This document shows, piece after piece, positions 1-64,000 of a stretch of 64,000 bases of DNA. The translations under genes and the position numbers were made by a program. The notes below the pieces were generated by a model. It was not told the origin of the DNA. It saw only the letters and a program-made list of their open reading frames with translations, and searched no databases. Source of the DNA: Onthophagus taurus. Taxonomy: Eukaryota; Arthropoda; Insecta; Coleoptera; Scarabaeidae. Location: contig NC_091967.1 in the NCBI RefSeq assembly GCF_036711975.1, positions 8,122,001-8,186,000 of the forward strand, given 5' to 3'. Numbering within the stretch: the stretch's first letter is position 1; each line of letters opens with the position of its first letter.

Positions 1-1377
1 ATAAAACTGACTGTATGGGTGCCATTGTAAACGTTTCGAATGCGCTTTGTTCGGCGACAAAGAGTCCAATAAGCTCAGTTTTGCAAACTCGCATTTTTCC
101 GAATCATTTGAAATCAATTTATTAGCCGCCTCCGGTTTCGACTGGTCATCGTACCATAAAATCAATTTGCAATGTTTACACGCCATAAAATAAACACATA
201 GAATCGTCGTTCTACGCTTTATAGATTTTAGATTAGCGCGAATTCGGTCTCCGCCGAGTTTTTAGTACCTGAAAAAGTAACCCCGAAAACGAATTGTGTC
301 GTTATTGTTTATCGTTAACCCGCCGCGCTAAATCCGACCCTGTAATCGTTTAGAACCGTTTTATCCGTCGTTCTTTTCTGTTTATTTAACGCAGATGGAA
401 TAATTTTATTGGATAATAACCGTTTTATATTGTTAATAATAATAATAGATAAATTATTTTTAATTTTTTGTTTGCGTTGAAATGTAAGGTTAACTTTAAG
501 GTTTAGTTTCGTTTTTGATATCTCCATTATTCCGATGGTGTATACGAAAGCGGTTTTGTTGTTGGACGTTGGTTGTGGCGCGCGAGTCCAGATCCCAAGA
601 TTCCGATTATGATTATATTCATGACGTTAAGTGGGTTTATGTTGGTTAAATTAAACTTAACCCAACCACAATCTCCGTCTTTCTTTCTCATCTCACATCT
701 CATTTTCTCTCGCCCTCGGTCATCAATCGATCGATTTACTCCATCTACCGGCTAATACGAGTAATTACGGCGCCCTTATTAATTAAAATTAACTAATTTC
801 GCTTTCTATTTTTATTATTTATTTGTAACTTTCCTTTATTTATTATTATTTTTTGTGGGAGGTCGATTGTGTACTTATTGATGCGGTGCGATTTGCATAC
901 TTAATATTAAATTAGGAGTAATTAGTAGAACTGTCGTAAGATATCCAAACGAAAAACCAGTTTGTTATCTCTATCCAAAACGCAAGGAAAAACGTCGGTT
1001 GAAAAGAGACGGAACGTGATAGAGTGGTACGTTTGAATATCGACGAGGTGGCAAAGCACATTTAGAAATTGGCTCTATCGCTAGGATGTAAATTAGAAAC
1101 GTTCGTCGGGACATTAATTACTTCTCCAAACGATTTCATTAGGAAAAGTCGATCCTAATGTATGTACTCGATTGCGGGTTATTTATTCTCTTTTCGTTGT
1201 TTGTTATTTCTAAATCGGTTTAAACGTGTAACGATTATTAATGCGACTTATAATTAAATCGTTTTCTAATTTATATTATCGAAAAAGTGTTGCAAAACTA
1301 CAGTTTCCAATCTTATAATCCTTATTAACGCCATCTAACGAAATCTAATAATACTAAAACAATTTTCATCATAACCG
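1..1377. other. Intergenic sequence, no gene seen
   Basis: AT-rich sequence with scattered TAATTA-type motifs and short GC-richer stretches. Open frames here are short, lack splice-supported continuation and look like no protein family I know. No RNA gene or repeat with clear boundaries was found. Confidence 0.6.
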
Positions 1378-1948
1378 ATGGGGTCATACACACTTATTAA
1401 ATTTAGAGAAAATTTTTACGTCAAACGATATATGCAAGTATATGCATGAACACAAAGTAAAAGAAATATTTTGATCAATTTTATATTTTGCGTAATTTGA
1501 AGTGAAAAATAGCAAATATTCAAACGAAATAATTTCGCGGCTTTTCTGTGACGTAGGAACCGCACTGCCTAAAACAAGTTAAATTGTCCGTTAGATAGCG
1601 CTTGCGGTGTGACAGTGTCAAAACAAAACCATGGATGTAATAGAGTGTCTCTATTACATCCATGAACAAAACATAATAAACATAACCTACAAACACTCTA
1701 TCTCTTTTCAATACAACCTAAATGACGTTCATCTCTTTCTTGCATTTGAGCGGGGTGCAGGGGACGCAAAGGTGGATACGTACGTCATCAACGCGGGAAT
1801 TTTAAAAGCGCATATGGGTATATAAATTTTCAACAATTTTTTTAACAATGATTTTGTTCGAAAATATTCAAAAAAAAAATAACGGTAACTATATTTTTAA
1901 ACAAACTTTCAGAAAATATAATAAAAAAAAAATTGTGTATGACCCCAT
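1378..1948. mobile_element. Non-autonomous TIR element (MITE-like), about 571 bp
   Basis: The two ends carry the same 15-bp sequence in inverted orientation: ATGGGGTCATACACA at 1378-1392 and its reverse complement at 1934-1948. The interior is AT-rich and non-coding and contains a perfect 16-bp-arm hairpin. No target-site duplication is obvious, so the boundaries come from the inverted repeats alone. Superfamily not recognised. Confidence 0.6.
1631..1665. repeat. Perfect hairpin, 16-bp arms with 3-nt loop
   Basis: CATGGATGTAATAGAG (1631-1646) is followed by TGT and then by its exact reverse complement (1650-1665). It sits in the middle of the TIR element at 1378-1948. A perfect inverted repeat with so short a loop in otherwise diverged sequence suggests a recent origin or a structural role. 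Confidence 0.9.
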
Positions 1949-2105
1949 TATATTATATGTGTCAATTGATTTAATTTCCTATTTTTATATTAAGTGAAAA
2001 GTTTTTCGAGCATTCAAAGACAGCAACAAATTGACTTTTGAGATAATAGTAAGTTAGAAATCAATATGTGAGATGTGAAACTACAAAGTTGATTCAGTTT
2101 TATCT

Positions 2106-2410
2106 CTGTCAACATGACATTTTCATCTGTCATTTTTACTTTTTCGTTATCGACATGATTTTTGTCATTTCTATCTGTCAATTTAATATTTCATATATCA
2201 ATTTAGTTCTTTATTTGTTATATTGTTGTTTCCTGTCAACATGATACTTAAATCTATCAATTTTATGTCATTTAAAAATTGACATTTCAAAAGCCAACCT
2301 GTCATTCTTGTCCGTCAATGTAATTTCGTATGCCATCATAACATTATCTGTCAACATGACATTTTCATCTCATCATTTCGTCATTTTGACTTCTTCGTTA
2401 TCAACATGAC
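2106..2410. repeat. Degenerate direct repeats of a TGTCAACATGACA motif
   Basis: CTGTCAACATGACATTTTCA occurs at 2106 and again at 2348, each followed by a related CGTTATC(A/G)ACATGA tract. Weaker copies such as CTGTCAACATGATACTT lie between them. No coding potential. Confidence 0.7.
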
Positions 2411-2504
2411 TTGCTGTTGAAATATGACTTTTTAAATATATTTTTAATATTATTTCATATATTAGTGTAATTCTAGTTCTCTACAAAAAAAGCTCTTTTT
2501 TTTA

Positions 2505-2620
2505 CACGTAGATTGTGTTAGTTCTAGTTTTAGTTCAATGAAAAATATGCAACAATCTAACGTTGAATAACAACTAGAACTAACACTAGACCTAGAACTA
2601 GAAAGTTTCGAGTTTAGCTG
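2505..2620. repeat. Fragment of the CTAG-rich palindrome family
   Basis: Contains GTTAGTTCTAGTTTTAGTTC, then an AACAATCTAACG spacer, then CTAGAACTAACACTAGACC and CTAGAACTAGAAAGTTTCG. These are the flanks and spacer seen in the larger arrays (compare 40,545-40,630). The TTTAGCCG core is only half present (GAGTTTAGCTG). Confidence 0.75.
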
Positions 2621-2635
2621 TTTGTCTTCAAGCGC

Positions 2636-3020
2636 AGGGAAATCTTAGATTCTATAATATTAATAATTCGAAAAAAATATGTTAATGAAAATTGTTACTG
2701 ATTTAATTCTAAATAAGATTTATTCGAAAAATTTTCTGATTCAAACAATAATAATTGTGATAACCTCAAAAAAAGTATTTTTTATATCAGTATACAGCGC
2801 CATCTACTGGCCATATCAATTTTTTTAATTAAAATTATCGGTTATAAATCGTATTTTAAACAAATTTTATCTGAAGCGATTTTTGGTAAAATTGAATTTT
2901 CATCGTACAATTCACAGGGAAATTTTAAATTCTATAATATTAATAATTCGAAAAAAATATATTAATAAAAATTGTTACTGGTTTAATTCTAAACAAGATT
3001 TATTCGAAAAAATGTTCTGT
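2636..3020. repeat. Pair of about 105-bp direct repeats 279 bp apart
   Basis: A block beginning CAGGGAAAT at 2636 recurs at 2915 with about 90% identity by eye. Both copies hold TTCTATAATATTAATAATTC and then GATTTATTCGAAAAA. The spacer holds the short phrase CAGCGCCATCTACTGG, similar to scattered phrases elsewhere in the window. Probably two related insertions or a local duplication; no coding content. Confidence 0.75.
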
Positions 3021-6000
3021 ATTTCAAATAAAAAGATAGATAGATAAAATAATTGTAAAATAAAGATTTTTTTAGTTATTTTAAACGTTACGGATACAAA
3101 TTGGGGATTGAAATGGGCACGTTCGGAGACGCATTCGAAGAAATCGACACCGTCGAAACATTGAACGCGGTGATTTGTATGATCGTCCGTCTGCCCACAA
3201 AATGGCTTTCGTAATTGTTTACCGACGTCGAGCACGCGTTTCCAAAGATAAATTTCAACGGTCACGAAACGAGGGGGTTCCACTCCTCTTTGACGACTGA
3301 CTGACTTGACTGACTGTAGTTATACGTTTTTTACGTGACCGAAAAGATTTACCTACTTAATACGCGCCATCCATTAATAATGGATTAGAAACATATTCAA
3401 GGAATTCATAGTCGTAAATCAAAAACGTTTTTTTTTATATTGACAAGATTCTAGACATTGAATTTTGTAGTTGTGAAATTGTCACACTCGTTACATAATG
3501 TTATGGAAGGCTCGATAAATAATTTACAAACAACAAAAATTCAAGACGAATATTGCTTAAACATCAGAGAATTTTAATGTTCCTGGTTAATAATCGTAGA
3601 TGAAGGCGTTTTTGATTGCTACCATCTTATTGACCACCTATTCCGCTCCGGAGTTCCATCATTCTTGATCGCAGCCCTAAATTTGATACTTGTAAGTTGA
3701 GGCATAATTTGTCTCTACTAGAACAATGTATGGAATCACCCTGTATATAACGGTTTTGGATGCATCCTTTTTCTCCCGTTTAATGAAGTATTATATGAGT
3801 TTAGGAGGACTTCAGGACATATAATTACGGTAGTTTTTAGTTTCCGCTTGGAACTGCGTTTTTTGTGCATTTTCAGCTTTTAGCTGTGCTCATCTTTAAT
3901 GAACAGGAAGTTTTGAGAGATTTACTAGAATCTAACAACATCTGGTGACGTTTTAGCAATTCTGCCGAATGGCTACATCTCCCCCATAGTTCTTTCCCCA
4001 ATCCCAGAGCATCTCTTACATTCCGCGGGTGATATGCTATTTCCAGAATTGTATCGATATGATTTAAGGCAATTACAACGAAATATCGCAACATAATTAA
4101 GGAGACCTACATTCCCATATACACTATGCTAGGATCTCTCGTGGTGCTTGAAGTACGATTTATCGGACTGTACATAGAGTATATTGATTTAAGTCTATGA
4201 GGACACCTCACTTTTGAGCCAACCTTGCCTGAATATATAATGCGAAGCCACACTTTCAAAACGCACGTTAAACACTTTAAACAAATGTCTGCCCCAAATC
4301 CAGTTTGTCTGAACCTCGTTTGTTACAACAGGTTGAAACACTAGAATATCAGGTTCATTTGAGTACGTGAGGTTGACTTTGTGTTTGTATCATCAAGGCT
4401 GACACGTTGATTGTAGGACTTCGCTGATAGGGACATCGTCATATTCAGACCTTGACACATTCTGTGCCCAGAGCCATTCTCAGGCTCGTTCTATGAGGTC
4501 ATATAGCGAATACCCATCCATATATAGGATGTTACTTCATACTCCTAACATAATGGGTGCATGCCCAACCATTAAATCACCGATGGGGTTATTTTACTCG
4601 CACTAGCTGGAATTTTTTCACTATGTCTTCAGAGTACTGGGTAGAAATTACTTGGCGATAAAACCCATCTTTAGCTGTCAGAGGAATATTGACGAAGACA
4701 TCATGCTAACATCAAATATTATAGACAAGATTCAAAATAAATTTGCACCTCTAACAAGAGTCACATTTGATATCACACCCCATTTGTTCTCTTTCTTTTA
4801 TAGATGGTGATTTGATGTAGTTTTCTGACAGTCTAACTCGTCTTTTTAGCAAACGGTCTTCTTCTTTGCAAATTTTGCACACACCTTTGATTTTGATTAT
4901 CTACTTTCTATAAGACCCATCGTGATATTCCTACTTCTTCAACGAAGTCGACCACACTCGTTGACTCGTCGTCATAACAAGAGAAAAGTAACACCATTAT
5001 TGATTCCTTATATGATCGTTATTTCTGGATTTTCGTAGATTTTTTTTGTAGCTGCTAGACCACCGGGAAAGTTCTGTCACTTTGTTAGTGCTCTTACACA
5101 GAAAGTGTAAGATCTAGCGAGAATTTTCACCGAAGTATTTTAGGTTCATATTGGATCAAAAAACCTAACCAATTTGAATTAAATAATTTTTCATTAATCT
5201 TTTTTAGAACCAAAAAAAAAATCATGTCCAATTATAATTTCAATTCACGACTTCGCCAGGTAATAAACGCCAAAGAGAAGACGATTACTCGTTTCCTTTA
5301 TTCGTCATTTCGGTGGCGTTCTCGGTTTTTAGTATTCGACGGTCGTGTAATGGTGGTATTAAAAGTCACAATAAATAAGAATAATTTTGTGGGATGAATT
5401 TTTTAATTTTTCCATATATTTTTTTTCAGAAAGCTTTTAAATTTAAATAATAACGTCTTTTAAAAGTTACGTATTCCGAGAAACCGATAAACGATTCGAA
5501 AAATAATCAACGAAATAAATTTAAAATTCGAATCAAAACACCAACTTGCGTTGTATACACATCTCTTTATATTATAAAATACGCCACAAATTACAGTAAG
5601 ACATGGCTTACACTCGATGAATTAAACAGGAGAATCGCGGAATCAAACTCGGTTTGAATATAAATCGATGATGCCGAAGCGAGAAAGAATATTCGAACGG
5701 GAATGAAAAAAGGATGCAGAAAGAAAAAAGAACGAGAATAGAAACGAAAGATAAAGAAGAAAAGACACGTTATATTCAGACCTACAGGAAAAATACATCA
5801 TCAGTTGATTACACCTCGTAAAAAAGGTGGATGTGAGCGGGGATTTTAATTTATTACCACTATTGGCACCATTGTTAACTGCGGGCGCCGTACGCATACT
5901 AAGCAGGGACCCCACAGGGGCCAACAAAAAAGAATAAAATTCTCCCAAATTGCCATTCTAACAGCGTTCATCATCTAAATCTGCATATCCTGCTCAAAGT

Positions 6001-6990
6001 TATTAGTGTACCATAACTAGGATGTGTACAATATCTTTATCGCAACGCGGCTTTTCGTCGTTTTATGTAAACGCGGCTTTTATCATGCCCGGATCGTAGC
6101 GCATGGGGCATTGTTTAGATGCTTTGATCGTGGGTTGCGATTACTCGAAAAAGGCTCGGCCTCTCAAGACCATTTACTATGTCCATGGAGGGTTTTATTT
6201 GTATTATCTCTTTTTGTCTGCTTTCTTAACACTTCCTTAAACTCATAACTTATTTCTTAGTACTACTATGATGCGTTAGAGTATGTAAAAAATATTATAA
6301 AGGTGCGGGTTTTCGATTTTCTCATTAGCACATCATAAACTAACAAAGGCCACAAATAATGGGGCCCCCTAACCGAATCAATTTCGACTAATCCCTTTTT
6401 GATTTATAGAGAGACACCTGGCACCCGATTTAGTCTGGTCGAAAAAAAAATGGAAAAATAAAAAAAAGGATTTGAGTTGTGCCGAAACACAACCAATAAT
6501 AGCAATAATATCGAAGACCCTAACCAAACCACAAAAAAAAGAAAAATTAAAATAAAAAAAAACAACAGCTTCGGGGCCAGATCCAAATCGAAACCCCTCG
6601 AAGAAAAGAAATCGGCGTTGTGTAGGGATGAAGAAAAAAAATCCAACAACTTATTATTTATTATTCCGTATATTACAACAAACAACCGGCGATAATATAC
6701 ACGGAACGTATTCATTGGGGCGACGCCTCTTTTCGAAGCTGACTCTTTCTTGGGCTGCTGCCGGCCGGGTCTCAGACCCAAACACCTATGGAGTTTGAAA
6801 ATTTATTTAATGAGCTAAAAAAACAATATTTCAACCGGTCGTATTGGTTAGTGATAATTTATTACGTCCGCAGAGAAAGATAGACGATCGTTTTTAAATG
6901 GATGGTGTAAAAGAGATGGAACTAAAAACCGAAGACCATGGAATGCCAATGATTCACGATACGACGAAAGCCGATGTTCAAGATGTTTTT
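3021..6990. other. Intergenic sequence, no gene recognised
   Basis: Mixed unique sequence and unclassified possible repeats. The stretch 3,600-5,150 is more balanced in base composition and could be an old transposon copy, but I find no transposase, RT or integrase motif in it. The open frames are short and family-less. Confidence 0.5.
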
Positions 6991-6991
6991 A

Positions 6992-7092
6992 AGTGTGTGT
7001 GCGTGCGCGCGCGCCCTCATCTCTCTCTCTCTCCTTCTTTTCTTTCTTTCCATTCCTTCTTTCTATCTTTCCTTCTTTCTTTCCTTATATTT
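6992..7092. repeat. GT/GC then CT/TTCC microsatellite tract
   Basis: A run of GTGTGTGTGCGTGCGCGCGC is followed directly by (CT)n and then TTCT/TTCC repeats. The open frames across it in several phases are low-complexity artefacts. Confidence 0.9.
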
Positions 7093-8839
7093 GTATACAT
7101 ATAAATATATTCAGCGAAAGAATAAAGAAAGAGAGAAGAAATTTTTTTATTACTTCTTTTACCCTTGTGTTTGGTTTCGACGAGAACAAATGGATGTTAC
7201 ACTTCTAGCAGTTTCGGGTTGTTTATAGCCGCCGTCGATTTACCTTTATTTATTTTTTTGGTTTCGCCCTCGAAATCTTCGTTTCTTCGCTTTAAAAAAA
7301 CAAAACGTTCACCAAATCACCACCGTTTCATTTGTAAAACCCTTGTTTTTCTTGTTTAATGAAACCAGTTTCCGGTGACCGCCCTTTTTCGTTTAAGGCA
7401 ATCAACAAGTTTAAGATTACCACTAATTGATACTAATATTAACGATGTTTACAAATTTAGATTTTTTTATTGGTTTGGTAACTTAAATTTTAAGATATTC
7501 TTAATTTTATTTATAAATATAACTATGTTAAGTACATAAAGTTAGTAAATTGTGTTTTTATGGTGAATATGTCAGTTTAAGAAACGAAGGAAATGAGATA
7601 AAAAAAAAGCATATGTCATTTTTATCAATGTCGGTAAAGTAGTATTCTTGTTGAAGATATGTCAAAAAAGCTGTCATTTAATGACGTTTAAGAAGAAAAA
7701 TGTTTATGTCTCGGTTATTTTCAAGTTATTATTATCATTATTTTTTTTAGGTATAGAACTAGGAATACGGGAGGTTTTCTACGTCCAAGAGATGTGTAAA
7801 TAGATCAGAGAATTAGAGGCCATTACGATTCACGATGCGGCGGAAAGCTTAAAAAGACTGTAGTTGGAAGCATGTAGAGAGGAATACATATTTAGCAATG
7901 ACAGGAAAAGCTGAAGGACACTGGAAAAATGCTGTAATAGTAAAAAAGGTGTGATGGTCGAAGGAAGCGATGAGTTACGAGTGAATGTGGTTAAGAGGCT
8001 GGAAGGACATAAAATTGAATTCAATGGGGAAGTTTTTGATAGACGGTGATTCCTGGATAGATATTAACTTGACGAAGACCCTACCCAACTCGCTCAAACG
8101 GAAAGTTTATAATTTATTTATAAAGGAATGTTAGGAGAGAAGAAAATGTTTTATCAAATCTCCTTGACAAATTTAGTCAAAGAAGCAAGGGTTCCCTCAG
8201 AGGTTAGTTAACAACTTGGTACTCGATGTGACTGCGGCATTAAGTAAAATGTGATTTTTAAGGTATTCATACAACTTGTTAATCACAGCTTAACGCTTCC
8301 ATGCTTAAGTTGCCTTCAAAACACATATCTTCATATATAGCTCTATATACATACTATGAAGGTGGACACAGAGGATACATATTCATAAACACATTTACAG
8401 AGGAAGAAGCTAACTAATAAGCGGCATAGAGAGCCAAGAGCAAGACCCTGGAGGATTTTAAAGTAGGATGTTAAGGGAAATTAATAAGTTTAGATGTGCT
8501 ATTCTTAATATAGTCACAAACGCCTTTTTTTACAACGATTATTAGTCTCAAGACTATAGGCTTGATTTATAAGGCTCTCAGCCCTTATGATGTTGCTTCT
8601 GCGCTGAAACGTTTGGGATACACACAACTAGTTGAATCGGATTGGGGTTTAATCAACTAAACCCTTTTCGAAGTTTATTTTATACTGTCAACGGAAGTCG
8701 ATCAGATCTGCGTGCTTCAGTAGGCATTTAAGTGAGTTTTAAAAAATTGTCATGCAATAAAACATGGATTTCTTTATGTATATCCATATACTATATAGGT
8801 GTTTCATAATATATGCGCAGGACTTCAGGTTGTGATAGC
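7093..8839. other. Intergenic sequence, no gene seen
   Basis: AT-rich with long A and T runs. The part 7,745-8,045 has more even composition but gives no recognisable protein in any frame. Confidence 0.5.
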
Positions 8840-9355
8840 TTATCCAAAAATTTAAAAAAAAAGTTTCTGATCGCCCAGTACCACCCCATAACTTGTTTCT
8901 ACGCATTCACCAACGACTATGGGAAAATGGAAGTTTTAAAAGGAATACTGCTGATAATGGGCGACCTATGGAAGTTGCAAATCCCCAAGTAGAAGAGGCT
9001 GTCCTCAACGAAATGGATGACAATTCGACCACAACACCAGAAAAATTGCTCACTACTTAAACCTATCTCACTCGACGGTTTGGAGAATTTTAAAAAGGCA
9101 ACTTTTGTATCCCTACCATATCTAAAGAGTACAAGCCTGCAAGATAAAATTGCTCAAAATCCTAAGTTTGGAGCCGAAGTTCTGTTTACTGATGAAGCAT
9201 CTTTCTCGAAGGATGGTATTTTCAATTTTCACAATAACCACATATGGCTAGAAGAAAATCCACATGAAATTGCAGAAGGCCATCATCAGCAACAATTTTC
9301 CGTAAATGTTTTGGTGACATTTCCAACATTTAATTTAACTGTGTATGATTTGTAA
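8840..9355 (+). pseudogene. Decayed Tc1/mariner-type transposase
   Basis: The plus strand spells pieces of a DDE transposase in shifting frames. First comes RPMEVANPQVEEAVLNEM, a DNA-binding-region piece. A later frame has LFTDEASFSKDGIFNFHNNH followed by IWLEENPHE and HHQQQFSVNV. This matches the typical (L)FTDEA.F...G..N..N.H.W...NP pattern around the second catalytic Asp of insect mariner-like transposases. Several frameshifts and stops occur and the C-terminal third is missing after 9355, so it is dead. Terminal repeats were not found. Confidence 0.8.
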
Positions 9356-12318
9356 TTGTTTTTTTTTTAATTATGAAGTTAATGTTTGCTTTTGTTACTT
9401 GTTCTAACGTTTTAGTCAAATAAAATTTTTATTTCAAAAAATTGACCATGTTTTTCAACATAAAAGTTGATTTTTCTAGAAAACGGTCAACTTTAGAGCT
9501 CATGAGCTACAGTACCTGTTTTGTGTAGAAAACATTGACGGTTCAAATGGGCGTCTCAAAACCGTACTTTTTCCAGTGGCGTAGAAGTTGAGGAGAAAAG
9601 CAACCACTACCCCTTCAAAATCTTCACCAATTATGACTTAACTTTCCTGTATATTCGCAAAGTGAAGTGTATGCTTCCAATTAAATCGAAACTCCATTTA
9701 GACCCTTGCGACGATGGCATCAAACCTCCAACCAACAAACTTTTACCCATAATTTCCTATCTACTGTCTTAGCTGATATCTTCCTTATTATTAGAGATAG
9801 TTAAAAACTAAATGCACAATTTGAAAACTTGATTATTTCTCCATCTAAATTCGGGGTTTCGTCTGCCGATAAGTTGATACTAACTAAGATCAATAAAAAA
9901 TGAAGAACACAAAATGCAGGGTATTTACAAGCTAATCACCACAGCTTGATTTGCCAGGAAGTTAAAAAAAACTGTAGCTCGTTCCATGTTTGGCTACAAT
10001 CTGAACCCATTGTATTATTAATGTAGAAGCGTTTGCGTCAAAGAATCTGCACTGAATTAGATGTTTGAGTCAAGTATCTTTTTTGTGCTACAACACTGCA
10101 CGATGACATTCAGGAAAAAAATCTAAAACTTAGGTTATGTTTATGACAGTTAATTTGACATTGTTTTTCAGAATGTCAACAAACAATTTTCACTCAATTT
10201 ATAGGTTATCTTAATAAAAAATATTTATCTACAATAAATAACAACAAATAACAGGTAAGTGTAGACTTTATAATGAAATATTACCCGCAAATCATGTTAT
10301 TACACCTTGTAAAATTAATAATCTCGTCTTGAACCGGATTTTCCTTAACCCCCCCAGTCTCAATTTAATAAAAAAAACCCCTCCGATAAGTGGTTGATGA
10401 CCAGATACGGTACTTTCAAGGAAATAACCGTCAATTCTTAACCAATTATCGCCGTCGTATCCGAGAGAGGCGCACTTTTGAAAAATAAAACGGACACGAC
10501 TACAAGATAGGGGGCAGAAACTCACCTTTTCTCTCTCCCTTTATCTGTCTTTCTCTTTGTCTGGGGGTACGATAAAGAAGAAGGTACAGCGGAGGAGGCC
10601 CCCGCCGAATCCGGTGGGTGTGCTCGCGAGGTTATAATGAATCGACTCGACTCGGGGGCCGGTAAAGTGTTGTATTAACAAAGAGTGGTGTCGGGTATAA
10701 ACAACGGGGCCCAACCTCGGCCCTGGAGACGCAAAGGACGGAGACGACGACGACGACGCCGCGCGGTTCTCCACCGTCCAATATATCAAACGGCGGGCAG
10801 GTTATCATTATCGTACATAAATACACACGGAGCCCAACACTGGTTGGCCGACGCTCCGTGCGCAATCAATTTCAACTTCTTCGAAGACGATGCCACAGAC
10901 ACTCAACAGTGTATGTGTGTGCGTGTGTCTTTGTTGAGACGGTTGCAGACTTTGTCGTCGTCGTCGTCGCAAGAGGCGTTGTTGTTCCTTCTTCTTCTTC
11001 TTCTTTATCGTGTTGTCTTTCATTTGAAAGCCCCCGCCAAAAGAGGAGCTTTCGATGTGGACCTTCCCTCGAATGGGGTCTCCGCCCCGTTCTCTTTCCC
11101 GAAATGGGAAGGGATAAACTAAATTATTTAATGAATTATTAGAAATTAATATTTTATTCTTTTATAATAATTAATCCTTTAAAAAAAATAATTCAAATAT
11201 AAATCAAAAAAACCGAAAATGAAATAAATAATAAAATTGAAAATAAGTGGTCAGTTCCAAGTAAAACCGTCAATAAACAAGCTGTTGAATTGGTTTTTTA
11301 CATACACACGCAAGTTAAAGAATAAGAGAGTGTGAAGAAAGAGACGAAATCGAAGAAGAAGACGGTGCTCATTAGCGTTGCGGTTCGGGGGGGCCGTAAA
11401 TAAAATTTTGGACGCGGCGACGACAAAAAGACGGCCCCGGAACGCGCCTGTAATGGCGCTAAAGTATAAATAATTCAGACGAGCTCGCCGCTCTTTCGCC
11501 GCGCCCCGGAGCGAAAAAATTGCATTAAAATTCGGAGCCCGCGGGCACCCAATTCCCTCGACCACATCCCGGCCAGCCCCCCTCATCTCCCACTTTAACA
11601 ACGCTGAATAATGATTAATGGTGCCGCGATACGTTAAGTACCTCGAAAGTGACCGCTTTTTGTTTGTAGAAAGAGACGTTTTAAAAATTACTACATGAAT
11701 CAATCAATAAAACAACTTAAAAAGAAAACGAAACATCCGAAAAGGATACAAGAATATTAACAGTTACACATTAATCCTTCTTTTATCTCATTAACAGATA
11801 TAATCTTTTTATCTCCTTAACTAATTTTACAAATTTAAAAGGAAACTTTTAAGAAAGATACAGATTTTGTAAAGGAAGAAGAGGATTTTTTTTTCTTAAT
11901 TTAATCCCGTTTTAAACCAATTAGGAGACGCGGTGGCTCTTGTATCTATTACCTTTTTGACTTCGCGATGTTAAGTCCTGCGGAAGGACGACGAAGGACA
12001 ATGAGCCACCCAAGTGCTGCTGGGTGCGAGAGGATCAGATCAGGTATAATACGAAAAGGGGCTCTACTTTGAAATTGAAACCCCAACGACCCGACGCTTT
12101 TAAAGCTTAAAAACGCGTTAAAACTAATACGGTTTTCGTGGAACACGTTTAACGGAGCAGAGAAAGATATTTTCAAAATCCACTTTAGTCTTTGTACGAA
12201 ATTAAAAATGAAGAAAAGATATATATTGGTTAAATTTACATTTAGAAAAGTAAATTTGAAGTGCTCTAGTTGCTACATACTTTAAATGTTATGGAAAATT
12301 CATATCTAATTAAAAGTA
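9356..12318. other. Intergenic sequence with GC-rich island around 10,520-11,100
   Basis: No exon found. The island contains trinucleotide tracts (GAC/GTC and TTC runs near 10,735-10,760 and 10,950-11,005) and CA/GT repeats. Arginine- or serine-rich translations from it are low-complexity artefacts. A second island lies at about 11,380-11,590. AT-rich sequence separates them. Confidence 0.5.
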
Positions 12319-13190
12319 GACCTAGTGTTAGTTCTAGTTTTACTTGTTATTTAGTGCTATGTTGTATTATATTTTTATTGAACTAAAACTAGATAGTAGA
12401 GGAGGACTAGATATTGCTGGGGAAAAAATTGATTCTACTGGAAGAAGACAATTAACAGTTGGCAGAAGATCAGATATTATTGGGAAAGTATTAAATACTG
12501 CTAATGGAAGATTAGACGCTGCTGGAAAAGACTAGATACTGCTGCAATAGTATTCGGCTGAGAATAAACACTGCTGAAAGGATACTAGGAACTTCTGGAA
12601 AAGTAATATGTGTTTTCTTGTTTTTTAGACATTGTTGAGTATTAATCAATAAAACAATTTGTTGCACTTGTTAACGATGGCAGTATTTATAAGATATATT
12701 TAGACATATTTAAGATATCACTATGTTGCATATTTTATTGCATTAAAACTAGAACTAACACTAGACCTAGGACTAGAATCATTCGGGTTTAGCCGTCTTG
12801 AGAGACGTGCGGCTAAACCCGAATGGTTCTAGTTCTAGGTCTAGTGTTAGTTCTAGTTTTACACTAGCACTATCACTAGAACTAACACTAGACCGAGAAT
12901 TAGAAACATTCGGATTTAGCCGTCTTAACAGACGTGCGGCTAAACTCGAATGTTTCTAGTTCGAGGTCTAGTGTTAGTTGTAGTTTTACTTGTTATTCGG
13001 TGCTATATTGTTCTAAATCTTTATTGAACTAAATGCAGAACTAACACTAGACCTAAAACTAGAAACATTCGGATTTAGCCGTCTTAAGAGACGTACGGCT
13101 AAACCCGAATGTTTCTAGTCCTAGGTATAGTGTTAGTTCTAATACTAATGTTAGTGCTAGTTTTACTTGTTATTCAGTGCTATATTGGCA
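12319..13190. repeat. Palindrome array A of the CTAG-rich family
   Basis: Three imperfect palindromes lie at about 12,745-12,860, 12,875-12,987 and 13,035-13,141. Each has the form CTAGAACTAACACTAGACC, then CATTCGG(G/A)TTTAGCCG, a short GTCTTnAnAGACG loop region, CGGCTAAACCCGAATG, and finally the inverse of the first part. Spacers share TTACTTGTTATTCGGTGCTAT and TTTATTGAACTAAA. The left part, 12,390-12,610, is a decayed stretch with repeated CTGCTGG/CTACTGG-like phrases. No protein is encoded. Confidence 0.9.
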
Positions 13191-16100
13191 ATGTGATGAG
13201 CTAGCACGAGAGGGCAGCGTTAAAGTGTTTGTGGGGCCAGAGCCAGCAGTTGGTATATCATTTGCGATGACCAAACACAGGATTGGACTGTAGGCTGAAG
13301 AGACTTCCGATGGTACTACCGATTAAAGACACATCTCAACTTGTTGAGCCTAGCCGACGATGTTGAATACCGACTATGTGCGGAGATCGATAATAATGAA
13401 AACTGTAATACATCAATACAAACTGTCAAAATATAATTTGATATTAATCTAACATTTTTAAAATAATAAATAAAATAAAAAGATATATAATTCGTGTTGA
13501 TTAAAAAGATTGAAAGATATTTAATAGAACCAGTTGGTCAGTTTTGGAAGAAGAAGGAGGTTGTTGGGGCCGTGGGGCTCCTTATAACCATAACAGTAAA
13601 TCATCGACCGCGCGGCCCGAAAGAGTAAATTAAGCCGCATTTTTAACCAACACCGGACCCGTCCGTGACGGCGACGGCGGCGGGGCCCCCGTGGTCCCCG
13701 CTCGTTCCCGGCACCCCGCAAAGCCCCTCCGGGCGATAAACGGCCGCCTAATTGTCCGAGTACAATGCGGACGGCGTTAATAAAGCCCCAATTTATTTCT
13801 CTGCCAATTAACGGTCTAATTTATTATGTACACTTTTTAATTGGCCAGATCGATAATTGACCACGAAGCACAGCTTTCGCAGAAGTCTTTCGACTAAGAA
13901 TGTATTTACGATATCGAAATTAAATTTTTCACGTTTAAATTAACATTAAAAATAATTCAAATAAAACCAAAAAAAAAAAGTAATGTTAAGCTTATGTTTA
14001 GGTTGTGCGTTTTTCTTTTGGGGTGGTTGGTTTTAAAGCGACGGGAGCTCCGTGTTCGTTGTTCTTTTTGGAGTTTTGTCGGACGGTCAATAAAACTCTT
14101 GTCCGTAGAGATAATAATGTTCAAGATCGGATCCTGTGACGTCCCGTCATAAGAGAGCACATAGCGGCTCGCACAACACACAATGATAGGATGGGGCCCG
14201 TATACGGAGCGATTTTATGTCGCGGCGTTTATGGTCCGGGGCCCATAACGGACCCCCCCGTTTTAAAATTTATACTCGGCAATATTGTGGCAGTGAAATT
14301 CGCATAAATAACACTCCTTAATTTCAACTCGACCCGTACGTTTTAATTTAAACGCGATCAACGATAATTTATGATCAATACAGATGTACTTGAAACTGTG
14401 TCGTCTACAAAAATTCTATTTTTATATCTTTCCAAACAAATTTGTGACCACCTTCACTAGTTATTAGAACAGAAGACAAATTATTACCTAATAAGGGGGA
14501 AAGACTAACATAAAGAGCTGGCATAAGGAATGGAAACTTGATAAAAGAATGCAGAAGAAGATCTGTACGAAGTGATCGTAGAAGCTACGATCAAAAAGGG
14601 TATACAACGATACTGGATGAGATGATATAGTAAAAAAGATGGTCTTCAAAAAGGAAAAATAGATCTTTATCATCCAATACGATGGATCACTGCCTCAATG
14701 GCACCATGATGTTAGAAATTACCTGAACAAAATCCAAAGAAAAAGTCAGAACACCGCATCATATGGAACGATAACTATCCAGAATGTCAGGATAATGGCA
14801 AAACAAAGGAACATCTACATGAGATGAAAATAAGAGCTTTTTTCTCAATGCAAAATATCCCTCAATAGATTTCAATGGCCTTTACTACCTTTCAATTACT
14901 CCTAATTACTATCGATTTCACCAAATAGTCACTCTTCACCATTCTCAATCACTGGTTTTTAGTTCCAATACATTCGAATGATTCTTTTACTTCTCTCCAT
15001 CACTCACTTTGGCGCCAATATCCTGAAATTGATTTCACACCTTACACAATGATTTAAAATCTCAACACTTCTTCCTGGATATCATGATGTGTTGGATGTC
15101 ATGTCTCACTGACTTTCAATGACTCAACTTTCCGAATTACTAATAAAGTCTTCCGCTACCTCAAACTGGTTCCCGTTGACTACAATAGCTTTCTCAATTA
15201 CTGGAAATTCCTCTCTATACCTATCAATTTACTTCCAGGATCCCTCCTTGGATCTTATAATGTCAATTATTATTCATATTAACGAATTTATAATTAATTT
15301 CTCTCAACATATCATTTATGACGACTAAAATATCTTTCTCAATTACTAACAACTGCTCCCAATAACTTCCTTGCCCCTTGGGCTCGACGTTTGAACTGAG
15401 GTTAGTTGCATATTGAAGTTTGTTGCATAGTACCAACTCCTTAACAATAATAATTCCCATTTTTTTACACTGAATAGTTAAACTATGCTAAAAATGTCTA
15501 GTTATGAAAAAATATGGAACAGTTTTTTGAAAATCTGTTTTAGGAATTGCCAGAAAAATATTCTAAATTTGAAGACGATAGGAGTGAATGAGTTGCTGAA
15601 AGTCTGTAATGGATAAAATTGGAAAGAAGGCAGTGAGATACTGTTATTTAAATTAAAATGGTTCTTCAATGTGTTTACCAATAAAATTTGAAAACCTTGA
15701 CGAAATTATTTTCTTTTGATTGTTGACACCAATCCAATTTTCTCACAATAAGAAAATAAACTTTAAACTGATAGGATTTGAATATCCAAACTGTTACCAG
15801 AAAATTAATTGTTTATGATAAAGTGAATATTGAATGAAACTAATTATTTTATAAAGTATGTGGTGAATTATTTTTCATCCTAACCACAAAAAAAAATTAT
15901 TACCTTATAATTTTGGTACGTTTTTCTTTTCATTTTCTTTTTTGTATCTGTCTCGTTGGTCTGATTGATGACCGCGAATAGTTTTCTTGTGGAGGTCAAA
16001 CCTACTGCTCGTTCTTCAACATCCGCCGAAGACGTCTCAATCAATTTCGTCGTTACGTTACGGGGTCTAAACGGCGTCTCACGTGGCGCACGTCCCGTTG

Positions 16101-18639
16101 AGCCAACACTCATTATGATTTTTACCAAAAAAATAAAATTTTTTGAAAAGAAAAATCAAATTATTTCTTTTATTTCTATATAGCGGTTGAGTAGTTGTTG
16201 ACCTTCTAAAAAAATAATAAAAATAGTGGCGCACGTCCAACTTGAGAACACTCCCACCTCGTTTATTAACAAAACAATTAATAAATTCAGCATCCCATTA
16301 AAGATTATTAATGAAGGCTGCGCCACAATGGGCATAAATTGAACAATGGATATTTCGGATGCTATCTCGCCCGGGAGGAGTTGATAATTAATGCGGTTAT
16401 TGATAAATATCTCTCTTCTTCAACGGCGTCCCAGCTCCACTCAAGGTTGATTCAGAAACGTTTATAATTTAAGTTATAATTTTCGTTTTATAAATTTGAT
16501 TTAATTATAAGATGTTTTTGATAATTTTCGATTCAAATTCGTTTTAAAAAAGCTTTTTAATCGATAAATTTGATTGTTATTAATTTTGTAATAAAAAATA
16601 AGTGAAATTGTGGTTAGTCTGAATCGGGCGCGGCTTCGAAGGCCGATTAATTTCGCCAACAATAACAGTTATTAAAATTACCGTCAAATATGTACCGGCG
16701 CGCCGGGTTCATTATTGTGTTGTCAGCGTAAATAACGTGTGGCAGGCCGGGCAACGTTCGAGGCGAAGTCTCGTCGGGGATTAAATTTAAGGCTCGATAA
16801 CGTTCCAATTATAATAAAAGCAATTACGGGGGCCTCCGGGACTGAATTTATTATAAATAACAATCCCTGATTTTATCAATTATTACGTTTTTGAGTTTTT
16901 TACAATCAACAAAAAATTCATAAATCTCCAAGTAATCAATTTCGTCGATTTGCCTCTTGTAAACATAAAAAGGTGCGAGACCTAAAACCACAAAAGATAC
17001 CGAAAACTTCCAGAAAAAAAAGATTCTTCAATTGTATACATTCAGAATTGAACTAATAATAAAATTCAGAGGCACACTTTTAGTCCTATTGTATTCTCTC
17101 CACGGTCAGCTGTTAACCGACACGGATACAATACGAAAAGAAAAAAAGGGGGCCGGTGCGAATCACTCAGTCAGTTAGTCACTTATATCTCCATTTATAT
17201 CTCCATTTGGGCCCTATGCGATCCGGTGGTTATAGTTCGACCCTCAACTTCAAACTCTCTTTATATGTTAACTACACGGTCATTAAGTGCGACAAAGCCA
17301 CGTCTTTCTTCGCCGAAATATTCACACGACGTGAAACGCTGCGGGACACAAATTTGTGCGGCGCGTTACCTGAATTTCGACTTCTTTTTCTTCCCTTTCT
17401 TCATTATATTTATGCGCGTGTATAGAAAAGGAGGACTCCGTTCGGTTTCTTTGCTTCCATTTCAGAAAAAGAAGAGGAATAGTTACCTCGTGTTTTGCCA
17501 CGTTGATTTCACGTCACTTCGAAAACCGGTGATTAAGTGGTTTTCTGATGCCTTTGGTCAAACGGCTTTCAAGTTTCCTTTTGTTAAATATGAAATGTTC
17601 TTTTCTTTCTTTTTGTTGTCCTCAAGTGGTTGTTATTGACGCGTGTTTAACTATAATACCTGGCGCTAAGTTGAATAATCAGTTAATATAAAATATGGTT
17701 TTTCACACGAGGAGGGCGTAATAGCTGTTTAATTTAAGTTTTTATGTAGTCAATAACTTTTGATGAGACCATAAAACTTAATTATGTGCGAAATTAAACT
17801 AAAGATCTCATAAATCTTTGTCAAAATTTTATACCAACACATTTATTACAGCTATAACTTGGTTCTCAGTTACATGATCACTTAGGATCACTCATAAGCA
17901 GAAACTGAAATATGCAGAAAATTGACATTTTCATGATTCATTTCCATATCATATCATCTATCCAGAAAATTATACGAAGGGAGGAGGCGCAGTAGTAATC
18001 CAAGGAAATATTGTGCACTGTCTAGATTCGTCAATATAAAGAACCAACTTTCAAGTTGGAGTTTTTGGTGCCAACACATGGAAAAAAAGTTCATGGTCCA
18101 TTTATTGCCCACCCAGGCATAACAAAAGGTCATGAACTGAAAACAGCAATTGAATAACTGGGCTCCACAGTACAAAAACCCTACATCTTGGCCAACAGAA
18201 CCATGAAAAAATCTTAATTCAGCAAACCTTAATCATAAGCATTCAGAATTTTGAGCACTTCGTGGTGATTTTGACACTAAGGAAGGTGTGATTAATTAGC
18301 AGGGAAGTGAAGCGCATATTAGTGATCAGAACTACGAACTGGAAATGTTTCAAAATCGAATTGTATCGTAGGATTAATTCGTATGTACCATTAAAAACCA
18401 AATATTAACTCGATTGAGAAGCGGAGTATGAACATCCAGACTGCGGCAAGGAATAATCAGGAGGTACTGTCAAGAAATCAAAAAAATGTTAAGCAAACTA
18501 TAACCCAAGGGAAGATAACGTTGTGGCCGAAATGATACCAGTATTAAGAGACCCGGGAATCGTTGTGTATGGCCCAAGCACTGGTCTAAATCGATATATG
18601 TGATGTTGCAAATAATAACAGAAAGCCTATAAAGCTCTA
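13191..18639. other. Intergenic sequence, no gene seen
   Basis: Contains GC-richer islands at about 13,540-13,790, 14,180-14,350, 16,240-16,460 and 16,620-16,870, rich in AATTA/TTAAT motifs and separated by AT-rich DNA. No splice-consistent coding exon was found. The stretch 17,950-18,640 may be the decayed 5' part of the adjoining retrotransposon, but no motif confirms that. Confidence 0.5.
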
Positions 18640-19370
18640 TATATTGTCACAACTACTACCGAAACAATCTGGCTTTGTGCCAAGGTATGGAAAAAAGGCC
18701 AGAAAATTACTTATTTATACTTTATAGATTACACAAAGGCCTTTGATTGCGTTCAATGTCACAATCTCTGGCATATCCTTAATGAAATGAACATACCAAG
18801 ACACTTCATAACCAACATGAAGACTCTCTACAAGAATAACACAGCATACTTAAGAGTTGAGACCGAGCTGATTGACCCATTTCTGGTGGAAAATGATGTA
18901 GATAAGGGTGCATACTCAGTTCCCTCTTATTCAACATCTACGGCGAGCGGACCATGAGGAAAACCTTGGAAGACTGGAATGGAGGAATAACAATAGGAGG
19001 TGGAAAATGATGGTATCATTATTACTCAACGACCTCATCGGGAGAGTAGAAAACTAAAATTTTGATAATTAACTTTGAGGGCTTGAAATAAGGAAGATGA
19101 GCAATATCGACACAGTCAATACTTTCATCTACCTTGTCTCATTAATCTCTAACGAAGAAGGCAGCGGAGAGATTAGCAGGAAAAGCGTCCTAGCTAAGGA
19201 AGTCATGACTAGACTAACAAACAAGAACATAACAAGGCTGATGAGGAGGCTGGTCTTCTCTATCTTTCTTTTCAGATCAGAGTGCTGGTTGTTAAAAATA
19301 GCAGACAAAAAGAAAATCGATGCCCTGAAAAATCCATTGAAGCAAATTACCCAATCAAAGTGAGAAACCT
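18640..19370 (+). pseudogene. Decayed non-LTR retrotransposon reverse transcriptase
   Basis: Frames on the plus strand give PKQSGFVPRYGKKARK (RT block with the usual Q.GF.PG..T), then FIDYTKAFDCVQCHNLWHIL (the F.D..KAFD catalytic block). After a frameshift comes CILSSLLFNIYGERTMRKTL (the G...SP.LFN.Y block), and a broken version of the YADD region follows. Further down, 19,097-19,363, is the C-terminal piece with YLVSLISNEE and FRSECWLLKIADKKKIDA, typical of insect LINEs with an apurinic endonuclease. Frameshifts and stops show it is inactive. Confidence 0.88.
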
Positions 19371-20353
19371 CATCAAGAAAAAACGTCACTTGAGACCACG
19401 ATAGCAGCAGTCGCATGATTCGGCAGAAAAAAAAAATGCTAACAAAAAGTATCTTACTAAAAATCATGATTTTTCCCAACCATCTTGCAGATATCTTCAG
19501 ACCACACGATGGATCAAGCACTGATCTTTGAATCATGAGAAGGCTTCAATGCTCCTTGATTAAAAAAGCACCAATACTGCTGTTAAATTTTCCTACAAAG
19601 TCAGCAATTCTATGTGAAAAACAAAGTAACAATTTTATAATTTGGTGCGAAGGTGAAAAAGGAAAAAACCGCGCGGAATTCACTTTTTTGCTCATTTCAA
19701 TGTTAAAAGCAACGTTTATAGCAAAACATTACATCAATATTTAAAAGTTTTTGCGAATAATTGCACTTATTAAGCAACAAAATATCACATTCCACCTTTT
19801 GGAATCCACTCAAGGAAAATTTTTATCGAAAAAGTTCTTTTTTTCTGATTTTTTGCGTTTTGAAAGAAAATTAAAACTTGGTTTATCCTGAAGATGTTTT
19901 AATAAAAACCTCGAAATCGGTGATAAATCGTGATAATCTTCGCTCGATTTTGTTTTAATTTAATTACCGGTTTAGTTGGGATTGTTGGTTTGAATAATGG
20001 AATGGGGTGGTTTTGGTTAATAAATCGTACGTCGAGGGGGTGGTATTTTACGATTTGTGTAAGGGCGTCGCGACGTCGACGTGTGCAGGTCTGGAATTAG
20101 CGTATCTATAGTATGCGCGATAAATCCAGAGGGCGTTCGTCGTCGTCGCCGTCCAACCGCTTGTGCACAAATTATCGCTTGCACAAATACGGCGGCTCCG
20201 CGCCGATAAAATCGGAACGGAACAAGCTACGCCCAAACAAACGGACCCGCGCACACAATACAAATTGCATTCTGTACGGCCCCACTACCAACTACAAAAA
20301 AAACAGGACCGTAACAAAATAGTTAAAAAAAATGTTTATAATTTAACATAATG
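19371..20353. other. Intergenic sequence, no gene seen
   Basis: AT-rich except for a GC island at about 20,030-20,300. Serine- or arginine-rich translations of the island overlap on both strands and have no family resemblance. Confidence 0.5.
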
Positions 20354-21612
20354 AATTTATTAAGCTTTTTTTGAGTCTATTTATTTCTGAATCCATTCTC
20401 CTACTTACTTTGTCCCACATAAAATTCAACATGTCTGAATGTGTCTGGTTGTAGGTCTCATGTTAGTTCTAGTGACAGTAGTAGGTAGCGCTAGTTAGCA
20501 TAAGATATCACTATGTTGCATATTTTATTGCATTAAAACTAGAACTAACAATAGACCGAGAACTAGAATCATTCGGGTTTAGCCGTCTTGAGAGACGTGC
20601 GGCTAAATACGAATGTTTCTAGTTCTCGGTCTAGTGTTAGTTCCAGTAATGTACTAGAACTAACATAAGACCTAGAACTAGAATCATTCGGGTTTAGCCG
20701 CCTGGAAAGACGTGCGGCTAAACCAGAATGTTTCTAGCTCTAGGTCTAATGTTGGTTCTAGTGACAGTGGTAGGTAGCGCTAGTTGGCATAAGATATCAC
20801 TATGTTGCATATTTTATTGAACTAAAACTAGCACGAGAACAAGAAACATTCGGGTCGCAAGTCTCTCAAGACGGCTAAACCCGAATGTTTCTAGTTCTAG
20901 GTCTAGTGTTAGTTCTAGTTTTACACTAGCACTATCACTAGAACTAACACAAGACCTAAAACTAGAATCATTCGGGTTTGGCCGTCTTGAGAGACGTACG
21001 GCTAAATCCGAATGTTTCTAGTCCTCGGTCTAGTGTTAGTTCTAGTTTTATACTAGCACTGTTACTATGTAAAACTAACACTAGACCTAGAACTAGAAAC
21101 ATTCGGGTTTAGCCGTCTTTATAGACGTGCTGCTAAACCCGAATGTTTCTAGTTCTAGATGTAATGTTGGTTCTAGTGACAGTGCTAGGTAGCGCCAGTT
21201 AGCATAAGATATCACTATGTTGCATAATTTCATTGTATTGAAACTAGAACTAACACAAGACCTATAACTAGAATCATTCGTGTTTAGCCGTCTTGAGAAA
21301 CGTGCAGCTAAACCCGAATGTTTCTAGTTCTAGGTCTAATGTTAGTTATAGTGACAATGGTAGGTAGCGCCAGTTGGCATAAGATATCACTATGTTGCAT
21401 ATTTTCATTGCATTGAACTAACTACCCAATGCCTGTACTATGAAGCTATATTGCATTTTATATGGGACAGTGCAAGTACATAGTAGCTCATATATTCATA
21501 TATTGCGAATTATATGAAATTTCTTGTATATGGATTTAGTTTAGTGTTCGGGCCATACACCCTGATCGAAATTTATTAAAATTTTGTTGAGTCTATTTAT
21601 TTCTGAATCCAT
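20354..21612. repeat. Palindrome array B bracketed by an imperfect direct repeat of about 43 bp
   Basis: Six palindromes of the CTAG-rich family lie at about 20,535-20,646, 20,653-20,761, 20,821-20,926, 20,935-21,053, 21,069-21,176 and 21,240-21,353. Some neighbours are separated by a recurring spacer containing GGTAGCGC(T/C)AGTT and AAGATATCACTATGTTGCAT (copies from about 20,470, 20,765, 21,180 and 21,360). The whole block is flanked by a near-identical sequence at 20,354-20,396 and 21,570-21,612 that contains GAGTCTATTTATTTCTGAAT. This suggests a discrete insertion or amplification unit. Confidence 0.9.
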
Positions 21613-24600
21613 CTCTGGTTTTTTTTAACTCCGCCCCTTAGTTTTCTCCCGAATGACCAGGTTCCCAATTAATCGGACCCGTTGGGCACCCGGTGTCGTG
21701 GAAGTCGTTTCCCCCTTTTTTAGGCACGGTGGGGAAGAAAGAGGAGAGGGTGGGGATCGCATTACCGGCCATGTTTGCCCTGGTCAATTTGCGCGTTGCC
21801 ACGTAAAAACGAGCCGTGTAATTGGCACTTCTTTAAAAAGCCGAACAATGCGTCCCCGGGGCGGGGCCAATTGCCGGAATAAGTGCCGTGAAATTGCGTG
21901 CTCGAATTGATTCCCAACGCCGCCGTCGACAAAACCAACAACAACAACAACGCCTTTAACCACCGTTTATTCTCGGAGCTTTAAACAAAAAAAAATGTTA
22001 TTTTTCAACTTGGCACTGAAACGAAACGTTTTAGATTTGTTCGTCTTTGGAACGTCGTAATTAAATGAGGAAAATGAGGAGGGGGACCCCCTGGTGTTCG
22101 CATAAAATAAACATCAGCCCCAAAGGTACCCAATAAAAAGGCGCCAGTACATCACGTTGATTAATACGAGATAATTACGGTCCTTAACCTTGTAATCGTA
22201 GAGGTTATAAATTGTAACTTTATACACTGGTTCTTCTTGTCGTAAGCCCCCCCTTTCCCTTCCTTCCTCCACCACATATACTCCATGCCACTTTACCTCC
22301 CCCTTTTAAGCCAAGACAAGAAAACGAGAGAGAGAGAAAGAACAAGGTAATATAGGATGAAATAACGTAAGAAAGAGATAGGGTAATTTCGCATCCAATT
22401 AACGATTGTTTATGCGCACCTTAATCCGCGCACCGTTCAAATTAATATAAACAACGACTAATTCGACCATTAATTAAATTCTGAACGCGAGAATAATGCG
22501 AACAGAGGCGGCTCGTTTCCAACGTGAACCAACAAAATAAAATTAAATTAAATTGCACAAAAAAAATTTAATAAAAATTCCAAGTACGAAAATAATAAAC
22601 GCAAACGTGGCAATTACGGTTTTCTTAGAAATAAAACGCCGTTGTTATAATAATAATAATAATAATAAAAGTAAAAATATCAAGGGGGCCGTGATGATAA
22701 CATCTAAGACGGGTTTATCTTTTAAACGAATAAAAGAGGGCGCGCTTATGTAAAGTAATAAAGGCGACCGCGCGCGCGTTACGGCCTAATAGCGCCACCT
22801 CGTGCCAGCTAACAGCAATAATACTTAAGCACCAAGTGCTTGAAACTCAAAACGAGTTTTATTCAACATTTTTTTTATTTCATGATTTTTTTTTTGTAAA
22901 ACTTTAAAAAACTAAATCTTTATTAATGCAAATTAAAAGTGATTCATATCCGAAATGAAAATAAAAAAATTCTTTTAACGCAATAAGATTGTCACTAGAG
23001 GTCGCTCTCGGCGTCTCTTAATTAAGAAAGATACGTGTTAAGTCTTCCAAATTGTTAATTAAAACGAAGTCAGTGTCGTAAAGAGGTAAGTTTTCTCAAC
23101 GAATGCCAACAAAGACGACGAAGATAAAGAAAAAGGATGATGATAGTTGGTTGGGTTGGAAGAGACAGAGAAAAAGAACGGGTCTCGAGGAGCGGCTCGG
23201 CGACCGGTTGACAATTTTATTAAATCGTCAAATTAACCATTCGGAACAGATGTTCCCGCATTTGTACCTGGTTTCGAAAATTCCGAAGGCGCGTTCCGAG
23301 AATTCGCCCGGCCGCATTCGACTACAAGTCTTTAAACGATAAAGAAAGACAATGAGGGAGAGAGAGAGAAGGCATCGAAAGTCGCCCCGACTCACCTTTA
23401 ACTCAACCACACTTCTTAACTCGAAAGAGACAGAAATAAACAAGAAAACAAGAAAGAAAGAATGAGATGGAACGGAAAAAAATCTTGGAATCAGAAAGAG
23501 AGAGAGAAGTAGAAAGAAAAGTGAGATAAAGATGGGGCTCGTTTAAGGACTCTTGATTTACATGTTACCATCTCAGCGCGCGCTGGATATCAAAACTGAC
23601 CATCTCAGGTCCAGCCAAGTGGGAAGAGAGACGCTTTGTTGTTGCTAAATGAGGTAGTAGAGCAGCGCCCCCTTGCGGCTTTTCCCTCAACTTGTTGGAC
23701 CTGTCCGTCGCGTTTTGTGGAAACCGTATTGCCAACCATAAAAGAACGTAATTAACGCAATTAAAATATTTTAATTGTTTGTTCTTCTTGATATTAAAGT
23801 TAAAACGATGTTTTTAGAGAAATTAAAATTAGTGGGTATTTATAATATTATCCAAGGTAGGAAACATAAATCAGTCAATTATGCAGAATCTGTCAATCGA
23901 AACTTTCTTATTATTCTGTACCAACTTCAGGTTGTTGATATTTTTAAAGTGACAATTAAAATGTCACTCCGCATGTTTTCATAATTGTAGTGTATTTTTA
24001 GACTCGAACTATTTTCTAGCATTTTATGGCAATTGGAATTAACCTAGGAATCAATTTTTCTGAAAATTTTTAATCATTGGCGAACATGATTGCACCTGGA
24101 GAGAAGAGAAATCTTCAAATAGAAAAAAAACGAGGTTATGTTACGTTATAATCAAGTATGTAGCATAGCGTGTAATCAAAATCTAATAAGAAAATGACAG
24201 TTTAACCTTATTTTCACTTAATATTGAATTCTTATAATAGAAAACCCTATTCTAGTTCGAGAGGTGTCGTTAGCAAATGTAGAATTATAAGCGCAGCAAT
24301 AAATTTGGTCGATAATAATGCAAGTTAATGGAAAAAGACATGAAGTACTGTTTATGGTCTATTATAGCAATGGGTTGGGTTGGGTTACTCAAGCTAACGT
24401 TAAATAATTATAGAGACAGATTTTCACTTTCTTTCAATAAAAAAATGTAATGCATAAATTACAGTATAAATGTGAATAACATAAAAAAATAAGAACATGG
24501 AATATATGTAGTTGCCTGTAGTACATACCGGATGAGGAAATCCCCCGTTACTAGATATTCATATCCATTTAGTAATGCGTTAACTGGGATAGTGGATTAA

Positions 24601-24630
24601 AAGACCTCAAATTACTCAAGGTGTAATCTG
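21613..24630. other. Intergenic sequence with several GC-richer islands
   Basis: Islands at about 21,640-21,940, 22,380-22,560 and 23,080-23,440 alternate with A/T tracts. An ATAATAATA microsatellite lies near 22,650-22,670 and purine-rich (GAGA) tracts at about 22,325-22,345 and 23,350-23,530. No exon recognised. Confidence 0.5.
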
Positions 24631-24760
24631 CTAAAACCTCGATATAACCGAGCTCGTTAGAACGGACTTGGGATACAAACAAAATATTTTTGAGTCACAC
24701 TAATAATATCTATTTAATACATCAGTATATTGAAATATAAATGTCAGCGCTCATAGAATA

Positions 24761-24829
24761 CAACTCGGGTTATTCTCCAAGTTGCTCTATTCCATGTTTA
24801 TAGATAAATTCGGGGTATTCCCCGAGTTG
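24761..24829. repeat. Short inverted repeat (18-bp arms, imperfect)
   Basis: CAACTCGGGTTATTCTCC at 24,761 is mirrored by GGGGTATTCCCCGAGTTG ending at 24,829. About 130 bp upstream is AAAACCTCGATATAACCGAG, a phrase resembling one at 33,913. A small MITE remnant is likely. Confidence 0.6.
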
Positions 24830-27711
24830 TCTATATGATGTATAAATCCACGACGCTAGTTTTAGTTTTAATTTTTATTCAGCAACCAGAAAGACCTAGA
24901 ACTAGAAACAGAAACCTAAAGAATATTTCCTTCGTTTACTTTTATGGACATTACTCAAAATAAAATTAAGGCATCCTTTTTAGCAACCTTAAAAATGGTG
25001 ACAAAAAAAGAAGAAAGATATACAGCACGCTGTTAAACAATATTGCTATCAAAAATGATGACGTTCTTAGTGGCGTCGGATTGATGATATGGCATTGAAC
25101 GTGAAATATATGTTACTAAAGAGGATGTTACAAACTAACCCAATTCAACTTATGATTTATATACGGTATTTCTTTTACTTTGAAATATAAGAGTCGGATA
25201 TTGCGCAAATGGTGAAAGAAGTTTTTTTTTGTACAGCCTGCTTATATTGGCTTATGGTTTTGAGGAGTTTCACGACTTTCCAGTTTCGAGCCCTTCATTA
25301 TACTAAAATCAATTAATATATTAATAATTCTCATTAAAATTATCTTTTGACACATCTGTCAAAAACTTTTAAATTTTGACAACTCATTCACCCCTAATAC
25401 TAATTTATAACGATCCGAACATTACGACGGTTGAAGAGTCACGGCGGGACACCGAACCCATGAATAAATAATCGCGTGAATTTTACACAATTAACAGTTT
25501 AAATAAACACACGTCAGTAAGAGCCTAGGAGTCAGGTATTGTGAGTGGGGAGAGTTAGAGGAGTGTGTGTGTATCTGAAGCGGTGAGTAAAACGGGCTAT
25601 TAATTTTCGTGGAGCCAATCAACGTGGAATTTGACGTCGCTGATTGATGCCTCAAACGATTGTTGAGCTTATTAACTTGTTAAACAAGCCCCTCGTCACC
25701 ACCCCACCCCTTCCCCACCTTTCCCCTTCTTCATCACCTGTCTCACAAACGACGAGAATGCGACGACGTCGTCGATTTATCATTGTTTGCCTAAACAAAT
25801 GAAGGGCGACCATTGTCCAAGCGACGCGCTCTTTTCATCATATATTCATTCTTATACAAAGAAAAGAATGAATCTATGATTTAATAATATTTTTTTTTAA
25901 TCAATTCGTTGGTAATTGGATTTAAACTATTAACTTGTTTTTTTTTTAACTCTCTCGTAAAGGAAAAACGATGAGGTAAAACGATAGTAAACGGGGCGAT
26001 GATGAGCCGTGAGAAGTTCCATTTCGGTAGGTAATTTATTACGCTGTAAACGAACGGGTTCTTAAACTACACTCTTCAGCACGGTTTCTTTAAGTTCATT
26101 ATGTAAAAGATATTTGCTTCTTACGTTTTGACGCCTATTATTTTCATTCCTTCATTTTACTATTGGTTATTACCAGATTTTCCTTAACATTTTTAATTTA
26201 CATTCCTTATGTACACCTTTATGTTATCTTCCAATTGGTCGATGTTAATGAATCGAGTTGGTCGGTAATTATCGTTACGCGATGATAACGGAGCGGTAAA
26301 TCTCCGTTGGTTTCTGAATCGTAGGGGGCGCGCGCGCTGATGACGGAGGAAAGATAAATTAAAAGAGGACGAACGACGCGGTATAATTACCGGCTAATTT
26401 ATCGCCGACCTAACATTTGTTTTGCGCGCTCGAACCTCGTAAATTATCAACAACGACGTTTACGGCCTTAATCAATAAAATCGCTTCTTGTAAACAGAAA
26501 AAAGACTTTTTTGATTTTCAAAGTATTATCGACAATAAATAGATAACAAAAAGAATAACTTTTTTTTATTATTATCTAACAAAGTTGAAAGTTCATTATT
26601 TCAGTGAAAAAGAAAAGAAAGAAAAGTGATCCTACTCTGTTAGTTTTCATAATAGCGTGCCGGAGGCGAAACGACGAGGACGTAAAAGTCTCCCCAGGGG
26701 GAGGGGTTGGTGGCGGTCGGCCAACGAACTAACCGGCTTACACTAAACGGATTACCGTCAGGCTAATAGCCTGGAACAATTACTTAAATAATAGCGACCC
26801 CATAGTTGTTGGGAAAATGGAGTCGACTCCATTTCCTCTCGCCACCACGGAGACCCCCGTAAAAACAACCCTCGGATTGGGGATGAACTGTGCTGGGGAG
26901 AGAAAATTAACTTCTTCGAGGGATGGTTTTCGTAATTGCCACCGAATTAGACCAGAACATTTTTGGAAAGGACAAAGAATTTATTACTAAGAATGAATTC
27001 ACATCAAATATAATACCATTTTTATATCAATCACCTAACTATTCAACATAAAAAATTGTATGATTTAGATGTTTTCTCTATGCTTTACTATGACAAGAAA
27101 AGCAAGCTCGATATTAATTTCTCAAATCAAATGATTGACCAGGTGATTTGGCCAAGAAATGTTAAGCACTTTGTAAACCTCGATAACATAGCAATACTTC
27201 AAATTACTGACGAATTTGGAAATATAATATAATTAGGGCAGACTCAAAATTACAGTTGTCATGACTTGAGTTAGAACTTATTACGTATGTGACTTGCACC
27301 GTTTGTTAACTATTGGAACATTTAAAATAATAAAAGTTTTCTGCATTTATAATGGTGTGCCTCTAAACATTGTGCGGTAGCAACACGTGGTGTTCGCAGG
27401 ACACAATTCTGCAGCGCGCAAATTTGGACATTCCAAAAAATGTAACTCCAAACACCGCGCGGCTGCATATTTTGTTTACCGATAAGCCCATTTCAATCAG
27501 CAGGGAATTTACCATCACGACAACCATCATTATTGATAATATGAGACACCTATAGCATTGAAGCCAATCCAACCCAATCCTCCGCATCGCATTACGCGCA
27601 GTTGTCTTCGCGAAAGATGTTGAAATAAATTACTATTATCTATTTAGTTTTTTTTTAAATTATTGAACTTGTTTCCGTCTCCAGCTCTTTTTGATGCTTC
27701 ACCAGCATTAT
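24830..27711. other. Intergenic sequence, no gene seen
   Basis: Contains GC-richer islands at about 25,540-25,830, 26,270-26,480 and 26,640-26,930, with the TAATTA-rich composition expected of regulatory DNA. The stretch 27,360-27,590 has short open frames on both strands without recognisable similarity. Confidence 0.5.
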
Positions 27712-28000
27712 TTATCTCAGAAAATTAAGAAGAATTATCGCTTTCTCTCCTTCTCCTATCAGTATGCTTGCCACGTTATTCTTGGATAGTACACAATCCA
27801 TCATTACTTCTGCACGCATTCTCGTCTCGTGGAATCTGCAACAATGGAATAACATATAGTATGTTCTACAGAGTCCGGTACTCCACATCTAAACCAGCGT
27901 CGATCCATTTCTCTTTTATCTCCTTTATCTCCTTCAAGTAAGTCCCAAAGCTGGCATGGCCCATGATGGCCTCTGTGACAAAATTATCCATTGGTGGTCT
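27712..28000 (-). pseudogene. 3' end of a decayed R1/Jockey-like non-LTR retrotransposon
   Basis: Reading the minus strand gives, in order, FVTEAIMGHASFGTYLKEIK, then RCGVPDSVEHTICYSIV after a frameshift. A further frame has LSKNNVASILIGEGEKAII and NFLR followed by a stop. This matches the C-terminus of R1/Jockey-type ORF2 proteins: a TGHG.F..YL segment, a C..CG..D..EH zinc-knuckle region and an L...N.V..ML...E tail. The first cysteine context and spacing are damaged and there are frame breaks, so it is inactive. Related sequence may continue to about 28,760, where I cannot resolve it. Confidence 0.7.
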
Positions 28001-28773
28001 CTTACTCTGCCACACTACCACAACCTTCGCAAAAACACTCGCTTAACCACTATAGTGTCGTTATCTCTCCTGCTATCTCTCCATTATCAATCGGTATTTA
28101 TCCGCGCTTGTGGCGCTTTTATTTTCCTAACAAACCCAACCCAATCCAAACCAACCCTGGGGTGCTTAAAGTTGTTGTAATAAATAAACGATGTTTCTTC
28201 GGCCGGGAATGTGGGACTAATGATAGTCTCTTCATCTACCCACTAAACGGTATTGTCCACTCACGGGTATTCTCCATTCTTATCACTTTCTGTCATCGTC
28301 TGTACGCAGTTATCTGGGTCAACCTTCTTCCTACCTTATTCTCCATCACTACTCGTAACTTTTCCACCTGTCACACTAGAAGAATGTGTCTTCAGCGTTG
28401 TCTTCTTCGCTACAGTATCGACTTTTACGCCAGAGACACTTTTGTACAGGTAGCTTCTGAAACGTCCGTGTTCCCTGAAAAACTGGCTGTCTTGATTCGC
28501 CTCGCTCCACTCTCGTCTTAACCACATGGATAAAACGGGCACCAATCTCTTCGTCCATCCCGCCCTTTCTCTGGTACTCTCCTATTTCCTCTGCCACTCT
28601 ATTTCAATCAGGTCTTTGGTCTCACCCTCGTGTGGGCTAATCCTATTCTTGACACATGGTGGCGAGGTCTTCAATCGACGTGGTCCTGTATGCGATAGTC
28701 GCTCTTATCAACCCAACCCAACGCAACATCAAGGCAACATTTTAATAGAAATCATTTTTCAGTAATGTATAAT

Positions 28774-29100
28774 TGCATAATTTTATTTATTTATTTATTT
28801 ACACACACGGGGGTAGCAACAGGACACAGTCCCACATAAAAGCTACTCCACTATAATACATTTTGTATACAATAAATTGTATGAACACAAAATTGACAAT
28901 CGATCAATTGATAATGGCCTTAAGCATATGTGATCAAATCAATTCAAGGCAGAACTCAAACCGCTGCAACGAGATAATGTACATAAAATCACACAAGTGG
29001 TAGGGCGAGCACGGCATTACGAATAATTTGTTTGAAGTTGTGAGGCGTGACGGCGAATATGTCCAACCCAAGACGGTCCACTGTCCTCTCCATGCGAAGT
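28774..29100 (-). mobile_element. Probable LINE/SINE 3' end with (TTTA)n tail
   Basis: An ATTTATTTATTTATTTAC run at about 28,780-28,800 is followed by moderately GC-rich sequence (ACACGGGGGTAGCAACAGG and onward). On the minus strand the run would be an (AAAT)n 3' tail. A similar arrangement lies at 48,540. No coding motif is visible, so the class is uncertain. Confidence 0.4.
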
Positions 29101-32100
29101 ATTTAAGTCGATAATAACGGCTACACCATTATTACATCGATACAGAATATTTGTATCTTTCTATCCGATAGCAAATAGACACATAAGAGCGTATTTTTGA
29201 TCAACAACATCCCAGAATTGTACATAAAGTGTTGAATAATGTTAGCAGTGTTGGGAGGAAATAACACTAACTCAACATTTGAATATTCCTGATATGGGTA
29301 GCGCAAGTAATTATGGAATCATTCAGCAAACACTATACACGTTATCCAGGGCTTTGGGTTTTCCATACAATGTCATACAAGTACACCACAACTACTCAAT
29401 CATAATAATATTTAATGGTTATCCATATTTTTCTTGATGACTTCATAAACGATAAGATAAAGAAACTGTTAAGAGATTCTTTTTGTATAGGTTGGGTTAC
29501 ATCTCAATCGCACTTTGAATATCTCTTTCAATCTTTTTGGGTGCACATCTTTAAATTATACGATCAAGAATAAAAAAGCGGCAAAAAAAGAAAAATTTAA
29601 TATATTCCCATTAAGTTAGCTAATTAGTGTCAGACAAGTGCTTGGAATGATTTCTTTGTCGCCGATCGCGAAACGCGGCATCCGAAAACGACCGAGAAAA
29701 ATCTCTTCAAAAAAAAAAGGAAAAGAAAAAAAGGTCAAAGAAGGGTTGGAGAGAAGAGCAGCCGCGAAACAAACGAGTAAGCGATGACAAAACAAAAGAC
29801 GTGCGGCCGCGGACGCGAAGAAGAGAACGACGTCCGTTTTGATTGATACGGAACCAGCTGTAGGAAAAAAAGTCGAACGGGACGAGTCCGGAATGCGAAG
29901 GGGACGAAGAAATCGCGCAAAGAAGAAAAGAAGAAGAGTCAAAGAGAACTGTTGGGAAGAAGAAGAAAAAGTTTTTTGCGGTCCGACCAAAAAGGTCGTT
30001 TCGTTATATTCCCCCTCTTTTCTGTAGGAATTATAAACGCCCGGACATTAGGATTCCGGGCTTATGTAAAATTCCGGACTCGGAAAATAAGAGAATCTTT
30101 TTGATTCCGAATTCGCATCGTTGTTCTTTCGCGAATAGTAGTTATGTTGTCGGTGTTTGGAATTGGATTAAAGCAAGAATGCGATAATCGTCTTGAATTC
30201 TTCTAAGATATTCAAAAAAAAATATTTTAGTAAATTTTTTTTTTGACAAATACAAGTTTGTATTCCCAAAGATCCCAAGAGCAATTTTGCGGATTTAGTG
30301 GTCAGATCGAACGTCATTTGGGCTTAAGGGGCCGTTTTAAAAAGCTGAAAGCGTACTTTGCCCCGTTCAACGAACGGGGATCATTGCTCCCCGGGGTCGG
30401 GCAATAAAATCATTGGTCACGACTTGACGCGCTCTCTCCGTATCAGGGGCAGTAAAACGTTCCTTTCGTAACATCACCACAAAAATAAATACTTTAAAAA
30501 ATCTCATTAAAAACAAAAAATTTGCTTAAAACAAGAATAAAAACTAAAATCTACCTGGATTGAGAGAAAAAAAGATAAAATAAGAAAAAGAAGGGTATTA
30601 TATAGGTTTTAGGTTGGCACACCTGGTACGGTGTAATGCGTTTAGTGCGGCGATAAATTTACACCCTGTGACAAGGGACGATCGCGCGCGAGAACAAATG
30701 AAAACGCAACTAGGGGCCATTAAACAAGTGAACATCTTGATAAAACAAACGCCGGTCTATCGGACCGAACGGCCTACGACGTAAACATTAATTTCGTCCG
30801 GCCCTTAGGTATTCGAGAAATGCACCGCCACCTATAGCTCTTTTTTTACCGTCCCCAACCCATCTGTTTCACTCTCTCATCATCCATTCCTTTTTAATCG
30901 AGTATCAGATTTCTTATCACAGTAAAGAGAAAGATTTTTTATCTTGACATTTACCTTTATGTCACGTGATTTGAAATTATTTCCCACTAAATAAGCATTA
31001 CTTAATAGAGGGTGTTTGCGAAGTATTTCGACAACCAATGAGATTGTTATAACGACGAAAAAAAAAATATCACCGCATCTGCGCATTTTGAATGTCATCA
31101 TATGATAATCCGCGTCCATTTTGCCCCGTATCGATTCTTTACGTTGCCTAGAAACGCCATCAACCCCCTCCCTGGTTACCTAGCAACCCCTTCATCCCTC
31201 TCTCTTTCAACTCTCAAAAAAACGGTGATATTCAAATCCGTTTTTCTGCCTCGGATCGAAATTAATTTTATTTCTCTTTTTTATATAACATTTTGTTTTA
31301 AAAAACACGTTGGAAGTTAATTACGTAGTTGGCAACCGTGTGATTAAGGGCTATAAACCGGTGCGATTAAGCGTCATCGAGGAGTTTACGGTAGTAAATG
31401 GGCAATTAGGTAACGGCGGGCGGCGGCGATGACGTTTCACGACCAGCCTATATCATATAAACTTATCAATATCTAAAAACAAAAAGCGCATCGACCTCTT
31501 TTCGTTATCTTTTTCGTCTCGGGTTTCGAGGCAACCGTGAAAAATCGATTCGATATTTATCTTCGACTTAATCAAAAAAAAATTAAATACATTTTTACGT
31601 TTGAAATTGGAATCATCCTCCTCGTGCGCGTCGTCTAAACAAAATTTCAATTTCGGTTTCGATTGTTGTTGTTACATATTGAAAGAGAGAGAGAGGGAAG
31701 CCCCCCAGGCTGAAACGGTTTGCTTTGAAAACATCCAATCCCGAATACGCGTACCGTTGCGTGGCGAAATCGATTTCTGGGGTTTACCGACCCGTAAACA
31801 GTCGCCCGTTGTTAACAATTACAGTCAACTTAGCGACACAATAAGGCCCTTAGCGGCATAATGGAGCGAGTAGTGCGCATTGTGCGGAGACGGCGCATTG
31901 TGTGCCCACCGGGGTTTGCCAGCCTCCTCTCCACCCAGAAGGTCCAAATAGGGTTCGGATGGGAAAGGGGGGAGGACTCCAAAACGGATTAATAGCTCGT
32001 GAAATATAAATTTATCTCCGGCCGCTACCACCACTGGCTAATGGGACCGTATAATAATTACATTGTGTTACGGTTTGGATTGTATACTAAGGGATGGTGG

Positions 32101-32437
32101 AAATGGTGAGAAGGGGTGGAAGGGAGTCGTGTTGGGAGCTTGTCTCGTATATGAGTAAGCCTTGAAGCGTCCCCTTTGGATATTGCACCGTGTCAACTAT
32201 CTAAACAGATTGAGGAGAGTGAGAGGAGAAGGGAAGGGAGATGGATAGAGATCGAGTCTGAATTGTGATAGTATGTAGTAATGGGAATTTGGTTTTGTCA
32301 ATTTACATACTAATTGTGTATAAAGATGTACGAGGGGATTTAACAATGTAATTTTACATTGAAAAATAATAATAATTCTATATCCTATAGGTAACCTTCG
32401 TGCGAGCGCGCTGTCATAAAATTTATCAAAATTTTCG
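29101..32437. other. Intergenic sequence with GC-richer islands
   Basis: Islands at about 29,640-29,960, 30,290-30,480, 30,610-30,870, 31,320-31,440 and 31,730-32,040, alternating with A/T-rich DNA. I find no splice-consistent exon. Open frames here are composition artefacts on both strands. Confidence 0.5.
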
Positions 32438-32610
32438 TTTTTACACTAGCACTATCACTAGAATTAACACAAGACCTAAAACTAGAATTATTCGGGTTTA
32501 GCCGTCTTTATAGACGTGCGGCTAAACCCAAATGATTCTGGTTCTAGGTCTAGCGTTGTATATTTTTATTGAACTAAAACTAGAACGAGACTAGAAACAT
32601 CGGGTTTAGT
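32438..32610. repeat. Palindrome locus C of the CTAG-rich family
   Basis: One near-complete palindrome, about 32,455-32,557, has ATTCGGGTTTAGCCGTCTTT and its mirror GTGCGGCTAAACCC. It is followed by TATTTTTATTGAACTAAAAC and a truncated second copy that stops at CGGGTTTAGTCG. Confidence 0.88.
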
Positions 32611-32619
32611 CGTGAAAGA

Positions 32620-33375
32620 AACTTTCAGTTGTCAATGTCAACTTTAATTTTATTATTATATTCGTAATCTTCATAAAATAACCTATAAAGTGAGTCCAAA
32701 CATGACGTATTTATCTCAAAAAACCAAAAAGTTCGATCTTTCAACTATTAATTTTGACACATTTGTCAACTTTATAAAAAATCCTTTAAAACGAGTCCAA
32801 ACTCGACATATTTAACTTTGATATTAATGGAGATGCAATCACTTCCGGTTTGAAACGTCAACGTCAATTTTGACATATTTGTCATCTTCATTAAAAAACC
32901 TTTAAAATGAGTCCAAAGATGACGCACTTATCTCAAAAAACAAAAAAGTTTGAATAAAAAACGTTAAACCCGCAGTTAGCAACAATGAAGATAGCAATTT
33001 ATTTTTTAAATATTAATACCAACCTTAATTTTTGATTTCTTTAATTATATTTTTGTTTTTGTGACAAATATTAAGACATTTTATAAAAATTAAGAATATG
33101 TCAAAATGACATTGACATTTCAAATCGGTAGTCGCTTATATCTCGAGTAATATTGGAATTAAATGTATCATCTTTGGACTCATTTTAAAGGATTTTTTAC
33201 GACGATTACAAATATGTCAAAATTGACGTTGACATTCTTAACCGGAAGTTGACCATAACTTCATTAATATTGAAGATAAATATGTCGTGTTTGTACTCAT
33301 TTTAAAGGATTTTTAATGAAGATTACAAATATATCAAAATTGAGGTTGACATTATATAATAGAAGTTTTATAACT
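32620..33375. repeat. Foldback element with internally repeated arms
   Basis: The left arm (to about 32,950) carries degenerate copies of a unit with GTCAATTTTGACATATTTGTC, then AACCTTTAAAATGAGTCCAAA. The right arm (from about 33,090) carries the same unit inverted: TTTGGACTCATTTTAAAGG, then AATATGTCAAAATTGACGTT. The AT-rich centre has no coding potential. This is a non-autonomous foldback or MITE-like repeat. Confidence 0.8.
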
Positions 33376-34232
33376 GAAGTTAATCTAGTGTTAGTCACTT
33401 TCCTTTTATTTTTAACGTGTTTTTTGGGTCATTTCACATTGATTAAAAATCGTTGATTTTTAAGCCACATGATGATTCTTGAATATTCCCCAAGTTTCTT
33501 AATATTTCTTTTGTTAAAAATGAAACGTTCGTAAATTTTAACTTGTAAACTTGTATCACTTCGTCCTTAATTTTATTTTACAACTTTTTAAATTTTAATT
33601 TTGTAAATTAGTAACTAATAATTTGATTTCTACTTTGATATGTGATCTTTTTAACAAAAGCAAAAGAAATATTAAGAAACTTGTTTGTAAATTGGGTAGG
33701 ATGAGGGATGTTAATCTATTTATAGAGTCTTTGAAGATGGCCAAGGGCCGAAACTGGTTACACTTAAGTTCTATATAAAATAGAAACCAGTTGAAAAATA
33801 CAAAATCAAACTCTAGATAATTTTCTTCAAAAATTTTTACAGAAACACCCTGTATAATCGTAAAACGACTGACCAAGCGGATTCTGTGCTTATGATGGGT
33901 GTCCGATACAGTAAAACCTCGATAGAACGGATTAATATGAAGAAGGGAGAATTAACACTAGCTATAGACGAACCTTATTAAATCTGAAACTAACAAAATT
34001 ACAAAACTCTAATAGAATAACATTTGCTAATTCAAAGTGTGAAATAGTAGTAGCCTACCCATACGCGACGTCACGAACGGTCCATTGAGCTGTGCACCTG
34101 TTACCAGGATGTAGCAGTCTTCTAGATTCTACCGTCCTTGTATCAAATGTTGATATTTGGTCGGCTGATTACAATTCTAAAAATCATCAAAATTGAAACT
34201 AGTCATATTTGAGATGTGCTCACCTTATTAAT

Positions 34233-34370
34233 GGGCCCACTTTTACCACCTCTTGATAAATTTATCCGATAGATAAATCTAGCTCTTAGCCAATGAGAGC
34301 GCATAAAACCGCCGTAACCATCGCAACTATCCTCTAGATAGTTTATGAGAAGGATGGTAAAAGTGGGCCT
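34233..34370. mobile_element. Short MITE, about 138 bp, with GGCCCACTTTTACCA ends
   Basis: GGCCCACTTTTACCACCTCT at 34,234 is mirrored by GGATGGTAAAAGTGGGCC ending at 34,369. The interior has secondary inverted repeats around TTATCCGATAGATAAAT. Left flank TTATTAAT; no clear target-site duplication. Non-coding. Confidence 0.75.
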
Positions 34371-34399
34371 CAGAGATTTAAATCAGGAGAGTTGGTAGA

Positions 34400-37300
34400 T
34401 TAGATATTTGACAGCTAATAAAATTATTAGACATCAAAAATGTAATAGTACATAAAAAAAGTGAGAAAAAGATAGATATAGAGTGGAAGGGAAAAAAAGA
34501 TAAGGATATGTGGAGATGGACGTATTCGCGAAGAAGGCCCTAATAAACAAAGGCGAATCGAGTGGCAGCCATCATTAAAATCCGGACAGGAACACGGGTT
34601 TTCTCACGAAGACGAGAGCAACGGCAGCAACCTAGCGGCGGAATCGCAGATAAAGAGAGGTCTCTCGTCGCGTAAAAATTCAATCGGCGTCGTTGTCGTC
34701 GTCCGACGGCCGATCGAAAGTGACGTCGGTTGGCCGCGAGATGGCATCCGAGCGCGCCTTCGCGGCTAATTTCGAGACCGATCTCGCGTCTTTATTTAAA
34801 TTCGGCCGATTTATAGGCGGCGGCCGACGCGCTTTTGTGTTGTTGTTTGTTCGCAACCTGCCGCCACCGCCATCTTTGATCGCGTCACATAAATCCGACG
34901 CGAAATCGGCGCAAGATAAAAACGCGATTTATTTCGACGAATTTTGTAAAACTCGACTCGAAACAAGTTCAAGTGAACACGTTCCATCTCACTTTATTTT
35001 CACCCACAACTTTACTTTAAATCTTAAACGTAACCTAACTTTTAGTTTTTGTTTTTATGTTGATTTCATAAAATAGGAAAACGAAATAGGTGATTCAATC
35101 TTGTTTATTTTTTTTTCTTTTTTGGGGGGGCTTGTAAATTCGAAATTGAAAACGAAACGAAATGTTGTCGTGAGGTCGGTTTTAAAACGGACGCGACCCA
35201 AGGGCCCGATTGGCCATTGATGGAAAGCTAGGGTTTGTAACGGGAAGCGAAACGAAACGAAACGAAAAAAAAGAATCGAAAGAATAAAATAAAAAAAGGA
35301 ACGGAAATACTGTACGCCGATTGAAAATAATTGTCGCTAGGCGAAGAAGAGATCCGCGCTGAGATCGGCCCCCTGTCGATCGTACGGACAAACCATTCAA
35401 TTTATACCGTCTCCGGTTTACGGGCCAGTTGTTGTTTTGGGACGAATAAACCAAGTAAAATATCAAAAGAAGGAGAGACTTAGTCGATTGTGTCGATCAG
35501 AGGCCGCCTTTTTTTACGTTTGTCGTCGGCGTTGTCGTCGCTTCTTTTCACTTCGCTCACGCAATTTCCTAAGCGGTATAAGGGATTGGATCTTGTTTTT
35601 ATTTTTATTTCCGTACTGAAAAAACCAACCGCAGTTCCGTATACATAAAATAAAAACATTTGGGACGATTGCTTTAAAGTAAAATTCGTTTGTACACATA
35701 ATAAGATTGTCTACGTTTTAGTGTAGTTATAAGTTAGCATTTCTGCTGTCACCATTTATCTTCCTTTTAAATTAAAATTAAGTCTTACGGATATTGGCAG
35801 TTTTGGCTAATATTTCTTGATATCTGTTGTTGATGAATCTTCAACATCAGTATTCACAAGTTCTTCAACTGGAGATGCGTTGCACAACTTCATTCAACCA
35901 ATAAATTGATAGGGTTTGCAACGCTGATTATAATCAATAAAGGATGCTTTGAATTAAGAGTCCTCTGTGCTAGCCTTAACCATCTATAAATCAAAAGCTG
36001 ACATGAGACATAATCTACACATCAAATGGCATAAATAAGACGTAAGTACGACTTTTGAAACATTAGTATTCTTCGAGAACTTTTTTATGATAAATACAAC
36101 ATTGCAATAATTAAATCTGGAGAGAACTATAGAAATATGTCAATTATCAAGAGAGGGTACTCATATTGCTTATAAAGCTCCTTCAACGAATCATATGTCG
36201 CACCACAAAGCATTTCCACATGATCAAGAAAAGATAGCACATCATCTATATAGACTGGACGTCGCGTCTTTATTTTTTATGTAGATAGAGTAATAAAAAT
36301 AAGGTATTGCTAACCAGACAGATTTGTTAGTTAGAAAAATAATGTCTGCACTCTTTTTGTTTGGGCATGTATATATGAGCCAAAATATCGGATATCGCAA
36401 AAGAATCAGTAACCTCTAATTACCACTTAATTTATTATAAGCAATGTAAATGTGTGTAAAAAAATTTATTTGAACAATAAATACTTAAAATATTCTGGCG
36501 AAACATCGTAAACGCTGACGATATACAGATATGTTTACCGAAGCGAAATTGGAAACCTCTCGGAGTAATAATCCGTCTAAATTTATCCATCGTTCGCTTG
36601 AAAGGGGATGGGAAGGGGGTTACTTTGGAAAGTTCCCCTTTCGAAACGGCTTTTATCGCCTCTTATTAATTTCCCGGGGTGTTTATTTTATGCGTAGCGC
36701 CTCTCGCGTTTGCGCCCCATTTTTCGAATCGACTCGACTCGTTATTGCCACTTTCCGACACCCGAAGGGCGTCACCCCATCTACTAGGTAGTAAAAATAT
36801 GATTTCGATATTTTCCCGTAATATACAGCGAGAAAACGGGGAGGGAGAAAGATAAATAAGGAGAAAAAGATGGAGGATTTTCTTATTCCGATACGGACGC
36901 CATCCATCAGGCGAAATTGACCCGGGGATAAAACAAAACGGTTTTCCGATTCCCGGCTTCCATTCGACTCTGTAAATTTTAGGGTTACTCGATTTACAAC
37001 CATGAAAACCAACCAAACCCCACATAAAAATTTCCAACAATATGTTACACAGAGAATAAAGAGTTTTACATAGTGTTAGAAGATCAAATAAAAATAAACT
37101 TTTTTTTTGTGATTAATACAATGATAGCTGTCACAAATTACGTTTCTAATTTCATCATGGTTTTCATTTTTAGTATGATTTAAGTTGGTATGAATGTGAA
37201 CTTTAAAAAATTTATCAAAAACTGTCAAATTACACATTTTGAATGAAGATTTTTTAACCATATTTTTTTTTAATCTCTTTGTACTTTGATAATAAAGCGA

Positions 37301-38398
37301 GTGTAGGAAGTTGAGAACATAGATCGTTTCATGTATGCAGATTTAATTTTCGCATTTAATGAGGACATTTTCCAGGGTGGCTATAAAATCATTACGTCGA
37401 CGATTTTCGGGTGTATTTCCGACGGGAATAGTTACTCGTATAACCCAAAACGTTTAACGTCGACAAAGGGTTTTTACCAGTTAACCCTTTGCCGAACGTG
37501 CGACCACCATTGCGGTCGGTAATCGTCTCGGGAGTCATCGTGAACGCTGTCATCGCGTTTAAACGTTTCGTTACAACCTTTGCGACTCTCCCGAGTGGTG
37601 TCTACAAATCGAGTGTGATGTTTTTTTTTTTATTTTTCGACCACCAGATGCGAAACTCAATACTTTATATTATTACTAAATATACGCCATGACTAATTCT
37701 CTATTTATTACTTAAGTACTATAATTGTTTGTGTGTGTATAAAAATGAAAACGTTATGATGTTGAAAACTGAACAGATCGTTTACATTACATTTATAGGT
37801 TAGGTCTACTTATCGTTTGCTTTTAACACGTAAACGATGTGGTTTTCAACGCTTGGATTAAAAGCTTGAAATTATTTTGGGCGCCCCTTTTTGCAATACG
37901 AGAGAAGGTGGATGTGAGGTTATTTTTGGGAAACATTATGGATGAGTTTAAAATTACAAGATAAACAGGGTCGAATTTTAACTGTTATTACTTAAAATAT
38001 CCGATTTAAATAGTTTTCGGGTGCAATGCGAGTCCGTCTCTGTTTCGAAGAAGCATTTCCTGAGGCGTTTTAGTTTACGTTTACCTCAATAGACGAGTCT
38101 CGAGCATTAAAAGATCGTGTAAACACTGATTCCCTGCCACTTTACGACCGTTGCGTTCTCGCGGTTAACGATATTTCTGTCATATTTACAAATAATATAG
38201 GCAGCAACGAGGCGATGAGTCTCACCACTCAAACACCACTTTATTGTGTTTACGTCTATGGAGGATTCAAATAGATTCCAACACAAAAACATTTAACAAG
38301 TATTATTTTATTAAATGAATTTGCTATTAATAAACATAATGATGCGATATACATTATTCGCAGAAATTGCTTACTGATTTAAATGCGAAATTGATTTA
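34400..38398. other. Intergenic sequence with GC-richer islands
   Basis: Islands at about 34,500-34,940 (ACGTCGG, GGCCG-rich, with TTTATGGC-like motifs), 35,160-35,580, 36,530-36,980 and 37,330-37,600 look like regulatory DNA. The 127-codon open frame near 34,693-35,076 has no family resemblance and unlikely composition, so I do not call it. The stretch 35,700-36,500 shows nothing I recognise. Confidence 0.5.
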
Positions 38399-38620
38399 TC
38401 AAGACTTACTGATGACACTAAGGTTAATTAGTAGTTCAGAAGTCAAAACATCAACAACAAAAGATTTATGATTTATGACGTTTTCCATTACTCTTGACAG
38501 AAATTGCGGCGAAAGGTTTTGGAATTCTTGACAGATATTCCCTTTGCGGGCTTCAAGAGTCTGAGGTTTAATAACATAGACTCGTGATTTCAAAAAACTC
38601 TGTTTTAGAAGATGTTGATT
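38399..38620 (-). pseudogene. C-terminal fragment of a mariner-like transposase
   Basis: The minus strand encodes LKSRVYVIKPQTLEARKGN, then ICQEFQNLSPQFLSRVMENV. This is the usual mariner-family C-terminus: YLKS.VY..KP.TL..LK..I, then I..I....L.RVM.N. The catalytic domain upstream is not detectable and the end after NHKSFVVDV is degenerate. It is a relic. Confidence 0.8.
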
Positions 38621-38996
38621 CGTCTAGCTTTGGTGTTACTCAATGGAGTCAAGAATTTCGAGTTGAGCTGCTGAAATTCTTTAATAACTGCGTGATATTG
38701 GCTAAATTAAATGCTACTTCTATGTATTTTGGATAACGTTAAAGGTGATTTCCGTTATTACCAATAACCTCACACCATCATTTCGTGCTAATTTTCTTGA
38801 AAACGTGACTATAACCACAGCACTTTTACTGGTCCAAGCGATAACAACGCAGATATTGCCTAGTATGCAATGAGCTAATAGATTGTGAATGGCTTCAAGT
38901 TCGATCGAGTAGTCAGCGAATGTTTAATAATCCATTTCATAAACAATTTGAATCTTAGAAAGAGTAAGAAAACGTACAACAGCTTTACTGGCGTTG

Positions 38997-40107
38997 TACA
39001 CAGGAAAAAATCGTGTCGTGTAAAAATTTTAGAGTAGTTGGTAAAAAGAATTAGAGTAAAAATTGTAATACCACATGGTAAAAACAACTCTAATGTACAC
39101 TATATTTAATATTAATATAGAGTTTATATATTATTCACTTAATAGAGTAGTTTTTACAGTTCTCTGAAGGAGAGTTCTTTTTTACTTATGTTAGTGAAGT
39201 TATGTAATATATAAAACATTAAATTTTACACTAGACGTGTACTTTTCCTTCGGGTACTTCGTAGGCACCGCACTATTTTGCTCGGGATTACTCGTCGGTA
39301 CCACGTGATCAACATGTGGTGTGATACAGCTAAAATTTAACGGTCATCTACTAAACAAGTCGGAACTCGATAGCGTCTCGAGACCTGATTTACGCGATAT
39401 AGAAAGAAAGAACGATTATTTTTATTTTAATTATGTTTGCCAAAATAAAACATTCATGATGTGAAATTAGTGGAACTTCCGGAAGATTTTACATACAAGT
39501 TCCTTGTGAAGATTGGTAAAAATGTGCAACTTGGTGCAACTATACATATAGGAAACTTATAGAAGACTCATTAGATGCAGTTTTGATGGTGACTCGGTGG
39601 AAACTTTAAAATGCATTAAGTATTATATATGTTATATGTATATAAACAGAATTGAATTTTTTAAAATTTAAGTTATAACAATATATTACAAGTAAAAATA
39701 AAAACAAATATTTTATAATTTTGATTTTTATTACAATCGTAAAACTTCCCTAAAAATACTCCACTTCCTATTAAAAATTAACACTAATAAGTGGAAGATA
39801 CACACTATTTAGTGATATTTTGTCAATTAATAGAGTAAAATTAGAGCGAATTTTTAATAATTTATACTGATTAGATTAGAAATGTATCTAATTAGAGTCA
39901 CGACAACATCTAGTTAGATTACATATAATACACTGCTATAGGGTAACGATTTTACACTATTTAATAAACACCATCTTCTCACTATTTAGTGTAAATTTTT
40001 AATCTATTCACCTACACTATATAGTGCAAAAAAATAACTCTAAATAAATTGGACCGATCTGAACCATGTTTTAGAGTTGATTTTTACTCTATATTTTTTC
40101 CTGTGTA
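38997..40107. mobile_element. AT-rich non-autonomous TIR element, about 1.1 kb
   Basis: TACACAGGAAAAAAT at 38,997-39,011 is exactly mirrored by ATTTTTTCCTGTGTA at 40,093-40,107. Inside both ends lie repeated AGAGTAAAAAT and CACTATATAGTG/ACACTATTTAGTG-like motifs in inverted orientation. The centre has one GC-richer patch at about 39,235-39,330. No transposase was found. Target-site duplication unclear; superfamily not assigned. Confidence 0.75.
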
Positions 40108-40282
40108 TCGTGTCATTGGCAAACAGACTGACACATCAAGCGCAAATAGCTGCAATACGGAGGAAAAGAAAGAAGCATTACGCAAATTTGTAACAACCAC
40201 GTCAATTACTTTAATTGACAAATGTACGGAGACATCATATTTAAACTCCGAAACGTCAAAACATTTTTTCAAAAAACGCACG

Positions 40283-40630
40283 GCTTAACCCGAAAGATTT
40301 TAGTTCTAGGTCTAGTGTTAGTTCTTGTGATAGTGCTAGTGTTAGTTCTAGTTTTAGTTTAATTAATATCGGCCGTGAAAGCCTTCGTACTTATAATACT
40401 TTTTATGTTGTTTAAGACTGCTACATCAAGGGAATAGATTCATAGCTCGAAGGCCCGTTCGTGACGTCAGCGTGGAACAACAATTAAAACTAGAACTCCG
40501 TCTGAAGACGCACGGCTAAACCCGAAACTTTCTAGTTCTTAGTTCAATGAAAAATATACAACAATCAAACGCTGAATAACAACTTAAACTAGAACTAACA
40601 TTAACAATAGAACTAACACCAGAACTAGAA
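40283..40630. repeat. Palindrome locus D of the CTAG-rich family, split
   Basis: Half palindromes are present: GGCTTAACCCGAAAGATTTT with TAGGTCTAGTGTTAGTTC, then, after about 150 bp of other sequence, CGGCTAAACCCGAAACTTTC, a TTAGTTCAATGAAAAATATAC spacer-type segment and CTAGAACTAACATT copies. The spacer matches that at 2,530-2,570. Confidence 0.85.
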
Positions 40631-40639
40631 ATTTTGATA

Positions 40640-41498
40640 TGCCCATTTGAACACCAATATTATTATATTAATATTTATTTGTAACAAATTTATAGAAGGC
40701 GTATCATAATTCCTCTTTATGTGTGCGTGTTGGCTTTAGGGAATTTAAGAATCCCGTTGGGATGGATCCGAATAACTCGTTTGTCCCTTTTTACGAGCTC
40801 GTTTACCCCTCGTCCTGGTGGTAGTACTAGAATACAAGTTTATACGACCCCCGGCATTGTGTTACAGTGATTGATCCGCCATTTCCCAAAACGATTATTA
40901 TAACTTGTCATGTGATACCAGGGTCGTCGTGATTGAACGACCCCTACGCGTTTCGTTTCCCATTGGGAAATATATATCGATATAAAACCGACACGAAAAA
41001 TTTTTTTCCGCTCAAAATCTGCATAGATTTATTGTTTAGATTAATTATGACGGTGAAGTGATGATTCTAATAAATTAAAACAAATTAGTTTATATAGGAA
41101 ACATTTAGCGTTACTAGAACAATGGGTGAGAAGGCGGTTCGTTTTTTCTTTTTCTTGAAGTACGGAATATTAATTAATCTAATTAGTTCGGTTACCGCCT
41201 CGCCGTTTCTGCTGCGGTCGGTTGTGCGTCGTAAATAAAGTCGTTTAATATTTTTTCCGGTTATTAAATCCGTGTGTATTTTATTAACGCGATACGATCT
41301 AAAATGATTTATTGCGTTTTGTCAGAGTGTCGACGAATCGTTACGCTTTAGAAAATTTATTAAAAACGTTCTTGTTTTCGAAATTAATAATTAATTGAAT
41401 AAAATTCCTACCATAGTAATATCAATAATTGTTTTTCATACTAATTGAATAATGAGTTCCTTAAAAAAATTTCCTTATTTCCCATTCAATTGAGATAG
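40640..41498. other. Intergenic sequence, no gene seen
   Basis: AT-rich with an island at about 40,740-41,000. No exon or RNA gene recognised. Confidence 0.5.
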
Positions 41499-42240
41499 AA
41501 AAATAGCAATACTCATGCGTAACCATGGTAACCAATTATTTTAGATATCAAAAGTTAATCATTGTCTTTAATAAAATACAGTATGCGCCAAAATATACAG
41601 TACTGGTTTTCGCACACCACCCATGCGCAAGTCTTTGCGTCTCTGTGTTGTTGCATCGCCGTGATGTATTGTTAGTAACATGTGGTTCTCCGACGAAAGT
41701 CACATTCACTTGGACTGCTTAATCAACCCATAGAATAAACCACAGGAATGTTATAGGAACATGGTGGTCATTCCATTAATTGAGGATCTAAGAAGATTTT
41801 GTCGTGCCAGGAATGAATAAACAGTGGTTCCAATAAGATAGGGTACACTGCTTAACAGACTATGGCTGGCTATGTTACAAGAGACTAATTTTCCCTACCC
41901 ATCTTATTCCCCTAACTTTGCATCTGATGTTTAAGTTTGGGGAATGTTAAAAAAGAACATTTTCAGATGTCCAGATTCACCCAAAACTCGGCCTGCATTA
42001 TGCCAAAAGATCGTCGAGGTTTTCAGCACTCTGAAGCAACCTCTCTTCCAAAAAATATTTGAAAATCTGCATGATCGTTATGCACACTGTCTAGAGTGCA
42101 ATGGAGCACATTTTGAACATTTAATTCCCAATAACTAAATAATAATCATAATAAAATATTATTCCAATACTGTATATTTTGACACATACGTTATCTAAAA
42201 CAATTGGTTGCCATGGTTACGCATGGCTACTGCTATTTTT
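41499..42240 (+). mobile_element. Deleted mariner-like element with about 50-bp TIRs
   Basis: The left end AAAAATAGCAATACTCATGC, followed by CGTAACCATGGTAACC, is mirrored at the right end (GGTTGCCATGGTTACGCATG to GCTATTTTT) with a few mismatches over about 50 bp. Between them the plus strand carries a decayed transposase C-terminus. It has NKQWFQ.D (WFQQDGA block), a broken P..SPD block, then KTRPALCQKIVEVFST and ENLHDRYAHCLECNGAHFEH (the usual R...C....G.HFEH end). The N-terminal half is gone, so it is non-autonomous. Confidence 0.85.
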
Positions 42241-42868
42241 TAAATTTAATAGATTGGGAATATCTGCGTTTCTTTTGGAAAACACTGTATATTTTAAATA
42301 AACTAATAATTTTTCTGAACACTTTTTTTGTAAATATTTTGTAGACAAAAAAGTATTTGGACACGTGTTTTCACACTCTCAAAAAGGTGAGCGATCCGTT
42401 TCAAAGATTGTTTCTCTACCTTCTTAGTCCTTTTTTCTCCTTTTCTTTTTAATGTAGTGTTTCTTTTCGCACGACCGCCTCTTTTCGGACTATGCTACTA
42501 AACGTTTTGTCCGAAGGATCGCGACGGCTGTAGTTGGGCATCATCAATTGTTTTTAGACTCCGCAGGTGTGTGTGTGCGCGCACCCTTCTCGTTGTTTTT
42601 TGACCTCTTTCCCGTCTTTTTCCCGTAGCTCCGTGACCGTCACCGTCGAGGCTTCTCTTGGCGATACCCATCTAATTTATGGTCGTCCGTTCGTCCACCA
42701 TAATTCAGGAGTGTGTCATAATTATCGTGGATTTTTCTCCTCTTTTCTACATGATAACCATCTCTTATTGTTTCTTTTTGCTTGTTAAGTGAATTTTTTT
42801 TTTCAAAAATACAGAATACAGAAAAAGTTTAAGATATATTTAAAGAATTGAGAGAGAGAAAAAAAAAG
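42241..42868. other. Intergenic sequence, no gene seen
   Basis: AT-rich, then a pyrimidine-rich stretch at 42,380-42,780 with CTTTT/TCTCC tracts. Open frames there are compositional. Confidence 0.5.
42859..42867 (-). terminator. RNA polymerase III T-run terminator of the tRNA
   Basis: Nine consecutive A on the plus strand, nine T on the transcribed minus strand, lie one base downstream of the tRNA 3' end, as expected for Pol III termination. Confidence 0.85.
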
Positions 42869-42941
42869 TGCCCCGGGTGAGGATCGAACTCACGACCTTA
42901 AGATTATGAGACTTACGCGCTACCTACTGCGCTACCGAGGC
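42869..42941 (-). tRNA. Elongator tRNA-Met, anticodon CAU
   Basis: The minus strand folds as a 73-nt cloverleaf without an intron. The acceptor stem pairs GCCTCGG with CCGGGGC plus discriminator A (one G-U pair). The D arm contains TAGCGCAGTAGGTAGCGC, which is also the A box. The anticodon loop is CTCATAA with the CAU anticodon; the last stem pair is the U-U mismatch also found in the fly elongator tRNA-Met. The T arm is GTGAG-TTCGATC-CTCAC, which includes the B box. The lack of initiator-type features supports the elongator assignment. Confidence 0.97.
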
Positions 42942-43639
42942 TCTTAAAGTAATATCCTGTTAACGTATCAAATTAATACCCGATCAAATTAAAACGCCCA
43001 AAACTTAATAAATTAATTTTAAAGAGTACAAATCAAACAAACATTGAAAACGATTAAATTACATCGATAATAAATGTTAAAGTTCAATTTCAATGTACTA
43101 ATAACATTAATTAAAATCCGTACAACAAGTTATGAAACGAAAACTAATAATATTTTCTTTGAAATTGTGCGCACATCTCCCTTTTTCTTATCGACCAACT
43201 AAAAATAGACGTCTCGATATCGACTCTGGATAATGATGCAATCCGTTTAACTGTTACAATATTAGTAGTAATTAGAGGGGCATTAAGATAAACCATACTC
43301 AGATATCGGTTAATTGTTTGCATGTAAACAATCTCGATATGCGGAAATTGTGTCGACGGCCAATATCAATGTTGATATTATTTGTATTAGTTTCTACAAA
43401 TTGATACAATACTATAAATTTATTAATTTTACTAGATTAATACAATTCCTTTATTATTTTAATCAATATCAAGTCAAATATCGTTTTGTCAGCTTCAGAA
43501 GATAGTTCCAGCAACGATGAAACATCATATGTTATATTAGAAGATGAACTGAAGAAGGTTCTGGGTCATACTTTGAGAGGAATTTTCACCTTCTTTTCCT
43601 TTGTTCTACAATATCCTAATTTCAATTAAAAATCATTTC
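42942..43639. other. Intergenic sequence, no gene seen
   Basis: AT-rich sequence upstream of the tRNA. The right end may belong to the adjoining Harbinger relic. Confidence 0.5.
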
Positions 43640-43930
43640 ATTCAAAAGTATTAACGTCTTGCTGTGATGCTGATGGTACTTTCACATTGATTGAAACAGG
43701 TTATGCTGCAATGAAACATTGGATTCAAAATGACGGACTTGAAATTCCTCTCCCTTCGCCACTAATAGGTCCTTTTCCCTATTACTTTGTTTGCTGTTTT
43801 GAATGGACCAATCCGCACCCGATAAACTGAAGCTAAGAAATTCGTCATCAAAACAGCTTGCGTCCTTCACAATTTTATGAGAAGACGAGAAGGACTTCCT
43901 TACATGCCAAGTGATACAACTGATACAACC
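43640..43930 (+). pseudogene. Decayed PIF/Harbinger (HARBI1-type) nuclease fragment
   Basis: Two pieces on the plus strand fit the DDE_Tnp_4 nuclease. One has DADGTFTLIETGYAAMKHW and IPLPSPLIGPFPYYFV (the D..G.F...G and LP.P..L.....PY.FV region). A frame shift later come KKFVIKTACVLHNFMRRREG and PYMPSD (the V.A.CVLHNF.R signature). The segment between, including most of the catalytic core, is deleted and there are stops. No terminal repeats located. Confidence 0.8.
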
Positions 43931-46900
43931 TCGTGCAGCAGATCTCTCCCTTCTCTGTTTCATGCTTTTTTTAAGTAGCCTGGAAGATGAAAATTATATA
44001 AAATCATTGCAAAAGGTTGAGTTATTAGTCATTCATCCTGCTGAATCACTGGAAACTGGAAATTCAAATCACTAGGCGACTCGACATGCGAGTCGATTGG
44101 TAACTGGTTACAAACTGGTTTCCGTGAATCACAGATGAGTCTGTAATTAGTAGCGCCCCATTTCATTACTTAGGAAGTGCCTCAAAGTAAGCTGATTAGT
44201 AATTCATGTCACTGATTTATTGCTACACCTATTTTATGGTAATTATCGTTGTGACGGGCATGAAGTCGATAGCGATAAGTCGGGTTAAATTCTCAAGTAA
44301 GGTGCTGTTATAATGTCTTGATGCATGTTAGAGTTATGTTGCTTATTTCGGCCACGATATTTTCTAATTCATAAAAATTCCAAGATGTATTAGGGTTGAT
44401 TTGTCACCCGCTTTTTATCGAACCTGACTTAGCCATATTTGAATTACCATTCTTGTGATTATTTTGTGCACAGATCTAGCAATAATTGCACTCCAAGAAG
44501 AGTTGTTAGTATTTGTGGACTCCTAGGGACTCAGGTGCTTTTTTGCCTTATTCCTTCCTCGTATTTGAAGCACAACCTCGAATTGGTCTGGTACAGGGTT
44601 CTGCAGGAGACCCCCGTTCTTAATTCTTTTTGCCAAAAGAATCAAATCGCATCTAAATATGTATATATTATTATTAACTGGAATTAATCACTTTTTTTTT
44701 TCATATTAGTACAAAAATGTTGATAAATAACTTAAAAAGGTGTCCCCTTAATCATAATGGTTAACTATATAATAAAATAAATTAAGGGTGGTTTTACAAA
44801 ATTGGCGTATAATACGGTTACAAAGAGGGTTGATTGCAACAACCCTCTATAGAGATAAATAGAACTAAGTGCGTGACGTGGTTGATGGTTCGTAACGCCC
44901 CCTAAATTTGCCCCCGATATAAAGTTACCCCCTAATCGAGTGGTATCTCTATACAACCGTTTATTATCTCTCCAACTACTAACCATTTCTACAAGACACA
45001 TCGTTCCCGTTTATCGGAAACTACCTCTCAACGATGTCCTAACACTTTTTAAGTGGTGGGCAGATGCGGTTGTCGCGAGCCGTTTTAAGCACGTGTGGTC
45101 TCCACTTAAAAAACACCAAAAATAGGAAAAAAATGGGATCGTTAACTTAAGATAGTTGTCAGTGATTTATTGCCGAATAAATTTCTCTAATACCACAAAA
45201 TCTCGTGAATTTCGGATTTTAAAAATACTAAAGAAAAAGAGCTTCCTGTTTGTGTATTCTTTTCCGCCGTTAATCAGGGAATAACAAATTTGGCATAAAA
45301 TTGTGACGTCCAGACCACTAAATTCACCTTTAAACGAGGCCCGGAACGTTTTTAATGACAGAAACAGGACTCTCGAAACTTGATCCGGCGGGATGTTTTC
45401 TGCCTACGCGCGGTCAGCTTCGAGGGTAATTAATGGCCCCCACATTTGTATTATCTTGACCTCTGACATGTGTACTAATCCCTTAAGAATTTTAAGATTC
45501 CCTTCACACACTTTTCCGTATCTCTTTGAAAAGAATGTAGATTTTAAAGGTTTAAACGTTAATTTAAATGTGCATAGATATAATTTTGTGTGGACACGAA
45601 GTGAGCTGTCAAGTGTCAACCTCTACCTGGTATATTACTGTTAAAACGAACGAACGAGCGAGCAACGACCATCTATGGTCAACAGGAAGGAGTTTAGTAA
45701 TTTCGAGCGGTTAACGATTGCAAATTGCGTAATTACCGGATTCTTAAGTCGCCAATTTTTTTGTGCTGTTTGTCTTTCGCCTCTCGCCTTTCTCTATCTT
45801 TCTCTCTCGTTCTGCGTCGTCGTTCTCGTCGCTAAGATTGCAGGAAGCAATTGACGCGGTCGCTTAATTTGTGTAACGGATTTAATTAATTGGCTTTCTT
45901 TCCGTCCTCGTCCATAGGTAGTGATTTTTATTTCCTATTTTGCAAATTGCCTCCCGGGACGATTTTTTTAGCGCTTAGTCGTCATAGGAACTTAGTCGTT
46001 AGCGTCTCGTTCTTTTAGAAAAAACCAAACTAATTACCCAAGAAATGGTCGGTTTACTTATTACAGTTCATTTTACTTTATAACATTTTTTTTTTCGGAA
46101 TAGATAATTATAAGTTTTCGTAAATGCGCGGGTTAAAACGCGCACAAAATCATAATGACGATTTTAAGATTTTAGAAAGTACTTACTTCTTTATCCGCCT
46201 CCACCTTTTACCGTTTCTAGTAATTTCAGTATTTTACGTAATTTCTATAACATTCCAAACGCTTTTTTTTCTTGTTAAAACATTAATTAGAAAGCAATGT
46301 TATTATTAATTTTTAACAAAATGACAGATGACGGATTATAATTGATAGGTTACAACCTGCAACCAACCTAAGAAAACTAAATTTACCAAAACATTTTTTT
46401 TAACTTTTCAAATTTTTTTAATTTTTTATATTATTATTTATTTCTAAATTTAAATTGAAATTGTCCACCTTCTCCTTAATTCTAAATGTTTTAAATCATC
46501 GTCTCAATTACAGTTGGTAAGTTTAGCAGCAACATTCCAAACTGTCAATTACGGAATCGTTTGTAAATGTCATCATGAATGAGCCTCGATCGAGTTGAAA
46601 TCTCGTTTTGGCGAGAAACTATTTATATTCTGGTTACAAGATGAATAGAACGCGCATTAAATCCTGTTTTATCTCCTTCTAAATAATAATAAATTAAATA
46701 AAAGTTGTTGAAATGGTTAGATGGCGCGTATTTTATTAGGTTTCGCCGAGAGGACGAGGACGAGATGTCTTTAAACGAATTAACGGTTAGGACGCAATCA
46801 ATCACGCCTAAATAGACGCGGAATTAATTAATAAAAGCAATAATTCTCACCGCCGCCGCCGCCGCGCCGTTTCCTGCCGCTATTAAAGTCGGGGCCCGTT

Positions 46901-47442
46901 CCTGCATATTTACATCAAACACCGGCAATTAACCAGGCCGAACCGAACCTACTTCAACGTTAAAACGGCCGTTTAATATTAATAACTACGCACATTGGCG
47001 TTAAATTACACTAAATTGCCAATTACGAAACCGCAACTCAAACTATGTATAAATACAACCTTAATATACAAAAATCACTTTATATAAGTAACGACATCTA
47101 TTGACATACACCACAAATTTGTAATTCATAATTTTTAATTATCTAATCATTTACTATAAAAATAAAGATTGGGATATTGAGATTAATAATATAGATTATA
47201 AATAATAGAATATTTATTTATTTAAAAAAAAGATTTAAGTGATATCAAAGAGCGCCATCTATTAATAAGCAGCTAAAGTAAATATTCTAACCTATAAGTA
47301 ATCAAATAATTTTCTATAAACTTAGATATATAAATAAAAGTAAACTTTAAAGTGTCTAAAAGAACGTCTTTTTAACGAGATTAAAAAAATAATGTTTACA
47401 TAAATTTCTGTTTTAACTTTTTCCACTTCACTTTTTGAGGTT
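43931..47442. other. Intergenic sequence with GC-richer islands
   Basis: Islands at about 44,840-45,110, 45,290-45,470, 45,640-46,020 and 46,690-47,010 carry TAATTA, GCCGCC and CCGGCAATTAAC motifs. No splice-consistent exon. The last 400 bp before PLPBP is AT-rich and would hold its promoter, but no TATA or initiator stands out. Confidence 0.5.
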
Positions 47443-48378
47443 ATGTTAAAGGCGATGGAAGAAATAAATGTAAAATTGGGTGTTAAAACGATATTGTCAC
47501 GTATAGAGGAAGCGTGTAATCGTCGAAAACCTGTAAATTCTTTCTTATTTTAACATTAACAATAATTAAAATTGATTATTATTAACTTTGATTAACTAGG
47601 AATTACAAGGAGTGAGTCCACAATTGGTTGCAGTAAGCAAAACGAAACCTGTCTCGATGATAATCGAGGCTTACGAAGCGGGACAAAGACATTTCGGTGA
47701 AAACTATGTTGGTGAATTAGTAGAAAAAGCTTCGAATGCGGAAATTTTAGAGAAATGCAAAGAAATCCGTTGGCACTTCATTGGAAACTTACAAACTAAT
47801 AAAGTCAATAAAGTCTTATCGATTCCTAATTTGTACTTAATTGAAACTGTTGATGATGAGAAATTAGCTAGTAAAATAAATAGTGGTTGGAGTAAATATT
47901 GTGGGGAAAAGAACAAATTAAAGGTTATGATTCAAGTTAATACAAGTGGAGAGGATGGTGAATAATTTTCAAGTAAACCGACTTTTGAAATAAACATTTT
48001 TAATTTTAAGCTAAAAATGGAACAAATCCTGATAATGTCGTAACTTTGAGCAAATTTGTTATTGAAAAATGCGAAAATCTTTGTTTCGATGGCTTAATGA
48101 CAATAGGACAATTTGGTTACGATTTATCTCAAGGTCCAAATCCGGATTTTCTTTTGTTGAGTAAATGTAAAGATGATGTTTGTACTAATTTGGGATTGGA
48201 ATGGAAAAGTGTTGGGTTATCAATGGGAATGTCTGATGATTTTGAACATGCTGTAATAAGAATTCAATTTTCATTTAAATTCTGTTATCTTTATTATATT
48301 TTTTTTTAGATTGAGTTGGGAAGCACAAATGTAAGAGTAGGAAGTTCTATTTTTGGACACAGAGTTAAAAAAGTGTGA
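47443..48378 (+). CDS. PLPBP: Pyridoxal phosphate homeostasis protein (PLPBP/PROSC, YggS family)
   Basis: Cytosolic or mitochondrial PLP-binding protein with an alanine-racemase-like TIM barrel; it buffers and delivers pyridoxal phosphate and is not known to be an enzyme. Four exons: 47443-47532, 47600-47957, 48011-48252, 48310-48378, all with GT-AG introns and matching phases, giving 252 residues. The PLP lysine is K44 in VAVSKTKP; other signatures are [45 protein letters not shown] and [14 protein letters not shown] second in-frame ATG lies four codons downstream of the chosen start. The C-terminus stops soon after IFGHR, earlier than in the human protein of about 275 residues. An A6 run just before the stop could hide a frameshift, because the next frame stays open to 48457. 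Confidence 0.96.
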
Positions 48379-48516
48379 AGAATTTCCAAATCCTAGAACA
48401 TATTGCGAAGTGTATAGAAGAATGCCTAATATTAAAAATTATAAGTTGTTGAAATAATAACCTTATTAAAGAATGTTTCAATCTTTAAAGTGGTATTTTC
48501 CATTTAAAAGTACGAT

Positions 48517-48522
48517 AATAAA
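48517..48522 (+). promoter_or_regulatory. Polyadenylation signal AATAAA for PLPBP
   Basis: Canonical AATAAA 139 bases after the PLPBP stop codon, the first one downstream. Confidence 0.7.
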
Positions 48523-48535
48523 TTAATCTCGATAA

Positions 48536-48960
48536 CAATTTTATTTATTTATTTAATATATACAGTTGAGCAGGGAACCGGGACGAACTCAAGGCACCAT
48601 GCCTCAAAAATAACAAGAAAATGCATCCAAATATATGGAATTTACTTATATAAACTAATAATTATGATGAGCTTTACACGCCACAATTATTATCAAATGC
48701 TTAAACACGCATAGAGAGTCGCAAAAGACATCAACCCCCGCGCTACGATGTAAATGTGCGCGCCATTCTCAACATGGCAGAGTTCTGCAAGACATTTGTA
48801 TGAGGAGGAACAGGAAAATTAACAACCTCAAGAAATCTAGGAGAATCAATACTACCCTTAATGATTTTATTGATTTTTTTTAAATAATAAATGAATGTAA
48901 AGAAAATTTGGTTAAATAAATAATTACTTTCCCTTGAAGACGATGTTTCTGGCATTTATC
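48536..48960 (-). mobile_element. Probable LINE/SINE 3' end with (TTTA)n tail
   Basis: TTTTATTTATTTATTTAA near 48,540 is followed by a more GC-balanced segment (CAGGGAACCGGGACG and onward). This mirrors the layout at 28,774. On the minus strand the repeat would be a 3' tail. No protein motif seen; the call is tentative. Confidence 0.35.
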
Positions 48961-49560
48961 CATACTTTGATTACTCACCAGACAAGATTTCAACGATTTT
49001 TATTTATGTAATTCTTGAAGAATGCAAAAATAATGTTGTTAGATGACCTTGAACTAAAAATCGCTTCACGCAAAACTTCTCCCCGGGAAAGTTCGAAATA
49101 AAAAGAACTAAATCTTCGTATAAAATAGTCTAGAAATGGACGGAGAATAAACATTTGCGCGCAACGAGCTAGCAGGAATTTAATGACCTCAAAAAACTAA
49201 AAATAAACAGAACAGACACATTCAAAGGATGGCATGGCGTTTCGTTGATCCGAATTCATCTTATTTTGTACTTTGAGTTAGTTAAAATAAGAAAAGAAAA
49301 TGATCATATTACAAAAAAAAAATTACAAAAAGTGAGGAAAAATCGTTTAATTATTAAAGCAAAGATGTTTTATTAAAAGTAATTGATTTTAAAACTTATA
49401 GGAATTCAAATAATCCAATTTTATTTGGATTAGATTACGATAAAATGAATCATTAAAAAAAATTGTGGTTAAAATTGATTTTTTAAGTATAGATTTAGTA
49501 ATTATGGTTCGAAGTCAGCTTCGACTATAATGTTTCATTATAAGCTAACCTGGGCCGTTC
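48961..49560. other. Intergenic sequence upstream of Mlc2
   Basis: AT-rich, no open frame of note. It would contain distal Mlc2 control sequence. I see nothing with clear boundaries. Confidence 0.5.
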
Positions 49561-49581
49561 CTGTCCTATTCTTGGCACAAT

Positions 49582-49591
49582 CTATATATGG
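49582..49591 (+). promoter_or_regulatory. CArG/SRF- or MEF2-like element upstream of Mlc2
   Basis: The sequence CTATATATGG is an AT core in a near CC(A/T)6GG context, about 85 bp upstream of the predicted start site. Such boxes are common in muscle structural gene promoters; function here is inferred. Confidence 0.45.
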
Positions 49592-49636
49592 CCCCTTCAG
49601 TAGAAGGGAGCCCCTGGACACTATACAGGCAAACTT

Positions 49637-49671
49637 TATTTAAACTCGCACCTCCAGCTCCTCCGCTCAGT
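49637..49671 (+). promoter_or_regulatory. Predicted Mlc2 core promoter (TATA plus TCAGT initiator)
   Basis: TATTTAAA at 49637-49644 lies 32 to 25 bases upstream of the A of an arthropod initiator TCAGT at 49667-49671. That is the normal geometry for a TATA/Inr promoter. It predicts a 5' UTR of about 44 bases before the ATG at 49713. Confidence 0.7.
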
Positions 49672-49712
49672 TGCGGGCGTAGCAAAGAGGGCATTACATC
49701 GACACCGGAACC

Positions 49713-51096
49713 ATGGTAAGTTCAAGTTTTTAAATCCCGGAAACTATAAATAACGAAAAAGTGCAGTGAAATAAAAAAAAAAGAAATAATAAAAAGTGTC
49801 CACGAAGAAAGAAACGAAATCATCACAACCAATTTTGTTTTAGGCGGATAAAGAGAAAAAGGTTAAGAAGAAGAAGAAGGAAGAAGGAGATGCTCCTGCG
49901 GCCGCACCCGCAGCCGAAACGAGGGCTTCCTCAAAAGGTTCCTCGAAAAAAGCTAAAAGATCTGGTTCGAATGTCTTCTCGATGTTCTCCCAGCATCAAG
50001 TAGCTGAATTCAAGGAAGCCTTCCAACTAATGGATGCCGACAAAGACGGTATTATTAGTAAAAGCGATCTTAGGGCAACTTTCGACCAAGTCGGCAAACT
50101 TTCCAACGAAAAAGAGCTCGACGAAATGATCAATGAGGCCCCCGGACCACTCAACTTCACACAGTGGTTATCGCTCTTCGCCCTCCGTATGCAAGATTCA
50201 GGTGGTACCGATGATGATGAAGTCGTTGTAGCCGCGTTCAAATCTTTTGATGAAAGCGGTACCATCGATAGTGATCGGTAAGTAACATAACCTAACATTT
50301 AAAATTCTTTGTGTAATACGATACTAGGTCCCAGAACAAAAAAGGAGTTTCTTATGCGCATGTATTTGTAGAAGTTTAAAAATAGCTTTTTGGAGCTTTG
50401 CCAATAAGCTCGGAACCTCTTGTTACCTAATAAAGACGTTCCGATTCGCAATTAGACCGCGTCTGGGATTTTTCTTTCATCGATGTTTTTACGTTTTGGA
50501 GGTGGTTGCTAAAAATAAACATAAAAGAAATTTACGTAACCACTACTTTATACTTAAACGTTAAAGCAAAACAGAAATAAACCAAATTATTTAAGATATT
50601 GGTATTAATATAACCTCACTTTTCTTAAATAAGATTGCTTTTTAAATAGATGGCGCAACTTAATTTTTATTTTCGAATATATTTTTGAAATTTATAACGA
50701 AATTTTAGAATTTTATTATTATGAATAATCACTTAGAAAATTATAATTATTTTATTTAAAAATTAATTAAATTGAATCGTAATTAATATTTGGCTACGTT
50801 CATTATTTTTTTTGTTAATTTGATAATGACAGTTTTAAATTCCAACCTATTTGATGTATTTGACAATGACAGTTCTAAATTCAAACCTATTTTAAACATT
50901 TTTTTAAAATATTTATGTATTCTTTTTTAGGTTCAGACATGCCCTTATGACCTGGGGTGATAAGTTCACAGCGAAAGAAGTGGACGATGCCTTCGATGTA
51001 ATGGAAATCGATGATAATGGTAGGATTGATACCGCGGCCCTAATTACACTCCTCACCGGTAGCCAAGAGGAAGAAGGTGAAGGTGAAGCTGCATAA
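49713..51096 (+). CDS. Mlc2: Myosin regulatory light chain 2, muscle type
   Basis: Regulatory light chain that wraps the neck of muscle myosin heavy chain in sarcomeres. Exon 1 codes only the ATG (49713-49715); exon 2 is 49844-50277 and exon 3 is 50931-51096, with GT-AG introns, giving 200 residues. The order is a Lys-rich and Ala/Pro-rich N-terminal extension (residues 2-38, as in the fly protein), the kinase site region KRSGSNVFSMF with candidate phosphoserines S40 and S42, and EF-hand 1 with loop D64-A-D-K-D-G-I-I-S-K-S-D75, which keeps the Ca/Mg-binding acidic positions. The later EF-hands (WGDKF, DDNGRIDT) are non-canonical. It ends in an acidic EEEGEGEAA tail. The single-codon first exon is confirmed by phase and by the MADKEKK start. 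Confidence 0.97.
49744..49753 (+). promoter_or_regulatory. MEF2 consensus site in Mlc2 intron 1
   Basis: CTATAAATAA fits YTAWWWWTAR exactly and lies 28 bp inside the first intron. MEF2 drives muscle genes in insects, so intronic enhancer use is plausible; no binding data are available here. Confidence 0.55.
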
Positions 51097-51177
51097 GCAA
51101 CCTTCCCCAATGACTTCTTTCGTTAACCCCGCGATATTCTGCGCGCCGGCCGCGCCAATTCATCTCCAAGAACATCA

Positions 51178-51183
51178 AATAAA
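51178..51183 (+). promoter_or_regulatory. Polyadenylation signal AATAAA for Mlc2
   Basis: First canonical AATAAA, 81 bases after the Mlc2 stop. A second AATAAA follows at about 51,350, so alternative 3' ends are possible. Confidence 0.7.
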
Positions 51184-51500
51184 ATTTTTTTTATTTAAAA
51201 TAGTACCGGTCTCGAGACTTAACATCAGCATGCGCAACTAATTTCTTTTTCTCCATCTTATTTTTGGCGCCATAACGTGCATTATAAATAATCGTGTCAT
51301 CAAAATAGGTCTATTCGAGGGTTATTAATTATTATTATGAACTGTATAAAATAAAGCGTAAATAAATTTTATTATATTTTGTGTTTCATTATTTATAGAT
51401 TTTTATTTAATTTCATTTTATTTCTATCACTTTTCATTGTTAAAAAGAATAATAATCTTCTTCCTGGGTATAATCTTTCTTTTTGTTGGAAATCCCAGGT

Positions 51501-51677
51501 AGAATTCTTCACGGGATCATTCAAAAATTATATGAATTCAACAATAACGACTTGGTACAATATCACAAGAGGTATGAGTCACGCTACGTTAGCCTCAACT
51601 TAGCGCAGGTTTACTTTCTATTACAGTTTTTACCTCCGCAAAGAACACACGAAGAAATCGAGATAGGTTATGTTTAA
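51501..51677 (+). pseudogene. Orphan exon-like open frame between Mlc2 and Rsod
   Basis: A pyrimidine-rich stretch ending CCCAG (about 51,500) is followed by a 59-codon open frame that reads as protein-like sequence (GRILHGIIQKLYEF, then HKRYESRYVSLNLAQVYF) to a stop. An AATAAA lies about 40 bases later. It looks like a terminal exon, but no upstream exon fits: the neighbour in the same orientation, Mlc2, is complete. I do not recognise the family. It may be a displaced exon, a retro-fragment or chance. Confidence 0.3.
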
Positions 51678-51743
51678 AAATGAAGAAAAAAATTTAAAAA
51701 TCTCTTAACATTATCAATAAAGACAAGATTTTTAGTTTAAAAA

Positions 51744-54700
51744 ATGTTTCTAAAGTGGTTTATGATAAGTTTTGTGTTATTAGGTGAGATAAACAATATT
51801 TTAAATTTGTTCCAATAACCTTGTTTTTTTTAAAACTTTCCATTTTCAGGATCTTTAACCGTAACAAATTGTATCGAATTAAAATCGTACATTTCATCAC
51901 AAGGTCTCCACGGAACAATCTCATTTATTTACCACCAAAATAAAACTGTAATTTTAAAAACCGATTTAGAATTAACTCTTCAATATGCATCACAAACTCT
52001 TTCTTGGTACCTTATGGAATTCCCTGTTGATTATTCAACCATTGAAAATCGATGTTCATCAGAAAAGTTGGGAAAGAAATTGATTAATTTCGATGAAATA
52101 TTTGGATATTTAATTTTACCAGATAATAATACCATTGAAATAGCAACGAATAAACTTGATTTAACCGGAATTAAGGGGCTTTATGGAAAATCTTTGTTGT
52201 TAAAAAACTTGGAAACTAATTCTTATGCATGTTCTTCAATAACACTCGTTGATAAAGTTTTAGAGAAAACCGCAGTTGCGCGATTTTATACTCCCATAGC
52301 TGGGATGGTTTCTTTCCGTTGGTTCTCAACCAAAAATAATAACAAAGAAATGTTAATTTCAACCGATTTATACCGAGTTGGAGACGTCGAAAAAATTGGA
52401 AAAATCGATGTTACAGAACACAATTGGAAAATTTTTGTTACCGACATCTTAGAAGGACATAAAGGAAGATCCGAAGAAAATTGCAACATGTTACAATTAA
52501 TTTTCGACCCAGATAATTCAGGAAATAATCAAACAATGGGTGATATCGATTTACGAGTAGGAAAAGTTAAAGTATCGGGCGATAAAAAGAAACGATATAA
52601 AACATTATTTAGGGACGAAACTTTAACGTTATTACCAAACGATTTAACGGGAGTGCGAAGAAGATTATACTTGGTGATATTTAGAAATAAACATCCCGAT
52701 AGTTTTTTAGCATGTGCTAAAATCCAATATGAACATCCAATTAATGCAAAGTAAGTTAGTTATTTAATTATGCAAAAAAATTTCGCTATCATGTATCAAA
52801 CAACATTTTTTCGAAAACTGCGTGTTCTAAAGTTTATACATTAATAAAACGACCAAATTCAATAATGACATTTAGAATTCAATTAATGTTACATACGTCA
52901 ATCAACTAAACGTCACATCGACTTAACCTCACATATTGAACAAATGTGCTATTATAAATTTGCATTTAAACATGAAATGAAACGATAAAACAATTAAATG
53001 TTGATCATTTTGTGTTTATAATTTGTTCATAACAATAAATCAACAATTAATAGGATCAAATTTTTTGATTGTAGTAGCTGGACGTAAGTCTTTTCCGTCC
53101 AGGACGTAAGTTATTTATGAAACAGTGTGTGAAGTTAGCAACTTAGCAAAAATTAGTTTCATACAATATTTTATCTACGAACTAAAAATTATTAATTAAT
53201 TAATAAATGTATAATTTTTTAAACTATCAAAAAATCATTTGATAGTTGATTGTTTCATTTGATCTTTGATAGGAGAACTTGGGACTAATTGTATGTCGAA
53301 ATCCCACCGTAAGATGGCATTAGCGTCTATACTGAAATAATTTAATTAAACTAACAATTTTATTATTAATAGTGGGAATGATAAGAGACAGCAATAACAA
53401 TTATTACCAGTATCATTCTTTTAATTTAAAAAGTATAGATTCCAATTCATGTTATATTTTTAAATTTGCCGCTAAGAATTAAAGGTTAAAGTTTGTCCAG
53501 AATGACAGATGAAAACGTCATTTTAAAGTAATTTTTCGGTAAGAGTATAATAAAGTAATAATGGTATGCGTTTTTATCCCTTTTTTTAACAAAAATAAAA
53601 TAAATTTTGACAATGTAGGGAATATGTAGCAGTTGGTAACACTTGAAAATAGAAATTTGAATTGACAGTTAGAAATTGTCAAAACCCAAAAGTATTAACC
53701 TGAAAAAAATGTTCCCGAAATAAGAGTAATTGCTCAGAGTTCCATTAAAAGACTACTTCCAGAGAAAACAACAGTACGCTAAATTCCTAAATTTCAATTC
53801 AAATTCTTACATTGGGAACTAGAAAAATTAATGACCCAATGTCATCAACTTGAACTGGTTCCATAAAATGTTACTAAAATCTCATTAGAGCATCAGATGA
53901 GTACTGTAATAGCCTAATAGCTTTCATTACCGTCGCGAATTACGAAATGTTGTATATTTTTATTGAACTGAAACTAGAACTAACACTAGAACTAGAAAGT
54001 TTCGGGTTTAGCCGTCTTGAGAGACTTGCGGCTAAATCAGAATGTTTCTAGTTCTCGGTCTAGTGTTAGTTTTACACTAGCATTTATCATTAGAACTAAC
54101 ACAAGGCCTAAAACTAGAATCATTTATCCATCAGTCTAGTGTTAGTACTAGTTTTGCACAAGCACTATCATTGGAATTAACACAAGACCTAAAACTAGAA
54201 TCATTCGAGTTTAACCGTCTTGAGAGACGTACGGCTAAATCCGAATGTTTCTAGTTCTCGGTCTAGTGTTAATTCTAGTTTTACACTAGCACGGCAACAT
54301 CTCGAATTTCCCTAGTGTAATTTTTACTTAAAACTGACCAATAGCAACCCTTCTTTTTAGCGCTTTAATTTGAAAACACTTTTCCGAATTAAAAAATAGA
54401 GTATACGCAAGAGTCAACTTTTAATAACAGTTTTCGAAAAAATTAAATTTTTTGTCAGTTTAAATTTAATACAAACTTTTTTTATTTAAGAGTTATTCTG
54501 CAATCCGGAGGAATTAAAGGAGAAATTAAACTATCACAACACAATTTATTTGAACCAACATTTATCGATTTTAACATAACAACAGCTCGTGATGATATCG
54601 AAACAAAGTTGGTTTATTCTTCGTCAATCGGAGCCTATAAAATTCACGAATTACCTTTGAGCCCATCAAAAACATTCGATCCTTATAATAGGTTATGTTT

Positions 54701-57700
54701 AACAAGTAAATTTATATTTAACCCCTTAAAAAATGATATCAACGTTATCCCAAACGGTATTTTATAAGCTCAAAAATGTTTTTTTATTATACTTAAATAT
54801 TTGTTTAGGTTATGGAACGCAAGATCAATATCCAATTGGAGACCTTTCTGGAAAACTTTTAGGTCGTAACTCAGAAAAATCATTAATTGAAAACAGCCAA
54901 GAATTACTCGGAAAATATTGGGATACTTATTTACCGTTACAAGGTCAATTTTCTGTTGTAAATCGAGCTTTCGTTCTTTATAAATTAGAAGAACTTGATA
55001 AAAATGATATGTACATTAATAATCCGATGCAAGTTTGGATTTGCGGGACTATCACTTTATACGATCAAGATTTTAAACATTTACAACCAATGTTTACGGC
55101 TCAAGTATTATTTCGATATCCAATAGTAGGAAGGATCGTTTTTCGACAACCTTCCGATGAACCATGGAGAGATACTTCAATTTTTTTTGATTATTTAGTT
55201 CACGCCGATGGTTCTAACCTAAATAATTCAGCCGAGCATCGTTGGGCAATTCACGATTTACCACCGGGAAAAGATTTTTACGATTGGCAAAATCGTTGTA
55301 TGAGTGTTGGAGATATTTATAATCCATTTAAAGTAAAAAAAAATACTCCCTCCGCCCAGAAATAAGTGTCCGATATCGATTTTTTTTTTTCAAGAATTAA
55401 GAAAAGGCGGTCTTGCTTTTAAACGTCAGTAAAAAGTTTTGTAATTTTTCCTACAGTATAAGTTTTTAATCCAAAAACGACTTTTCAAGACCTGAAATAA
55501 AAATTGTTTTCTCGACGGATGTGCAAGGGAGGACTTTTCTAGCCACATTCCAATCCATATTTGAGGGGCGCTTTTCCATGCAGGGATAGCCCGCTGTGAC
55601 ATTATCAGCTCCCATCATCAAGCTTCCTGGTAAGTGAGTTTGCATGAGAAGCTCTAATGAAGCTCTGCTGGTGACAATGAAGCTTCAAATAGAACTGGGT
55701 TCAAAATCAAAATGTTATGTCAGCCACCCAATCCCGATACAAACGTCTTAGATTAGGCTCTTTTAATGCAATTCAGTCATCGCAGCAACAATCGGCTTGC
55801 TAAACTGTAGACGAAATAATTCTTGTTGTTGAAAAAGCCTTTTCCGAATTGAGTGTTCTTTCGCACCAACAGTGTATGGTAGAAATCATGAAAGTAGATG
55901 GAGACAATAATTACAAAGTGTGGCATATAAATAAAGATCATTTACAGAGAGGTTTCCAGTTTTTATAAATTTTTATTTTGGGCTTTATCAACATACAAAA
56001 GATATCATCAATTCAAATACTTAAATGACCGTCAAATGTTTCTTAGAAACAATATTTGTATTGATAGCTAAGTTTCAATAAATTAATTTTTAAGGAAATC
56101 GGACACTTATTTCTGAACGGAGGGAATAATTAAAAAATTTGACATTTGAGGTGATATAATATATTTTTTTAGATTGATTTAGATAAATCAGCACCATCAG
56201 AAGGATGTTACTTAGATAGTATGGGTTATTGTCGAGTTGGTGATTTATCAACTAGATTGGGACCTTTAGAAATTGCGGGGAAAAAAATTGATAGCGATCG
56301 AATAACTAGAAAGTATCTAATCGACTCTTATTTACCATTAACGGGTCCTCACACAATTTTAGGAAAATCGTTTGTAATTTATGATGATCACGGGCCAAAA
56401 GCGCGCGGGGAAAGAATGGCTTGTTCAATGTAAAAAATTTAAATAAAATTACCTTAATTTGAATCAATTAATTGATTCTTTTAGAATTGGTGGAATTTAT
56501 CGTCGAAAAGCTGTAGCTCGAGATTGGTTTCCAAACGGGGATCCATTAACTGTAAAAGGAAAAATAGAATTTTATCAACAAACCGAATATGATATCACAA
56601 ATATTGAGGTTGATTTAGATGGTTTAGATGATAATTCCGGGTATCATATTCACATGGTAAAATTTTACATTTTAAATGTAATTAATTTATATAAAAACAA
56701 ATTTTTTAGACCCCTATAGAAGAAAATTTGGAATTTCCATGCGAAGCCACTACTTTATACGGCCATTGGAATCCATTAATGGTTTCACCATTATCTTCAC
56801 CACGAACATATCACGGAACATCAGATCAATATGAAATGGGTGATTTAAGTGGAAAATTTGGTGGCTTAGATAATCATACTTTATTTAAGGGGGCTTATAA
56901 CGATACTATGTTACCGTTATTTGGTCCTTCTAGTATTTTAGGACGATCTATCGTTATTCATAAACGAGTTAGTGCCGAAATTATTAAAAAAAAACGTTTT
57001 AAATATTAAATTTTTTAGTTTGACAGTCGTCGTTGGGCTTGCACAACTATAGAACGTGGATATAGTCCATCGGAAGCACGAGAATTACGTGCCATCGCAT
57101 CGTTTCATCACCCCGATGGGTTCGCTTATGGTTACTTAAGAATGACTCAATTAATTTATAATGATGGAAGTGCAAGTGATACGGTCATCGAGGTAAAATT
57201 GCGACATCCTGGAAAATTCGATAGAAATATTGTAAGAAAAAATTAACATAAAAAAATAATTATCACAACATTTAATTAATTTCCAGACGAGAAATCATAA
57301 TTTTGCGATTTATGTTAACCCAGTTGGTGTTGACGCTTCTGTTAAAACCCAAAATACAAGATGTGTTGCTGCTGGTTATGTTTGGAATCCTTATTATACA
57401 CAATTAGCTGATCCCTTAAATGTAAACATAACATATTTTATACATTTTTTTTTTTATTTTAAAAATTCGTTTTTAGTCTGAACTTTATAATCAAGAATGT
57501 GGTCCTGAAAATCCATTAAGATGTTACGTAGGCGATTTATCAGCACGATTAGGTACGATTGATATAGGTTTAGAACGGAAAGTTTTGGTCGATCCAAATT
57601 TTCCATTGGAAGGTGTTGAGAATGCAATGGGAAGATCAATCGTAATTTTAAGCCCTAATAAAGATTCCAGAAGATACGCATGCGCTAATATTGAACCAGA

Positions 57701-58190
57701 TTATGATATAATTAAATATGCAAACATCGAAAAACCGCCACGATTTGTTCTGTAAATAAAAAAAAATCTCATTTTCAATTTATTTATAAATTATGTTTTT
57801 AGAGCACAATTTATTGATGATGTCAGAGAAGTTATGGGAATTCCCGAATGGATGTTAACCGTTGATTCACGAAAAGTACGAACGTTACATAACAACGCTT
57901 GCGTACAATTTTTGATGCATTTCAAAGGACCAATTGCGGGACAATTGGAACAAGATTTTAGTAGATTACTTTCGATAGGAAGACTCGATTCACCGACTTT
58001 ATACATTCCAGGGTTTATTAATACAAAGAGAAAAGTAAAGCTTTCCTATAAACAATGCGGAATGAGAGATCCTAATGAGAAAAAAGCAAAAAAGAATTTT
58101 TTTAGTATAAGCCAAGGATATAATATGAGAATTAATAACATTTTGAATATTTTTATAACAATTACAGTTACCAAATTTGTGATTTTATAA
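51744..58190 (+). CDS. Rsod: Multi-domain Related-to-SOD protein (six SOD-like repeats)
   Basis: 1125 residues from 11 exons: 51744-51783, 51850-52750, 54491-54705, 54809-55332, 56173-56429, 56485-56656, 56710-56967, 57019-57231, 57287-57421, 57477-57751, 57803-58190; all phases agree. An N-terminal hydrophobic stretch (FLKWFMISFVLLG) is a likely signal peptide and the C-terminal FITITVTKFVIL tail suggests a GPI or membrane anchor, so it is probably extracellular. Six Cu/Zn-SOD-like repeats lie at about 22-135, 140-312, 313-455, 460-655, 656-805 and 806-960; a further strand pair (FKGPIAGQL, near 1030) may begin a seventh. Five repeats have lost metal ligands: repeat 4 reads WAIH and GDIYNP, repeat 6 FAIY and GYVWNP. 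Repeat 5 keeps copper ligands H700, H702, H722 and H787, zinc ligands H738 and D748, R794, and C714/C797; only the third zinc histidine is replaced (YEMGDLSG). Catalysis is unproven. Alternative view: a structural SOD-fold adhesion protein. Confidence 0.9.
53948..54293. repeat. Palindrome locus E of the CTAG-rich family, in Rsod intron 2
   Basis: TATTTTTATTGAACTGAAAC leads into a palindrome around GGGTTTAGCCGTCTTGAGAG, then a truncated copy, then another full palindrome (about 54,175-54,280, core GTTTAACCGTCTTGAGAGAC). Same flanks and spacers as the desert arrays. It lies in the 1.74-kb intron 2, by far the longest in the gene. Confidence 0.9.
55346..56126. mobile_element. Tc1/mariner-type TIR element in Rsod intron 4
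   Basis: CTCCCTCCGCCCAGAAATAA with GTGTCCGAT at the left is mirrored by ATCGGACAC and TTATTTCTGAACGGAGGGAA at the right. A TA dinucleotide sits on each side (55344-55345 and 56127-56128), the target duplication expected of the Tc1/mariner superfamily. Length is 781 bp. A decayed coding stretch near 55,830-55,965 (QQCMVEIMKVDGDN, then VWHINKDHLQRGF) may be transposase or captured sequence. The insertion begins 13 nt after the exon 4 splice donor. Confidence 0.88.
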
Positions 58191-58218
58191 AGTTATACTT
58201 ATATAATTTATTTTTAAA

Positions 58219-58224
58219 AATAAA
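58219..58224 (+). promoter_or_regulatory. Polyadenylation signal AATAAA for Rsod
   Basis: Canonical AATAAA 29 bases after the Rsod stop codon. Confidence 0.7.
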
Positions 58225-58255
58225 AATTCAACGAAATTAAAAACGCCATCTTATA

Positions 58256-58790
58256 ACCAACAAAAAAACTAACCATGTTAAGTCATTCCTGTCAAATCAA
58301 CCATTTTAGGTTATGTTTATAATCTCTAAAATTACAACAATGTTATTATGATACAATTTAAAAAGTGAATCAAGGAAATTTAGCATGTATTGGTTTTTGC
58401 ATATCCAGAAATAAATACTCAGAACCACATATAACCTACAAAAAAACTAACCATCTTAAGTCATTCCTGTCAAATCAACCATTTTAGGTTATGTTTATAA
58501 TCACTAAAATTACATCAATTTTATTATGATACAATTTAAAGAGTGAATCGAGGATATTTAGCATGTATTGGTTTCTGTATATCCAGAAATAAATACATAC
58601 AATCACATATAAACACCAAAAGATAACCATATTAAGTCATTCCTGTCAAATCAACCATTTTAGGTTATGTTTATAATCTCTAAAATTACAGTAATTTTAT
58701 TATGATACAATTTAAAGAGTGAATCCAGGAAATTTAGCATGCATCGGTTTCTGTATATCAACAAGTAGATACATAGGACCAGCGATTCCT
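58256..58790 (-). repeat. Tandem repeat of about 177 bp derived from the LanC-like 3' end
   Basis: Three copies start around AACCAT(G/C/A)TTAAGTCATTCC at 58,271, 58,449 and 58,625 (offsets 178 and 176). The third overlaps the real end of the LanC-like gene. Copies 1 and 2 hold the 3' UTR and the last 20 or so codons (AGTGAATC, AGGAAATTTAGCATG on the plus strand) with mutations, so they are a partial tandem duplication of the gene terminus. Confidence 0.9.
58696..58701 (-). promoter_or_regulatory. Polyadenylation signal AATAAA for the LanC-like gene
   Basis: TTTATT on the plus strand reads AATAAA on the minus strand, only 10 bases after the stop codon, implying a very short 3' UTR. The tandem copies farther on carry the same signal. 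Confidence 0.6.
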
Positions 58791-60012
58791 TCAAATAAAG
58801 ACAAAGGTCTGTCGGGTTCGTGTTCTTCATGTTCCTTCGTATAATCAATACACCATTCGGCAAATTTAATGGCGCGATATAAATGTTTCAAATCTTTCGT
58901 CGTCTGATACATTTCTAAAAAGCAATAAGCATTCCCAGAAACACCATGACACAAACTATAACCTTTCGTAATTAATCCCCTGTTCCATACAACTTCAGCT
59001 GATTTTAAAGCCATCTGTAAATACTTTTGGTCGCCAAAAACTTTATAAGCTTCACTATACATAAAAACGAAACCAGGGGCTCCATGACACCATTGAATAT
59101 ATTTATCACTTTGTGATCCTAACGATGATGGAAAATTACCTGATGCAAACTTTTTACTTGTTAAATAATCAATTGTTGGTTTAATTAAATCGTTTAATTC
59201 AGATTCTCGGACGTAATTTCTTGCTTGTAATAATAAATACATTATTCCTGACATTCCATGAGCCGCGCCAAGATAATAGGAATCATGCCATTTATATAAA
59301 AGCGGTTGGTTACACATATTATTTCGAGATTCTACTTGACCGGCATTAAAAATTGCTTCAACTACTTTTCTTATTAAATAATCATCTATTGGTGGTGGGG
59401 AAATATGTTTGTTTATGTAAAGGATTGCATATAAATATCCAGCTCGTCCATACATGTACTCATTTGGTAAATCGGCTTTATAATTTATTACAGCCTTTTG
59501 TAATTCTGCTAATTCCTCAATCAAACTTCTTGAAAAAACTACATCACCAAGTTTATATGAAACAACAGCACCTAAAGCTAATGGACCAGCATCTCCACAT
59601 AAAAACGTTAATCGTTTTTTCTTTAAATTATTCAGCATCAATAACCGTTTGACTTCCTTAAATTATTAAATATTTTAAAGTCACTTCACAAACACAATTT
59701 GACTTACCAATAAGTTGGCTTTATCATCGGGATCTTTTAAAAATCTTAACATAGCTATTCCTGAGGTGCCTGTATACACGGTATAATCGTGTGACTGACA
59801 TTGCGAGAGTTGTCTCATACAGGTTTCCCATTTTTCATCTAAACCCGTTACAACTTTATTCAATTTATCAATCTAATTGAAAAAAAAAGGAGTTTTAAAT
59901 GGTTTCTGTTAGAGATGAATTTTACCGTTTTATTTGAAATGACATTTTTAGCTGAGTCTTCTGAATACTCGGGAAAAGGGTTTTCGAAATGTCTCTCAAT
60001 TATTTTAGCCAT
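58712..60012 (-). CDS. LANCL: LanC-like protein (LANCL family)
   Basis: Eukaryotic relative of lantibiotic cyclases. Mammalian LANCLs bind glutathione and zinc and add glutathione to dehydroamino-acid residues in damaged proteins; cytosolic or peripheral membrane. Minus-strand exons are 60012-59926, 59872-59708 and 59656-58712 with GT-AG introns, giving 398 residues, close to human LANCL1 (399). The zinc ligands are C274 (QWCHGAPG), C320 and H321 (LCHGVSGNAY). Other family blocks are YTGTSGIA, LTFLCGDAGPLA, YGRAGYLYA, YYLGAAHGMSGI and SLFEGIAGPMYLL near the end. The start ATG is the first in the exon and gives the NPFPEY segment seen in the family N-terminus. Which vertebrate paralogue is closest cannot be settled by eye. 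It is head to head with RPB2. Confidence 0.96.
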
Positions 60013-60355
60013 TTTTACAAATAATAAATAATTTTTTGGATTTTATAAAAATGTCAAAAAGTTTGTTTACAAGAAATTATTGACGTAGACAACTTCACAT
60101 CTGTTGATTTTTAAATAATTTTGTGAACGAATTAAGCCTAATTTTCGTTATTGTAAATCGATATTAATTAGTATTATTTATATTTAAATTTAAAAAATAA
60201 ATAATTGTTTTAATTTTAATTAATTTGGTTTTTATAATTTGATTATAAACCAACTTCACGTATGTGACCGCGTCTGTCAAATCTGCTGTGTTTGACTCCT
60301 TTAGTTCTGCTTTATGCTAAGCGGTTTTTCGAGTTTATATTGAAGAAAAATCGAG
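60013..60355. promoter_or_regulatory. Shared LanC-like/RPB2 bidirectional promoter region
   Basis: Only 343 bp separate the two divergent start codons. The region is AT-rich with no TATA at a suitable distance. It contains AATCGATA at 60156-60163, one mismatch from the DRE motif TATCGATA of fly housekeeping promoters. Shared control is inferred from spacing. Confidence 0.6.
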
Positions 60356-62725
<2,370 letters not shown>

Positions 62726-62887
62726 GTATATAACCTCAATTTTGACCATAGAAAACAGCTTCTTAGACATGCAACTCTCTAAAAAAAATTTCGTACTAAA
62801 AATTGTACGCATGTGGCGCCATCTGTTGGGGATATTTTAAAATTATTCAGCTAAGAACCGAACCACTAGAATATAGGTTGGATTGGG

Positions 62888-63145
62888 TATATACAGGTGA
62901 GTTATTAGTATCCCGGCGGTCGATAGTTATTAAACCGTTTGAAACTTATGAAAAAGTCATTTGAAAAACATCAAAAGTAACTAAGCTTTATGAACACCCC
63001 TATAGCGTATCTAATATCTTATGGATACTATCATATACTATCAGAAAGTGGTGAGTCAAACAACTTTTGTAGAAACATTTTTTTCTTTCTCAAACGGTTT
63101 AGCAACTATCGTCGGCCGGGATACTAATAACTCACGCTGTATATA
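62888..63145. mobile_element. MITE with about 55-bp TIRs in RPB2 intron 3
   Basis: TATATACAGGTGAGTTATTA followed by GTATCCCGGCGGTCGATAGT is mirrored by ACTATCGTCGGCCGGGATAC and TAATAACTCACGCTGTATATA. Both arms extend to the AAACCGTTTGA motif. Total 258 bp, no coding content. Confidence 0.9.
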
Positions 63146-63193
63146 AAAGCTTTAACTAACGAAATTCCGCCTGGTTGGGATTTCATCATATGC

Positions 63194-63335
63194 ACAGGTT
63201 GGCCAGAGACAGCAGAACGTATTTTGAAGGGAAAAGCAGTGGGAATTAGAGACTGAAACAAAGTAATTTATCTCAAACATACATATGCTTTTACTAACTT
63301 TCATACGTTGAAATCCTTCGTGTGGCCAACCTTGT
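63194..63335. mobile_element. Possible small MITE with ACAGGTTGGCCA ends
   Basis: ACAGGTTGGCCA at 63,194 is mirrored by TGGCCAACCTTGT ending at 63,335, one base insertion apart. Weak similarity continues inward. Length about 142 bp. The arms are short, so this is tentative. Confidence 0.5.
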
Positions 63336-63559
63336 ACAATACGCTTTACGGACCTTAGTCAGATACAATTACACCTGTCAAATAATGCCGCCACAATTGA
63401 ATTTCACTGCATCATATGACATGTGAGATTAAGGTTTGTATACAGTGTTTCAACTCTCACTAAACATGACCTTGAAGTTGCGCGCGCAATTCGCCGCCAT
63501 TTACGTCACGAAACACTCCCGCTCTTGCCCCTCACGCACAAATTAAAATCAAAGTATTG

Positions 63560-63836
63560 CAGTATAGGAACCGATACAACCTCATATACAGGTGTCCCGT
63601 ATGTTCCGGATCACAACATTATACTGTTGAAGGATACATTATTCTGAAGCGATTTTTCTAATAACAATTTTTCGAAATGTTTTCTGATTTACGATCTCCT
63701 CTTTTTTGATTGGACGACTTTATAAATATTTTTATTAAAAAAATCGCTTCAGAATAATGTATCCTACAACCATATAATGCTCTGATCCGGAAGATACGGG
63801 ACACCTGTATACATATACAAATTTCCTTATAGTGAT
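63560..63836. mobile_element. Foldback MITE with about 80-bp or longer arms in RPB2 intron 3
   Basis: The left arm from ACAGGTGTCCCGTATGTTCC through GGATACATTATTCTGAAGCG to ATTTTT is mirrored on the right (CGCTTCAGAATAATGTATCC, then GGAAGATACGGGACACCTGT) with about 90% identity by eye. Weaker symmetry extends to the stated ends. Loop of about 60 bp, non-coding. Confidence 0.9.
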
Positions 63837-64000
63837 GTTTAAGGTATGCTTGAAAATAAAGTCTTAACTAGTAGTAATTACGTACAAAGTTTGAAATTCT
63901 ACGGTTTACTTACAGCCGAAACACAAAACAAAATGTTTTGGCTCAAACTTTTGGCTCAACTTTGACAGCTTCAAATTATTAATAATTTTTTTTTGTATAT

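Follow-up and report, generated by a model that had tools for sequence, protein, structure and literature searches.

A SOD-repeat protein of the beetle Onthophagus taurus with a complete copper-ligand set in a single repeat

In a stretch of 64,000 nucleotides from the genome of Onthophagus taurus (hereafter the window), we found an intact plus-strand gene for a 1142-residue protein of tandem superoxide dismutase (SOD)-like repeats, in which repeat 5 alone carries a complete set of copper ligands, as judged from its sequence. The gene is very probably an insect SOD6, a Cu-only SOD repeat protein (CSRP), which bears the older annotation name Rsod (PMC1847502; PMC9524095). Previously, a single complete metal site in the second Sod_Cu domain was published for Tribolium, as far as the available part of that report goes, which largely explains our finding, and the gene described here is most likely an additional member of the CSRP/insect SOD6 family. 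We consider it probable that this SOD6/Rsod protein, which is likely secreted, binds copper and dismutates superoxide at repeat 5, with the other repeats serving as scaffold or folding partners.

The gene occupies positions 51744-58190 of the window and was read directly from the sequence as 11 exons, the ends of which we picked by eye at GT donors and AG acceptors without a transcript (Table 1). The joined exons form a single open frame of 1142 codons plus the stop codon, bearing out the gene span proposed by an earlier interpretation of the DNA letters (the sequence-only reading). A pseudogene can be ruled out because the frame is open across every exon and splice site. By hydrophobicity only, 15-residue windows typical of a hydrophobic N terminus begin at residues 1-10, and the last 15-16 residues at the C terminus are hydrophobic as well. 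The protein is probably secreted, and the C-terminal end could possibly be a GPI signal. When the 291-Mb assembly (33 contigs) was searched with the protein, at least eight matches were obtained, all of them inside this gene.

Table 1. Exons, SOD-like repeats (R1-R6) and codons of the repeat-5 site; positions are those of the window.
Feature	Positions	Strand	Remarks
Exon 1	51744..51783	+	start codon, hydrophobic signal-peptide-like N terminus
Exon 2	51850..52750	+	repeats 1 and 2, beginning of repeat 3
Exon 3	54491..54756	+	
Exon 4	54809..55332	+	
Exon 5	56173..56429	+	
Exon 6	56485..56656	+	
Exon 7	56710..56967	+	carries C731, H739, H755, E762, D765, H804
Exon 8	57019..57231	+	carries R811, C814
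Exon 9	57287..57421	+	
Exon 10	57477..57751	+	
Exon 11	57803..58190	+	C-terminal tail without SOD similarity, hydrophobic end, stop
Repeat 1	51873..52241	+	residues 22-144; Cu ligands absent; resembles SODs weakly
Repeat 2	52263..52730	+	residues 152-307; no Cu ligands
Repeat 3	52731..55059	+	residues 308-486, exons 2-4
Repeat 4	55087..56488	+	residues 496-664, exons 4-6
Repeat 5	56501..57057	+	residues 669-819, exons 6-8; predicted complete Cu site
Repeat 6	57076..57698	+	residues 826-996, exons 8-10
H717, I718, H719 codons	56645..56653	+	predicted Cu ligands H717, H719 = SOD1 H46, H48 positions
C731 codon	56740-56742	+	exon 7
H739 codon	56764-56766	+	exon 7
E762 codon	56833-56835	+	exon 7
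D765 codon	56842-56844	+	exon 7
H804 codon	56959-56961	+	exon 7
R811 codon	57031-57033	+	exon 8
C814 codon	57040-57042	+	exon 8

The introns and flanks of the gene contain several repeats. Intron 2 holds nested palindromic and direct repeats with a CTAGAACTA-rich unit (53966-54281), and an element with 37-nt inverted ends that are 86% complementary begins 8 bases inside intron 4 (55341-56131). Three direct 178-nt repeats (58252-58783) lie between the SOD-repeat gene and a LanC-like gene; identity to the first copy is 92% for the second and 84% for the third. Within 47600-62471, Pfam identified as neighbours Ala_racemase_N at 47600 (below the cut-off), an EF-hand protein at 49844, LANC_like at 58715-59662 on the minus strand and RNA polymerase Rpb2 domains from 60462 on. 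A reverse-transcriptase fragment below the Pfam cut-off is located at 18619-18954.

Sod_Cu was the sole family found in a Pfam scan of the whole protein. When the protein was divided into separate pieces, Sod_Cu matched R5 with 47.5 bits, R4 with 27.2 bits and R6 with 21.2 bits against a cut-off of 28.9, and there was no Sod_Cu match for R1, R2, R3 or the C-terminal tail. An ABC2_membrane_3 match on the R1 piece (E 0.047, 13.2 bits versus a cut-off of 31.6) was taken as chance. Using hhalign with pieces lacking overlapping ends, we obtained E-values of 1.7e-9 for R3, 3e-12 for R4, 4.1e-15 for R5 and 7.2e-8 for R6. Against SODs alone, R3 and R6 reached just 0.016 and 0.0024, respectively, so their support comes mainly via the other repeats. 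R2 was recognized with one profile (E 3.4e-7) and fell under the best shuffle (E 0.1) with a second, which also contained viral SODs with long unaligned tails. The four PDB matches of the predicted R2 model (pLDDT 70.6) at E <= 0.001 were all Candida Cu-only SOD5 (best E 2.6e-4), a result favoured by the SOD rows in the alignments from which both the R2 and the R5 models were built. R1 scored 21.0 against a shuffle maximum of 9.2 with one profile and 23.2 against 22.6 with the other.

These results indicate that at least four SOD-like repeats, R3-R6, are present at the level of profile similarity. Of the six repeats counted in the sequence-only reading, R3-R6 are upheld by profile, R2 by one of the two profile runs together with the predicted fold, and R1 weakly; a total of six is likely, with R1 the least certain. 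Two further N-terminal SOD-like domains were shown by AlphaFold in many CSRPs (PMC13017621, in the part available), with which the count of six agrees. We rejected the idea that the C-terminal tail forms a seventh repeat: the initial match consisted of 11 residues overlapping repeat 6, and nothing rose above the shuffles once the overlap was removed.

We then compared the metal sites in an alignment of R3-R6 with 33 single-domain SODs from the fetched loci. All four Cu-His columns are kept in repeat 5 (H717, H719, H739 and H804), R811 falls in the column of the guiding Arg, D765 in that of the zinc Asp, H755 in one zinc-His column and E762 in the last zinc-His column, while C731 and C814 line up with the two disulfide cysteines of SODs encoded in the same genome. 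The residues named in the sequence-only reading are all present, in the Cu-ligand, Arg, zinc-Asp and one zinc-His columns of the 33 SODs; its numbering was 17 too low throughout (H700, H702, H722, H738, D748, H787, R794 and C797 correspond to H717, H719, H739, H755, D765, H804, R811 and C814, respectively). Elsewhere, one of four Cu-His columns is kept in R3 (H366), one in R4 (H551) and none in R6, and R1 and R2 have no Cu His in the profile alignment. The suggested loss of these histidines outside repeat 5 is thus correct for R1, R2 and R6, but slightly overstated for R3 and R4, each of which keeps one. Repeat 5 is not merely the least diverged repeat, because the 28 other SOD-conserved columns are kept alike across R3-R6 (12 in R5, 11 each in R4 and R6, and 8 in R3). 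Fisher tests gave p 0.008 for the Cu-His columns of R5 (4/4) versus R3, R4 and R6 pooled (2/12), and p 0.05 for Cu-His versus the other conserved columns within R5, in both cases with small counts, non-independent columns and R3-R6 only (R1 and R2 left out). The alignment indicates that completeness at the metal site is selective in repeat 5, the only repeat with a complete copper-ligand set. The proposal of one metal centre inside a SOD-fold scaffold behind a signal-peptide-like start is borne out to the extent that sequence can do so.

Loss of the copper ligands from the other repeats would also be expected of a pseudoenzyme with a copper-independent extracellular role, in which the repeat-5 site is a leftover still present in this lineage, as has been proposed for Bombyx and tardigrade CSRPs. 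Copper-less arthropod CSRPs are still expressed according to a review (PMC13017621), and the authors of the Tribolium study considered ROS control insufficient to account for their results (PMC9046187, in the part available). However, repeat 5 keeps the four Cu His, the Arg, the Asp, the Glu and the Cys pair, having lost 16 of the 28 other columns (gaps included), and the site is reportedly retained in Tribolium as well, where at least the His at the H755 position is seen in the printed peptide (PMC9046187). We therefore regard a pseudoenzyme as unlikely.

The zinc site of repeat 5 differs from that of bimetallic Cu/Zn SODs (His, His, His, Asp), as the H80 position is occupied by E762. The sequence-only reading had noticed this loss of a zinc His (YEM for RHV). 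The loss is real but not specific to this gene: E762 and D765 match E110 and D113 of Candida SOD5, the Glu/Asp pair that is the signature of Cu-only SODs (PMC13017621). The Glu of the pair is replaced by Pro, Arg and Tyr in R3, R4 and R6, respectively, and the Asp is kept in all three; the repeats other than R5 have lost more zinc ligands than R5. The full electrostatic loop VII of bimetallic SODs is likewise missing, with 6 residues separating H804 from R811 as compared with 22 in the genome's own SOD1. R5 and, by alignment, R1, R2, R4 and R6 do not have the insert that Cu/Zn SODs carry in loop VII; R3 has a longer stretch at this position.

Structural comparisons pointed in the same direction by a narrow margin. 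A six-repeat profile retrieved Cu-only SOD5 first from the PDB (4n3t, E 4.2e-7), followed closely by the best SOD1-derived chain (7.4e-7), and single-sequence searches ranked Cu/Zn SODs first. Modelling of repeat 5, which had been suggested as a check, returned a predicted SOD fold (pLDDT 72.7). The top three Foldseek rows for this model were Cu-only SOD5 (E 2.6e-8 to 6.9e-8) and the next was a Cu/Zn SOD (9.8e-8), even though the 33 SODs in the underlying alignment all had their zinc ligands complete and its single Cu-only member was repeat 6 of the same protein; the VIA-align rows were ties. The model is least certain in the metal loop (pLDDT 50 for block 81-90, below 50 for 87-89). Candida albicans SOD5 (4n3t, 5cu9), the top PDB match of the repeat profile and, by Foldseek, of the R5 and R2 models, shares the Cu ligands and the Glu/Asp pair with repeat 5, but it is a fungal protein of a single domain. 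Its sole metal-loop His before GDL adjoins E110 in the alignment, so that H755 has no clear partner.

H755 raises the alternative of a hybrid metal centre, in which repeat 5, unlike fungal Cu-only SODs, may still hold zinc by a His2-Glu-Asp set (the bridging H739 with H755, E762 and D765). The H755 column is a zinc His in 33 of 33 SODs, the Tribolium peptide has an identical SSPRTYH end (PMC9046187), and Hyotissa CSRP domains are mutated at two zinc histidines (PMC12784942, in the part available), from which one kept histidine would be a difference. However, the alignment of H755 is insecure because the metal loop exceeds that of Cu/Zn SODs in length and has the lowest model confidence, and zinc-ligand conservation was reported for one position alone in the Tribolium domain (PMC9046187). 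A hybrid centre is very improbable in our judgement.

The assignment of the gene to the insect SOD6/Rsod CSRPs agrees with the features of that family. CSRPs have 4-12 tandem SOD-like domains, usually six, of which at least four and likely six are present here, and a short loop VII (electrostatic loop). The Glu/Asp pair that takes the place of the zinc site in many, not all, CSRP domains is E762/D765 of R5; the intact Cu site of some domains is predicted in R5 only. CSRPs also have an intramolecular disulfide in each domain and are secreted or GPI-anchored; in our protein, R5 has a Cys pair in sequence (C731/C814) that may form such a bond, and hydrophobic stretches lie at both ends. The oyster CSRP and the family at large, as described in the available part of PMC13017621, share tandem SOD-like domains, the E/D signature and short loop VII, together with N-terminal repeats without a copper site, a signal-peptide-like start and a hydrophobic C terminus. 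The oyster protein differs in having Cu sites in repeats 3-6 rather than in repeat 5 only.

Candidate orthologues are TcSOD6, BmSOD6 and CG31028. The closest likeness is to TcSOD6 of Tribolium castaneum (PMC9046187, in the part available) and rests on architecture, length and a 13-residue peptide. TcSOD6 has 1122 residues (1142 here), with Sod_Cu domains at 498-647, 663-801 and 818-976. The three Sod_Cu domains come in the same order after an N-terminal region free of Sod_Cu matches, and in both proteins it is the second that retains the metal residues. Most functional residues are reported to be conserved in each TcSOD6 domain; in the second, the disulfide cysteines and the metal-binding residues are conserved, with zinc-ligand conservation at one position only. 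The second Sod_Cu domain corresponds to our repeat 5, because the antiserum peptide 726-738 from that domain shares 10 of its 13 residues with residues 743-755 of our protein, among them the His that corresponds to H755. The three unlike residues show that our gene is not that published sequence. The comparison of orthologues proposed in the sequence-only reading draws on this peptide and on published statements. TcSOD6 was detected in haemolymph, and pupal RNAi led to rigid legs and inhibited axon development. The Tribolium study counts three SOD domains and, in the part available, uses neither "CSRP" nor "copper-only"; "SOD activity" is absent from its main text.

BmSOD6 of Bombyx mori is likewise large and carries a secretion signal, and its three Sod_Cu domains follow an N-terminal region of greater length (PMC6379424, in the part available), but it differs in lacking an obvious Cu site in any domain, according to the accessible text of PMC13017621. 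The introduction of PMC9046187 describes BmSOD6 as likely to bind copper and zinc, and the two statements do not sit well together. In some insects the SOD-repeat protein could have been reduced to a single catalytic domain whose metal centre is neither Cu/Zn nor plain Cu-only, the Cu site being joined by what is left of a zinc position (H739, H755, E762 and D765). Such a centre would be common to this species and Tribolium, with moths possibly having lost copper entirely, but we think this very improbable. Among open-licence papers, we found this protein described from no beetle but Tribolium, and no relatives of repeat 5 were found in viral contigs or prokaryotic genome contigs.

Other SOD-related loci were observed in the genome. 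A CCS-like gene (L007, G000 C7:6414919-6415269, minus strand) has an HMA domain (Pfam HMA, 37.1 bits) in which MTCEKC is retained. This contrasts with flying insects, Drosophila and Bombyx among them, in which CCS is without the ATX1 copper site according to the available part of PMC13017621. Near an extracellular-type SOD (L005+L003), a SOD-like gene (L006+L004, G000 C2:11773233-11775321, plus strand) has VIT at the last Cu-His position, so its copper site may be disrupted too. Three further loci (L001, L002 and L008, on G000 C11 and C3) comprise two SOD1-like intronless frames, each open across most of the domain, and a piece of SOD1 that precedes L001 by about 9.5 kb; they are possible retrocopies.

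For the SOD6 protein itself, we favour a model of a single extracellular copper enzyme, of which we infer secretion, copper loading, catalysis and the role of the other repeats. The protein would exit the cell copper-free, and one copper ion would be loaded at an open site formed by H717, H719, H739 and H804, braced by E762 and D765 and with R811 nearby. Repeat 5 would then dismutate superoxide outside the cell, in haemolymph or at cell surfaces. Repeats 1-4 and 6 would be degenerate SOD barrels that may act as scaffold or folding partners, contributing to folding, spacing or binding. We lean towards repeat 5 being a working SOD, judging from its residues, and catalysis within the family gains support by analogy from the oyster CSRP, which has SOD activity by the account of the review (PMC13017621). 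The sequence-only reading had offered an active extracellular SOD, a copper-binding receptor and a copper store. The first is the likeliest of the three; we found no evidence for either of the others, and the protein would make a poor copper store because it has just one site in 1142 residues.

A 2026 review states, in its available part, that arthropod CSRPs including that of Bombyx have six domains without any obvious Cu site (PMC13017621). The gene described here is an exception to this statement and sides with Tribolium, so that insects have not lost the site across the board. A beetle in which RNAi is efficient allows a clean test of whether the leg and axon phenotype depends on the single Cu site or the protein acts free of copper.
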